From Bacteroidota bacterium (GTDB lineage Bacteria; Bacteroidota; Bacteroidia; B-17B0; Aurantibacillaceae), in assembly GCA_030684395.1 (NCBI GenBank), contig JAUXTT010000043.1, forward strand, positions 1 through 46,890: 46,890 bases of DNA, in the 5' to 3' direction. A program made the position numbers and the translations under genes. The first letter of the stretch is position 1. Each line of letters opens with the position of its first letter. Below the pieces are notes generated by a model, which ran no database searches, was not told where the DNA came from, and saw only the letters and a list, made by a program, of their open reading frames with translations. Below, piece after piece: positions 1 to 46,890 of the stretch.

Positions 1-129
1 GCAATCAAAGTTTTAAGGCTACAGAGTAGCCAAATATTTTTGTGTACGGTAAATATCTGCAAGAATTTTAAAGCAGGTCAAAGATTCCTTGCAATACGAA
101 ACAATATAATTTTGACTGAATCTCCTTTA

Positions 130-299
130 TTAATAATGTTGTTGGCTGATTTGTTGTTGGCCCGATGCAATTTCAAATTGGTAACCAATCTCATTTAAAA
201 GTTCAATTACTTCATTAGCTCACCTTTTTCTCCCGATAGCTGTTGGGACTGCGCCTCAAACCCGTATCGTATTGCCGCTTCAAGTATTTCAATGGTCAT
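130..299 (-). pseudogene. Frameshifted small ORF remnant
   Basis: Reading the minus strand from an ATG at 299 gives a plausible N-terminus (MTIEILEAAIRYGFEAQSQQ) that stops after about 30 codons. A second frame then continues with EVIELLNEIGYQFEIASGQQ and ends at a TAA at 130-132. The two pieces together look like one ~57-residue protein broken by a frameshift. The 18-bp palindrome at 231-248 lies at the junction, so insertion of that repeat may have caused the break. No family is recognised. It lies in line with the other minus-strand genes of the accessory array. The remaining bases 1-129 and 300-367 show nothing I can support. Confidence 0.3.
231..248. repeat. CCCGATAGC palindrome, degenerate copy
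   Basis: TCCCGATAGCTGTTGGGA is a two-mismatch copy of the palindrome TCCCGATAGCTATCGGGA, which recurs at 18409, 25731, 25818, 28582 and 42606. Confidence 0.7.
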
Positions 300-367
300 A
301 TCTTTTTAGAGTTTTGAACTTGGGTAGGGTAAGAATGCCAAGGAAAATGTGGTTGGAACAGGGGTTA

Positions 368-445
368 TACAATGACCGCTAATGCTTGGCAGCTTGGCGA
401 AGGTGGCGATTTCGAAGCACTAAACTGCCTCCCACACTGAAATTC
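368..445. repeat. Half of an attC-like recombination site
   Basis: The stretch contains TTGGCAGCTTGGCG, then GTGGCGATTTCGAAGCAC and AAACTGCC. It aligns with the left half of the complete palindrome at 3573-3706, which has GGCGGGCTTTCGAAGC and AACTGTC at the same spacing. No matching right half follows, so this looks like a remnant left by a recombination or deletion event. Confidence 0.4.
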
Positions 446-589
446 ATCCGAGGTAAAAAGCTTCATGTAACTACTGAACCGTCAATTGCCTGGAGATGCT
501 GTTATAGCTTAGTTGCTGCCCCACAGTTGCGTTTCGCATAGGTGTCTGTCGATAAAAGCATGCGATATATATGTCAATTATATTAAAAA

Positions 590-622
590 GGAAAACCGTC
601 TCAGATTTCTGGACGGCTTCTT
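590..622 (-). terminator. Rho-independent terminator of the 41-aa gene
   Basis: On the minus strand a short hairpin (arms at 612-616 and 596-600, CCGTC against GACGG, loop of 11) is followed by TTTTCCTTTTT. It lies 16 bases beyond the stop codon of the small gene at 638-763. Confidence 0.55.
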
Positions 623-637
623 TTAAGATGAAAGATA

Positions 638-763
638 TTATTTTCCGTGAATAGCTTTTCCAAGCGGACAAATTCCGTCTTTAGGTGGTTCGTGACTAAT
701 GTGAAGCGCAATACCAACAGCGAGTATAGCACCAACAGCGACTAAGATTACTTTTGCTTTCAT
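638..763 (-). CDS. 41-aa single-span membrane or secreted peptide
   Basis: An ATG at 763 opens a 41-codon frame. It starts MKAKVILVAVGAILAVGIAL, a charged N-terminus followed by a hydrophobic segment, and continues with a short polar tail ending CPLGKAIHGK. A hairpin terminator lies immediately downstream, which supports real expression. The single hydrophobic stretch could be a membrane anchor or a signal peptide for a ~20-residue product. It follows the AraC-type regulator gene on the same strand, 104 bases past its stop, in the accessory array. I recognise no family. The start is the only ATG in frame, and the upstream region is AT-rich without a clear Shine-Dalgarno sequence. Confidence 0.6.
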   Translation of the reverse strand: MKAKVILVAVGAILAVGIALHISHEPPKDGICPLGKAIHGK

Positions 764-866
764 TTTTTTGCTTTTATAGGTTAATATTAATTGTTCAACA
801 AAAGTCGGTTTTCAGAAGCTAAATTTAATAGCAAAATAAGGGAAGTTGTTTGCAAAACTTGGGAAA

Positions 867-1742
867 CTATACAGGCTCAATGGGAATATGAATTTCTCGT
901 TGTAGCTTGTCGTATGCCACAGAAGAAGGGCTTTCGGAGAATGATTCAAAGCCAATAACTTCGTTCGCTATTTTATATCCGCTTTTAGGTAACCACTTTT
1001 GAAATAGATAATGTACCACTTGCATTGTTTCCTCACTTTTTCCATGCGTTTTTATTGAAGCGTATTTTCCAGTTCTTAGTTCAATCGAATTAAATTTTGT
1101 TGGCAGACCATTTATTTTGTCTAAGGAAAGAAAGGCCATATACGTGTGCCCGTGATGCGGACTTAAAATACCAAATAGTCGGGAGTTGGAAGCATAAAGG
1201 TCATTTGCTTTGGCTAATTTAATAAGCTCCTTAAATGTCTGTTGAATTTTTATGCAATCATGAAATGGCGCCAATAAATAAATGCCCTTCAAGGCGCCTG
1301 ATTTTTTAACGGACACCTGGAGTTCTTTGTCATTTTTTGTCGGACTTAAACTTGTTGGCTTAATGTTTAATTTTTTTAAAACCTTTAACTTTTCCCTTGG
1401 ATTTAAAGAGCGCACTTTTTCGGGAGAAGTGTTGTAAAAATTCCTGAATGCTCTTGAAAACACAGATGATGAAGAAAAGCCACAATCGGATGCTATTTCG
1501 AAAATAGACTTGTGGGGATGAATAACGATTAAATGTAGCGCTGCTTCAAGTCTTAATTTGATAATAAACTGTTTAGGTGTTTTACCAGTTGCATGTTTAA
1601 ATATTTTTTGGAAATGAAATGGTGAATAATTGGCAGTCCGTGAAAGAGTATCTAAAGAAACGTTATCGTTTATATTTTTGAACATGAAGTCAATAACTGT
1701 ATTTATTCGCTCCTTATGTTCCTTTTCTGTCTGCTTGTCCAT
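867..1742 (-). CDS. AraC-family regulator with GyrI-like effector domain
   Basis: A 291-aa transcription factor. Residues ~13-110 form the two helix-turn-helix units of the AraC/XylS family, including the segments SLDTLSRTANYSPFHFQKIF and IASDCGFSSSSVFSRAFRNF. Residues ~140-290 resemble the GyrI-like ligand-binding domain found fused to AraC modules in Rob-like proteins, which usually bind small hydrophobic molecules. The DNA-binding part is N-terminal, the arrangement typical of this fusion subclass. The gene is the fourth minus-strand gene downstream of the truncated recombinase and is separated from the GAF gene by an attC-like palindrome. The target operon is unknown; autoregulation or control of an efflux function is possible from the family but is not shown here. 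Confidence 0.85.
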   Translation of the reverse strand: MDKQTEKEHKERINTVIDFMFKNINDNVSLDTLSRTANYSPFHFQKIFKHATGKTPKQFIIKLRLEAALHLIVIHPHKSIFEIASDCGFSSSSVFSRAFRNFYNTSPEKVRSLNPREKLKVLKKLNIKPTSLSPTKNDKELQVSVKKSGALKGIYLLAPFHDCIKIQQTFKELIKLAKANDLYASNSRLFGILSPHHGHTYMAFLSLDKINGLPTKFNSIELRTGKYASIKTHGKSEETMQVVHYLFQKWLPKSGYKIANEVIGFESFSESPSSVAYDKLQREIHIPIEPV

Positions 1743-1811
1743 TTGCTCGGTAAAATTAGCACAAATAATAAAAATAGTTTTGCAAATCTTGGGAATTAGT
1801 TGCTATAAAAC

Positions 1812-1905
1812 AGGCTTACGGCTAACGTTCCGCGTGCAGGCACAGGCAGCGTTCTCAAATATAATAATTTTCGCCGCTTGTGCTTGTACGTTAGTGGCTG
1901 CCGTT
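1812..1905. repeat. attC-like imperfect palindrome (site S4)
   Basis: The left arm GGCTAACGTTCCGCG...CAGGCACAGGCAGCG faces a right arm CGCCGCTTGTGCTTGTACGTTAGTG around an AT-rich centre. The outer ends (GGCTAAC on the left, GTTAGTG on the right) approach the RYYYAAC/GTTRRRY ends of integron attC sites. It lies between the stop of the GAF gene and the start of the AraC gene. Confidence 0.5.
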
Positions 1906-1979
1906 TTAATTTAATTTATTGTCCACTTATACAGTCTGTTAAATAGAATTAAATGGGACGTTGTCAATCAAAGAAGTGC

Positions 1980-2693
1980 TTAAGGATTATAATACTTTAT
2001 TTTGTTAGTCATTTGAGTAATTTCCTTAGTAATTACGTCGAATGAGTCAGCAGTTAATTTTAATCTTCGAAAAATTTCAGGATTGTCTGGATGTTGGATG
2101 TCTTCAAATTGGAATAAATTATATAGGCCTTGTATTTGAGCGATTGGAACTCTTACCTGGTGCGATTGCAAAAAGGCTATGTCATAAAGCGTTTTGTTTT
2201 GCTCTTTCAATTCGTTGTATGCATAAACGCTTTCAATTGAAACTGAAGTGATGTCGGCCAGCGATTGTAACATTACCATCTCTTCTTCTGAGGGTGAGTG
2301 TTTTTTTGCCCAATAGTTTCCGATAGCACCAATTGGATCAATTGTGCGTATAGGCACCATGGCCAAACTCTTCACGAAGGTTGGTCTATAAGCTTCAATT
2401 GGTATCCGGTCGTCCAAGTATATGTCATTTATAATAGCCCATTTTTTATTAATCATGGACCAACCACTAATGCAAGCAGACATAGGAAATTTTTGGCCTT
2501 TCCATAAAGGTTCAATCGCATCTTCGTCAACATAAAAACACATGTTATTGTCTTTAAGGACAAAGGTTGCACCATCTGCTCCAGTTAATTTTCGGGCAGC
2601 TTTACGTACGATGTCAGTGATAGTTTCTACATTCCTAGCCAACGATAATTCTTGCACTGTATTGACTAATAGCTTTAATTTATTAATATCCAT
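1980..2693 (-). CDS. GAF-domain protein with orphan HisKA-like segment
   Basis: A 237-aa soluble protein. Residues ~10-155 form a GAF sensor domain (TGADGATFVL, a conserved WAIINDIYLD stretch, VKSLAMVPI). A coiled linker (~155-170) leads to IAFLQSHQVRVPIAQIQGL, which matches the H-box of Bacteroidota PAS/GAF sensor kinases (typically QSHEVRAPLA) and keeps the phospho-acceptor histidine. The protein then ends after one more helix pair, so the HATPase catalytic domain is absent. It could be a natural phosphotransfer or dimerisation partner, or a truncated kinase carried as a cassette. The stop at 1980 and the conserved length of the helical hairpin argue for a complete DHp module rather than random truncation. 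It is flanked by attC-like palindromes. Confidence 0.75.
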   Translation of the reverse strand: MDINKLKLLVNTVQELSLARNVETITDIVRKAARKLTGADGATFVLKDNNMCFYVDEDAIEPLWKGQKFPMSACISGWSMINKKWAIINDIYLDDRIPIEAYRPTFVKSLAMVPIRTIDPIGAIGNYWAKKHSPSEEEMVMLQSLADITSVSIESVYAYNELKEQNKTLYDIAFLQSHQVRVPIAQIQGLYNLFQFEDIQHPDNPEIFRRLKLTADSFDVITKEITQMTNKIKYYNP

Positions 2694-2773
2694 ACAAATA
2701 ACCTAATGCTAATTTACAATTTATTATTGAAAAAAAAATCAAATTTCTGAATTTTAAATCGGTCACTGAACTG

Positions 2774-2835
2774 TTGCCCCTAACGTCAGCCTGTGAAAAA
2801 AGCACCGTTATTAACACAAGCTGTTTGTTATTATT
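2774..2835. repeat. attC-like hairpin (site S3)
   Basis: CCCCTAACG on the plus strand is followed by CAGCCTGTG and, 21 bases on, by CACAAGCTG, which pairs with it with one mismatch. The minus-strand end GTTAGGGGC resembles the GTTAGGC end of the sites at 3697 and 4583. It lies between the 182-aa membrane gene and the GAF gene. It is weaker than the other sites. Confidence 0.35.
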
Positions 2836-2981
2836 CAAATAAAAGTACAAAATAAAAATGATGTCGTAGTTATCTTTGAGAAAAGAAAATTGCTGGAGCA
2901 TCTTTCTCTTAAAGGTCGCAACCATTAATTTATTAGTTTTTTTTCTACTAACAAATAGTCCTAATTTTTGGGGAGCTTACA

Positions 2982-3530
2982 TTATTCAATAGCATATTTT
3001 ATTTTCAGATAGTCCTCTTCGTCAACATCAATTCCAAATCTTAATAAATAAAATTCAGTTGCAAGCAATATAGTACCTTCCTGGTTTAAATAGTTAATCT
3101 CTCCTTGCTGTGTCCCAAAACCAAATACATCGCCTTTAAGATCTAATGGATGTTTTGTGTGTTCTTCATAGTCAACATACTTTATTCTTTTTAAGTCAGA
3201 AAGATTTGTTTCGAAATATTTCCCAAGTCCAAGAAAACTGTTGCTAAATATTAGTTTCTTATTTTCAATTATTAGAACCTCTTTGCGGAATACACCCCTT
3301 AAATGTTTATAAATGAAAATGGATAGTATAATTACTCCAATAAATATGATATAAACTCCAACATTATACTCGTCTTCATTAATAACTATTGATCCTACGC
3401 CAAACAGAATCCCAGGAAAAATTATCATTGTCAAAACTACTAATCCAATTTTGAACATGGCTGACTTTTGCGGTCTGATTACAATTGTTGTCTTAGTGTC
3501 TTGCTTGTCTATGTTAACCTTTGCATACAT
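2982..3530 (-). CDS. Hypothetical membrane protein, two TM helices
   Basis: A 182-aa protein. A polar N-terminus (~25 residues) is followed by two hydrophobic helices at ~26-50 (MFKIGLVVLTMIIFPGILFG region) and ~57-78, and then a ~100-residue soluble domain. The soluble part has the strand pattern and the FGFGTQQGEINY segment reminiscent of bacterial PH-like (YcxB/bPH2-type) domains; this similarity is weak and is my inference. The gene sits between two attC-like palindromes and has the same strand as its neighbours. The start ATG at 3530 is 43 bases from the end of site S2, so the leader would be short, as is usual for cassette genes. Its function is not recognised. Confidence 0.65.
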   Translation of the reverse strand: MYAKVNIDKQDTKTTIVIRPQKSAMFKIGLVVLTMIIFPGILFGVGSIVINEDEYNVGVYIIFIGVIILSIFIYKHLRGVFRKEVLIIENKKLIFSNSFLGLGKYFETNLSDLKRIKYVDYEEHTKHPLDLKGDVFGFGTQQGEINYLNQEGTILLATEFYLLRFGIDVDEEDYLKIKYAIE

Positions 3531-3572
3531 TCACTTTCGGATTCTCAGTTTTTAGAAATATTTATCCGCTTA

Positions 3573-3706
3573 CCTATAACGGTTTGCGGCTACTGGCAGG
3601 CGGGCTTTCGAAGCTTCAACTGTCTATACCGACAAAATGTTCTATAAAGATACTAAACTTTTTATTCTGACGTCCGCCCGCTTGCCAGTAGGTGCTGTTA
3701 GGCGCT
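3573..3706. repeat. attC-like palindrome (site S2), best copy
   Basis: The left arm GGCTACTGGCAGGCGGGC pairs with the right arm GCCCGCTTGCCAGTAG across ~75 bases of AT-rich DNA. The right end is GTTAGGC at 3697-3703, a perfect GTTRRRY; the left end is CTATAAC at 3574-3580. Read on the minus strand it follows the stop codon of the DUF5677-like gene by 8 bases and ends 43 bases before the next ATG, the position expected of an attC at the end of a gene cassette. Confidence 0.6.
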
Positions 3707-3711
3707 GGCTA

Positions 3712-4575
3712 TTATTCCTTTAGTCTGTCGATTAATGCTTGTCTAAATATTTTGTCAGCGTCTTCAAGATTCATCAGGTTCATATGATTAATAAGTTCTG
3801 TCTTACCGATTTGATTAAGTAGTCTTATTTCGTCAGTGAGTTCTGTGCTGTCTAACTTGATGTCATTTACAATTAAGTCAAGAAATATTAGCATTATGTA
3901 TTCTTGAATAATTATTGGTTGGTCGTAACTGTGATAATTAATGTAAGTATATTTTTTGTGGTCGGGCTCTCTATAGTTGCCGGATGAAATCATATTAAAA
4001 TGGGTGTGCTCGCATAAGTAAGGATAAATAATATCGTGTGCTTTAATTTCAGAGTTCTTTGGAAGAGCACTTACGAGTGTCGCGATGGAAATACCAAACG
4101 CTTCAACTTCGTTGGTGTCGGGATTAATTATTTGATTTTTTATTTTTTTTCCGTGTTTATTTGTCGGATGTTGAAGAAGTCCTGCGGAAACGCCAATTGA
4201 TTTTTTAGTAAAATGTTCGATTGTGTTTGGGTTTCGGTATACATAATTCAATGAAAGATAAGTCTCGTAAACTGAACGTAAAATTATTTGTGCGTCCTCT
4301 TGATATATGTTCTCGATTAAGATTCTTGACGCAAGAAGGCTTTTGCAACTTTTTGTATACCCAAACAAAACGAGGTCATGAAACAAGTCCATATATTCAA
4401 CCGTCGTCGGCTCTTTTGTCTTGTCAATGCATTTTACCGCTCCATAATTGTCTACGATTTTAACCCAAAGTTCTAACTGTCGATAAATGATACCAAAAAC
4501 GCTGAATGCACTTTCTTTGTTTATAAGAAGATGTTCTGGTGCTCCTTCAAGTGTGTCTATGTATGGTTTTGTCAT
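3712..4575 (-). CDS. DUF5677-like helical protein
   Basis: A 287-aa, mostly helical soluble protein without signal peptide or obvious enzyme motif. The central part (~residues 80-125: ASRILIENIYQEDAQIILRS, then YETYLSLNYVYRNP) resembles the DUF5677 family, which is often found in mobile or defence-associated settings; the assignment rests on pattern memory only. The start ATG at 4575 lies 7 bases after GTTAGGC (4583-4589 read on the minus strand), the very short leader typical of integron cassettes. The stop lies 8 bases before the attC-like site S2. It is the first gene after the truncated recombinase, and an anti-phage or stress role is possible but not shown by the sequence. Confidence 0.6.
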   Translation of the reverse strand: MTKPYIDTLEGAPEHLLINKESAFSVFGIIYRQLELWVKIVDNYGAVKCIDKTKEPTTVEYMDLFHDLVLFGYTKSCKSLLASRILIENIYQEDAQIILRSVYETYLSLNYVYRNPNTIEHFTKKSIGVSAGLLQHPTNKHGKKIKNQIINPDTNEVEAFGISIATLVSALPKNSEIKAHDIIYPYLCEHTHFNMISSGNYREPDHKKYTYINYHSYDQPIIIQEYIMLIFLDLIVNDIKLDSTELTDEIRLLNQIGKTELINHMNLMNLEDADKIFRQALIDRLKE

Positions 4576-4582
4576 GGTTTGC

Positions 4583-4662
4583 GCCTAACTTACTTATAGG
4601 ACTGATTTTTTCATCCTTATACAACTTATTGCTGTAGCTAAGGATGATTTTTTGTCCTAATC
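4583..4662. repeat. attI/attC-like two-stem site next to the recombinase
   Basis: Starting from GCCTAAC (4583-4589), the sequence forms nested inverted repeats: TAGGAC (4597-4602) with GTCCTA (4654-4659), and CATCCTTA (4612-4619) with TAAGGATG (4639-4646). The stems are separated by T-rich internal loops of 9 and 7 bases. It lies 16 bases beyond the 3' end of the recombinase gene and 8 bases before the first cassette gene, so it may be the primary attachment site or the attC of the first cassette. Confidence 0.5.
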
Positions 4663-4677
4663 AAATATATGCAATTT

Positions 4678-5022
4678 TTACAAGGCCTTAAATGGAGATA
4701 TGATTTTCTGAATACTTTTATTACTTACATGAGTGTAAATTTCTGTAGTTCGGCTACTGCTATGTCCAAGGATCTCCTGTATGTATCGTAAATCTGTTCC
4801 ATTCTCCAATAAATGAGTAGCATAACTGTGACGAAGCCAGTGTAAAGTAATCGGCTTGTTTATACCGGCTTTTTCAACACTTTGCTTTAAAACACTCGCC
4901 AAACTTCGTTCATCATATTGTTCACCTTTCTTACCTTGTTTAGAAACAATTCCTCTTGCATGTGTAACCTCGATCCATTTGGAAGGTGATAACGTAAACG
5001 CGTTACTTCCTGCTCGATCCAT
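4678..5022 (-). pseudogene. Tyrosine recombinase, C-terminal fragment
   Basis: A 114-codon frame encodes the C-terminal catalytic part of a XerC/D-IntI-type tyrosine recombinase. HWLRH supplies H61 and R64, LGH supplies H87, and IYTH supplies the nucleophile Y96. The first ~30 residues do not look like the family. The box I arginine and the core-binding domain are missing, and an in-frame stop lies 27 codon-bases upstream (TAA at 5050-5052). The break coincides with repeat DNA (5068-5157). The surviving part resembles the Bacteroidota family ending [25 protein letters not shown]. The enzyme should be inactive. Its 3' end faces the cassette array, the reverse of class 1 integrons but known for some chromosomal integrons. 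Confidence 0.8.
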
Positions 5023-5067
5023 AAAGGAGTCGAATTCGACCCCTTTGGTTTATACTAGTGCCATCGG

Positions 5068-5157
5068 CTCTCCATCGACTACGCTCAGGACAGGCACTCA
5101 GTCACTTTAGATTATATTTTCAGCCGTTATCCGGTGGTTTAGCGGAGCCGAACCACC
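5068..5157. repeat. Dispersed repeats with GTAGTCGA and GCGGAGCCGAA cores
   Basis: TCGACTACGCTCAGGACAGG (5075-5094) and the hairpin GTGGTTTAGCGGAGCCGAACCAC (5135-5156 region) belong to the same family as 27563-27588, where GGTGGTT and AACCACC arms enclose GAGCGTAGTCGAA. Both copies are preceded by CCGTTATCC. The repeat fills the space where the N-terminal half of the recombinase should be. Confidence 0.55.
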
Positions 5158-5160
5158 AGC

Positions 5161-5207
5161 AAAAAACCCCGTCCTTCTGAGCTTGTCGAAGAACGGGGTT
5201 TCAAAAA
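5161..5207. terminator. Bidirectional terminator after dnaA
   Basis: A perfect 9-bp stem (AAACCCCGT at 5164-5172, ACGGGGTTT at 5193-5201) is flanked by A and T runs. The loop holds CTGAGCTTGTCGAA, the same loop core as in the terminator at 11420-11462. It terminates dnaA (minus) and marks the boundary with the accessory array. Confidence 0.8.
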
Positions 5208-5222
5208 AATGAATTCTATTTA

Positions 5223-6689
5223 TTAAGAATGAATGCTGATCTTTTTCTCTAACTCATCAATGTAAGCCCTGAAACGTTTGTCGGTATCCATTAAGTTGTT
5301 TACCGTACGGCAAGCGTGTAATACTGTTGCGTGATCTTTTCCACCGCAATGCATGCCAATAGTTGCCAAAGATGATTTGGTCATGCTCTTAGCAAAATAC
5401 ATTGCAATCTGACGAGCTTGTACCACTTCACGTTTACGTGTTTTAGATTTCATCAACTCAATTGGTAAGTCGAAGTAATCACAAACAATTTTCTGGATAT
5501 AATCGATAGAAACTTCACGTGCAGTGCTTTTCACAAACTTGTCGATCATTTGCTTGGCAAGCTCTAATGTGATCGTTTTTTTGTTCAATGAGGATTGAGC
5601 CAATAAAGAGATCAAAGCGCCTTCTAACTCTCTTACGTTTGATGTAATGCTGTAAGCTAAATATTCTAATACTTCTTTTGGAAGCTCGATACCTTCGTTG
5701 TAGATCTTTTTCTCAAGGATAGCGATACGAGTCTCTAAGCCCGGAGTTTGAAGATCTGCTGAAAGCCCCCATTTGAAGCGTGATAATAAACGTTGTTCAA
5801 TTCCCTGTAAATCTACCGGCGGACGATCAGCTGTTAATACCAACTGCTTTCCTACCTGGTGAAGGTGATTGAAGATATGGAAGAAAACATCCTGTGTTTT
5901 TTCTTTACCTGCTAAGAATTGGATATCGTCAATGATCAAAGCGTCGATCATTTGATAAAAATGTACGAAATCGTTTTGCGCATTGTTTTTTACTGCCTCT
6001 ATGAATTGAGTAGTAAATTTTTCTGCCTGAACGTATAATACTGTTTTGTTCGGAAAATTGTTTTTGATCTCAATTCCGATTGATTGCGCTAAGTGGGTTT
6101 TACCAACACCATTAGTTCCGTAGATCAATAATGGGTTAAATGCTGTTCCTCCCGGTTTTTGAGAAACTGCGAAACCTGCAGAACGTGCAAGACGGTTACA
6201 ATCACCTTCAACAAAATTATCGAAAGAGTAGTTAGGGTTTAGCTGGGACTCAACAGTAACCTTTTTTAAACCCGGAATAATAAACGGGTTACGGATAGGG
6301 TTGTTGTTGATATCAATAGGCATTGATACCGCATGGTTTCTTGTGTCCTTTGTTAAAGTAGGAACTTTCATGGTAAGGGGCTTCTCGGTTTTACCGTAAG
6401 AATTTTCCATAATGATGGAATACTCTAAACGGCCTTCAGCGCCTAATTCTTTACGTACCACTTTTTTCAATAAGGTGATGTAGTGTTCTTCTAACCATTC
6501 GTAGAAAAACTGAGAGGGAACCTGAATCGTTAAAACATTATCCTGAAGTTTAATTGGCTTGATAGGTTCAAACCATGTTTTAAAATTTTGGGAGTTTACG
6601 TTATCCTTGATTACATCCAATGAATTCTTCCAAACTGATTCGTGGGTCTTTTTCTCCATTCTAATTTTTTCGTTTTGTGTGTTAAACAT
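5223..6689 (-). CDS. dnaA: Chromosomal replication initiator DnaA
   Basis: A 488-aa AAA+ ATPase that binds DnaA boxes and melts the origin. The N-terminal DnaB/DiaA-interacting domain I covers ~15-85 and a variable linker ~90-150. Walker A is GTNGVGKTHL (191-200) and Walker B LIIDDIQF (251-258). The C-terminal helix-turn-helix signature GGKDHATVLHA sits near 449-459, with a DnaA domain IV length typical of the family. Two starts are possible, M1 at 6689 and M11 at 6659; the second (MEKKTHESVWKNSLDVIKD) matches the usual Bacteroidota N-terminus better. The gene stands alone, with the terminator at 5161-5207 just behind it. The origin is often but not always beside dnaA in this phylum. Confidence 0.97.
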   Translation of the reverse strand: MFNTQNEKIRMEKKTHESVWKNSLDVIKDNVNSQNFKTWFEPIKPIKLQDNVLTIQVPSQFFYEWLEEHYITLLKKVVRKELGAEGRLEYSIIMENSYGKTEKPLTMKVPTLTKDTRNHAVSMPIDINNNPIRNPFIIPGLKKVTVESQLNPNYSFDNFVEGDCNRLARSAGFAVSQKPGGTAFNPLLIYGTNGVGKTHLAQSIGIEIKNNFPNKTVLYVQAEKFTTQFIEAVKNNAQNDFVHFYQMIDALIIDDIQFLAGKEKTQDVFFHIFNHLHQVGKQLVLTADRPPVDLQGIEQRLLSRFKWGLSADLQTPGLETRIAILEKKIYNEGIELPKEVLEYLAYSITSNVRELEGALISLLAQSSLNKKTITLELAKQMIDKFVKSTAREVSIDYIQKIVCDYFDLPIELMKSKTRKREVVQARQIAMYFAKSMTKSSLATIGMHCGGKDHATVLHACRTVNNLMDTDKRFRAYIDELEKKISIHS

Positions 6690-6854
6690 GAGTCTTTTTA
6701 TATGCTGTAAACAACTGCTTGTTTATAAGTCTTTTTTCCGGTCTTAAATAGGAAACAAATAAATACTAAAAAAACATTAAAAAAAAATTAATTTTCTATT
6801 GTGTATATCAAATTAATTTACATAGTTGATTTACACCGCTTTTTTCTTGTCCAA
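6690..6854. other. AT-rich dnaA leader, weak origin candidate
   Basis: The 165-bp gap upstream of dnaA is very AT-rich, with an A-run at ~6770-6790. TGTGTATAT near 6800 resembles a DnaA box (TGTGGATAA) with two mismatches. A single poor box does not make an origin; more likely this is only the dnaA promoter region. No canonical TAnnTTTG element is clear. Confidence 0.2.
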
Positions 6855-7805
6855 TTAGCAAATATTGTTATCTATTACTTTAATGCAGGCAGTTGAATTA
6901 GTTTTTGTATTTCCGTTTTTATTAAAAAAAATGTCGTATCTGCCTAACCATATTCCTGCCCAGCCAACCTGTGTTACATGGACCTCTTTTTTACTGAGGT
7001 TTGCTTTTTGGGTTGGCTTCTCTAAAAAAGTGTGTGTGTGCCCGCCAATGATCAGGTCAATGTCTTTTGTTTGTTCGGCCAACACCTGATCGTTTGGTTT
7101 ATTTCCATCGCTTTTATATCCCAAATGCGACAAACAAATAACCACATCACATTTTTCTTCTTGCTTCAATGTTTTTGCCATATCGTTGGCTGCAATAATG
7201 GGGTTAAAAAATTGCACGTTTTTGCAAAGCTTTTTATCTACCAAACCTGCTAACTCAATTCCAAGTCCAAATACACCAATTTTAATTCCGCCTTTATGGT
7301 AAATTTTATAGGGCTTAATTTTGTTTGCAAGAGGTGTATCTTCAAAACCATAATTCGCGTTTAAAATATCGAATGAAGCATGGGGCATTTGTTTCACAAT
7401 ATTATCCATTCCCAAATCAAAATCATGGTTGCCAATAGTACTTGCATCGTAACCCATTGCACTCATTAATTTATATTCCAATTCGCCACCGTATAAATTA
7501 AAATAAGGCGTGCCCTGAAAAACATCTCCTGCGTCTAATAACAATACATTTTCCTCCTGGGCACGAATTTGTTTAATAACGGATGCCCGTCGTGCAAAAC
7601 CTCCCTGATCGGGAAATTTAGGGTCGTTTTTTGGAAAAGGATCAATACGGCTATGCATGTCGTTGGTATATAAAATAGTAAGTTTGCCTACACCTTTTTT
7701 TGTAAGCACCTCGTTCGGGAATGCTTGTAAACCACCTAAAACAGCGGCTGTTCCAAACATATAACGAATAAAGTCCCTTCTATTTTGCTGTTGAAATTCT
7801 GCCAT
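6855..7805 (-). CDS. 5'-nucleotidase family metallophosphoesterase (N-terminal half)
   Basis: A 316-aa protein homologous to the catalytic domain of UshA-type 5'-nucleotidases. Metal-ligand motifs appear in order: NDMHS (48-52), DAGDVFQG (91-98), GNHDFD (125-130), CLSHLGY and GGHTHT. These bind the dinuclear metal centre that hydrolyses phosphate esters. NRRDFIRYMFG (8-18) followed by a hydrophobic stretch looks like a twin-arginine export signal. It lacks the substrate-specificity domain of UshA, which is instead encoded by the gene just upstream at 7780-8538, with a 26-bp overlap. The two are surely co-translated and presumably form one enzyme in the periplasm. Split arrangements of this kind occur in Bacteroidota. 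Confidence 0.9.
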   Translation of the reverse strand: MAEFQQQNRRDFIRYMFGTAAVLGGLQAFPNEVLTKKGVGKLTILYTNDMHSRIDPFPKNDPKFPDQGGFARRASVIKQIRAQEENVLLLDAGDVFQGTPYFNLYGGELEYKLMSAMGYDASTIGNHDFDLGMDNIVKQMPHASFDILNANYGFEDTPLANKIKPYKIYHKGGIKIGVFGLGIELAGLVDKKLCKNVQFFNPIIAANDMAKTLKQEEKCDVVICLSHLGYKSDGNKPNDQVLAEQTKDIDLIIGGHTHTFLEKPTQKANLSKKEVHVTQVGWAGIWLGRYDIFFNKNGNTKTNSTACIKVIDNNIC

Positions 7806-8538
7806 CTAAACTTGCTTTTAAATTTCTTCCACTTTTTGTTTCTTCTTTGCAATATTCAATGATTGCATCGCGTATTAATTTTTTCAGGAACGTTATCTTA
7901 ACAGGGTTCTTAAAAAAATCCATTTTATCTCCGCCGTTTGTAAGGTAATCCGAACTGATAAAGTAATAATGTTTTGTTTCATCAAAAGGAACGCCGTTTA
8001 TCAAAACATTTTTTGGTTTCGAATTTTCTATTTCCATCCGTATCCCTGCTACAGGCATCCCACCTTTTTCCGCTAAATAATAAAGCATCGATTTTGTTTT
8101 TGCCCCGCTTAATTCTACCATTGCCAATTCATTATCAAAAGGCATTAGCTCAAAAATTCTGCCTACCGTAACTTCTCCTTTCGGAACTGAGGTTCGTAAA
8201 CCGCCATTGTTTAATATAACACCGTTTAATAAAACAGAATCGGCACCTAAATAGGATTTACATTTTTTAAATAAACAATCACAAACAAAATTTCCAAGGT
8301 TGCCTTCGGGCTGATCTTTTGTAAAAGCTGTTTCTGCATTTCCTATTACATCATTCATGGTAAGATCCATTTTTTGTTTGTAAGGCTGAATGGTGTAATA
8401 GGTAGCCGAATCAATTATTTCAGTATTAATTACGTAATGCTGATCCTCTTTTTTACTGATCTTTTTTGCAGTACATGCCAAAAGAGCAGACAAGGAAACC
8501 AATAAGAGAAAACTCTTTTTAATTATTCGGACTTTCAT
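7780..8538 (-). CDS. 5'-nucleotidase C-terminal-domain lipoprotein
   Basis: A 252-aa protein with a lipoprotein signal (SLSALLAC, lipidated C22) followed by a 5'-nucleotidase C-terminal domain. Typical segments are LNNGGLRTSVPKGEVTVGRI, FELMPFDNELAMVEL and SDYLTNGGDKM. This domain holds the adenosine/nucleoside-binding aromatic residues in UshA. The 3' end overlaps the start of the metallophosphoesterase gene by 26 bp, so the domain order is reversed relative to the fused enzyme (C-terminal domain first). One subunit would be lipid-anchored and the other exported by a Tat-like signal. Function: periplasmic nucleotide salvage, inferred from the family. Confidence 0.88.
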   Translation of the reverse strand: MKVRIIKKSFLLLVSLSALLACTAKKISKKEDQHYVINTEIIDSATYYTIQPYKQKMDLTMNDVIGNAETAFTKDQPEGNLGNFVCDCLFKKCKSYLGADSVLLNGVILNNGGLRTSVPKGEVTVGRIFELMPFDNELAMVELSGAKTKSMLYYLAEKGGMPVAGIRMEIENSKPKNVLINGVPFDETKHYYFISSDYLTNGGDKMDFFKNPVKITFLKKLIRDAIIEYCKEETKSGRNLKASLDGRISTAK

Positions 8539-8628
8539 TGATAAAGGGATTGCGTCAAAGATAGCAAAATAGGGCTAAAGTACCCGATCTAATAGCTAAA
8601 TACTTGTTAATTTTTCAGAGAAAAACAG

Positions 8629-9066
8629 TTATTTGAACATATTTCCAATTCCACCCAAAACATCAGAAGAACTCCCTCCTCCTAATGCACCTAATATACT
8701 CTTCATATCAAATGAATTATCATTAGGGTCGTTTGTTTTATTTACCATTTGCCCCATAACTTTAGGAATAAGTGTGGTGGCAATAGTTGCAGCCTGAGAA
8801 TTAGTAACCCCTAATTTACTTATCAGGTTATTGGTAACGTTTGAGTTCAAAGAGTTGCTTATTTCTGTATTGGGTGGTGTAGCTGAATTGAACATATCCA
8901 TAATATTATTCATGCCGCCACCGTTTGCCTGCGATTTTAATGTATTAAAGATGGAATGAGTTGTTTCATTAATAGCAAGGTTGTTTTTTTCGTTAGGAAT
9001 TGCTGTATTATTAATGATAGCATCACCGGCATTTTCCTGCACTAATTTTAAAAGATTATCGAACAT
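8629..9066 (-). CDS. DUF937-like small helical protein
   Basis: A ~145-aa protein beginning MFDNLLKLVQENAGDAIINN, the usual start of this Bacteroidota family; a longer frame opens at 9093 but adds only nine unconserved residues. The family (DUF937/YidB-related) consists of helical proteins of unknown function with Gly/Asn-rich linkers, seen here as QANGGGMNNIMDMFNS and the C-terminal ALGGGSSSDVLGGIGNMF. There is no signal peptide or membrane segment. It lies 90 bp upstream of the 5'-nucleotidase pair on the same strand and is divergent from the metalloprotease gene. A role in the cell envelope is often guessed, but nothing in the sequence shows it. Confidence 0.7.
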   Translation of the reverse strand: MFDNLLKLVQENAGDAIINNTAIPNEKNNLAINETTHSIFNTLKSQANGGGMNNIMDMFNSATPPNTEISNSLNSNVTNNLISKLGVTNSQAATIATTLIPKVMGQMVNKTNDPNDNSFDMKSILGALGGGSSSDVLGGIGNMFK

Positions 9067-9192
9067 GTATTGATGTATTAAATTGACGATCAAAAATAGC
9101 GCTTTTAACCGCGAAACCTAATTAAAATACCTTTTTTATTTGTTTTTAACACCTAATTAGTATAGGTTAGCGGCAAATTAAATACACAATAC

Positions 9193-11397
9193 ATGAGAAA
9201 AATTACTCCAATTGTTTCAGCAATAGCACTTACACTTTCGGGTGGTGTTTTTGCACAAACGCAGAATGGTAAAGTTCATAAACATGAACCTTCTGCTACA
9301 CACAGGTCATGTGGTACAAATGACCACCATGAGTTTTTAAAAAAAACACGTCCGGGCTACGAAAAGGATTTTAATGAATACAATAAAATGATTGATGCAT
9401 ACATGAAAAAGCAAGATGCATCAACGGCAAAAACTGCGGTTAACATAACTATCCCTGTTGTTGTTCACGTTGTATATGCAAATGCTACCGAAAATATTTC
9501 GGATGCACGTGCAATATCGCAGGTAGATGTTTTGAATGAGGACTTTCAAAAACTGAATGCGGATACCACAATCGTTCCGGCATTGTTTAAACCTGTTGCC
9601 AGCGGTGTAAATGTTACCTTTTGTTTAGCTCAGCGTGACCCAAGTGGAAACCCAACCACAGGTGTTGTTCATAAGTCAACCACTGTAGGTACTTTTGGCA
9701 CAGGTGATGAAGTGAAGAGTGCAGCTACAGGTGGAGATGATCCTTGGGATGTATCTAAATATGTAAATATCTGGGTATGTGATTTAGGAACTTCATTATT
9801 AGGTTATGGCGAGTTTCCTACCGGAGCATTAAGTAATACTTATGGTTTGGTTTTAAATTACCGTTATACAGGAAGAAACGGTGGAGCTCAAGCACCTTTT
9901 AATTTAGGAAGAACAGGAACACATGAGTTCGGACATTGTTTTAATCTATACCATATTTGGGGCGATGAGGCAGCATGTACAGGAAGTGATCAGTGTGCTG
10001 ATACTCCAAATCAAAAAGGAGAGAATTACGGAACTCCGGCTTTTCCTCAGGGAACGGGAGCTACAGGAGGTTGTTGTACTGCGGGTGATCAAAGTTCAAT
10101 GTTTATGAATTATATGGATTACACCGATGATGCGGGTATGGCAATGTTTTCTGCTAACCAGTGTACAAGAATATTAGCTGTAGTAAACAATGCACCATGG
10201 AATGTTTTACAATCATCTGATGGTTGTACCCCTGTTGTTTTAGTTGCAAACGATGCGTCTGTATTTGCTGTAACTTCTCCTACAGGAACTTCTTGTAATT
10301 CTTCGGTTTCACCGGTTATAACATTAAAGAATTTTGGATCTTCTGCAATGACAAGTTGTACGATCACTTATGATATTGATGGCGGTACTCCAAGTGTTTA
10401 CAGCTGGTCCGGAAGTTTGGCTTCTTTGGCAACAACTTCTGTTACTTTGCCTTCTATTGCAGCTACTGCGGGAAGTCACACACTTACTGTTACTACAAGT
10501 AACCCGAATGGAACTGCCGACGGAAACACAACTAATGATAGCGGAACAACAACCTTCACCATCTTGGGAGGTACGGGTGTTTCTATGCCATTTACCGAAG
10601 GCTTTGAATCAACAACATTTGTTCCTACAGGCTGGACATTGAATAATCCTGATGGGAATGATACATGGGCCAGAACAACTGCAGCAAAAAGAAATGGTGT
10701 TGCATCTGCAAGAATGGACAATTATACAACTGATTATACCGGACAAAGAGATGAAATGACAACCCCAATGATAGATTTAACGAGTGCATCAAATCCTCAG
10801 TTAACATTCCAGTTATCTTATAAGTTGTACACGAACCCAACGTCTAATCCAAATTATTCGGATACGCTGGAGGTTTTGATTTCTACAGATTGTGGAGCTA
10901 CTTATGCAAGTATCTACAAAAAATTCGGAACTGCGTTAACTACAACTACACCTAATTTTGCAAACAGTGAGTTTATTCCAACAACCAATGCACAATGGAG
11001 AATGGAAACGGTTTCTTTAGCATCTTATGCTTCAGTTGCAAATGCAATGTTTAAAATCAGAAACGGTTCACAATATGAAAATCATTTGTATTTAGATGAC
11101 ATTAATATTTCCGGAACTGTTGGTATTAAGGAAAAAGATGCAGTAAGTATTTCAGTAAATGTATTTCCTAATCCTACAAACGGTATGTTGAATGTGGAAA
11201 TTAATAACCCAACAGGTTCTGCTTCTGAAATCAGCGTTTATAACGTGATCGGAGAAAAAGTATTAACTACTATGGCTGTAAAAGGAAACTATTCAACACA
11301 AACACTTGATATGTCAACTTTGGCTAACGGTGTTTATCAATTGGAAGTGAAAGCGGATGGTAAATCAAGCTTTAAGAAAATTGTGGTAAGTAAATAA
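9193..11397 (+). CDS. Secreted M43 (pappalysin-like) metalloprotease, T9SS cargo
   Basis: A 734-aa protein. A signal peptide (1-21, cleavage near VFA-QTQ) and propeptide lead to a zinc metalloprotease domain with HEFGHCFNLYHIWGD: ligands H244, H248 and H254, catalytic E245, and a Met-turn at MNYMDY (305-310). After the catalytic domain come a CARDB/Ig-like module (~355-455) and a MAM/choice-of-anchor-type module starting FTEGFESTTFVPTGW (~470-640). The C-terminal ~80 residues (VFPNPTNGMLNVEI to GVYQLEV and the terminal KIVVSK) are a type A T9SS sorting domain, so the protein should cross the outer membrane by the type IX system. The peptide substrate is unknown. A strong terminator follows. 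Confidence 0.93.
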   Translation: MRKITPIVSAIALTLSGGVFAQTQNGKVHKHEPSATHRSCGTNDHHEFLKKTRPGYEKDFNEYNKMIDAYMKKQDASTAKTAVNITIPVVVHVVYANATENISDARAISQVDVLNEDFQKLNADTTIVPALFKPVASGVNVTFCLAQRDPSGNPTTGVVHKSTTVGTFGTGDEVKSAATGGDDPWDVSKYVNIWVCDLGTSLLGYGEFPTGALSNTYGLVLNYRYTGRNGGAQAPFNLGRTGTHEFGHCFNLYHIWGDEAACTGSDQCADTPNQKGENYGTPAFPQGTGATGGCCTAGDQSSMFMNYMDYTDDAGMAMFSANQCTRILAVVNNAPWNVLQSSDGCTPVVLVANDASVFAVTSPTGTSCNSSVSPVITLKNFGSSAMTSCTITYDIDGGTPSVYSWSGSLASLATTSVTLPSIAATAGSHTLTVTTSNPNGTADGNTTNDSGTTTFTILGGTGVSMPFTEGFESTTFVPTGWTLNNPDGNDTWARTTAAKRNGVASARMDNYTTDYTGQRDEMTTPMIDLTSASNPQLTFQLSYKLYTNPTSNPNYSDTLEVLISTDCGATYASIYKKFGTALTTTTPNFANSEFIPTTNAQWRMETVSLASYASVANAMFKIRNGSQYENHLYLDDINISGTVGIKEKDAVSISVNVFPNPTNGMLNVEINNPTGSASEISVYNVIGEKVLTTMAVKGNYSTQTLDMSTLANGVYQLEVKADGKSSFKKIVVSK

Positions 11398-11419
11398 CCG
11401 CACGAGTACTGATTAATTA

Positions 11420-11466
11420 AAAACGCCCGTCACCCTGAGCTTGTCGAAGGAACGGGCGTTTTTTAT
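11420..11466. terminator. Bidirectional terminator, protease/rimM
   Basis: A perfect 11-bp stem (AAAACGCCCGT, ACGGGCGTTTT) encloses CCTGAGCTTGTCGAAGG, and a T-run follows on each strand. It serves the convergent metalloprotease and rimM genes. Confidence 0.9.
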
Positions 11467-11478
11467 GACTTTATTTTT

Positions 11479-11997
11479 CTAACTTTCCAGGTAAATTTCA
11501 ATCAATCCTTCCGGTGCCTGATAGGAGATGGTTTTTAGCTCATCATCTATTTCAATGATCAGGTCTTCTACTATTGGTAAAAGAACTTCTTTCTCACCTT
11601 TTTTTACAACAAACATATCATTTCCGGGCATTTCCTCAATACGTTCTATTTTTCCAACTTCTCCAAAACTTTTGTCAATAAGTGTGTATCCAATTAAACT
11701 ATCTATTTCGGTTTCATCAGACTCAACTATAAATTCTTTGGGAACGAATATTTTTTTTGATTGATATTTTTTTGCTTCAACATCGCTGTTGCAATTCTCG
11801 AGTTTCACAAGGATTTTTCCTTTTACATCTATTTTTTCGATAAAAAAGGGAGTTAACATACCATTAATTTCGAGCATAATAAACTTGAGCTTTCCGTAAA
11901 GCACTTCATGCGGGCTTGTTACAAAAATTGGAATTTGACCTTTGTAACTATGTGGTTTTTGAAAATAACCTATCTCAACAAAATCTTCGGGGTTCAT
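11479..11997 (-). CDS. rimM: 16S rRNA processing protein RimM
   Basis: A 172-aa two-domain protein. The N-terminal RimM beta-barrel starts at EIGYFQKPHSYKGQIPI, and the C-terminal PRC-barrel includes SLIGYTLIDKSFGEVGKI and VLLPIVEDLIIEID. RimM binds ribosomal protein S19 and helps maturation of the 30S head. Length and both domains fit the family. In many bacteria it lies in rpsP-rimM-trmD-rplS; here it stands alone, divergent from elaA by 69 bp and with its own terminator. The start ATG at 11997 gives the family-typical N-terminus. Confidence 0.92.
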   Translation of the reverse strand: MNPEDFVEIGYFQKPHSYKGQIPIFVTSPHEVLYGKLKFIMLEINGMLTPFFIEKIDVKGKILVKLENCNSDVEAKKYQSKKIFVPKEFIVESDETEIDSLIGYTLIDKSFGEVGKIERIEEMPGNDMFVVKKGEKEVLLPIVEDLIIEIDDELKTISYQAPEGLIEIYLES

Positions 11998-12066
11998 ACT
12001 GCGAAGGTATATAATTTGACGGTTTGTTATACATGAACTACCTTTGATGTATAGAAAAAACCAAAC

Positions 12067-12519
12067 ATGTCCGCTCTTACATTCATAACCAAATCATTTA
12101 ATGAACTCACGCCTTTTGAATTGTATTCATTATTGCGGCTCAGATCGGCGGTTTTTGTGGTGGAGCAAAATTGTGCCTACCTCGATTTGGATGATAAGGA
12201 CCAGCAATCATTTCATATACTGGCTTTTCACGATCATCAACTGGTTGCCTATACACGCTGTTTGCCGGAAGGTGTTTCTTATGAAGGAAGTTCAAGTATT
12301 GGAAGAGTTGTAATAGATCCTGAGTACCGCGATAGAAAATGGGGTTATGAATTAATGGAATACAGTATGAAAAAATGCAGGGAACGTTTTGGTGTTCATA
12401 AAATAACTATTTCAGCACAGCATCATTTACAACGTTTTTATGAAAAATGTGGTTTCACTGCGGTTGGAGATGTTTATCCGGAAGATGATATTCCGCATAT
12501 TAAAATGATTGCTGCTTAA
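12067..12519 (+). CDS. elaA: GNAT acetyltransferase, ElaA family
   Basis: A 150-aa GNAT N-acetyltransferase. The N-terminus (FNELTPFELYSLLRLRSAVF, then VVEQNCAYLDLDDKD) is diagnostic for the ElaA branch. The acetyl-CoA loop is degenerate: IGRVVIDPEYRDRKWGYELM (R/Q-x-x-G-x-G/A equivalent DRKWGYE). The C-terminal QHHLQRFYEKCGF is the usual motif B. Substrate unknown. The gene is monocistronic, divergent from rimM, and ends 14 bp from the convergent lipoprotein gene with no visible terminator in between. Confidence 0.9.
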   Translation: MSALTFITKSFNELTPFELYSLLRLRSAVFVVEQNCAYLDLDDKDQQSFHILAFHDHQLVAYTRCLPEGVSYEGSSSIGRVVIDPEYRDRKWGYELMEYSMKKCRERFGVHKITISAQHHLQRFYEKCGFTAVGDVYPEDDIPHIKMIAA

Positions 12520-12533
12520 GGGACCGTTGAAAA

Positions 12534-13166
12534 TTAACCGTAAGGTCTGAACCTTGTTTTATAAGTTTTATAACCGTATCGGGCCAATGTTGATTTTAAA
12601 ATTTGTTCGCCGTCTTTCCAGGTTACCGTAATTTCCATCTCATACCCGGGTGGGTAGTTGGCAAATACATGCGAGCTTTCAAAATCGAAATTCAAATATT
12701 GATTATCATCAAATTCGTTTTCTAAGCCTAAAAACATATCGCCGTAGTAACAATCTTTTAGTTTGTTTAATGGTATACGTTTTATTTTGTATGGAGTATT
12801 GGGATAGTCCTTGTATATGACCATGTTTATTAAATCGCAATGAATCTCGGTTCGTTTTCCGGTTTGTTTGCCTGATTCGCCTTCCTCTTCAACACCGGTT
12901 AATTTGATCTTAACGTCTTTCAGGTCTTTTAATCTGCAAATTTTGTTTCTCCACGAAAACAGAAAAGTAAGTGTATCATTTTTTTCCTGACGGAAAATCG
13001 AACTCCGCTTCATACTTAATATCTGACTGATTGAGTCATTCTCCGGATATTTAAAATAAAAAGCCTTATTGGATGTATAATGAAACTTATCTTCTTCCTT
13101 TTCTTTGCATGTAAAAAAAAGTAGTCCGGATAGTATGAGAAAAATCAGTGCAGGAGTTTTAAGCAT
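12534..13166 (-). CDS. Hypothetical lipoprotein, 210 aa
   Basis: A lipoprotein signal with LLFFTC places the lipidated Cys at ~20, followed by an acidic/lysine-rich linker (KEKEEDK). The rest is a soluble, strand-rich domain without recognised motif. It contains FLFSWRNKICRLKDLKDVKI and repeated Tyr-rich pieces, and the tail YGYKTYKTRFRPYG is very basic and aromatic. Probably an outer- or inner-membrane-anchored periplasmic protein restricted to Bacteroidota. It is convergent with elaA and divergent from the DUF2071 gene. No function is proposed. Confidence 0.7.
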   Translation of the reverse strand: MLKTPALIFLILSGLLFFTCKEKEEDKFHYTSNKAFYFKYPENDSISQILSMKRSSIFRQEKNDTLTFLFSWRNKICRLKDLKDVKIKLTGVEEEGESGKQTGKRTEIHCDLINMVIYKDYPNTPYKIKRIPLNKLKDCYYGDMFLGLENEFDDNQYLNFDFESSHVFANYPPGYEMEITVTWKDGEQILKSTLARYGYKTYKTRFRPYG

Positions 13167-13289
13167 ATTTTTAGAATAAAAGGTTCTTATCTGTAAATAT
13201 ACTAATTTAGTAAACGCGTAATTACTCAGTATTTTTATACTGGTTTTCTTCTTAAAATACTGATATACGTGTTGCTAATTGATTCAATA

Positions 13290-14003
13290 ATGAAGAAAAT
13301 ATTTTTAAAAGCCGAATGGAATAATCTGATAATGGCTAACTATGAAGTGCCGCAGGAACTTTTATTGCCATATCTTCCGGAGTTTACCGAGCTCGACCTT
13401 TTTAACGGAAAATGTTATGTGAGTTTGGTTGGGTTTATGTTTGAGAATACAAAAGTGCTTGGAGTAAAAATTCCATTTCATATTAATTTTGAAGAAGTGA
13501 ATCTGCGCTTTTATGTTAAACATAAGCATGGTGATGAATGGAGGAGAGGAGTGGTATTTATTAAAGAGATAGTAAGTAAATCCGCAATAACTTTTGTGGC
13601 CAACAAACTTTATAGTGAAAACTATGCAACTCATCCAATGGCGCATTACACATCAACTGAAGGAACTAACACTACTATAGGATATGTTTGGGAATGTAAG
13701 CAGGAGGTGAACGAAATAAAGTTTGTTACCAATAATAAAAAGCGGGTATTAGTAGCAGGTAGCAATGAAGAATTTATTACTGAACATTATTGGGGATACT
13801 CCAAAGGGAAAGCACATACAGTTGAATACGCAGTAGAGCATCCGCCATGGAATATTTTTGAGTGTATTGATCATAAGGTGAATTGTGCATTCGGGAACGT
13901 GTACGGAAAAAAATTTGAGTTTCTGGAAAAGCAAGAGCCTTCAAGCGTTTTTATGGCTGAAGGCTCTGAAATTATTGTGAGAAAAGGCACGAAGATCGTT
14001 TAG
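13290..14003 (+). CDS. DUF2071 (YqjF-like) protein
   Basis: A ~237-aa protein starting MKKIFLKAEWNNLIMANYEV; a GTG 21 bases earlier is in frame but adds nothing conserved. The family (COG3361/DUF2071) has an acetoacetate-decarboxylase-like fold, shown by VPQELLLPYLPEFTELDLFN near the start, then YVSLVGFMFENTKVLGVKIP and EVNLRFYVKH. Its biochemical role is unknown. A hairpin CAGTAT-TTTT-ATACTG lies in the leader at ~13230-13245. The gene is convergent with the GIN-domain gene, with an ACACAGAG-type inverted repeat filling the gap. Confidence 0.85.
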   Translation: MKKIFLKAEWNNLIMANYEVPQELLLPYLPEFTELDLFNGKCYVSLVGFMFENTKVLGVKIPFHINFEEVNLRFYVKHKHGDEWRRGVVFIKEIVSKSAITFVANKLYSENYATHPMAHYTSTEGTNTTIGYVWECKQEVNEIKFVTNNKKRVLVAGSNEEFITEHYWGYSKGKAHTVEYAVEHPPWNIFECIDHKVNCAFGNVYGKKFEFLEKQEPSSVFMAEGSEIIVRKGTKIV

Positions 14004-14010
14004 CTTTTTT

Positions 14011-14148
14011 CAACACAGAGAACGCAGAGTTTTAAGAGTTTCGCAGAGGTTTTTTGAATTAGCAACAATACTTTAAGCAATAATATAAATATTTTTCACT
14101 TGCTAAAACTCAGTGCAACTCTGTTTACTCAGTGATCTCTGTGTTGAG
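14011..14148. repeat. ACACAGAG inverted repeat, copy 1
   Basis: CAACACAGAGAACGCAGAG at the left and CTCTGTGTTGAG at the right form the ends of a ~138-bp imperfect palindrome in the gap between two convergent genes. It is the same family as 20809-20937, 22328-22445 and 35637-35742. It may act as a bidirectional terminator or mRNA 3'-end hairpin. Confidence 0.75.
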
Positions 14149-14158
14149 AGTATTTCAA

Positions 14159-15565
14159 TTAAAAGGGTACAATTCTCACTCCAACTGTAAAAGGGTTTAC
14201 CTGTGTACCTTTTTTTGGCTCAAACAATTCGGTTAAAGAATAAGTTGCAAACATGGTAAATGGCCCATAACCAATACGTGCTGTAGCATCCAGTTTAAAT
14301 GGGTTAATATTAAAATCATCTTTGCGTTTTTCTTCAAATTCATAACCATTGATCTCATATGTGCGAAGTGTTTTAGAATTTAATTTATATCCACCTATAA
14401 CACCGGCTGCAATGTGAAATGAACGCTCAGATTTTGCGGAGGTGTTAAATTCCAGCATCACTGGGATTTGTACATAAGAGGTTTTTAATTTGTTTTTATG
14501 AAAAGAAATGGTTGAATCCAAAGTATAAGAAGTAAAAGAAGAATCAGCGTTTAAACGGATCGGATTTTTGAATTGATAAGAGTTAAAACTAAAGCCGATA
14601 CCGGTAACCAGATTAATGTAGTTTTTGTAGATATGGAAATTCTTTTCTGCCAGGTTTAAATTCCAACCCAGCGATTTTACCCCATAATTAATACTCATGT
14701 GTTCGGCTGTAGCAGGAAGACTGGTGCTTCCATTGGCACCTATCAAGCCATTTAGGTTTAACTCAACACCTTGCCAATAATGGAAATCATGCTCCCAGTT
14801 GAAATTAAAATCTTCGTCAGACAAGGTATATTTTTTATTTCTCCAGGTGATTTTTGTTGTGTCTGAATCGTTTAATACTACATCTGTTTTGTCGCTGTCA
14901 ACATGTTTTACATCAGCTGTTCCTGAAACATTGATTGTTTTGTCTTCCGGATTACCGGTGAATTTTAAAGAACTCGCACCCGAAGCATTCACATTTAGTC
15001 TTTGATTCACACTTATTTTAGCTGTGGATGCTCCAGAGCAGGTAACGTTGCTATTGATGGTTGATAGTTTATAAGCTTTTAAGGAAGATGCTCCTGATGT
15101 ATGGGCAATATGAACTTCGGTTGCGCCCGTAAGTACAAGGGTAGCTGCACCTGTAACAGTTGATTTAATCTCTTTACAGATCACGTCCAGTTTTATTTTC
15201 GATGCACCGGAAGCAATTAGTTCTAGTTTATCAGCATTAAAAGTAGTGTCTGATTTCAAATAAACAGCCCCGGAAGTATTTATTTCTTCCAGTGTTTTCA
15301 TACTCACATACACTTTTATGTCTTCTTTAATATTGCCTTTTGTGTTAATAGTAAGAGTTGTTCCAGAAACTTCCGTTATCAAATTCTTTACCTCGTTCTC
15401 AGCTCCTGTAACTTTAACTGAAGGTTCCCCCTGTGTTAGGATTATTTCAGCGGCACCTGATGCATCGATCTTTGTAAATGCGCCTACGTTCCTTTGTTCA
15501 CTCGTTTGTGCAAATAAGCCTAAGCTGCTTAAACTAATTGCCAGTATGTATACTATCTTTTTCAT
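14159..15565 (-). CDS. Head-GIN domain (DUF2807) plus outer-membrane barrel protein
   Basis: A 468-aa protein starting MKKIVYILAISLSSLGLFAQ, a classic signal peptide; the frame extends 15 codons further upstream but through unconserved DNA. Residues ~20-240 form a right-handed beta-helix of the head GIN/DUF2807 type, with a recurrent S/T-G-A motif roughly every 20-25 residues (DASGAAEI, NTSGAVYL, ASGASKIKL, TSGASSLKA, CSGASTAKI, ASGASSLKF, VSGTADVK). The C-terminal ~200 residues alternate polar/hydrophobic as in a PorT-like beta-barrel and end GVRIVPF with a terminal aromatic. It is probably an outer-membrane protein with a periplasmic or surface head. The specific partner is unknown. Confidence 0.82.
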   Translation of the reverse strand: MKKIVYILAISLSSLGLFAQTSEQRNVGAFTKIDASGAAEIILTQGEPSVKVTGAENEVKNLITEVSGTTLTINTKGNIKEDIKVYVSMKTLEEINTSGAVYLKSDTTFNADKLELIASGASKIKLDVICKEIKSTVTGAATLVLTGATEVHIAHTSGASSLKAYKLSTINSNVTCSGASTAKISVNQRLNVNASGASSLKFTGNPEDKTINVSGTADVKHVDSDKTDVVLNDSDTTKITWRNKKYTLSDEDFNFNWEHDFHYWQGVELNLNGLIGANGSTSLPATAEHMSINYGVKSLGWNLNLAEKNFHIYKNYINLVTGIGFSFNSYQFKNPIRLNADSSFTSYTLDSTISFHKNKLKTSYVQIPVMLEFNTSAKSERSFHIAAGVIGGYKLNSKTLRTYEINGYEFEEKRKDDFNINPFKLDATARIGYGPFTMFATYSLTELFEPKKGTQVNPFTVGVRIVPF

Positions 15566-15873
15566 GTGTTGATTTTTATTGTTTTTTAGGACATTTGGAA
15601 TACGCATCATTTCATTTTTGGTTTTTCTTATTGAATGACGCTATTTCATCTTGTCTTTATTCTTAATTAATAATTCTTAATTTTTCATTTTTAATATCAC
15701 TCTCTGATCAGCCTGATTTTGTTGTAAGACGCACGGCAAAAAAGAAAAGTTACAGCAGGATGTGAGATTTTTGATTTCTGAGGCAAAATTTGAGCTTTTA
15801 GCGACCGTTATCAAGTTGATCCTATGCTTTTTACTAATAAACTAAACACTTCGTACTAATAACTAAAAATACC

Positions 15874-15881
15874 TACATTTG
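15874..15881 (+). promoter_or_regulatory. -7 element TACATTTG of the permease gene
   Basis: TACATTTG fits the Bacteroidota consensus TAnnTTTG and ends only 8 bases before the ATG at 15890. If used, the transcript would be almost leaderless. No TTG is found at the ideal spacing, so the -33 half is weak. Confidence 0.5.
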
Positions 15882-15889
15882 CCTTCAAT

Positions 15890-17536
15890 ATGGGTTTAAA
15901 TAATTTATTCAGAAAGAAGCCGGTTACCAGTGTCAGTGCAGATGAAGCTGAGAATCATGGAGGCGGCTTAAGCAAAGTACTTACAGTTAGAGACCTTACT
16001 TTTTTTGGTGTAGCGGCCATTATTGGGGGTGGTACATTTAGTGCAATTGGCAATGCTTGCCATGCTGCAGGACCAGCAGTTGTTATTTTATATGTTATTT
16101 GTGCAATTGCCTGTGGATTCACTGCTATGTGTTATGCAGAATTTGCTTCCCGTGTTCCCGCATCAGGTAGTGCTTATACCTACGCTTACGTTTCTTTTGG
16201 TGAGTTGTTTGCATGGATCATTGGTTGGGCTTTGTTGATGGAATATTCCATTGGTAATATTTATATTGCTTTTTCATGGAGCGGATATTTCACCAATCTT
16301 GTTCCCGGAATTCCCGAATACCTTACAATAAATTATACTGCGGCACACGATGCGTTTTTATCCAATACCGCTGGAGAAGGAATGACGGCCTGGATGAATG
16401 CACCACAAATAGGAGGATTAAGAATTATATTTGACTTACCTGCGGTTGTTATTAATGCATTGATTACTACACTTGTTTTTGTGGGCACTAAAGAATCACG
16501 TAACATAAGTAATATAATGGTAATGGTGAAGCTACTTATTATTGTGTTGGTAATTGTAGTTGGAATTTTTCATGTAGATATTGATAACTGGACGCCTTTT
16601 ATGCCTCATGGATTTACAGGTGTGATGGCCGGGGTATCTGCAGTGTTTTTTGCTTACATTGGTTTTGATGCCGTTTCAACCTTAGCAGAAGAAAGTAAAA
16701 ACCCGCAACGCGATCTCCCCCGTGGTATGATCTATTCATTGGTTATTTGTACAGTTATTTATATTGTGCTCGCATTGGTTCTTACAGGAATGGTTTCTTA
16801 TGAAGCGTTAGGGGTAAGCGATCCTTTGGCGGAGATATTTAAACTTAAGGGAGTGAAATGGATGTTGTTTATTGTTTCCATAGCGGCAGTAGTTGCTATG
16901 ACGAGCGTATTACTTGTTTTTCAAATGGGACAACCAAGAATCTGGATGAGTATGAGCAGAGATGGATTATTGCCAAAACGTTTTTCATCTATTCACCCTA
17001 AATATAAAACTCCAGGATTCTCTACCATTATTACCGGATTGGTAGTTGGTATTCCAATCTTTTTTACCGACGAAAATTTTGTACTGGATTTCACCAGTAT
17101 AGGAACCTTGTTTGCCTTTGTATTGGTATGCGGTGGTGTATTAACTCTTCCAAGAAACACAGATGCGAAAGTAAAAGGCAAGTTCAAAATGCCTTACATT
17201 AATTCGAAATGGATTATTCCGGTTGTTACATTAGCAACTTTTGTTTTAGTGTATTTATATACACCGGAAATATTTTACGAAGGAAATGTAAAAGGTGCCG
17301 CAATCAATTATCCAATGATTATTTTCTTTGTTTTGTGGGCGGTTGTTGCTGTTTTATCCTTTATTAAAAATTATTCATTGATTCCGGTTCTCGGTTTATT
17401 GTCATGCTGCTACCTGCTTACAGGTATGGGATGGAAAAACTGGATGATGTTCTCGGTTTGGTTGGTAATTGGATTGATCGTTTATTTTTTATATGGATAT
17501 AGAAAAAGTAAGTTGGCTCAAGAAACCAAAGGTTAA
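15890..17536 (+). CDS. APC-superfamily amino acid permease
   Basis: A 548-aa inner-membrane transporter of the amino acid-polyamine-organocation family (cationic amino acid transporter-like). After a ~30-residue cytoplasmic N-terminus, TM1 carries the unwound GGGTFSAIGNA segment and TM6 the SAVFFAYIGFDAVSTLAEES signature (broken helix and substrate site); 12-14 helices are visible to the end. The loop EESKNPQRDLPRGMI is the conserved cytoplasmic loop. The substrate is probably an amino acid taken up with protons; its identity cannot be read from the sequence. It is followed after ~97 bp by an SDR gene in the same direction, without a clear terminator. Confidence 0.9.
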   Translation: MGLNNLFRKKPVTSVSADEAENHGGGLSKVLTVRDLTFFGVAAIIGGGTFSAIGNACHAAGPAVVILYVICAIACGFTAMCYAEFASRVPASGSAYTYAYVSFGELFAWIIGWALLMEYSIGNIYIAFSWSGYFTNLVPGIPEYLTINYTAAHDAFLSNTAGEGMTAWMNAPQIGGLRIIFDLPAVVINALITTLVFVGTKESRNISNIMVMVKLLIIVLVIVVGIFHVDIDNWTPFMPHGFTGVMAGVSAVFFAYIGFDAVSTLAEESKNPQRDLPRGMIYSLVICTVIYIVLALVLTGMVSYEALGVSDPLAEIFKLKGVKWMLFIVSIAAVVAMTSVLLVFQMGQPRIWMSMSRDGLLPKRFSSIHPKYKTPGFSTIITGLVVGIPIFFTDENFVLDFTSIGTLFAFVLVCGGVLTLPRNTDAKVKGKFKMPYINSKWIIPVVTLATFVLVYLYTPEIFYEGNVKGAAINYPMIIFFVLWAVVAVLSFIKNYSLIPVLGLLSCCYLLTGMGWKNWMMFSVWLVIGLIVYFLYGYRKSKLAQETKG

Positions 17537-17594
17537 ATTGTAAAAGAGTAGGGAATATCTTTTAAGGCGGAAAAGTATATAGGTCGCTATAGAG

Positions 17595-17629
17595 ATATAT
17601 CAGAAATTAAAAATCATATATCAGAAATT
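17595..17629 (+). promoter_or_regulatory. Two direct repeats ATATATCAGAAATT, 21 bp apart
   Basis: Identical 14-mers start at 17595 and 17616, exactly two helical turns apart, directly before the ATG of the SDR gene at 17634. This is consistent with an operator for a dimeric or repeated regulator, but only this one site is visible. Confidence 0.35.
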
Positions 17630-17633
17630 TAGG

Positions 17634-18389
17634 ATGACAATTTTAATAACAGGGGCAACAGCCGGAATAGGAAAAGCAACAGCAGTGATCTTTGCGAAGG
17701 ATGGAAATAATATTATTATTACAGGGAGAAGACAAAACCGATTAGATGCTTTCAAAAAGGAATTGGAAGAGAAATATAAAGTAGCTGTGCTTTCACTTTG
17801 TTTTGATGTAACAAAACGAGCAGAAGTTCAAACAGCTTTTTCAAACTTACCTGATGCATTTAAGGATATTGATATTTTGGTGAACAATGCAGGCTTGGCA
17901 TCAGGGCTTTCTTCTATTCAGGAAGGTGATATTGATGATTGGGAAAAAATGATCGATACCAATATTAAAGGTTTGTTATATGTAACCAGAACCATTGCTC
18001 CGGGAATGATCGAAAGAAAAAGGGGACATATCATTAACCTTGGATCAGTTGCAGGAAAAGAGGTGTATCCAAATGGAAATATTTATTGCGCTACCAAACA
18101 TGCTGTTGATGCTTTGAATAAAAGCATGCGAATAGATATGTTGCCTCACGGAATTAAAGTAACATCTATTAATCCGGGGATGGTGGAAACAGAATTTTCT
18201 ATTGTCCGTTTTCATGGCGATGAAGAGCGTGCAAAAAAAGCGTATTTAGGTTTAACTCCATTAAACGCACAGGATATTGCAGAAACTATTTACTGGACTG
18301 CAACACGCCCTGCTCACGTAAACATCAATGAAGTGATTATAATGCCAACTGCTCAGGCTAATACAACCAATGCTATTAGAAAAGCTTAG
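17634..18389 (+). CDS. Short-chain dehydrogenase/reductase (YdfG-like)
   Basis: A 251-aa classical SDR. The cofactor motif is TGATAGIGKA (6-15), followed by GRRQNR, whose basic residues after strand 2 suggest NADP(H). NNAG lies at 83-86, the catalytic Ser at S137 (LGSVAG) and the Y150-x-x-x-K154 pair in YCATK. Closest in pattern to the YdfG/3-hydroxy acid (serine) dehydrogenase branch, given VETEFSIVRFHGDEERA and INEVIIMPTAQ. Substrate: a beta-hydroxy acid is likely by family, not proven. It is probably expressed with or after the permease gene. A CCCGATAGC palindrome follows the stop. Confidence 0.9.
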   Translation: MTILITGATAGIGKATAVIFAKDGNNIIITGRRQNRLDAFKKELEEKYKVAVLSLCFDVTKRAEVQTAFSNLPDAFKDIDILVNNAGLASGLSSIQEGDIDDWEKMIDTNIKGLLYVTRTIAPGMIERKRGHIINLGSVAGKEVYPNGNIYCATKHAVDALNKSMRIDMLPHGIKVTSINPGMVETEFSIVRFHGDEERAKKAYLGLTPLNAQDIAETIYWTATRPAHVNINEVIIMPTAQANTTNAIRKA

Positions 18390-18408
18390 GTATAATTTAA
18401 AATTGGTA

Positions 18409-18426
18409 TCCCGATAGCTATCGGGA
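18409..18426. repeat. CCCGATAGC palindrome, perfect copy
   Basis: A perfect 18-bp palindrome TCCCGATAGCTATCGGGA, 20 bp after the SDR stop codon. It is too short of T-run to be a clear terminator. Confidence 0.8.
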
Positions 18427-18491
18427 GAAAATTAAAAAAAATTGTTGTCGAATAACATTAAAAGTACGTCCTTAAAAAAAGCCGTTTTCAT

Positions 18492-19205
18492 ATGCGTATC
18501 TTAGTGTTATTATTTATAGCAGTTTCAAGTCTTGGGTTTTATATAGGGTCTGAAAAGAAAACTATTTCTGTAGAAAAGAAAAAATCCAAAACAGGAAATA
18601 ACTATACCATTATTTATCAGAATACATGTGAAATGGAGTTTGTAGACAAACGCCCCGCCGAAGATGATAAATCTATTCAGCTTTGTATTGCTGCCGCATT
18701 TACCCAATTAGATAATTATAAAATTGATGGGGCTTATTTGTGTAAAGGAAAAATAAATAATGAGAAAGGGGTAAACCATAGTGTAGGAGGGGCTTTAAAA
18801 ATAGTAAATGGAAAAGCAAGTATCTTTCCTACAAATAAAGGAAAACTGATTACTGGTAAATTCCTTAAGGATCTGTCTGCTCAAAAGGCATCCTTTTTTC
18901 AGCAAATCCAATTGGTTTCAAATGGTAACGCTTCGTCGTTTAAAGATAAAGCACATTTTCAAAGACGGGCCATTGTGATTTTTAAAAATGGAAAAACAGC
19001 CATTGTTGAATGTGCTGAGTCATTATTGTTAGCAAATTTCAGTAATGACCTTGTTGAATTTGGGGCTCAAAATGCTTTGTACACCGATATGGGAGGTTGG
19101 GATGAAGGTTTTTACATTGATCCGATAACGAAGAAAAAAGTCACAATTGGTTTAATGAAAACACACACTGCTTACCAAAGTAATTGGGTGGTTTTTAGGA
19201 ACTAG
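18492..19205 (+). CDS. Secreted phosphodiester glycosidase-like (NAGPA/DUF2233) protein
   Basis: A 237-aa protein with an N-terminal hydrophobic signal (ILVLLFIAVSSLGFYIG). The C-terminal two thirds resemble the NAGPA/DUF2233 fold: an early A-F-x-x segment (AAFTQLDNYKIDGAYLCKGK), SVGGALKIVNG, RRAIVIFKNGKTAIVECAES, and near the end FGAQNALYTDMGGWDEGFY, which sits where the family has its conserved aspartate and glycine-rich loop. Assignment is by pattern only, because the loop is DMGGW instead of the usual DGGGS, so catalytic activity is uncertain. It would act in the periplasm or at the surface. It precedes nrnA by 27 bp. Confidence 0.55.
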   Translation: MRILVLLFIAVSSLGFYIGSEKKTISVEKKKSKTGNNYTIIYQNTCEMEFVDKRPAEDDKSIQLCIAAAFTQLDNYKIDGAYLCKGKINNEKGVNHSVGGALKIVNGKASIFPTNKGKLITGKFLKDLSAQKASFFQQIQLVSNGNASSFKDKAHFQRRAIVIFKNGKTAIVECAESLLLANFSNDLVEFGAQNALYTDMGGWDEGFYIDPITKKKVTIGLMKTHTAYQSNWVVFRN

Positions 19206-19232
19206 TTTCGTACCTTTATGCAAAATTAATTT

Positions 19233-20252
19233 ATGCGTAAAGACTCTGCTGCAAGTTTCAAAAAGGTTTTATCGAAAGCAACGAATATAGTGATCATCAC
19301 ACATTGGAGTCCTGATGGAGATGCAATGGGTTCTTCATTGGGTCTTTATCATTACCTAAAACTAAAAGGAAAAAAAGTAAACGTACTCGTTCCAAATGAA
19401 TATCCTAAGTTTCTTGAATTTTTACCCGGCGACAAATCAGTGATCAATCATCAGAAACAAACTAAGAAGGCTGAAACATTAGTTCAAAAAGCTGATGTTA
19501 TTTTTACGCTCGATTTTAATTCTTTTGGAAGAATTGAGGAATTGGGTAAATCGGTTCAAGCATCTAAGGGAATAAAGATCATGATCGATCATCACCGTGA
19601 GCCTGATAACTATGCGCAATTATACTTTCACGATATCAATGCGTCTTCCACCTGTGAATTGGTATATGAACTGATAGAAGCATTGGGAGATAAAAAACTG
19701 GTAGAAAAGAAAATGGCTACTTGTTTATATACGGGCTTGCTTACCGATACAGGTTCTTTCCGTTTTCCCTCAACTACAGCAAACACTCATCGTATTGTTT
19801 CCGACCTTATCGCTAAGGGTGCAGATAACGCGGAAATCTACAATACAATTCATGATGATAATACAGTTTATCGCTTAAAAATACTGGGATATTGTTTGTC
19901 GGAAAAAATGAACGTGTTGCCCGAATACAACGCTTCTTATATTAGTTTGTCGGGAGAAGAACAAAGGAAATTCAATTATCAGAAAGGTGATACAGAAGGT
20001 GTAGTGAATTATCCGTTATCCATAAGAGGTTTAAAATTCTCTGCTTTTTTCTCTGAAGGTGATGGAATTGTAAAGGTATCTTTCAGAAGCAAAGGTAAGT
20101 TTGATGTAAATCAGTTCGCACGTAAGCATTTCAGCGGTGGTGGACATAAAAACGCGGCCGGTGGAAAGTCGGATGTATCTTTAAAACAAACCATAGCTAA
20201 CTTTTTAGACATTTTACCGTTATATAAAAAGGAATTAAACGATTCAAAGTAA
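19233..20252 (+). CDS. nrnA: DHH/DHHA1 phosphoesterase, NrnA family
   Basis: A 339-aa bifunctional oligoribonuclease/pAp phosphatase. DHH motifs: HWSPDGDAMGSS (H24, D28, D30), LDFN (D94), MIDHH (D119-H120-H121), and DTGSFRF in the following domain. The DHHA1 domain ends with GGGHKNAAGGKS, the substrate-binding glycine-rich loop. It degrades nanoRNAs and, in many relatives, converts pAp to AMP or pGpG to GMP, in the cytoplasm. The stop TAA is directly followed by the ATG of the GldI-like gene (0-base gap), so the two are translationally coupled. The same pairing is known around gldI in Flavobacterium johnsoniae. Confidence 0.93.
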   Translation: MRKDSAASFKKVLSKATNIVIITHWSPDGDAMGSSLGLYHYLKLKGKKVNVLVPNEYPKFLEFLPGDKSVINHQKQTKKAETLVQKADVIFTLDFNSFGRIEELGKSVQASKGIKIMIDHHREPDNYAQLYFHDINASSTCELVYELIEALGDKKLVEKKMATCLYTGLLTDTGSFRFPSTTANTHRIVSDLIAKGADNAEIYNTIHDDNTVYRLKILGYCLSEKMNVLPEYNASYISLSGEEQRKFNYQKGDTEGVVNYPLSIRGLKFSAFFSEGDGIVKVSFRSKGKFDVNQFARKHFSGGGHKNAAGGKSDVSLKQTIANFLDILPLYKKELNDSK

Positions 20253-20801
20253 ATGAAAAACTTTTTTATAAATGCAGCCTTATTTTTTTCTATTGTAACA
20301 GGAGTGATTTCCTGCGGTGATGGAAGAGAACAGCAGCCGCCTCATAAAGTGGAGTTTGATGAGGCAAAGGCAAAACAGCAATTAATGAATGTTCAGAAAC
20401 CTTCATTGGTAATGGAGAATGATAACATTGAATCGTACATCAAACAACATCAATTGCAAATGCAGGTTACCGGGACAGGCTTACGTTATCAAATCATAAA
20501 AGCTAACCCAAAAGGTAAAGCTATCATCTCCACCAATATTGTAAAGGTTAAATACAAAGTAGTATTGCTGGATGGTACACTTTGTTATAGTAGTGATAAA
20601 AACGGACCTAAAACATTTAAAGTGGATTTCGATAATGTAGAAACCGGAATTCATCAAGGGATAAAACTATTACATGAAGGTGAAAAAGCAATTTTTATTT
20701 TGCCTTCGCATCTTGCACATGGCTTAACCGGAGATGATGACATGATCCCGCCAAAAGCTTCTGTTTATTATGAAGTGGAAGTGATGAGTGTAAATGAGTA
20801 A
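20253..20801 (+). CDS. gldI: GldI-like FKBP-type peptidyl-prolyl isomerase lipoprotein
   Basis: A 182-aa lipoprotein: the signal MKNFFINAALFFSIVTGVIS ends at C21. Residues ~75-180 form an FKBP-type PPIase domain (VKVKYKVVLLDGTLCYSS, GIHQGIKLLHEGEKAIFILP, HLAHGLTGD, IPPKASVYYEVEVMSV). GldI is a lipoprotein PPIase needed for gliding and T9SS function in flavobacteria, assisting folding of exported machinery. The name rests on the lipobox, the FKBP domain and coupling to nrnA; another lipoprotein PPIase of the same type is possible. Its neighbours in this window include T9SS cargo genes but no other gld genes. An ACACAGAG palindrome follows the stop. Confidence 0.7.
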   Translation: MKNFFINAALFFSIVTGVISCGDGREQQPPHKVEFDEAKAKQQLMNVQKPSLVMENDNIESYIKQHQLQMQVTGTGLRYQIIKANPKGKAIISTNIVKVKYKVVLLDGTLCYSSDKNGPKTFKVDFDNVETGIHQGIKLLHEGEKAIFILPSHLAHGLTGDDDMIPPKASVYYEVEVMSVNE

Positions 20802-20808
20802 GATGCTT

Positions 20809-20937
20809 AAACACAGAGAACACAAAGAAAAAGGAGTTGCGTAGAGTTTTTTTGTTTTGGTATCTGTAAGAATCATTCTCCGTGAACTTTTTTCAGCGAA
20901 GCTAAACTCTGTAAACTTAGAGTCCTCTGTATTAAAA
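20809..20937. repeat. ACACAGAG inverted repeat, copy 2
   Basis: ACACAGAGAACACAAAG at the left faces CTCTGTAAACTTAG and CCTCTGTATT at the right, with GAGTTGCGTAGAGTTTTTTTG inside. It fills the gap between the convergent gldI-like and ndh genes. Confidence 0.7.
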
Positions 20938-20938
20938 A

Positions 20939-22228
20939 CTAGTTGCTGGATGCTTTAATGAAAGGTCTTGTAATAATTCGGATAGCTCGCTGATAAGTAA
21001 AATAATTCCACATCCAGTTGGTGAACACAACTAGTCTGTTTCTATAACCAACCAGCAACATTAAGTGCAGGAACATCCATCCTAACCAGGCAATGTATCC
21101 TTGTGTTTTGATCTTACCGCTTTCCAATACTGCTTTATGTCTTCCAACTGTTGCCATTGATCCTTTATCAACGTAAGCAAATGGAATCAAAGGCTGTTTA
21201 CTTATAAGAGAGAAAAGATTTTTTGCGATCAATCGGGCTTGTTGTATGGCAACCGGAGCAACCATAGGATGACCGTTGGGATAGTTTTTATCTCCTGATA
21301 AGAGAGCTACATCACCCATTGCAAAAATATTTTCGAACCCTTCAACTTGATTATAAGCGTTTACTTTATAGCGATTACTTCTTCCCATCTTTTCATTCGG
21401 AATCCCATCTATGTTTTTTCCCTTTACGCCTGCAGCCCAGATCACTGTTTCTGTTTGAAGAACGTCTCCGGTACTTAGCTTCATTTCTGTTCCGTTGTAT
21501 GTTTGAACAGAAGTATTGAGCCAAACTTTTACTCCGAGTTTATTCAAAAATTTGTTTGCAGCCTCAGATGATTCCTCTGACATGGATGCAAGTAGCTTTG
21601 GTGAAGCTTCAACTAAATGAACATGCATTTTTTTAGAATCAAGTTCTGTATAGTCAGCAGGAAGAACAGTTGATTTCATTTCAGCAAGTGCTCCTGCGGT
21701 TTCAACACCGGTTGGTCCACCACCCACAACGATAAAATTCAAAATGCGATCAACGTTTTTTGTTTCACTCTGACTAAGGGCTTTTTCAAATTCCTGTAAA
21801 ATGCAACTGCGAATATCGAGTGCTTCAGGAATGGATTTTAGGGTCATACAATTTTTTTCCAGTTCTGTATTTCCGAAAAAATTAGTGGTTGAACCGGAAG
21901 CAATACATAAATAATCATAAGTGTATTCGCCAATACTAGTCAACACTTTGTTTTGTTCAGGAATGATCTTTAAAACCTCTGCCATTCTGAATGCCACATT
22001 GGGTAAAGTGCTGATGGTTTTTCTTAAGGGATATGCAATTGCATCAGATCCTAATCCGCCAGAAGCAACCTGATATAATAAGGGCTGAAAAGTGTGATAA
22101 TTATTTTTGTCGAGAAGAGTTACTTTAATGGCTTTCCCTTTCAATTTTTTCGCCAATTCCAATCCGGCAAATCCACCACCAATTATGATAAGGTGTGGAG
22201 CTTTGGTGTTATGATATTCAGCTTGCAT
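20939..22228 (-). CDS. ndh: Type II NADH dehydrogenase (NDH-2)
   Basis: A 429-aa flavoprotein that oxidises NADH and reduces quinone at the membrane without pumping protons. The FAD-binding Rossmann fold is IIIGGGFAGLELAKKL (14-29) with the NYHTFQPLLYQVASGGL motif typical of NDH-2. The NADH-binding fold is FIVVGGGPTGVETAGALAE (~165-183), followed by WAAGVKG and FAMGDVALL (the second FAD motif). The C-terminal part (GYIAWLGWMFLHLMLLVGYR) gives the hydrophobic/amphipathic membrane anchor. It is monocistronic, between two ACACAGAG repeats. Confidence 0.93.
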   Translation of the reverse strand: MQAEYHNTKAPHLIIIGGGFAGLELAKKLKGKAIKVTLLDKNNYHTFQPLLYQVASGGLGSDAIAYPLRKTISTLPNVAFRMAEVLKIIPEQNKVLTSIGEYTYDYLCIASGSTTNFFGNTELEKNCMTLKSIPEALDIRSCILQEFEKALSQSETKNVDRILNFIVVGGGPTGVETAGALAEMKSTVLPADYTELDSKKMHVHLVEASPKLLASMSEESSEAANKFLNKLGVKVWLNTSVQTYNGTEMKLSTGDVLQTETVIWAAGVKGKNIDGIPNEKMGRSNRYKVNAYNQVEGFENIFAMGDVALLSGDKNYPNGHPMVAPVAIQQARLIAKNLFSLISKQPLIPFAYVDKGSMATVGRHKAVLESGKIKTQGYIAWLGWMFLHLMLLVGYRNRLVVFTNWMWNYFTYQRAIRIITRPFIKASSN

Positions 22229-22327
22229 AAAGAAATGATTAGGTTAAGGTTCAAATAATTGAGAATGCGAAGTTACATAAAAGCAGAATTGAGTAGTATG
22301 AAGTATTAAAGGAATCTGCGAGAATTT

Positions 22328-22445
22328 TTAACACAGAGAGCGCGGAGGAGAATGAGTTTCACAGAGTTTTTTTGAGTTGAGTAAGTTGCAAAAAAGATTT
22401 CTCAGTGGAACTCTCTCTAAGCTCTGTGTTCTCTGTGTTGAGGCA
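22328..22445. repeat. ACACAGAG inverted repeat, copy 3
   Basis: AACACAGAGAGCGCGGAGGA on the left, CTCTGTGTTCTCTGTGTTGAG on the right (partly), with GAGTTTCACAGAG and GAACTCTCT inside. It lies just beyond the uvrC stop codon on the minus strand. Confidence 0.75.
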
Positions 22446-22446
22446 T

Positions 22447-24252
22447 TTAGCTAGTTAGTTTGAAGTATTCAATGACCAAAGCCGCTTTCGATTTTCCGAT
22501 CACCTGCTCCAGTTCTTCGAGTGTAGCTTCTTTTATTCCTTTTACGGATTTAAAATGGATCAATAATTTTTGTGCAGTTACGTCACTTATTCCTTTAATG
22601 CCGCTTAGTTCTGTTTTAATGGTTTCCCTGCTGCGTTTGCTTCTGTGATGGGTAATGCCGAATCGGTGAGCTTCGTCACGGATGTGTTGCAGTATGCGTA
22701 ATGTCTCCGAGCGTTTATCAATATAGAGCGGAATAGAATCTCCGGGAAAATAAATTTCTTCTAATCTCTTTGCGATCCCAATTACAGTTACTTTTCCCAT
22801 CAATCCCACTTTTTCCAGACTATTGATAGCCGCTCCTAATTGTCCTTTGCCACCATCTATCACAATAAGTTGCGGCATTCCTTCACCTTCTTCAACCACT
22901 CTGCTATAACGACGAAGAATTACTTCTTCCATAGTTGCAAAATCATCCGGGCCTTCAACTGTTTTTACATTGTAGTGACGGTATTCTTTTTTTGCAGGTT
23001 TCCCATTTAGAAAAACCGTCATAGCACTCACTGCATGGGCACCTTGTATGTTGGAGTTATCGAAACAATCAATTCTACGAGGTTCTTCTTTCATGCGCAG
23101 GTCTTTCATCATCTGCTGCATGATTCTGTTTGCATTTGCATCCGGGTCAACTAAGGCTTGTTGTTTTTCTTTTTCTTTTGCATAGTTCTCTGCATTTTTT
23201 GAAGAGAGTTCTATCAGTTTTTTCTTGTCGCCAATTTTCGGAACACTTAATTCGATACCCGGAAAAGTAAATTGAATTTCAAATGGGATCAGTACTTCTT
23301 TTGTTGTGCTATGAAAACGTTGTCGGATCTCATTAATAGCAAACACCAATAATTCCTCGTCGGTTTCTTCCAGCTTTTTCTGAAGCTCAATAGTTTGCCC
23401 TTGTGTGATGGCACCGTCGGTTACTTTAAAATAATTTACAAAGGCTGAATTAGGAGATGTGTACATTCCAAATACTTCGGCATCCTGAATGGAAGGGTTT
23501 ACTACCAAGCTTCTTCCCTGGTATTTTTCTAAAGCAGTTAATTTATCTTTTATCAGTTGAGCTTTTTCAAAATGCATGTGCTCTGCTTCATATTGCATTT
23601 CTTCTTTCAAACTTTTAATAACACCTGAAATGTTTCCTTTGATCAGGTTCCTTATTTGGGAAACATTTTCATTATACTCTTCTTCAGCTTGTTTAGCCAC
23701 ACAAGGTGCTTTGCAGCGACCAATGTGAAATTCCAGGCAAGGACGAAATTTTCCTGCTTTAATGTTCTTGTCAGAAAGATCCAATGAACAAGTACGTAAT
23801 TGATATAATCCCTGAATTAAATCGAGTAAGGTTTTAAGTGCAATAACAGATGCAAAAGGCCCTAAATATTCTGAACCATCTTTTATTTTTTTTCGGGTGT
23901 AAAATATTCTTGGGAAGCGCTCATTTTTGATACATACCCAGGGATAAGTTTTATCATCCTTTAAATTGATATTATAACGCGGCTGAAGTGTTTTAATGAA
24001 ATTATTCTCCAGTAATAAGGCGTCCATTTCCGTGCTTACCTTAATAGTTTTTATATCAACTATTTTTTTCACCAGTAAACGTAATCGCCCACTATCATGT
24101 TCTTTATTGAAATAGGAGTTTACGCGTTTCTTTAAATTCTTTGCTTTTCCTACATATAAAATCTTTCCGTCTGCATCAAAATACTGATACACTCCCGGCT
24201 CATCCGGCAGGGTTTTTAAAATGGATGCAATATGTGAAATGGGATCTTGCAA
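22447..24252 (-). CDS. uvrC: UvrABC excinuclease subunit C
   Basis: A ~601-aa nuclease that makes both incisions in nucleotide excision repair. The N-terminal GIY-YIG domain includes PGVYQYFD, GKILYVGKAKNLKKRV. A cysteine-rich stretch (PCLEFHIGRCKAPC) and the UVR motif (EAEHMHFEKAQLIKDKLTAL) follow. The RNase H-like domain has the catalytic D in CFDNSNIQG and H in RDEAHRFGI, and the C-terminal (HhH)2 begins near LSGIKGISDVT. No ATG is available. Two in-frame TTG codons exist, at 24291 and at 24252; the first lies inside a CCGCAGATT repeat and yields the artefactual MICEICG, so I prefer TTG at 24252, which gives the family-length N-terminus. The start remains uncertain. Confidence 0.9.
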   Translation of the reverse strand: MQDPISHIASILKTLPDEPGVYQYFDADGKILYVGKAKNLKKRVNSYFNKEHDSGRLRLLVKKIVDIKTIKVSTEMDALLLENNFIKTLQPRYNINLKDDKTYPWVCIKNERFPRIFYTRKKIKDGSEYLGPFASVIALKTLLDLIQGLYQLRTCSLDLSDKNIKAGKFRPCLEFHIGRCKAPCVAKQAEEEYNENVSQIRNLIKGNISGVIKSLKEEMQYEAEHMHFEKAQLIKDKLTALEKYQGRSLVVNPSIQDAEVFGMYTSPNSAFVNYFKVTDGAITQGQTIELQKKLEETDEELLVFAINEIRQRFHSTTKEVLIPFEIQFTFPGIELSVPKIGDKKKLIELSSKNAENYAKEKEKQQALVDPDANANRIMQQMMKDLRMKEEPRRIDCFDNSNIQGAHAVSAMTVFLNGKPAKKEYRHYNVKTVEGPDDFATMEEVILRRYSRVVEEGEGMPQLIVIDGGKGQLGAAINSLEKVGLMGKVTVIGIAKRLEEIYFPGDSIPLYIDKRSETLRILQHIRDEAHRFGITHHRSKRSRETIKTELSGIKGISDVTAQKLLIHFKSVKGIKEATLEELEQVIGKSKAALVIEYFKLTS

Positions 24253-24270
24253 GTTTCTAATAATTCTTGT

Positions 24271-24300
24271 CCCGCAGATTTCGCAGATCAATGCGGAAAA
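24271..24300. repeat. CCGCAGATT repeat fragment
   Basis: CCCGCAGATTTCGCAGAT is one arm of the inverted repeat that is complete at 37722-37852 and 42029-42132. Its translation in one frame creates a false N-terminal extension of uvrC. Confidence 0.55.
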
Positions 24301-24333
24301 AATTGGGCAGTGAAAATATGTAAACCTTTGTTA

Positions 24334-25440
24334 TTAGTTTTCTGTTTTATTCATCAATTCATTTTGAACACGAATGGATTCCTCATGTAATAATTGACAG
24401 AATTTCTCAACAAAGTCTTTGTCTAATTTTTTATCGATTCCTGAATGAATCCTGCTTTTTAAAATCTCTCTCCATCGATCTAATTGAAAAATGGAAACGT
24501 TATTGTCTTTTTTATATTCACCAATTTGTTCAATGATCTCCATTCTTTTTTGTAATAAGAGCATCATCTCTTCATCTAACTCATCAATAATGTTACGGAG
24601 GTTATGAAGTTTATTGTTGAATTTTTTATCTGTACTACTCGTCTGTCTGAAAAGTAATTCGCTTAACAATTGTTGTAAAGAATCGGGAGTCAATTGTTGC
24701 TGAGCATCACTTAAAGCTTGTTGAGGATGAATATGTGATTCGATCATCAAACCCTGCATTCCAAGGTCCAATGATTTTTGAGCTATCTCTTTCAGTAAAT
24801 TTCTTTTGCCTCCGATATGGCTTGGATCGCAAACAACAGGAAGGTTCGGGAAAATGGTTTTCAACTCAATTGGTATCTCCCATAACGGAGCATTTCTGTA
24901 AACACCTTTGTGTGGATCGTGAAATCCACGGTGAATGGCGATAATTTTATTTATACCCGCTTGCTGAATTCGTTCTATGGCACCTATCCATAACTGTAAA
25001 TCAGGGTGAACAGGATTTTTTATCATCACGGGAATATCTGTACCTTTTAATACATCCGCGATTTCTTGAACTGAAAATGGATTTACGGTTGTACGGGCAC
25101 CGATCCACAAAATATCTACTCCATGTTTTAAGGCAAGTTCGGTATGTTCTTTATTGGCAACTTCAACCGTAGTAAGTAAACCATGTTCCTTTTGAACCCT
25201 CTTAAGCCATCTTAAGCCTTTTTCGCCAACGCCCTCAAATGAATTAGGCCTTGTGCGCGGTTTCCAGATCCCTGCCCTGAATACCTTTATTTGTTTGTTT
25301 TTGGCGATCCCTTCTGCCGTTTGCATTACTTGCTCTTCGGTTTCTGCACCGCATGGACCCGCAATAAGCAAGTGTTCACTTTTATTGGGGTTCCAATCGT
25401 TAAAAGGCAGTATTTCGAGTTCTTTTTTGATAATGTGCAA
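24334..25440 (-). CDS. Bifunctional DAHP synthase / chorismate mutase
   Basis: A 368-aa fusion. The N-terminal ~255 residues are a DAHP synthase of the AroG-beta/KdsA-like type (LLIAGPCGAETEEQ, FRAGIWKPRTRPNSFEG, WIGARTTVNPF, MIKNPVHPD, CDPSHIGGKR, IESHIHP), which condenses PEP and erythrose-4-phosphate. The C-terminal ~95 residues are an AroQ-type chorismate mutase helix bundle (LRNIIDELDEEMMLLLQKRM, EQIGEYKKDNN). The fusion links shikimate-pathway entry with the Phe/Tyr branch and probably gives allosteric control by prephenate. The predicted start is TTG at 25440, preceded by AAAGGG at a good distance; alternatively TAAATTTG at 25438-25445 is a -7 element and the start is downstream. Confidence 0.93.
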   Translation of the reverse strand: MHIIKKELEILPFNDWNPNKSEHLLIAGPCGAETEEQVMQTAEGIAKNKQIKVFRAGIWKPRTRPNSFEGVGEKGLRWLKRVQKEHGLLTTVEVANKEHTELALKHGVDILWIGARTTVNPFSVQEIADVLKGTDIPVMIKNPVHPDLQLWIGAIERIQQAGINKIIAIHRGFHDPHKGVYRNAPLWEIPIELKTIFPNLPVVCDPSHIGGKRNLLKEIAQKSLDLGMQGLMIESHIHPQQALSDAQQQLTPDSLQQLLSELLFRQTSSTDKKFNNKLHNLRNIIDELDEEMMLLLQKRMEIIEQIGEYKKDNNVSIFQLDRWREILKSRIHSGIDKKLDKDFVEKFCQLLHEESIRVQNELMNKTEN

Positions 25441-25581
25441 ATTTACCCTTTTTAAGGTATTGTAGGTGCAAGAAAAGTTAAAGAATTTTGTAACATGAGA
25501 TAGTCATGCGCCTTAGTGTAAAAAATAAGGGAAATACATGATGTATCCCATGTGGTAATTCAAAAGCAATAAAAACTTCAC

Positions 25582-25716
25582 ATGAAATCAAAAGTTCCTG
25601 CAGCCTTCCAATGCCCTCTTTCTTTCCTTTTTGCCGAAGGTAAAAAGAAGAAGGATAAATGCTGCAAGAAATTCAAAGACGGAGATCGTTGTAAAAAGTG
25701 TCCGGGACGTAAATAG
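25582..25716 (+). CDS. 44-aa Cys/Lys-rich peptide
   Basis: An ATG at 25582 opens a 44-codon frame that ends in TAG. The product starts MKSKVPAAFQCPLSFLFAEG and continues with a run of lysines, a CC pair and a C-x-x-C close to the C-terminus (five Cys in all: C11, C27, C28, C37, C40). The pattern suggests a small metal-binding or nucleic-acid-binding protein conserved in Bacteroidota; I recognise no named family. It stands between the DAHP synthase gene and fmt on the plus strand. No clear terminator lies between it and fmt, and two CCCGATAGC palindromes fill the gap. Confidence 0.55.
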   Translation: MKSKVPAAFQCPLSFLFAEGKKKKDKCCKKFKDGDRCKKCPGRK

Positions 25717-25730
25717 TTTATTTATTTCTG

Positions 25731-25748
25731 TCCCGATAGCTATCGGGA
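25731..25748. repeat. CCCGATAGC palindrome, perfect copy
   Basis: TCCCGATAGCTATCGGGA, 15 bp after the stop of the 44-aa gene. Confidence 0.8.
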
Positions 25749-25817
25749 TCTGGTTTCAAGTTGAATCTTACTATTATTAATTATTCCGTAATATCAATTC
25801 ATAATTCTTAATTTTGC

Positions 25818-25835
25818 TCCCGATAGTTATCGGGA
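25818..25835. repeat. CCCGATAGC palindrome, one mismatch, in fmt leader
   Basis: TCCCGATAGTTATCGGGA lies 16 bp before the fmt ATG, preceded by the AT-rich block AATTCTTAATTTT also seen at ~15670-15690. In an mRNA it would form a hairpin close to the ribosome-binding region. Confidence 0.75.
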
Positions 25836-25850
25836 CTTAATTCAAGAAGT

Positions 25851-26795
25851 ATGAAGATTGTTTTTATGGGAACCCCTGATTTTGCGGTTCCTTGTTTAGA
25901 TATATTAGTTAGGAATGGCTATGATGTTGTAGGAGTAATTACTGTTCCGGATAAACCTGCCGGTCGCGGACAACAAGTTCAGCAATCGCCGGTAAAAAAA
26001 TATGCTTTGGAACATGGTTTAAGAATATTGCAGCCCGAGAAATTAAAAGCTCCTGAATTTATAGAAGAACTAAAATCATTGAATGCAGATCTTCAAATTG
26101 TTGTTGCGTTCAGAATGTTACCGGAAGTAGTTTGGAATATGCCGCCATTGGGTACTTACAATCTTCATGGATCATTGCTTCCTAATTACAGAGGAGCGGC
26201 ACCTATTAACTGGGCTTTGATAAACGGAGAGAAAGAAACAGGCGTTACTTCTTTTAAATTGATACACGAAATTGATGCGGGTAATGTTTTGTTCGCTGAG
26301 AAGGTTCAATTAACGGACGATACCAATGCAGGTGAATTACATGATACCTTAATGCATGTTGGTGCAGGCTTAATGTTGAAGACTGTAAAAGCAATTGAAG
26401 AAGGTAAATACGAATTAAAGGAACAGCTTCTGAATACCGAACTAAAACATGCACCTAAATTATTCAAAGAGACTTGCAAGATAGATTGGAACAAAGATGT
26501 GAACAGTATTCATAATTTAATTCGTGGATTGAGTCCTTATCCTGCTGCATGGACAGAAGGAAAAGATTCGAAAGGAAATGTACAATCTATTAAAGTATAC
26601 GTTTCTTCAAAAGAGTTAGCTGCGCATACTACTAATAAAGGACAAATTGTAAGCGATAATAATACCTATTTAAAAGTAGCGTGTAGCAATGGATACATAT
26701 ATATACATGAGTTACAACTGGCAGGTAAGAAGCGATTGAAGGTGCAAGACCTTTTAAGAGGATTTAAATTTGAGGAAGGATTTTCTTTTTCATAG
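25851..26795 (+). CDS. fmt: Methionyl-tRNA formyltransferase
   Basis: A 314-aa enzyme that formylates initiator Met-tRNA using 10-formyl-THF. N-terminal MKIVFMGTPDFAVPCLDIL and the catalytic region NLHGSLLPNYRGAAPINWAL (Asn and His of the HGSLLP motif, with the following GETETGVT-like GEKETGVTSFKL loop) are diagnostic. The C-terminal ~100 residues form the tRNA-binding beta-barrel, starting after NLIRGLSPYPAAW. It is probably monocistronic. The leader carries a CCCGATAGC palindrome. Confidence 0.96.
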   Translation: MKIVFMGTPDFAVPCLDILVRNGYDVVGVITVPDKPAGRGQQVQQSPVKKYALEHGLRILQPEKLKAPEFIEELKSLNADLQIVVAFRMLPEVVWNMPPLGTYNLHGSLLPNYRGAAPINWALINGEKETGVTSFKLIHEIDAGNVLFAEKVQLTDDTNAGELHDTLMHVGAGLMLKTVKAIEEGKYELKEQLLNTELKHAPKLFKETCKIDWNKDVNSIHNLIRGLSPYPAAWTEGKDSKGNVQSIKVYVSSKELAAHTTNKGQIVSDNNTYLKVACSNGYIYIHELQLAGKKRLKVQDLLRGFKFEEGFSFS

Positions 26796-26839
26796 TGGCA
26801 CGCAGATACTACTAATAAACACTTTTATATATACCTAAA

Positions 26840-26930
26840 ATCGGAGCTACATTATACAGTACGATGTGGGCATTCGATAGCCTGAAAGGGTGTAATAGTG
26901 CCTTGTTGAGCTGTAGTTATTAACAAAAGG
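26840..26930 (+). ncRNA. Possible structured RNA between fmt and HU
   Basis: The stretch folds on paper into an outer 7-bp stem (AGCTACA 26845-26851 with TGTAGTT 26912-26918), an asymmetric bubble, an inner 7-bp stem (GGGCATT 26868-26874 with AGTGCCT 26897-26903) and an apical GCCT-GAAA-GGGT tetraloop hairpin (26880-26891). It is unusually GC-rich for this intergenic region. The closing stem, bubble and terminal stem recall 6S RNA, but no promoter or terminator is evident. The strand is chosen from the tetraloop orientation and is uncertain. Confidence 0.35.
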
Positions 26931-26972
26931 TCTATTTTTCAACAATTATAGCATTTTTTTGACTTAAACACT

Positions 26973-27002
26973 TGACAAATTCAGATAGCTTACTACATTT
27001 GT
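26973..27002 (+). promoter_or_regulatory. HU promoter, TTG-N19-TACATTTG
   Basis: TTG at 26973-26975 and TACATTTG at 26995-27002 are separated by 19 bases, the textbook Bacteroidota primary-sigma promoter. The ATG of the HU gene follows 44 bases later, in an A-rich leader typical of strongly translated genes in this phylum. Confidence 0.85.
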
Positions 27003-27046
27003 TCTGTTCAAAGTAACTAATTGTTTAACCAAAAAAAAATCAAAAG

Positions 27047-27319
27047 ATGAACAAAGGTGAATTAATTGATGCAATTGCATCTCACTCAAAGCTTACAAAA
27101 GCTGATGCTGGTCGCGCTTTAGACGCAACTATCGAAACAATCGAAAAAGCTCTTAAAAAAGGTGACCGTGTTGCTCTAGTTGGCTTCGGTTCTTTCACAG
27201 TAGCTAAACGTGCTGCTCGTATTGGACGTAACCCACAAACTGGAAAAGAAATCAAAATTCCAGCTAAAAAAGTGGTAAAATTCAAAGCAGGTGCTGACTT
27301 AGCTAAAAAAGTAAAGTAA
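27047..27319 (+). CDS. hup: DNA-binding protein HU
   Basis: A 90-aa nucleoid protein. It starts [20 protein letters not shown] and has the diagnostic loop [20 protein letters not shown] and the beta-arm [17 protein letters not shown]; it ends LAKKVK. It binds and bends DNA as a dimer. A strong canonical promoter, an A-rich leader and a strong terminator make it a well-delimited, probably highly expressed single-gene unit. Confidence 0.97.
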
Positions 27320-27338
27320 TCAGCTTTAAAAAATAAGA

Positions 27339-27369
27339 AAGGTCGTCTTGAGAAAGACGGCCTTTTTTT
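27339..27369 (+). terminator. HU terminator
   Basis: A 9-bp stem (AAGGTCGTC with GACGGCCTT, one G-U pair) and TTTTTTT end the HU transcript 20 bases after its stop codon. Confidence 0.9.
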
Positions 27370-27621
27370 ATGTGGTCTCTCGGCTCCGCTCAGCCACCCT
27401 TCACACGATGTGTTTTGTAATTATCTGCTCCGCTCAATCACCTTTTATTTCGGTCAGGGAAAATGTTAATTGGAAGTAACTTTCGCTAGTCGGAGGTTTG
27501 GCTGCAAAACAAATGGGATGAAAAAATTCTTAGACCTTGATTCCGAATATACCGTTATCCAAGGTGGTTGAGCGTAGTCGAAAACCACCAATAACGAAAT
27601 CACAGTATCAATATAAAAATA
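27370..27621. repeat. Gene-free stretch with TCGGCTCCGCTCA and GGTGGTTGAGCG repeats
   Basis: No gene is visible. GGCTCCGCTCAGCCACC (27379-27395) and TCTGCTCCGCTCAATCACC (27424-27442) are half-sites, and 27563-27588 is a full hairpin GGTGGTT...AACCACC around GAGCGTAGTCGAA, preceded by CCGTTATCC as in the copy at 5122-5156. Confidence 0.55.
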
Positions 27622-27645
27622 AAGGCTACTCGATTGAGCAGCCTT
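27622..27645 (-). terminator. Terminator of the T9SS protein gene
   Basis: AAGGCTACTC (27622-27631) pairs with GAGCAGCCTT (27636-27645) with one mismatch. On the minus strand the stem is followed by TATTTTTATATTG, as expected for the gene ending at 27701. Confidence 0.7.
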
Positions 27646-27700
27646 CGTGATTTTTAATTGTTCTTTTCTGAATTAGTAACGTTCTTTAAAAATCAATTTG

Positions 27701-28564
27701 TTATTCACTTACAACTAACTTTTTTACTTCCGATTTTTTCCCTTGCTCTAAATGCAGAAAGTAAATTCCTTTTTTCAACGAACTCAAATCTAATTTTTTT
27801 GTCATTTCTTTGTCCGTGCTAATTTCTTTTTCTACTAAGATTGTTTTTCCTTGTGCATCATACAGTTTGATAGTCAGAGGATCCGAATTGTTTCCTTTGT
27901 AGTTGACTGTAACATTGTCTTTTGCAGGATTCGGATAGAGGTTCAAACTTTCAAATGCAGACCCTTTTATTTGCTGAAGATTGGAAGGCAGCTTTTTCTT
28001 GTCTTCTTCCGATACATTATTTATTTCTACTTTTTTGGAAATAAAAACATGTACTTCTTTTTTCTTGTTGCCATCTCCTGATTTAGCCTCAGCTTCAGCC
28101 TGCTTAATAAGTGACTCGATTTCTTTTTCCATTTCCTTCTCGTCACCTTTAAACTCTTTCACGATTACTTTTGCGTCTCCTGAAGTGGTGGTTACATTTC
28201 CTTTGTCATCAACAAATACCATCACGTTGTCACCTTTTTCATCGTTGGAAAAGGTGTAATTGTAAGATGATTTCTTTCCATCCTTGTCCTCTTCATTCTT
28301 AATGACGATCGTTTTTGTTTGGCCACTCCCATTAGAGTTGGTAGTAATGGTGGATTCGCTTTCAACTCCCATACGCTTTAAAAAGGCTTCAACCTCTTTA
28401 GGGTCACTACTTTCGTAGCAAGTGTCAATTTTCGTAACAACACCGTTTTTGTCCTCATCGATCTTGATACACACTTTGGATTTTTTCTCCTGTGCAAGTG
28501 CAGTTGTACTTAGTACTAATACAAGTGGTAAAATAAATTTGTTTATTATTGATTTGTTCAACAT
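27701..28564 (-). CDS. Secreted protein with T9SS type A sorting domain
   Basis: A 287-aa protein starting MLNKSIINKFILPLVLVLST, a signal peptide ending near TALAQ. The frame stays open 18 codons further upstream, but those codons (SIPIAIGI) are a translation of the CCCGATAGC palindrome, so I reject that start. The middle (~residues 30-200) is highly charged, with KNEEDKDGKKSSYNYTFSND and long E/K-rich helices; no fold is recognised. The C-terminal ~80 residues (LYPNPAKDNVTVNYKG, LKKGIYFLHLEQG, KKLVVSE) are a type A sorting domain. It diverges from a two-component system across phased repeats and is probably its target. Confidence 0.85.
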   Translation of the reverse strand: MLNKSIINKFILPLVLVLSTTALAQEKKSKVCIKIDEDKNGVVTKIDTCYESSDPKEVEAFLKRMGVESESTITTNSNGSGQTKTIVIKNEEDKDGKKSSYNYTFSNDEKGDNVMVFVDDKGNVTTTSGDAKVIVKEFKGDEKEMEKEIESLIKQAEAEAKSGDGNKKKEVHVFISKKVEINNVSEEDKKKLPSNLQQIKGSAFESLNLYPNPAKDNVTVNYKGNNSDPLTIKLYDAQGKTILVEKEISTDKEMTKKLDLSSLKKGIYFLHLEQGKKSEVKKLVVSE

Positions 28565-28581
28565 TTTTTTTGCTGAATCAA

Positions 28582-28599
28582 TCCCGATAGCTATCGGGA
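28582..28599. repeat. CCCGATAGC palindrome in 5' leader
   Basis: Perfect TCCCGATAGCTATCGGGA, 17 bp upstream of the start codon of the T9SS protein gene and downstream of its putative promoter, so it is transcribed as a leader hairpin. Confidence 0.8.
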
Positions 28600-28646
28600 T
28601 ACTTTGTGGTGTTTTCATGATTTAATATTTTTAATTGTTTATGATA

Positions 28647-28654
28647 CAAATGTA
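28647..28654 (-). promoter_or_regulatory. -7 element TACATTTG of the T9SS gene
   Basis: On the minus strand TACATTTG fits TAnnTTTG. No TTG lies at 19-21 bp upstream; the space is occupied by the GTTAAA repeats at 28670-28715, as expected for an activator-dependent promoter. On the plus strand, TAAATTTG at 28741-28748 is a similar element for the kinase gene. Confidence 0.55.
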
Positions 28655-28669
28655 GTTGGGGAGGAAGGG

Positions 28670-28715
28670 GTTTAAAGTTAAACAAGGGTTAAAGCGAGTT
28701 AAAGAAAAGTTAAAG
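28670..28715. promoter_or_regulatory. Phased GTTAAA direct repeats, likely response-regulator operator
   Basis: GTTAAA occurs at 28677, 28688, 28698 and 28709 (spacings 11, 10 and 11), preceded by a related GTTTAAA at 28670. Direct repeats at ~10.5-bp spacing are typical binding sites of OmpR/PhoB-type regulators. The array sits between the T9SS gene and the histidine kinase/response regulator operon. Confidence 0.6.
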
Positions 28716-28752
28716 TTAGAATAGGTGTGGATGATTCGTTTAAATTTGTTGT

Positions 28753-30306
28753 GTGAATAAGCACAAGCACAAAATACTTTCCGTTTCCTTTGCCCTTGTA
28801 TTAATTGGAATACTGATTATCCAGGCCTACTGGGTACGTTTTGTTATTGAAGTAAGAAACAACCAGTTCGATAATGCTGTTTTTAATTCCCTTCAATCTA
28901 CTGTGGGTGCATTGGAGCAAAAGGAAAATATCACTTTCATAACCAAGCTTGATCAGGATACTATTGTTAAGCATGTAACTAAAAAACCTCGAAAAAAACG
29001 ACGTGTTCAGGTATTTTCGGAGGCCAAAGTAACAAAGAACGAAACATCTGCAAGCTCTTATAGTTACGAATATTCAGTTACCGATGATTCCGCTAATGTA
29101 AAAATTGTTAGTAAGTCAGGACCGAAAGCATCTGCAGGCACTTTTGTTTTTTCATCTGATAGTTTAACGGAAGCACATGTGGAAGAGTTTATGGATACAC
29201 TAAACCTGGAAAATAAACTCTCCAGGATAGGAGTACTCATTCATAAGATAGCAGCGGGTAAGGAGGATTCAGTACTTTCTTTGCCCAAAGGTGAAGAAGT
29301 AGAGAAATTGCTGCGGAGCTCATTGGCACAAAATAATATTGATATTCCGTTTTATCTTGGCATGAAAGTAAATGATGCAGATGCTTATAAAACAACTAAT
29401 GCAGATACAGGTGCTTTATTCAGTTCCGACTATCATTCGGAATTGTTTCCGAACGATGTATTGAACAGAAAAGGCTTATTATATGTTTCATTCCCAAATA
29501 AGAATTCATTTATTTTTTCAGAAATGATCTGGTTATTGATTGCCTTATCGGTTTTCACTTTACTTATTGTACTTATGTTTTATACTACTTTGTCAAATTT
29601 TAAGAAACAAAAAAGATTGAATGAGCTTAAATCTGACTTTATAAATAATATGACTCATGAGTTGAAAACACCATTGGCTACTATACAATTGGCATCTGAA
29701 GTTATCATGAAGCAATCGGGCGATCCACAATCACCTGTCCATCAAATGGCAAATACCATTAAAAGTCAAAGCAAACGAATGGACGACGATGTGAAAAATA
29801 TTTTGCAAGCTGCACTTTTAGATAATTCGACTGCTGTTGCTTTGAACTATTCAAAATTTGATTTGAAGAAAACAATTGAAGAGATGATTTTTTCCTTCGA
29901 TCTAATAGCAAAGGAAAAGAACGTGAGTATAAAATTGAGGTACGATGCAACTGAGAATATATCTGCGGATAAAGATCTTTTGGAAAAAGCCTTGAATAAT
30001 TTAGTTGATAACGCAATTAAGTATTCTGATTTAGAGAAGGAAGTAAGGATAGAAGTTAAGTCCTTAGATAAAGCCCTTCAGATTAGTGTTACGGATAAAG
30101 GAAGCGGTATTTCAAAAGAAGATATTCCACATGTGTTCGATAAATTCTACCGTGCCGGGAAAGGAAATATTCATTACAACAAAGGTTATGGTTTAGGACT
30201 TAGTTTTGTGAAGAAGGTAGCTGAACTACATAACGGGAAGGTGGAATTGGTATCGGAAAGAAATAAAGGAACGATTATAACACTTACAATTCCTCAAACA
30301 ATATGA
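28753..30306 (+). CDS. Membrane sensor histidine kinase
   Basis: A 517-aa kinase starting with GTG. TM1 lies at ~8-30 and TM2 at ~256-280 (MIWLLIALSVFTLLIVLMFY), enclosing a ~225-residue extracytoplasmic sensor rich in K/R near its start (KKPRKKRRV) and in Ser/Tyr after it. The HisKA H-box is NNMTHELKTPLATIQLA with phosphorylated H302. ATPase boxes: NNLVDNAIKYS (N), DKGSGI (G1), FDKFYRA (F) and GYGLGLSF (G2). All catalytic elements are intact. It overlaps the response regulator gene by 4 bp (ATGA), so the two are coupled. Ligand unknown. TAAATTTG ends 4 bases before the GTG, hinting at a nearly leaderless mRNA. Confidence 0.95.
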   Translation: MNKHKHKILSVSFALVLIGILIIQAYWVRFVIEVRNNQFDNAVFNSLQSTVGALEQKENITFITKLDQDTIVKHVTKKPRKKRRVQVFSEAKVTKNETSASSYSYEYSVTDDSANVKIVSKSGPKASAGTFVFSSDSLTEAHVEEFMDTLNLENKLSRIGVLIHKIAAGKEDSVLSLPKGEEVEKLLRSSLAQNNIDIPFYLGMKVNDADAYKTTNADTGALFSSDYHSELFPNDVLNRKGLLYVSFPNKNSFIFSEMIWLLIALSVFTLLIVLMFYTTLSNFKKQKRLNELKSDFINNMTHELKTPLATIQLASEVIMKQSGDPQSPVHQMANTIKSQSKRMDDDVKNILQAALLDNSTAVALNYSKFDLKKTIEEMIFSFDLIAKEKNVSIKLRYDATENISADKDLLEKALNNLVDNAIKYSDLEKEVRIEVKSLDKALQISVTDKGSGISKEDIPHVFDKFYRAGKGNIHYNKGYGLGLSFVKKVAELHNGKVELVSERNKGTIITLTIPQTI

Positions 30307-31013
30307 GCAAGGATAAAGTGAACATATTATTAGCGGAAGACGATCTTAATTTCGGGGAAGTACTTAAAAACTATCTGGAGTTGAGTGATCATGCTATAAC
30401 CTGGTGTAAGAATGGTATTGAGGCGTACAAGACTTTTAATTCGCGATCAGACTGGGATATATGTTTGTTAGATGTAATGATGCCTGAAATGGATGGGTTT
30501 ACTTTGGCCGGCGAAATAAGGAAGTTAAATAGAGACATTCCTTTGTTTTTCCTAACTGCAAAAGCCCTGAAGGAAGATGTATTAACTGGTTACAAATGTG
30601 GGGCAGACGATTATATCATAAAGCCATTTGACGCAGAAGTGTTACTTTACAAAATAAGTGCGATCATTAGCCGGCATCAGGGAACACGTAAACAAAACGA
30701 TACCAACAAATTCAAAATTGGAAAACTAACATTTGATTATACTACGCGTCAATTGTGTTTGAATGAATCTTGTGTTCAACTTTCCCCAAAGGAAGCTGAG
30801 TTACTAAAGTATTTATGCCTTTATCAAAACGATGTATTGCCCCGTGAACTTGCGCTCAAAAACATTTGGAACAACGATGATTATTTTAGTGGGCGCAGTA
30901 TGGATGTGTATCTGGCAAAATTGCGTAAACACTTAAAGCAGGATCCTGCTTTGGAGATCATCAGTATTCATGGCAAGGGGTTTAGGTTAACGGATAATAC
31001 TTTGCAGGTGTGA
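30303..31013 (+). CDS. OmpR-family response regulator
   Basis: A 236-aa two-domain regulator. Receiver domain: acidic pair D13-D14, phosphorylated D57 in LLDVMMPEMDG, T/S in FFLTAKA and the conserved Lys in ADDYIIKPF. The C-terminal ~100 residues are the winged-helix effector domain (LSPKEAELLKYLCLYQNDVL, SMDVYLAKLRKHL, GKGFRL). It is partnered with the kinase through a 4-bp gene overlap. It probably binds the GTTAAA repeats at 28670-28715 and controls the divergent T9SS protein gene and its own operon (inference). It is convergent with the Bro-N gene, with 5 bp between them. Confidence 0.95.
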   Translation: MSKDKVNILLAEDDLNFGEVLKNYLELSDHAITWCKNGIEAYKTFNSRSDWDICLLDVMMPEMDGFTLAGEIRKLNRDIPLFFLTAKALKEDVLTGYKCGADDYIIKPFDAEVLLYKISAIISRHQGTRKQNDTNKFKIGKLTFDYTTRQLCLNESCVQLSPKEAELLKYLCLYQNDVLPRELALKNIWNNDDYFSGRSMDVYLAKLRKHLKQDPALEIISIHGKGFRLTDNTLQV

Positions 31014-31018
31014 TAAGA

Positions 31019-31843
31019 TTACTTTAGTTTCTTCTTTGATTTTGCAGGAGGCAAAAAATTCTCTTTCGTAATTACTTTTTTACCCGTTTTTTGTTCTAGA
31101 GCCAATCTTGCATCTTTCGCAATTTTTCCACCTTTTTTACCAGCTACAGCGTTTTGTTGCAAGCCAACTGCTGTGTCTGCTTCTGCTATATGTCTGGTGG
31201 ATAATTCTGCAAGTGCTGTAAAAATCAGTTCTGCTTCACTCATGTGATCGCGAAGATTCTGAGATTTTAAACCCTTTAGATCTTTATGCTTTGTAACCGT
31301 TAATCCTGTCCATTCCTGATGTATTATATTAGTTAAAAAAGCAAACTCATCTTTCTTTTCTACTCCATTTCCTTTCCAGTAATCGGTTAATTTATTTCTG
31401 GTCTCTTGACCAGTCATTCGCTGTTGGATCCATTTTTCGCTTCTTCCCAATTTCTGCCAGTTTTCTCTTGCCCTGTCCATACTTTGCTCCGGATCGGCAA
31501 TTTCCTGCATACGTTCGTATCCAACTTTTGCCAACCATTGTTTGAAGGGCTCTGCTTTTGGAGACGGGATGGATTGGATAATTCTGAGTAATGTTTCTGT
31601 ATCAGCAGTATCAGTTTCCCGGGCTTTACCATCTTCTGCAAGCATTTTCAATCGTACGATTTTTTCGTACGCTTGACTTCCTTCGTGAGTAAGTTTTTTC
31701 TTTAAATCGCTCCAATATCTTTTTGGGACACTACTATCAGTTAGTATTTCAACTACATCAATAACGGAAAAATACCATTTATCCTCCTCTGCGTTCCACT
31801 GAGAACGAATTTTTTTGCTTTCAAATAGTTTTACATTAGCCAT
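31019..31843 (-). CDS. Bro-N domain protein, DinD-like
   Basis: A ~274-aa protein. The N-terminal ~110 residues (VKLFESKKIRSQWNAEEDKW, FSVIDVVEILTDSSVPKRYW) form a BRO-N/antirepressor-type domain, and the whole has the size and layout of DNA-damage-inducible protein D. The C-terminal half holds QEWTGLTVTKHKDLKGLK and KKGGKIAKDARLALEQKTGK, shared by this family. Such proteins occur in phages and as chromosomal SOS-related genes, and the molecular role is uncertain. In-frame starts are TTG 31852, ATG 31849 and ATG 31843; the last gives the usual MANVKLFE start. TATATTTG at 31860-31867 (minus strand) is a likely -7 element, giving a very short leader. Confidence 0.8.
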   Translation of the reverse strand: MANVKLFESKKIRSQWNAEEDKWYFSVIDVVEILTDSSVPKRYWSDLKKKLTHEGSQAYEKIVRLKMLAEDGKARETDTADTETLLRIIQSIPSPKAEPFKQWLAKVGYERMQEIADPEQSMDRARENWQKLGRSEKWIQQRMTGQETRNKLTDYWKGNGVEKKDEFAFLTNIIHQEWTGLTVTKHKDLKGLKSQNLRDHMSEAELIFTALAELSTRHIAEADTAVGLQQNAVAGKKGGKIAKDARLALEQKTGKKVITKENFLPPAKSKKKLK

Positions 31844-31962
31844 CTGCATCAATTTCTAACAAATATAATACAGATTATAGCAAATGATTGCTATGAATTG
31901 TAGAATGTTTGGAAATGATTTTCGGTTAAGCGATAATACTTTGTATAGGTAAGAATTCTATG

Positions 31963-33204
31963 TTACTCCTTAAAGAAACTCAATTCCTTCAAATTAATGA
32001 TGTGAACATTTTTGTAGTAGAAGTTCAATACATCTTTGTACTTATATCCAAGCTTGGTCATACGCATGGCACCTTCCTGACACATACCAATACCATGACC
32101 AAAACCTTTACCTCTGAATAAAATCGTGTCTCCTTTTTGCTCTAAACTAAAAAAAGTTGATTTTAGTTGAAGATCCGTGCGTACCACTTTTAATGGCACT
32201 TTCACAGAAGCATATTCAAAATTTATTTTCCTTGAATCTTGTTTAAAGTTAAGTGCAGCAGTTTTGGCACTACTATCATCAATAGGGTAGTTGTGTTTTA
32301 GTTTCAGGTAAGTGAGCCAGTCTTCTGCTAACATTTTTCTTTCCCACCTTGCATTTGGCATTTTTAAGCTGAAGGAATCTTTAACAGTTTTCAGGTAACT
32401 TGTTTTAGCACCCCACACATCTTCAGAGTTCACTGTTTCACCACCGCTATTGGAGTGGAATGCAGCTGTGATGAGTTGTAAATTTTCATCTACCACTACC
32501 ATTCCTTTAGTGCCGGCAACTGCTTCCAGTATTTCTGCATCATGTGACTTTCCGTAAAATGCCTGGCAGTGTACCTGATCACATAAATTATAACCTTCCG
32601 GTCCATGCTTGTATAAATGTGCTAATGCATAAGTACGAGCGAGTATAGATTGCACTTTATAAAATTCAACCGTGGAATGGCTTCCTGCTTCTGCTTCAGA
32701 TACACCTGCAATGTAATGATCTATTTGAGTGTTGTTGATGATTCGTAATTTACTTGGTGTTTTCCCATCCTGCAGATCTTCTATGGAGATACTCATATTA
32801 TCATCAAAGTAGCGAGGCTTACGATCAGGTTGTAGCATTTTCAGTTTCACGGTTCTTTCTTCACTCATCGACACTACTTTAAACGATCTGCACTTCCCTA
32901 TGAAATTTTCGAAGGTTTTTAATTCTATAGAATCATTTACAAGTGTTGCTTTCAGTATAGCCTGTTCGTTTAGTTCGACAACCATTTTACCATCTGCATA
33001 AATCTGATAAACTCCTTTTTGGGGGGCAATCAATAAGGAGGTAGCCTTTGTTTGTGATAATACACGCACATTAACTATTTCATCGGCTGATTTTTTTACA
33101 TAGGTCTTTTTTGCCTTAACCGGCTTCTCATCATCTCCCACAATTACAGAATAAGCTCCAAAAAAAGTGCAGCATAAAATTACTATGTAGAGTTTGTTCA
33201 GCAT
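31963..33204 (-). CDS. SpoIID/LytB domain protein
   Basis: A 413-aa exported protein: hydrophobic signal at ~1-20 (KLYIVILCCTFFGAYS) and a SpoIID domain in the second half (IAGVSEAEAGSHSTVEFYKV, ILARTYAL, CHCQAFYGK-like CDQVHCQAFYGK, AAFHSNSGGETVNSEDVWG, GKGFGHGIGMCQEGAMRM). SpoIID enzymes are lytic transglycosylases acting on glycan strands without stem peptides; in this non-sporulating phylum it is a general peptidoglycan-remodelling or amidase-enhancing factor. The start codon abuts the lpxB stop (0-base gap), so it is the last gene of a surE-hyp-lpxB-spoIID cluster. Confidence 0.9.
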   Translation of the reverse strand: MLNKLYIVILCCTFFGAYSVIVGDDEKPVKAKKTYVKKSADEIVNVRVLSQTKATSLLIAPQKGVYQIYADGKMVVELNEQAILKATLVNDSIELKTFENFIGKCRSFKVVSMSEERTVKLKMLQPDRKPRYFDDNMSISIEDLQDGKTPSKLRIINNTQIDHYIAGVSEAEAGSHSTVEFYKVQSILARTYALAHLYKHGPEGYNLCDQVHCQAFYGKSHDAEILEAVAGTKGMVVVDENLQLITAAFHSNSGGETVNSEDVWGAKTSYLKTVKDSFSLKMPNARWERKMLAEDWLTYLKLKHNYPIDDSSAKTAALNFKQDSRKINFEYASVKVPLKVVRTDLQLKSTFFSLEQKGDTILFRGKGFGHGIGMCQEGAMRMTKLGYKYKDVLNFYYKNVHIINLKELSFFKE

Positions 33205-34332
33205 TTAATTTTTCGTAATGAGATAAGAGTACATTTTTTTTGCGATTCGTTCGGAAGCACCTTTCCCGCCCAGTAATTGATTCAATTGTGTGTAGGTGTA
33301 CAGCATTTCATTTCTGTATTCACCTTCCTGAATTAAAAGCTGCAATTCTGCTTTTAATTTTGTTTCATTTAATTCTCCTTGAATCAATTCTTTAATTACT
33401 TCTTTTCCCATTATCAGGTTGGGAAGTGAAATCCATTGTACTTTGGCAATTTTTTTTGCAACCCAAACAGTGGCGGCATTACCTAAATAACAACAAACCT
33501 GGGGCACATTAAATAACGCGGCCTCCAGTGTAGAAGTTCCTGATTTGATCATGCCTGCTTTTGCGTGATGTAATAAGTGGTATGTTTTTCCACTGATGAT
33601 CTTTGTTCCGTTTAAAGGGCAAATGGAATTATAATACTCTTCCGATAAATTGGGTGCCCCTGCAATTACTAATTCGTGATCAGGAAAGTGTTTTTGCATT
33701 GTGAGCATTACCGAAAGCATTTTTATGATTTCCTGTTTGCGGCTTCCGGGCAAACATGCAATAATTGGTTTTCCGCTCAGTTTATTTTCTTTTACAAAAT
33801 CTTCAAGCGAAGGAATTTCTTTTTTTATTTTCTCAATTTCATCAATCAATGGATGACCTTCATAATCTACCTCGCAGTTGTGTTTTGCATAAAAGGGTTT
33901 TTCGAATGGCAGTATCACAAACATTTTATCCACTGCGCGTTTTACTATTTCAACACGTGATTCTTTCCAGGCCCAAATGGTTGGCGAAATGTAATAGAAT
34001 ACTTTAATGCCATTTTTATGTGCGAACTCCGCAATGCGTAAGTTGAAGCCGGGATAATCAATCAGTATTAAAACATCCGGTCGGTGTTTTAAAATCTCTT
34101 CTTTACAAAACTTAAGGTTTTTTGCAATGGTTCTTATATTAAGCAGCACCTCTGCAAAGCCCATAAAAGCCAATTCGCTTATGTGCTTTACTACTTCAGC
34201 TCCTTCCGCTTTCATTTTGTCACCACCCCAACAGCGAAAAGCAGCCTGACTATCGAGTTTTTTTAACTCAGAAAGTAAGTTGGCTCCATGTAGGTCACCT
34301 GACGCTTCTCCTGCTATGATGTAATATTTCAT
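33205..34332 (-). CDS. lpxB: Lipid-A-disaccharide synthase
   Basis: A 375-aa GT19 glycosyltransferase joining UDP-2,3-diacylglucosamine and lipid X to make the lipid A disaccharide, at the inner face of the inner membrane. MKYYIIAGEASGDLHGANLL is the family start. Further hallmarks are WGGDKMKAEGAEVV, the LIDYPGFNLRIA loop, PTIWAWKESRV, LPFEKPFY, LPGSRKQEI, and KSGTSTLEAAL followed by PQVCCY. Length is typical. It is translated together with the SpoIID gene, which follows directly. Confidence 0.95.
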   Translation of the reverse strand: MKYYIIAGEASGDLHGANLLSELKKLDSQAAFRCWGGDKMKAEGAEVVKHISELAFMGFAEVLLNIRTIAKNLKFCKEEILKHRPDVLILIDYPGFNLRIAEFAHKNGIKVFYYISPTIWAWKESRVEIVKRAVDKMFVILPFEKPFYAKHNCEVDYEGHPLIDEIEKIKKEIPSLEDFVKENKLSGKPIIACLPGSRKQEIIKMLSVMLTMQKHFPDHELVIAGAPNLSEEYYNSICPLNGTKIISGKTYHLLHHAKAGMIKSGTSTLEAALFNVPQVCCYLGNAATVWVAKKIAKVQWISLPNLIMGKEVIKELIQGELNETKLKAELQLLIQEGEYRNEMLYTYTQLNQLLGGKGASERIAKKMYSYLITKN

Positions 34333-34336
34333 TTTC

Positions 34337-34414
34337 TATTTCTGGTTTCTGGTTTGTTATTTCTTATTTGGTTTGTTACTAAACCCGGAACAAGAAACGT
34401 GAAACCAGAAACAA
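34337..34414. repeat. TTTCTGGTTTC inverted repeat between lpxB and hypothetical gene
   Basis: TTCTGGTTTCTGGTTTG at the left and GAAACGTGAAACCAGAAAC at the right form an imperfect hairpin in the 82-bp gap of the surE-lpxB operon. Confidence 0.55.
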
Positions 34415-34768
34415 TTAAAACATGGTATCTTCTACAAATATTTTAAGGTACATAATAATGCAACCATAAATGATGGTAGATAAAATAATTCCTCTTCCTG
34501 TTTTGTAACGTTCTTTATTTAGAAACAAAAAGAAAGCTCCTAAGTTTGGAACAACACTTAAACTTAAAACCGGAGCCAGCACTTTCCCCATCATCAGATA
34601 TTTGAAAAAGCCAGGAACAAAATCCATAAAGCGATACGACCACATCCAGTAACAAAACATGAAAAAAATCGGCAATGCTGTTCCAATAAAAGCACCCAGC
34701 AAAAAGTTATTATACTTTTTGTGACCGATCCCTTTTATTTTTTCTATTTCCTTTTCGTAGTCCTGCAT
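34415..34768 (-). CDS. Small three-TM membrane protein
   Basis: A 117-aa protein with a charged N-terminus (EKEIEKIKGIGHKKY) and three hydrophobic segments at ~23-46 (LLGAFIGTALPIFFMFCYWM), ~62-82 and ~92-112. No known family. It lies 2 bp behind surE and 82 bp before lpxB, so it is a steady operon member, possibly involved in envelope assembly (context only). Confidence 0.7.
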   Translation of the reverse strand: MQDYEKEIEKIKGIGHKKYNNFLLGAFIGTALPIFFMFCYWMWSYRFMDFVPGFFKYLMMGKVLAPVLSLSVVPNLGAFFLFLNKERYKTGRGIILSTIIYGCIIMYLKIFVEDTMF

Positions 34769-34770
34769 TT

Positions 34771-35544
34771 TTATTTTTCGAGATTTTTACTCAATTCCTT
34801 TAATGCATCGTATGCTGTCATATCGGCATGAGTAGGAACAACACTGATGTAACCTTGTTCATTTGCCCACACGTCAGTATCTTCCGATTTAGCCTCTAAA
34901 TTTTTGAACTCGCCTGTAAGCCAGTAATATGTTCTTCCATAAGGGTCTTTTCGCTCATCAAAACTTTCTTCCCACATAGCATTTGCTTGCCTGCATACTT
35001 TGATACCTTTTAAAACATCACTTTTTAATTTGGGAATATTTACATTTAAGCAAACACCTTTGGGCAATCCTTTTTGTATTACATTGGTGATTATTTTTTC
35101 GATGTACTCGCTTGCCTGTGTAAAATCCGCTTCGTGCGCATAATCACAAAGAGAAAACCCAATGGAAGGAATTCCTTCTACAGCACCTTCTACGGCCGCA
35201 CTCATAGTTCCCGAATAAATAATATTAATGGAAAGATTGGAGCCGTGGTTAATTCCCGAAAGAATAATATCAGGTTTGCGTTTCATTAATGTGTTGATAG
35301 CAATTTTAACACAGTCTACAGGAGTTCCGGTGCAACTGTATTCGTTTTCGTTTTGGTAATAACTTGTTTTATGTACACGCAGTGTGGAGTTGATCGTGAT
35401 AGCATGCCCCATTCCACTTTGAGGTTTATCGGGAGCAACTATAAATACGGTTCCTAATTTTTGCGTTAGAGAAATAAGATGCGCAATTCCGGGAGCGGTA
35501 ATGCCATCATCGTTGGTAATAAGAATAAGCGGTTTTGTGGGCAT
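34771..35544 (-). CDS. surE: 5'/3'-nucleotidase SurE
   Basis: A ~257-aa stationary-phase survival phosphatase that dephosphorylates nucleoside monophosphates. Metal-binding ILITNDDG (D-D pair) is at the N-terminus; other hallmarks are VAPDKPQSGMGHAIT, CTGTPVDCVKIAI, DIILSGINHGSNLS (Asn ligand) and YSGTMSAAVEGAV. The annotated frame starts 15 bases earlier (MYFCY), but MPTKPLILITNDDG is the natural start, at 35544. It leads the hyp-lpxB-spoIID cluster. The ACACAGAG hairpin lies upstream. Confidence 0.94.
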   Translation of the reverse strand: MPTKPLILITNDDGITAPGIAHLISLTQKLGTVFIVAPDKPQSGMGHAITINSTLRVHKTSYYQNENEYSCTGTPVDCVKIAINTLMKRKPDIILSGINHGSNLSINIIYSGTMSAAVEGAVEGIPSIGFSLCDYAHEADFTQASEYIEKIITNVIQKGLPKGVCLNVNIPKLKSDVLKGIKVCRQANAMWEESFDERKDPYGRTYYWLTGEFKNLEAKSEDTDVWANEQGYISVVPTHADMTAYDALKELSKNLEK

Positions 35545-35636
35545 ATAACAAAAATACACTATCTATAGGCAGATTTCCGCAATTAGTTACATAAGGATTA
35601 ACAAGAAGATGTGAATAGCGGGAAAGTGGTGAGTTT

Positions 35637-35742
35637 TAACACAGAGAGCGCAGAGGCAAAAGAGTTTCACAGAGTTTTTTAACGCTTTAAATAGCCTCCT
35701 CTCTGTGTAACTCATAAAACTCAGTGTTCTCAGTGTTGAAAA
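35637..35742. repeat. ACACAGAG inverted repeat, copy 4
   Basis: AACACAGAGAGCGCAGAGGC on the left; CTCAGTGTTCTCAGTGTTGAA on the right (partly), with GAGTTTCACAGAG and CTCTGTGTAACTC inside. It lies 3 bases after the stop codon of the CoA-transferase subunit B gene and may end that transcript. Confidence 0.75.
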
Positions 35743-35744
35743 GA

Positions 35745-36401
35745 CTATATCACCATCTCGGGCACGTCGCCCTCCACGATCAGTTTACCTGCTGTAGCTT
35801 TTCTAATGTCTTCAACGCTCACGCCCGGAGCTCTTTCAACTAGTTTAAAACCGCCTTCAGGAAGCACATCTAATACAGCCAACTCGGTAACTATTTTTTT
35901 AACGCAACGAATGCCTGTTAAAGGCAAATCGCATTTAGGAAGGAGTTTAGATTCACCCGCTTTGTTTACGTGCTGCATGGCAACAATGATGTTTTTTGCA
36001 GAGGCTACCAGGTCCATTGCTCCACCCATTCCTTTTACCATTTTTCCCGGAATTTTCCAGTTCGCAATATCTCCGTTCTCACTTACTTCCATTGCACCTA
36101 AAATAGTAAGATGTACTTTTTGAGCGCGGATCATTCCGAAACTCAAAGCCGAATCAAAAATAGAAGAGCCGGGTAACAGCGTTACCGTTTGTTTTCCTGC
36201 ATTTATTAAGTCAGCATCTTCTTCGCCTTCAAAAGGAAAAGGGCCCATTCCAAGAATTCCATTTTCAGATTGCAATTCAACATTTACACCTTCCGGAATA
36301 AAATTAGCAACCAAAGTAGGGATACCAATACCAAGGTTTACATACATTCCGTCTTTTACTTCTTTTGCAATTCTTTTTGCGATTCCGTTTTTATCTAACA
36401 T
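35745..36401 (-). CDS. scoB: 3-oxoacid CoA-transferase, subunit B
   Basis: A 218-aa subunit of the heteromeric succinyl-CoA:3-ketoacid (or acetate:acetoacetyl) CoA-transferase. The catalytic Glu is E46 in QSENGILGMGPFP. MYVNLGIGIPTLVANFIP and the NWKIPGKMVKGMGGAMDLV loop are also typical. It transfers CoA between acyl groups with a glutamyl-CoA intermediate, used in ketone body or short-chain fatty acid metabolism. Subunit A lies upstream (36908-37606), but a foreign four-helix gene separates them. The start ATG lies 9 bases beyond AATTTGGAAATT repeat DNA. Confidence 0.93.
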   Translation of the reverse strand: MLDKNGIAKRIAKEVKDGMYVNLGIGIPTLVANFIPEGVNVELQSENGILGMGPFPFEGEEDADLINAGKQTVTLLPGSSIFDSALSFGMIRAQKVHLTILGAMEVSENGDIANWKIPGKMVKGMGGAMDLVASAKNIIVAMQHVNKAGESKLLPKCDLPLTGIRCVKKIVTELAVLDVLPEGGFKLVERAPGVSVEDIRKATAGKLIVEGDVPEMVI

Positions 36402-36408
36402 ATCTTTT

Positions 36409-36445
36409 AATTTGGAAATTAATCAATTTGAAAATTTGGTAATGA
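36409..36445. repeat. AATTTGAAAATTTGGTAAT repeat, left flank of the S23 gene
   Basis: AATTTGGAAATT and then CAATTTGAAAATTTGGTAATG on the plus strand. It encodes the last six residues (PNFQID) and the stop of the four-helix-bundle gene. The matching inverted copy is at 36875-36910. Confidence 0.65.
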
Positions 36446-36799
36446 TTTAGTTCTCGTTTTAGAACTGGCAATGATCTTCGAAAGAATTTTATTAATGGAA
36501 TCTATTTGTTCCTGTAATTTTCCTGGATTAGGGTAATTTTTTGGATGATGACAAAGCATTAACCAATATGTTGTTTCATCCGCTTCTTTAGCTGCAATTT
36601 TCATTTTATGAATGAAGTCCGCCTTACTCTCCGCGTTCTGAGCCTCCCTTACATTTGCGCCAATTGAAGTTCCAGAACGAAACAATTGATTTGCCATATT
36701 GTATCGCCTTTTACTTTCCAGTAATTCAGTATATTCAATAATTGCCAATGCAAACTCAAAAGTTAAATCTACGATCACGTTTTTTTTATCACTTCTCAT
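36419..36799 (-). CDS. Four-helix-bundle protein (S23/IVP family)
   Basis: A 126-aa protein of the S23 / 23S rRNA-intervening-sequence family: VIVDLTFEFALAIIEYTELL, then LFRSGTSIGANVREAQNAES, KADFIHKMKIAAKEADETTY, WLMLCHHPKN. The family forms a pentameric four-helix bundle, is related to the Avd accessory protein of diversity-generating retroelements, and in other bacteria is encoded within rRNA intervening sequences. Here it lies between subunits A and B of a CoA-transferase, an operon normally uninterrupted, and is bordered by inverted copies of the AATTTGAAAATTTGGTAAT repeat. Its C-terminus (PNFQID) is translated from the repeat. I infer a mobile unit; the mechanism and host function are unknown. 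Confidence 0.88.
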   Translation of the reverse strand: MRSDKKNVIVDLTFEFALAIIEYTELLESKRRYNMANQLFRSGTSIGANVREAQNAESKADFIHKMKIAAKEADETTYWLMLCHHPKNYPNPGKLQEQIDSINKILSKIIASSKTRTKSLPNFQID

Positions 36800-36839
36800 A
36801 AAAGCATTTTTAAATTATTTATTTCATTTTCAATAAGCC

Positions 36840-36910
36840 CAATTGAAAGTTAATCTTCAATCTGGTAATACCCCATTTTCAAATTACCAAATCAGCACAT
36901 TACCAAATTA
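36840..36910. repeat. AATTTGAAAATTTGGTAAT repeat, right flank of the S23 gene
   Basis: ATTTTCAAATTACCAAAT (36875-36892) and ATTACCAAATTA (36899-36910) are inverted to the left flank; a related direct copy AATTGAAAGTTAATC...CTGGTAAT lies at 36841-36869. The stop codon of subunit A is the last TAA of the repeat. Confidence 0.6.
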
Positions 36911-37606
36911 CTTTTTCCTAACAGTCCTCTGCTCAATCCTCTTCTCGTAATTACTTCCCTGGAAAATACGATGAACATAAATCCCCGGTGTGTGAATTTG
37001 ATCGGGAACCAATTCTCCCAATGGAACCAAATGTTCTACTTCGGCAATGGTAATTTTTCCTCCCATCGACATAGGTTGATTAAAATTTCTTGCTGTTGAA
37101 CGGAAAATTAAATTTCCGGCTGAGTCACCTTTCCATGCTTTAACGATTGCGAAGTCAGCTTCAAAAGCTTCTTCCATCAAATAATCTCTGCCTTTCCAGT
37201 TAATGATCTGTTTACCAATTGCAACCTCTGTTCCAACACCTGCAGGAGTAGGGAAAAATGGAATGCCATAACCTGCCATCATACAACGTGTAGCCAAAGT
37301 GCCTTGTGGAACAAGATCAACTTCCAACTCACCACTCAACATCTGACGCTCAAATTCAGCATTCTCTCCCACGTAGGAAGAGATCATTTTTTTTATTTGT
37401 TTTGTTTGAAGTAATAATCCTAAACCAAAATCATCTACACCCGCGTTGTTGCTAATACAAGTAAGATTTTTGGTTCCTTTTTTTATAAGTGCAGTGATGC
37501 TGTTTTCCGGAATCCCGCATAATCCAAATCCACCCATCATAATGGTCATTCCATCTTCTATTCCTTTTAATGCTTCTTCAGCATTTGCTACTAATTTATT
37601 GATCAT
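36908..37606 (-). CDS. scoA: 3-oxoacid CoA-transferase, subunit A
   Basis: A 232-aa partner of ScoB. It carries the CoA-binding GGFGLCGIPENSITALIKKG signature near the N-terminus (~25-45). FPTPAGVGTEVAIGKQIINW and the segment EEAFEADFAIVKAWKGD are typical. It would be co-transcribed through the inserted S23 gene into scoB (gap 109 bp, then 17 bp), unless the AATTTG repeats interfere. Confidence 0.94.
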   Translation of the reverse strand: MINKLVANAEEALKGIEDGMTIMMGGFGLCGIPENSITALIKKGTKNLTCISNNAGVDDFGLGLLLQTKQIKKMISSYVGENAEFERQMLSGELEVDLVPQGTLATRCMMAGYGIPFFPTPAGVGTEVAIGKQIINWKGRDYLMEEAFEADFAIVKAWKGDSAGNLIFRSTARNFNQPMSMGGKITIAEVEHLVPLGELVPDQIHTPGIYVHRIFQGSNYEKRIEQRTVRKK

Positions 37607-37721
37607 AAAAATTTAGTTTGATTAAAGCGATTCAAAAATAATCAATCCATCGACAATAGACGATATTATTGGAGGATTTTTATAAAGGAAAATTTGGGGT
37701 TTCTGCCTTTGGCAGTTTTTT

Positions 37722-37852
37722 TGGCCGCGGATTTTCGCGGATTACGCAAATTTTAAATTTTTGAAACATTTAGATTTCTGGAGATAAATTTTATATAACA
37801 AAAGCTATGTAATCATATATCTGCTAAATTCGCGAAAATCTGCGGCTAAATT
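37722..37852. repeat. CCGCAGATT-type inverted repeat, copy A
   Basis: TTGGCCGCGGATTTTCGCGG at the left pairs imperfectly with CGCGAAAATCTGCGGCTAA at the right over ~130 bp. It is the same family as 42029-42132 and the fragment at 24271. It is preceded by the hairpin CTGCC-TTT-GGCAG and a T-run (37703-37720). Confidence 0.7.
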
Positions 37853-37857
37853 AAAAC

Positions 37858-38703
37858 TTAATTCTGCGTGATTTTTTTACGGATAATGCTGATCTTATCG
37901 TCAATGTCTTTAAACATCTCCGGATCTAACTCGGCTTTTTTGTCAAGGGCATTGTATTTTCCGCTTAATTCCTCGAAAGGAGTTTGTAGAGCCCTTAATT
38001 CGTCGTGAACATACTTTGTGTCTTCGCTGGCCGGATAACCTTCCATTAAAGCGATCAATTCCTTTAAAGAAGATTTTTGTTTGATCAACTCTTCGGTAAT
38101 GGCTCTGCTTTTACTCAATCTTGCCAGTTTTACTGATATATAAGTTCCTTCGATCCATCCACCTGCAACTAAAAGTGCTGAAGAATGCGCACGTTGGTTC
38201 TCTCTTAAAAAACGATCAGCTTGCTCAAACGATTTTGAAATGATATTTAATAAAGAATCTCTGTTCTCTTTGTTGGCATCAATTCTGTCAGTTGTTTTTT
38301 CATCAAATACGCCACTGATACCTAATCCAGTACATAATTGATTCACGCACTTTAAGTACAGCATACTTTCCTGTGTTTGTTCGAAAGTACTGGTATAACT
38401 TAGATCTGTACCGTAAACACCTAAATTCAACGCTTTGTAATCGTCGGTGCTGTATGTTTTGTACTTATCCGGATCGTTTAATAGGGAAGCATCGTATTCA
38501 AGTCCTGCATCCTGAACCATTTTTGTAATTTCATTGGTGCCTGGAACCGAATTAAAGATGTTTTGAGCGTTCGCTTTTACTTTGATGTCTATAACCTGCG
38601 TAGTGTCTGTTTCTATATCATCATTGTTATCCGGTTCAGATGAACAAGAAAAAAACAAGGGTAACAAAGCGATGGTTAGTATTCCAAAAACTATTTTCTT
38701 CAT
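37858..38703 (-). CDS. Hypothetical lipoprotein, helical
   Basis: A ~281-aa lipoprotein: MKKIVFGILTIALLPLFFSC ends with lipidated C20 and an acidic linker (SSEPDNNDDIETDTT). The frame starts 13 codons earlier, but that extension is unconserved. The remainder is almost wholly alpha-helical, with LNLGVYGTDLSYTSTFEQTQ and LLVAGGWIEGTYISVKLARL; this arrangement is seen in uncharacterised Bacteroidota lipoproteins. No catalytic motif. It stands alone downstream of bioF by ~130 bp on the same strand. Confidence 0.75.
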   Translation of the reverse strand: MKKIVFGILTIALLPLFFSCSSEPDNNDDIETDTTQVIDIKVKANAQNIFNSVPGTNEITKMVQDAGLEYDASLLNDPDKYKTYSTDDYKALNLGVYGTDLSYTSTFEQTQESMLYLKCVNQLCTGLGISGVFDEKTTDRIDANKENRDSLLNIISKSFEQADRFLRENQRAHSSALLVAGGWIEGTYISVKLARLSKSRAITEELIKQKSSLKELIALMEGYPASEDTKYVHDELRALQTPFEELSGKYNALDKKAELDPEMFKDIDDKISIIRKKITQN

Positions 38704-38835
38704 ACAGTTGATTTGCACAAATATATTAAACAAAGTTCGCATAGTGAAATTTTGATGTTAATTTATCTAAAAGGCTTTATAATAACTACGATGCGTGTTT
38801 CTGTAAGCATTAATTAAAAATAGAAGGGAATATGT

Positions 38836-39966
38836 TTATTTTAAGATCCTCAACTCTTTCATTACTTCACAAAGTGTATTGATTTCCGTTTCTGTATTGA
38901 ATGAATGTAAACAAATCCTTAATCGCTCGCTTCCGGTTCTAACGGTAGGGCTTTTTATAGGCCTTACATCAAATCCTTTTTCTCTTAAAACCCTTGAAGC
39001 TTCAGTTACCTCATTGTTTCCGGGTACAATTACGCAATGAATGGAGCTTTCTGAAGGAAGAATAGCCGGAAAAAATTTAGTGAGACTTTTAAATATGGAA
39101 ATATTGTGCTGTAATTTTTCAATTTCAGTTGTTTTATCAAGTAAGTCATAAGCAGCGTCAATTGAAGAGTAGGAGTGAGGTGATAAAGCTGTGGTATAAA
39201 TAAACGACCGTGAAAAATTAACCAGATAATCTTTGAGGAGCTGATTGCCAACCACAATAGCCCCATGAACACCTAATGCCTTGCCAAAAGTATAAATACG
39301 TGCAAAGCTTTCTTTTTCCAGATGGATTGCATTGCAAAGTCCTTTTCCTTTGTTACCAAAAACGCCTGTAGCATGAGCTTCGTCTACTATCAGTTGAAAG
39401 GGATACAGTTTTTTTAACCGGGCAATCTCCTGCAACGGGGCAGAATCTCCATCCATGGAGTAAACTGATTCAATAACAACATAAACATTTCCTCCTGCTT
39501 TATTGGCTATCAGCAAACGTTCAAGATCATGAATATCGTTGTGCCTGAATTTGTAATAGGCAGCGTGAGAGAGTCTCATGCCATCATGTAAAGAGGCATG
39601 GATGAGGTCATCATAAATAAACACATCGTCTTTTTTTCCGATACACGACAATAAACCTATGTTTGCATCATAACCTGAATTGTAGATAATACCTGCGTCT
39701 GCATTATGAAAATGCGCTATTTTATGTTCAAGAAGTTCAATTGCTTCTGAGTTGCCCGATATTAAACGCGATCCGGTAGATCCGTTATTAGTTCCATAAA
39801 CTGCATCGTGTGTATCAGCAATAGTGCCAAGTGTTGCACTTCGGGAAAATCCTAAATAATCATTGGAGCAAAAATCAATAAGACCTTTGTTTTTGTATAG
39901 TACCCTGAATAAACTTTCTTCCTTCCGTTTGTTCAGTGCCTGTAGTAATGAATCGGGAAAGGGCAT
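38836..39966 (-). CDS. bioF: 8-amino-7-oxononanoate synthase (BioF)-like enzyme
   Basis: A 376-aa PLP-dependent alpha-oxoamine synthase. Motifs: DFCSNDYLGFSR, GTNNGSTGSRLISGN, YNSGYDANIGLL, DEAHATGVFG and the PLP-lysine region TFGKALGVHGAIVVG. It would condense pimeloyl-CoA/ACP and alanine to make the biotin precursor KAPA. Related enzymes (Kbl, serine palmitoyltransferase) share the fold, but adjacency to bioB, 10 bp upstream on the same strand, supports BioF. bioA and bioD are not in the window. Confidence 0.88.
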   Translation of the reverse strand: MPFPDSLLQALNKRKEESLFRVLYKNKGLIDFCSNDYLGFSRSATLGTIADTHDAVYGTNNGSTGSRLISGNSEAIELLEHKIAHFHNADAGIIYNSGYDANIGLLSCIGKKDDVFIYDDLIHASLHDGMRLSHAAYYKFRHNDIHDLERLLIANKAGGNVYVVIESVYSMDGDSAPLQEIARLKKLYPFQLIVDEAHATGVFGNKGKGLCNAIHLEKESFARIYTFGKALGVHGAIVVGNQLLKDYLVNFSRSFIYTTALSPHSYSSIDAAYDLLDKTTEIEKLQHNISIFKSLTKFFPAILPSESSIHCVIVPGNNEVTEASRVLREKGFDVRPIKSPTVRTGSERLRICLHSFNTETEINTLCEVMKELRILK

Positions 39967-39976
39967 GCAACTAATT

Positions 39977-40969
39977 TTATGCGTTTACGGTTTGTTCTTC
40001 ATGTTTGTGTTTATCGGCAAAAGCGGCCTTTGGTTTTAAACCAAGGATGTTAAACATTTCCATATCCTGGTTAAATTCAGGGTTTGGAGTAGTTAATAAT
40101 TTATCTCCGGCAAAAATAGAATTAGCACCTGCAAGGAAACACAATGCCTGTCCTTCCATACTCATACTTAATCTTCCTGCTGATAACCTTACTGCTGTAG
40201 TAGGAACAACAATACGTGTTGTAGCAATCATACGAACCATATCCCAGATTGGAACAGGAGGTTGCTCTTCTAAAGGTGTTCCTTCTACTGCTACTAAAGC
40301 GTTAATAGGAATTGATTCGGGAACAGGGCGTAATAAGCTTAAAGTATAAAGCATTCCAATCCTGTCTTCGGCAGTTTCACCCATACCGATGATGCCGCCT
40401 GAACAAACTGTTAATCCCGCTTTGCGTGCATTACCAATTGTTTTTAAACGATCCTCGTAAGTACGTGTGGTTATAATGTTATCGTAATTTTCGGCTGATG
40501 TATCTAAATTATGATTGTATGCATACAAACCTGCATTAGCTAATTTTTTTGCCTGTTCCTCAGTAAGCATACCCAGTGTGCAACAAACTTCCATTCCCAT
40601 GTTGTTGATACCTTTTACCATGTCCAGCACTTTATCAAAGTCCTTGTTGTCACGCACTTCTCGCCATGCTGCACCTAAACACACACGTGATGCGCCACCT
40701 TTTTGGGCATTTTCAGCCAAACTGATTACCTCTTCGGTAGGCATAACTTTATGCACTTTTACTTCTGTATTGTAACGAGCTGCCTGCGGGCAATATGCAC
40801 AGTCTTCGGGGCAACCACCTGTTTTAATAGAGATAAGGGAACTTACCTGAACTTCACCGGTTTTGTGATATTGTTTATGAACCTCAGAAGCCTTTTGAAC
40901 AAGCTCTAAAAGGGGAGTGTTGTATAGATCAAGAATTTCTTGTTTTGTCCAGTTTCTTTGTTGCATCAT
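39977..40969 (-). CDS. bioB: Biotin synthase
   Basis: A ~330-aa radical SAM enzyme inserting sulfur into dethiobiotin. The cluster motif is CPEDCAYC (C53, C57, C60 from this start), after [10 protein letters not shown]. It also has the [2Fe-2S] ligands in [12 protein letters not shown] and [15 protein letters not shown], and RLSAGR with the Arg ligand. The predicted frame begins nine codons earlier, but [13 protein letters not shown] is the normal N-terminus. It precedes bioF in a two-gene operon. Confidence 0.96.
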
Positions 40970-41092
40970 TTGCGTTATACCTTTGGATTTGTGCAAATAT
41001 ACGCTAATTCTACAGTGTCGAAATAAGAATGGTTAATAATTTGATAAACAGTTTTAAAAAGCGATTTAAAAATTACCTTAATTTGTAGTGGA

Positions 41093-41401
41093 ATGAAATT
41101 AAATTTTTTCAAAATAATAGTGTGTTTTCTCTTATTGATGTTTGTGTTTCCTGAATCGTCGGAAGCTCAACAGGATGGTATGTTTAAAGGAAAGAATAAA
41201 CACAGGCACCGTCATAAAGGAAGAAGGGAGCGCAAAAACAAAACAGCATACAATCCATACATAGATCCGGATACAAACAAACCAAAGAAACTGGCTAGTA
41301 AAGAACTTACAAAGGATAACAAGCGTGTTGAACGTCAGCAAAAGAAAAATATCCGTCGTGAAAAACGTAAATTAAGAAGAACCAAAGGGGCTTACAAGTA
41401 G
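41093..41401 (+). CDS. Small, very basic secreted protein
   Basis: A 102-aa protein: a signal peptide (MKLNFFKIIVCFLLLMFVFP, cleavage near SEAQQ) followed by ~75 residues that are about half Lys/Arg/His (NKHRHRHKGRRERKNKTAYN, KKNIRREKRKLRRTKGAYK). No known family. A basic secreted peptide could bind polyanions such as LPS or DNA (inference). It is convergent with cdd. Confidence 0.7.
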   Translation: MKLNFFKIIVCFLLLMFVFPESSEAQQDGMFKGKNKHRHRHKGRRERKNKTAYNPYIDPDTNKPKKLASKELTKDNKRVERQQKKNIRREKRKLRRTKGAYK

Positions 41402-41402
41402 G

Positions 41403-41481
41403 ATTTTTGATTTTGAATTGATGATTTCTGATTAAAAAGTACTTGATAAATATCAAAAATTAGAAATCAAAAATCGTAAAT
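41403..41481. repeat. GATTTTTGATTT inverted repeat
   Basis: ATTTTTGATTTTGAATTGAT at the left and AAATCAAAAATCGTAAATC at the right lie in the gap between two convergent genes, and AGAAATCAAAAATC pairs with GATTTTTGATTT. A possible bidirectional terminator. Confidence 0.55.
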
Positions 41482-41976
41482 CTACTTCAGGTGTTTTTTA
41501 TTGAACATCAAAGGCAACAAGCTTTCAATACTTTCCGAAATAAATATTTTCCCGGTTTCTCCTGCCATAATGATCCTTATTTTTTGTTCATAGCGGGTTT
41601 CGTATTCGGCAATAGCCTGACGACAAGCGCCGCATGGTGTTACGGGTTCATTAATAACCTGAGATTGTGCCTTTACAGTTACGGCAATGCTTTTTATTTT
41701 TACTCCCGGATATTTTGCACCTGCATAATAAATAGCAACTCTTTCGGCACAAAGACTTGAAGGGTAAGCGGCATTTTCCTGATTATTACCAATTACGGTT
41801 TCACCATTCTCCAGCAATATCGCGGCCCCTACATTAAAATGGGAATAGGGTGCATAAGCACTTTCTAATGATTTTCGGGCTTGCATTAATAACAAACGGT
41901 CTTCATTACTCAGATCCTGCTCGGTTTTGTATACATCAAAAGAGGATACAACCTGAATTTTTTCTTTATTCGACAT
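41482..41976 (-). CDS. cdd: Cytidine deaminase
   Basis: A 164-aa zinc enzyme deaminating cytidine and deoxycytidine to uridine. Catalytic CAE at 76-78 (SSLCAERVAIY) with E78 as proton donor; the zinc ligands C76, C115 and C118 lie in PCGACRQ (114-120). AYAPYSHFNVGAAIL and the substrate-binding NQENAAYPS are typical. Pyrimidine salvage in the cytoplasm. It has a single gene and a start at 41976 of the usual form. Confidence 0.94.
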   Translation of the reverse strand: MSNKEKIQVVSSFDVYKTEQDLSNEDRLLLMQARKSLESAYAPYSHFNVGAAILLENGETVIGNNQENAAYPSSLCAERVAIYYAGAKYPGVKIKSIAVTVKAQSQVINEPVTPCGACRQAIAEYETRYEQKIRIIMAGETGKIFISESIESLLPLMFNKKHLK

Positions 41977-42028
41977 ATATGCGAAGATAATGATTTGTTT
42001 TTATAATGATGAGTATCCTTCTACTTTT

Positions 42029-42132
42029 AGCCGCAGATTCCACGGATTTTACCTGATTAAATTGTTTTTAATGGAATGCGCTCCTGAATCTTTATATTAA
42101 CGAAATCCTAAAATCAGCGTGAATCTGCGGCA
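42029..42132. repeat. CCGCAGATT inverted repeat, copy B
   Basis: AGCCGCAGATTCCACGGATT at the left pairs with AATCAGCGTGAATCTGCGGC at the right, with AT-rich DNA between. Intergenic, upstream of cdd. Confidence 0.7.
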
Positions 42133-42168
42133 GAATAGTTCAAACTGGTATATTAATTTTAAACGGAA

Positions 42169-42203
42169 AAAGCTGCCCTTACGAGCAGCTTTCAATTTTT
42201 TTG
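42169..42203. terminator. Terminator of the 89-aa gene
   Basis: A perfect 8-bp stem (AAAGCTGC 42169-42176, GCAGCTTT 42185-42192) with T-runs on both strands, just beyond the stop of the gene at 42213-42482. Confidence 0.8.
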
Positions 42204-42212
42204 AGAATTAAA

Positions 42213-42482
42213 TTATTTTTTCGGGTCCTCTTTTTTTGGTGTGGTTTCGTCCTTTTTAGGATCATTGGCAGTCTTATTGTTTGTGCTGCTCTTTGTACCT
42301 CCTTTTGTTGGAAGACCTTGACTATTTATTGCCATTCTCGTTCCGCCACCTGATTTTTTTGTTGAATCCTGTTCGGTTACTTTTTTTCCTTCTTCTTTTT
42401 TTGTTTTATCGTCTTGTGCAAAAGAAACACTTGCAATCAGTAAACCTAGTGACAGAAAAGGTATGTATAATTTGTTTTTCAT
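42213..42482 (-). CDS. Small secreted Lys/Thr-rich protein
   Basis: An 89-aa protein: a signal peptide (MKNKLYIPFLSLGLLIASVS, then FAQDD) and a low-complexity charged tail rich in Lys, Thr, Asn and Pro (KKEEGKKVTEQDSTKKSGGG, TKGGTKSSTNNKTANDPKKD). Likely disordered and exported to the periplasm. No recognised family. The frame ends directly before the hairpin terminator, which supports expression. Confidence 0.6.
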   Translation of the reverse strand: MKNKLYIPFLSLGLLIASVSFAQDDKTKKEEGKKVTEQDSTKKSGGGTRMAINSQGLPTKGGTKSSTNNKTANDPKKDETTPKKEDPKK

Positions 42483-42555
42483 ATTGTTGTTGTTTTCAAA
42501 TCTTAACCAAATATAGTACCAATTTTAGAATAACAAAAACATGCAGGTATAAGTT

Positions 42556-42586
42556 TTGTTAAATCAGATAAACTTTTATAGGTTTG
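42556..42586 (+). promoter_or_regulatory. nbaC promoter, TTG-N20-TAGGTTTG
   Basis: TTG at 42556-42558 and TAGGTTTG at 42579-42586 (20-bp spacer) match the Bacteroidota promoter. Transcription would begin near 42592, giving a leader of ~170 nt that contains the repeats described next. Confidence 0.65.
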
Positions 42587-42605
42587 TAAAAAACACCACG
42601 AAGTA

Positions 42606-42756
42606 TCCCGATAGCTATCTGGATTGATGCCAAAAAAATAGTAACCAATAAATAAATCAATACCACGAAGTAGCATTGATGCATACAATAACTAATTAAA
42701 AATCAATACCACGAAGTAGCATTGATACAAACAATACAATTAATTAAAAATCAATA
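42606..42756 (+). repeat. Repeat-rich nbaC leader: CCCGATAGC copy and tandem ~46-bp repeats
   Basis: After a one-mismatch CCCGATAGC palindrome (42606-42623) come two ~46-bp direct repeats (42655-42700 and 42701-42748). Each holds ATCAAT-ACCACGAAGTAGC-ATTGAT, a 6-bp hairpin; a third partial CCACGAAGTA lies at 42596-42605. They lie in the presumed 5' untranslated region. Confidence 0.7.
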
Positions 42757-42760
42757 AATC

Positions 42761-43285
42761 ATGAGTATTATTCGCCCTTTTGGATTTATGAAATGGATAG
42801 ATGAAAATCGCCATTTGCTGAAACCCCCTGTTAATAATAAGGTTGTATACAAAGATACGGAATTCATTATAATGGTGGTAGGTGGCCCTAATTCACGGAA
42901 GGATTATCACTTTAATGAGAGCGAAGAGTTTTTCTATCAGTTGAAAGGTGATATTTTGGTGAAAATCCAGGAAAATGGAAAATCTGTTGAAGTCCCCATA
43001 AAGGAAGGGGAAATATTTTTGTTGCCACCCAAAGTTCCACATAACCCAGTTCGTTATAAGGATACGGTTGGTTTGGTAATAGAGCGCCGAAGAAGAGAAG
43101 GAGAAAAAGACGGACTCCTTTGGTTTTGCGAGAAATGCAACCACAAAATATTTGAAGAGTACTTTACACTTACTGATATCACAGGGCAATTTCAATCGGT
43201 TTTTGAGAAATTCTATGGAAGTGAGAAATTACGCACTTGCGAAAAATGTTCCCACAAAATGGAGCCTCCTCCGGTTATTTCGTAA
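42761..43285 (+). CDS. nbaC: 3-hydroxyanthranilate 3,4-dioxygenase
   Basis: A 174-aa cupin dioxygenase that opens the ring of 3-hydroxyanthranilate (kynurenine pathway, towards quinolinate/NAD or acetyl-CoA). Iron ligands H50, E56 and H94, with substrate-binding R46 and R98, line up one residue short of the well-studied Cupriavidus enzyme. The C-terminal rubredoxin-like site is C123-x-x-C126 and C160-x-x-C163. Length equals the bacterial type exactly. No other kynurenine-pathway gene lies in the window. It has its own promoter and an unusual leader with tandem hairpin repeats. Confidence 0.95.
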   Translation: MSIIRPFGFMKWIDENRHLLKPPVNNKVVYKDTEFIIMVVGGPNSRKDYHFNESEEFFYQLKGDILVKIQENGKSVEVPIKEGEIFLLPPKVPHNPVRYKDTVGLVIERRRREGEKDGLLWFCEKCNHKIFEEYFTLTDITGQFQSVFEKFYGSEKLRTCEKCSHKMEPPPVIS

Positions 43286-43456
43286 TATAAATAGCTTTAT
43301 ATTAAGTATTTAAGGTTTTTTTGCTCCGAAACCTAAGTTTTGGGCCATTAAAACTTGTAATAACCCTGCTTTTTTCCGATTTTCGTATGCTATTGAATAA
43401 GAGTAATTTGCTCTTTTGGGTAATTACTTTTATTCGATTTAAAATTATTGAAAAAA

Positions 43457-46400
43457 ATGAAAAAAATAACACTCTTTTTTCTTGCATTATTTTTATCTGC
43501 AAAAATGTATTCTTCTCACATTGCAGGTGGCGAAATAACGTATGTTAGTTTGGGAAATAATCAATACGAAGTGCATCTTAAATTGTATTGGGATTGTTCC
43601 GGTGGTTTTAACCCTGGAACTACTCAAACACTTAGTGTAGATGGGTGTTTAGGAAGTCAAACAATTACTCTTGATCAAAGTACGGCAACACCCGGCGATG
43701 GGATAGATATTTCTCAAATATGTTCTTCTGAAACTTCAACCTGTAATGGTGGATTAGTTGATGGAAAAAATATGATAGAGTATGTTGGTATCGTTACCTT
43801 ACCTGGAGCTTGTACCGATTGGATTTTTTCGTGGACAACCTGTTGCAGAGGAGGTAATATCATCAATGTTTCGGGAGGAACTACAGCTGACTCCTATCTT
43901 TTTGCCAATCTGAACAATGTTGCTGCACCTAATAACAACTCACCTATTTTTACTGCTCAGCCATTACCTTATATGTGTGTAAACCAAGCTGTATGCTATA
44001 ACTTCGGTATTGTTGAACAAGATGGAAATACATTGCAATACTCATTAGTTGACGGTTTGGAAGGACCTGGTCTGCCTTTAACATATAATGCCGGGTATTC
44101 CGGAACTTCGCCAATTCAAGGAATTACTATTGATCCGGTTACAGGTCAGATTAATTTCACTCCTACAACACAAGGAGATTTTGTTGTGACCGTTAGGGTA
44201 GATGAATTTGATGCCAATGGTGTAATGGTTGGTTCTGTTATCAGAGATATTCAGGTGGTTGTTCAAAACTGTACGAATCAAACCATGGCTTGCGGATCTG
44301 GCGGACTAACAGCGGGAAATATTACAGGAAACGGAGCTACATTAAATCCTGCGAACCCGCATGAAATTCAAATTTGTGAAGGTATTCCGTTTTCGTTCAA
44401 TGTTTTATTTACTGATCCAAATCCGCTTGATTCTGTATTGATCACAACTAATCTTGCAACCAACCCTGCTTTAGCCGGTGCAATAATCACTACATCTTAT
44501 CCTTTTATCGGGCAAATTAATACGATCCAAATGAATTTCAGTTGGACTGCCCCTCCAGGAAGTGCGAACCTGAATACATTCTTAACGGTTACTGTACGTG
44601 ATAATGCTTGTCCTATTCCGGGGCAACAGGTGATTAATTATTTCCTTAATATTTTACCTGCTGCGAATGCCGGACCTGATACAACTATTTGTAATGGTGA
44701 TGGGGCAACATTGCAAGGAACTGGCCCTGGCGGTCCTTATAACTGGTCGTATACAAATGGAACTCCGGTTCCTGTAGGCCCTGACTTCTCATGTAATCCA
44801 TGCCAAAATCCGGTTGCTTCACCAACAGTAACTACAACCTATGTTTTACAAACCAGCGGTGGTGCAGGATGCTTAAACACTGATGAGATGACCCTAACAG
44901 TTGTCCCAACATTTACCTGGGCACTTGATCCCGGGGCAACGGCCGATGGTTGTACGGGAACCCCTGTACAGTTGGGAATTACTCCTGTTCAGCCGGATGT
45001 GTATACTTATGTGTGGACACCTGCAACAGGTCTTAATCAAACAAATATTAACAACCCAACTGCTTCATTTACTGAGCCCGGAACACAAATATATAGTGTA
45101 ATCGCTACAAGTGCTGCAGGATGTATTAAAACTGATCAAATAGCTGTTACTGTTCAGCAAGGACCGCCTGATTTTACTTTAATTAATGATCAGTGTTTGC
45201 CTGGTTTACCGGGGGCTCCAATTCAGCTAGATGTTATATTCCCTTGTTTAAACACTTCAGCCCCCTGTGCACTTGGTGCGGCAACAACTTGCCCACTTAC
45301 AACTATTCAGGTCGGAACAGCAACTACAACTACATTCCCAAATCCTACGCCATTTATGGGCTTGTGGGAAGATGGTAGATTTCAAATGTTATTCAGGGCA
45401 TCAGAATTGCAAGCTATGAGTATTAATGCAGGAATACTAAATTCAATGGCATTAAACATACCAACTGTAAATAGTAATCTTGGTTATGCTGGTTTTTCTA
45501 TTAAAATGAAATGTACTGCCACCAATTCTTTATCAGTAGGAGTTTTTGAAGGAGGAACAGTGCAGGTGTTCAGTAGTGCTTTATATAATCCAATTGCGGG
45601 CTGGAATACATTTATCTTTACAGCACCATACACTTACGATGGTTTTTCAAATTTGTTAATTGAAATTTGTTATGACAATTCGGATTGGTCGAGTGATGAT
45701 GTTGTTGAATATACTGCTACTACTTTCCCTGCTTCGGTTAGTTATGATAATGATGGAACAGTAGGTTGCATGGAGGCAAATTCTGAAGAAGTGTTTAACT
45801 CTCGCCCCAATGTCAGATTCGCTTATTCTGAATCAGTTAACCCTAACAACTACACATACAGTTGGGCTCCTGCAACAGGTTTGTCCAATCCAAATATCAA
45901 AGACCCAACTCTTACACCTGTTGTAGGCTCCACAACTTATACCGTTACTGTTACAACTCTTAATGGATTATGCAGCAGGACAGATGAGGTAAACGTTACA
46001 GTTGGCGGTGGATCGGTAGATGTTGTTGCACTTAATAATGATAGTGTATTTTGTAATGATGACGCAGTTCAGTTACTTGCTGTTGTTGGAACACAGGGAG
46101 GAACATGGTCGCATTATAATACTACCGGATCCGGTGGCGGAATAGTAGTAAATGGCACAGGTGGTGTTGATTTTCACCCGGAGCTTTCGGTATTAGGAAC
46201 ATCTTATGTGAAATATTCAATCGGGTCATCCACTTGCGGTTTAAAAGATTCTATTATGATAGTTGTGAACCCTGCGGTAATCCCGAATTTCGTTATGGAT
46301 GCTGATTATTGTTCTTATGATAGTCCAATTACTCTAAGCAATGTACAAAACATATGTGCTACGGGAACTACTTGCGGATGGACATTAGACGGTGCAGCTG

Positions 46401-46890
46401 CAATAGTATTTGACCCTTCCTTGCTTACCCCAACTACTCATACATTAACTTACACTACAGATGCAGGAGGCAATTGTCCAAGAGTAGCAACACAAACAGT
46501 CTCTGTGCATGCGACACCTGTTGTAGATTTCAGTGCAGATACCCTGAGTGGTTGTATACCAAGTGTTCCTGTAGCCTTTACAAGCACCGTAACAAACACA
46601 CCTGCATCCAGCAATGCTTATGTTTGGTCGTTTGGAGATGCCAGTGGCTCAGGCATGGCAAACCCTATTCACCTTTATTCACAGGCAGGCATAATGACAG
46701 TAAGCTTAAACTATACCGACATAAATGGTTGTGTAGATAACGAAACAAAACCTTTCTATGTCACCATTAACAGCGTTCCGGAACCTGAGTTTGTTTACGA
46801 ACCGGCCATGCCAACAACTTTAGAACCCCACGTAGAATTTTTAAATACTACCCGCAACACAACAGGATTGCAGTGGAACTGGGATATTGC
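43457..46890 (+). CDS. Giant secreted adhesin-like PKD/Ig-domain protein (5' part)
   Basis: An open frame from ATG 43457 runs without a stop for 1144 codons to the window edge, so the gene is partial at its 3' end. The signal peptide (MKKITLFFLALFLSAKMYSS) is followed by HIAGGEITYVSLGNNQYEVH and LKLYWDCSGG, the N-terminal signature of gliding motility-associated/T9SS type B proteins of Bacteroidota. A cadherin-like putative-Ig module (ITIDPVTGQINFTPTTQGDF) and many Cys- and Thr-rich Ig-like repeats (YVWTPATGLNQTNINNPTAS and YSWAPATGLSNPNIKDPTLT are close copies) follow; a PKD domain (YVWSFGDASGSGMANPIHLY) lies near the end. A C-terminal sorting domain is expected outside the window. Role: surface adhesion or gliding (inference). 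Confidence 0.88.
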   Translation, partial: MKKITLFFLALFLSAKMYSSHIAGGEITYVSLGNNQYEVHLKLYWDCSGGFNPGTTQTLSVDGCLGSQTITLDQSTATPGDGIDISQICSSETSTCNGGLVDGKNMIEYVGIVTLPGACTDWIFSWTTCCRGGNIINVSGGTTADSYLFANLNNVAAPNNNSPIFTAQPLPYMCVNQAVCYNFGIVEQDGNTLQYSLVDGLEGPGLPLTYNAGYSGTSPIQGITIDPVTGQINFTPTTQGDFVVTVRVDEFDANGVMVGSVIRDIQVVVQNCTNQTMACGSGGLTAGNITGNGATLNPANPHEIQICEGIPFSFNVLFTDPNPLDSVLITTNLATNPALAGAIITTSYPFIGQINTIQMNFSWTAPPGSANLNTFLTVTVRDNACPIPGQQVINYFLNILPAANAGPDTTICNGDGATLQGTGPGGPYNWSYTNGTPVPVGPDFSCNPCQNPVASPTVTTTYVLQTSGGAGCLNTDEMTLTVVPTFTWALDPGATADGCTGTPVQLGITPVQPDVYTYVWTPATGLNQTNINNPTASFTEPGTQIYSVIATSAAGCIKTDQIAVTVQQGPPDFTLINDQCLPGLPGAPIQLDVIFPCLNTSAPCALGAATTCPLTTIQVGTATTTTFPNPTPFMGLWEDGRFQMLFRASELQAMSINAGILNSMALNIPTVNSNLGYAGFSIKMKCTATNSLSVGVFEGGTVQVFSSALYNPIAGWNTFIFTAPYTYDGFSNLLIEICYDNSDWSSDDVVEYTATTFPASVSYDNDGTVGCMEANSEEVFNSRPNVRFAYSESVNPNNYTYSWAPATGLSNPNIKDPTLTPVVGSTTYTVTVTTLNGLCSRTDEVNVTVGGGSVDVVALNNDSVFCNDDAVQLLAVVGTQGGTWSHYNTTGSGGGIVVNGTGGVDFHPELSVLGTSYVKYSIGSSTCGLKDSIMIVVNPAVIPNFVMDADYCSYDSPITLSNVQNICATGTTCGWTLDGAAAIVFDPSLLTPTTHTLTYTTDAGGNCPRVATQTVSVHATPVVDFSADTLSGCIPSVPVAFTSTVTNTPASSNAYVWSFGDASGSGMANPIHLYSQAGIMTVSLNYTDINGCVDNETKPFYVTINSVPEPEFVYEPAMPTTLEPHVEFLNTTRNTTGLQWNWDI

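Follow-up and report, generated by a model that had tools for sequence, protein, structure and literature searches.

This locus raises the question of why a gene of the S23 family, whose members are also annotated as 23S_rRNA_IVP or four helix bundle proteins, should lie between scoA and scoB, the genes for subunits A and B of 3-oxoacid CoA-transferase, and whether the repeats around it belong with it. The window, by which we mean the whole stretch of 46,890 nucleotides analysed, is contig C34 of the source genome (G000), a 4.87-Mb draft. Open reading frames and family profiles place the genes in the order scoA, S23, scoB on the minus strand, bearing out what the first-pass annotation of this DNA had stated: scoA occupies positions 36908..37606 (TIGR02429), the S23 gene, which encodes 126 aa, positions 36419..36799, and scoB positions 35745..36401 (TIGR02428). 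The S23 product matches both PF05635 (E 5.7e-22; 78.4 bits against a cut-off of 33.8) and TIGR02436 (E 5.5e-27; 94.1 bits against a cut-off of 24), PF05635 being the sole Pfam match in the reading frame of the unit. Compared with the core GxxRxxxSxxxNxxE given for the S23/IVP family in an excerpt of PMC3936711, it retains RxxxSxxxNxxE at R41/S45/N49/E52, with Q38 replacing the leading G.

Two short arrays that face inward border the gene. The 5' (upstream) array, at 36874..36909 on the minus strand, abuts scoA, the stop codon of which (TAA, 36910-36908) opens it, and consists of degenerate 8-nt units that read AATTTGGT/AATGTGCT/GATTTGGT/AATTTGAA on the minus strand; arrays of the same type occur at 13 other loci of G000. 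The 3' (downstream) array, at 36408..36443 on the plus strand, is inverted with respect to the first, takes in the end of the S23 coding sequence with its stop codon, and has its far end 6 nt short of the scoB start. An exact 19-mer, AATTTGAAAATTTGGTAAT, at 36425-36443 (plus strand) encodes in its minus-strand reading ..PNFQID and the S23 stop TAA (36421-36419), and a pattern search found a second copy in the window, matching at 16/19 positions, at 36867-36885 on the minus strand. Two finer points of the first-pass annotation, namely that one repeat copy supplies the PNFQID end and stop of the S23 gene and that the scoA stop lies in the other, were therefore correct. In the best ungapped register the two arms (36408-36443 and 36874-36909) agree at 24/35 positions, and the units, which show an 8-nt step by eye, are degenerate, unlike those of the strongly tandem plasmid arrays described below. 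The local inverted-alignment score of the arms is 21, which is not beyond that of swapped flanks (p 0.25), so that the locus by itself is no proof of an inverted pair; the claim that inverted repeats border this S23 gene holds in that the arrays do face inward and the pattern is general in Bacteroidota.

Other inverted repeats were seen by eye near the three genes. One lies upstream of scoA, at 37720-37860 (GCGGATTTTCGCGGATTA .. CGCGAAAATCTGCGGCTAAA), and its motif also appears in the scoA-scoB spacer of G001 (L144); another, CACAGAGAGCGCAGAGG .. CTCTCTGTGTAACTC, at 35636-35740 between scoB and the next downstream gene, looks like yet another family of intergenic elements.

The generality of the border arrays was measured in a sample of 41 genomes, 36 of which had a PF05635 match. 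From 154 S23 matches, by per-genome counts, we took 118, mostly the better-scoring, and 116 were usable after a filter on frame and flank length; the 250 bp on each side of each gene were then compared by local inverted alignment, with flanks swapped between genomes as the null. Border arrays were detected at p<0.01 for 69 of the 116 genes and at p<0.05 for 88, the median score being 31 compared with 18 for the swaps. After addition of the 80 nearest named S23 loci, 174 of 196 loci had enough flank for the test, and a score of at least 30 was obtained at 111 of these 174, compared with 0/174 for control stretches 750-1000 bp away at the same loci and with 6/81 when the downstream neighbour gene was used as the centre. 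The 80 named loci alone gave p<0.05 in 26 cases, under a harsher swap null, the loci being largely of one array type. Upstream flanks were strongly tandem at 39/188 loci, mainly with a period of 8 (23 loci) or 7 (13 loci), against 2/188 controls, and none of four 23S motifs (a search with no positive control) was present in the 196 S23 loci. S23 genes and inverted border arrays co-occur far beyond chance; repeats of the same design do flank many other S23 genes, and their absence there, which would have spoken against the first proposal, was not what we found. The association is real and general, and mostly unexplained. The S23 genes themselves are under purifying selection, with dN/dS values of 0.04-0.18 in 10 of the 11 pairs with finite dS; the remaining pair gave 0.53 at a dS of only 0.013, and four further pairs were saturated.

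At these S23 loci the 5' array starts at a median of 1 nt past the upstream stop codon (n=64; 54 within -30 to +15), a median of 7.5 nt separates the 3' array from the downstream reading frame (n=58), and both neighbours are codirectional for 102/113 S23 genes compared with 49/61 other genes at the same loci, a rough control that indicates a modest preference. In the 126 elements scoring at least 30, C is scarce on the sense strand of the 5' arrays (6.3% versus 19.5%), and G is scarce in the 3' arrays (6.2% versus 21.6%). This bias favours pairing between the arms and so lends some weight to the main rival explanation, in which the element acts as an RNA-level intervening sequence: the arrays would pair in the polycistronic transcript, RNase III would excise the S23 part, and the scoA and scoB messages would thereby be split. 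There is a precedent in the rRNA intervening sequence of Coxiella, which, according to an excerpt of PMC4990558, has an S23 reading frame, complementary ends and heptamers and is cut by RNase III, and in the minimum-energy RNA fold calculated for the locus in the window the two arrays do pair with each other. The pairing is weak, however, with a z-score of only -1.33 and 13/100 shuffled sequences folding equally well, the window arms being identical at only those 24/35 positions; and the mismatches between arms of the 126 elements are G-U no more often than A-C (151 versus 176, p 0.18; 34 versus 54 when counted by element), which leaves selection for an RNA stem unsupported. We consider the RNA-stem mechanism unlikely.

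The repeat also occurs elsewhere in G000. With up to 3 mismatches the 19-mer matched 33 times in this genome, against 14 times for the reversed control pattern, and the exact 14-mer core had 7 occurrences, with none for the control and between 0 and 4 in each of 40 relatives. On a loose criterion, an inverted pair was present at all 13 of the non-window loci that had a copy with at most 2 mismatches, and at one of the six loci with 3-mismatch copies only; 12 of the 13 array loci are intergenic and 10 lie between codirectional genes. By eye, arrays standing alone include those at accB-accC and dnaJ-grpE, and when the solo arrays of G000 were searched for S23 remnants, only chance matches of 21 nt turned up. 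Five S23 genes, none of them within a solo array, are present in the genome, at the sites miaB / sigma-54 regulator, sdhA/sdhB, pdh E1 alpha/E2, gmd/fcl and scoA/scoB; their border repeats, which differ from gene to gene by eye, reach p<0.05 for only two (the miaB and gmd-fcl sites). The sdhA/S23/sdhB copies of G000-G002 (L010, L104, L105) had no clear arrays, with scores of 14-19, and this arrangement, found in three genomes of one genus, is possibly an immobile, kept copy. The same three genomes have inverted arrays at accB-accC (L025 in G000, L285 in G001 and L284 in G002), that of G002 being of a different type by eye, which could mean either that the array changes fast or that insertion at this junction has happened more than once.

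Such arrays without an S23 gene, of which there are many, agree with a second rival, namely that the arrays are host or simple-sequence repeats (products of slippage, binding sites or parts of other repeats) which spread by themselves into junctions and that S23 is their passenger. The array types of two relatives point the same way: the AATTTG-type array at accB-accC in G001 is absent from the three S23 genes of that genome, and G002, a 66% complete genome, has a solo array type unmatched by any of its own three, both of which argue against a strict link between array and S23. So do the S23 pairs of at least 55% identity within one genome, since the arrays were clearly alike in only two of eight (87% and 81%), the other six scoring 15-22. 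Against this stands the observation that, across genomes and sites, array similarity rises with S23 relatedness, with exceptions. For S23 genes in different genomes and at different sites the mean array similarity climbs from 17.0 at less than 35% S23 identity to 23.7 at 55-60%, 26.5 at 65-70% and 29.0 at 70-80%. Within the 41-genome sample, unrelated S23 genes of the same genome had a mean of 17.4 (n=182), compared with 21.9 for related genes (at least 60% identity) in other genomes and at other sites (n=46; p 1e-13, the pairs being non-independent), an effect that is clear but small (Spearman 0.17). The subfamily to which the window S23 belongs is found mostly with AATTTGAAAAT-like arrays, both at scoA-scoB and elsewhere, examples being those of Mucilaginibacter, Salegentibacter and Flavobacterium.

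The genome G004, in which one S23 gene was detected, bears on both sides of the same argument. The 14-mer of its S23 arrays, AAAGTTGAAAGTTR, has 63 matches there, some of them overlapping within one array, and no more than 3 in any of the 40 other genomes, so the array type that has been amplified is that of the only S23 gene detected, which is not what would be expected of a passenger. (The reversed control of AAAGTTGAAAGTTR gave 48 matches in G004, since the tandem array is matched by the reversed pattern too, and genomes were compared instead.) Among the 43 loci fetched, 24 had an inward-facing pair, none an outward-facing pair, and 19 no inward pair, some of these being cut by contig ends; the last figure suits arrays that spread on their own, whereas the constant inward orientation of the pairs does not. 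At four loci on four contigs (L302, L305, L310 and L320) we found the same 122-124-nt 5' part of the S23 gene. These fragments match the full gene at 92-93% identity, break off at one and the same point and have substitutions in common, but their far flanks are unrelated. We read these copies as internal-deletion derivatives that spread after the deletion, in the manner of MITEs, and the dispersal of copies that themselves carry a truncated S23 is again difficult to reconcile with a passenger role. On the other side, a second repeat, GTGAGGGATGC, adjoins the arrays at 10 of the 43 loci (L300-L342), including the truncated L302 and L310, and further adjoining sequence is common, in pairs, to the truncated copies, so that part of the spread in G004 may belong to a larger repeat. 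Taking these points together, we think it quite unlikely that S23 merely rides on arrays that spread without it.

The history of the scoA-scoB site was then read from the same genomes. scoA was found in 35/41, and 31 scoA loci were read; in 17 of them scoB followed in order within the stretch, the other 14 being uninformative on the site. S23 lies between the two genes in four of the 17 informative genomes (G000, G008, G038 and G039), and scoA-scoB without S23 occurs in G001 and G002, of the same genus as G000, with spacers of 64 and 73 nt, and in G003, with 41 nt. By eye, the G002 spacer holds an inverted array of another type, and in G004 a solo array of the type that matches the S23 arrays of that genome follows scoA. 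A similar comparison could be made at a junction that we named by eye as hisB-hisH, where G009 has an S23 unit and G015 has none, with flanks 96 and 97% identical, the G015 junction (L040) having a different inverted repeat instead (GTCAGTTCGAGCGTAGTCGAGAACGC .. CGACTTCGCTCGACATGAC). At dnaJ-grpE, where G000 has an array, G001 and G003 have none and that of G002 is of another type; in G036, two S23 units of 87% protein identity (dN/dS 0.10) lie beside tRNA-Arg genes with different anticodons. The presence of S23 at a junction thus differs between close species. The scoA-scoB sites without S23 that the first-pass annotation had suggested looking for do exist in the same genus, but the short target duplication that was expected with them was not found: the S23-less sites at scoA-scoB and hisB-hisH yielded neither a target-site duplication nor a clean empty site, being too diverged or occupied by another repeat, and no exact insertion event was seen among the compared sites.

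Conservation of the order scoA-S23-scoB over long distances would have told against insertion, and here the outcome is divided. This order is seen again at 26 of the 80 nearest loci, the other 54 lying elsewhere, with sufB-sufC, by eye, as the site in two Flavobacterium loci. On the S23 tree, which is built from few columns and in which the bootstrap is not settled, the scoA-S23-scoB loci are partly a Flavobacteriaceae cluster, and the site label requires 10 changes (24.2 when shuffled), at least 4 of which are forced by well-supported branches; this suggests some vertical keeping together with several gains or losses. Purely vertical descent was considered and explains part of the distribution, namely the Flavobacteriaceae cluster, but would still need the 10 changes. 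L202, from a record titled Bifidobacterium breve, has an S23 that groups with Flavobacteriaceae on this tree and is probably from a mislabelled metagenome bin. The sdh and pdh junctions point to sites that have been used more than once: alongside some closer pairs, S23 genes found there in different genomes are 22-39% identical or have no identity that can be detected. That S23 is a domesticated member of the operon, aiding ScoA and ScoB in assembly or in the balance of translation, is very improbable, because, for all that the recurrence of scoA-S23-scoB in the nearest loci, its Flavobacteriaceae cluster and the purifying selection on S23 would suit such a role, most of the nearest relatives (54/80) are not at scoA-scoB, the same-genus G001 and G002 have the two genes without it, and the family also sits in sdh, pdh, gmd-fcl and fad-type pairs, at hisB-hisH (by eye) and among cas genes.

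Beyond the Bacteroidota genomes we studied plasmids, hand-picking 22 of 42 listed S23 hits from Cyanobacteriota, Spirochaetota, Bacteroidota, Chloroflexota, Pseudomonadota and Gemmatimonadota. Inverted border arrays with a score of at least 30 were present at 18 of the 22 loci, compared with 5.8% of swaps; the misses were Chlorohelix (Chloroflexota), Azospirillum (Pseudomonadota), one Nostoc and Picosynechococcus, so that the positives come from four phyla. The upstream array was strongly tandem at 14 of the 22 loci, with period 7 in 13 and period 8 in one (for example TAATTCG and GGAAGTC). Placement is looser on plasmids, with 12 of the 19 S23 genes that have both neighbours annotated lying between codirectional genes. 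At four loci, on cyanobacterial plasmids, S23 lies among cas genes: between cas2 and cas1 on the opposite strand in L343 (border array score 61), between cas6 and cas4 in L355 and L356 (56 and 50), and between cas10 and cmr3 in L363 (29); an excerpt of PMC3936711 reports 18 IVP genes in cas loci. On the Dolichospermum plasmid pAfl69 (L353, 27313-33642), CGAATTA heptamer arrays also occur inside coding genes around S23, namely those for a helicase, a hypothetical protein and a DNA methyltransferase, so that the arrays there are not confined to the S23 borders. A search for S23 on phages with one query gave no match.

The closest known kind to the unit formed by S23 and its arrays is the rRNA intervening sequence. 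The intervening sequences of Coxiella and Leptospira share with the window unit the protein family and the inverted ends, and in Coxiella tandem heptamers precede the S23p start (excerpt of PMC4990558). The same excerpt cites the view that these sequences are parasitic or selfish, and an earlier proposal of a role of the reading frame in mobility (Ralph and McClelland 1993). There are also differences: rRNA intervening sequences sit in 16S or 23S rRNA genes, whereas the window unit lies between the protein genes scoA and scoB; the ends of the unit are arrays of degenerate units; S23 is here under purifying selection, whereas decay of S23p is reported for Coxiella (excerpt of PMC4990558); and dispersed copies that are truncated or have no S23 occur here. 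The passages on IVP in excerpts of PMC10910872, PMC5524665 and PMC8700078 leave this reading unchanged.

The first-pass annotation had likened the layout to a unit of the REP/RAYT or MITE type, with a gene related to Avd of diversity-generating retroelements, and this interpretation is partly supported. As in MITEs, the units are short and dispersed with inverted ends, and there are internal-deletion derivatives of a coding unit: S23-less copies with inverted ends were found at 13 loci of G000 (on the loose criterion) and at 24/43 loci of G004, and internal deletion was seen in G004 only, not in G000. Unlike MITEs, they have arrays of 7-8-nt units as ends, no recognised transposase and no target duplication seen. 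The arrays at other S23 genes, the dispersed copies and the truncated copies of G004 thus favour the MITE half of that comparison, and the REP/RAYT half is not supported. REP/RAYT elements are similar as short intergenic repeats with genome-specific amplification and a small cognate gene between them, but the gene here is S23 and not a Y1/HUH transposase. Diversity-generating retroelements have a reverse transcriptase, whereas the only reading frame of the window unit is S23 and its neighbours are scoA and scoB, although homology between Avd (4DWL) and PF05635 (2GSC) has been suggested (excerpt of PMC10053308). Membership of either group is not supported, since the reading frame matches only PF05635 and the unit contains no reverse transcriptase. 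Nor was co-occurrence with a reverse transcriptase constant at the level of the genome: RVT_1 was found in 18/41 genomes compared with 36/41 for S23, and dependence on such an enzyme was rejected as a standing requirement.

The tandem heptamers of the plasmid loci recall repeats already described in other bacteria. Those of cyanobacteria, heptanucleotide tandem repeats, go by the name STRR. Heptamer repeats have also been described in Xanthomonas (GGGAATC) and in Nostoc (GGGGA(C/T)T), both in an excerpt of PMC4692102, and in Beggiatoaceae, Cyanobacteria and Bacteroidetes (TAACTGA), for which the authors saw no mechanism of transmission (excerpt of PMC4679880). Like the S23 arrays, they are tandem 7-nt units, many of them beside start or stop codons (excerpts of both papers), and for X. 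campestris 70 convergent pairs are given (PMC4692102, excerpt), a species from which an S23 structure exists (2gsc, XCC0516); the Nostoc GGGGA(C/T)T repeats are reported in the same excerpt to be rarely paired, unlike the S23 arrays. The word S23 is absent from the main texts of PMC4692102 and PMC4679880, as is 0516 from that of PMC4692102, and among open-licence PMC papers, by title and the start of the abstract, we found none that ties S23 to such arrays outside rRNA. The known heptamer repeats of other bacteria may be derived from S23 units.

Our best reading is that the S23 gene and its arrays form a unit related to rRNA intervening sequences, placed here between protein genes and accompanied by MITE-like derivatives. 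With moderate confidence we take S23 and the inward-facing arrays on either side of it to be a single small mobile unit of about 500 bp; that the S23 protein binds the arrays and serves the movement of the unit is our inference. On this reading the unit sits between the scoA stop and the scoB start and favours operon junctions. As to mechanism, S23, which in a solved relative is a homopentamer of four-helix bundles, would bind the cognate 7-8-nt units at both ends and then bring the ends together, and would be needed, with host or other enzymes, to copy or move the unit and its MITE-like derivatives. Insertion at operon junctions would do little damage, since stop codons come with the array and the promoter of the operon allows the unit to be read.

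A broader proposal goes further, and we offer it tentatively, as a possibility that we would not yet expect to hold in full: that S23/IVP units are a mobile-element class of their own, in which both ends, arrays of 7-8-nt units, are recognised by a small helix-bundle protein that is pentameric and lacks a transposase domain; that they have spread, with S23-less derivatives, into gene junctions in several phyla; that they are the source of the heptanucleotide repeats of cyanobacteria, Xanthomonas, Beggiatoaceae and Bacteroidetes; and that S23 genes have hitch-hiked into CRISPR-Cas operons and are not themselves cas genes.

The finding joins two questions, the role of the S23/IVP protein family and the origin of short arrays of 7-8-nt repeats. 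Should the units prove to be mobile and to be served by S23, they would constitute a mobility system without a recognised enzyme, which raises the question of how the unit moves. The amplified array type of each genome should then match a present or former S23 gene, and the proposal, if true, would be a warning against reading S23 as part of the host operon in which it is found, be it a CRISPR, sdh or sco operon.
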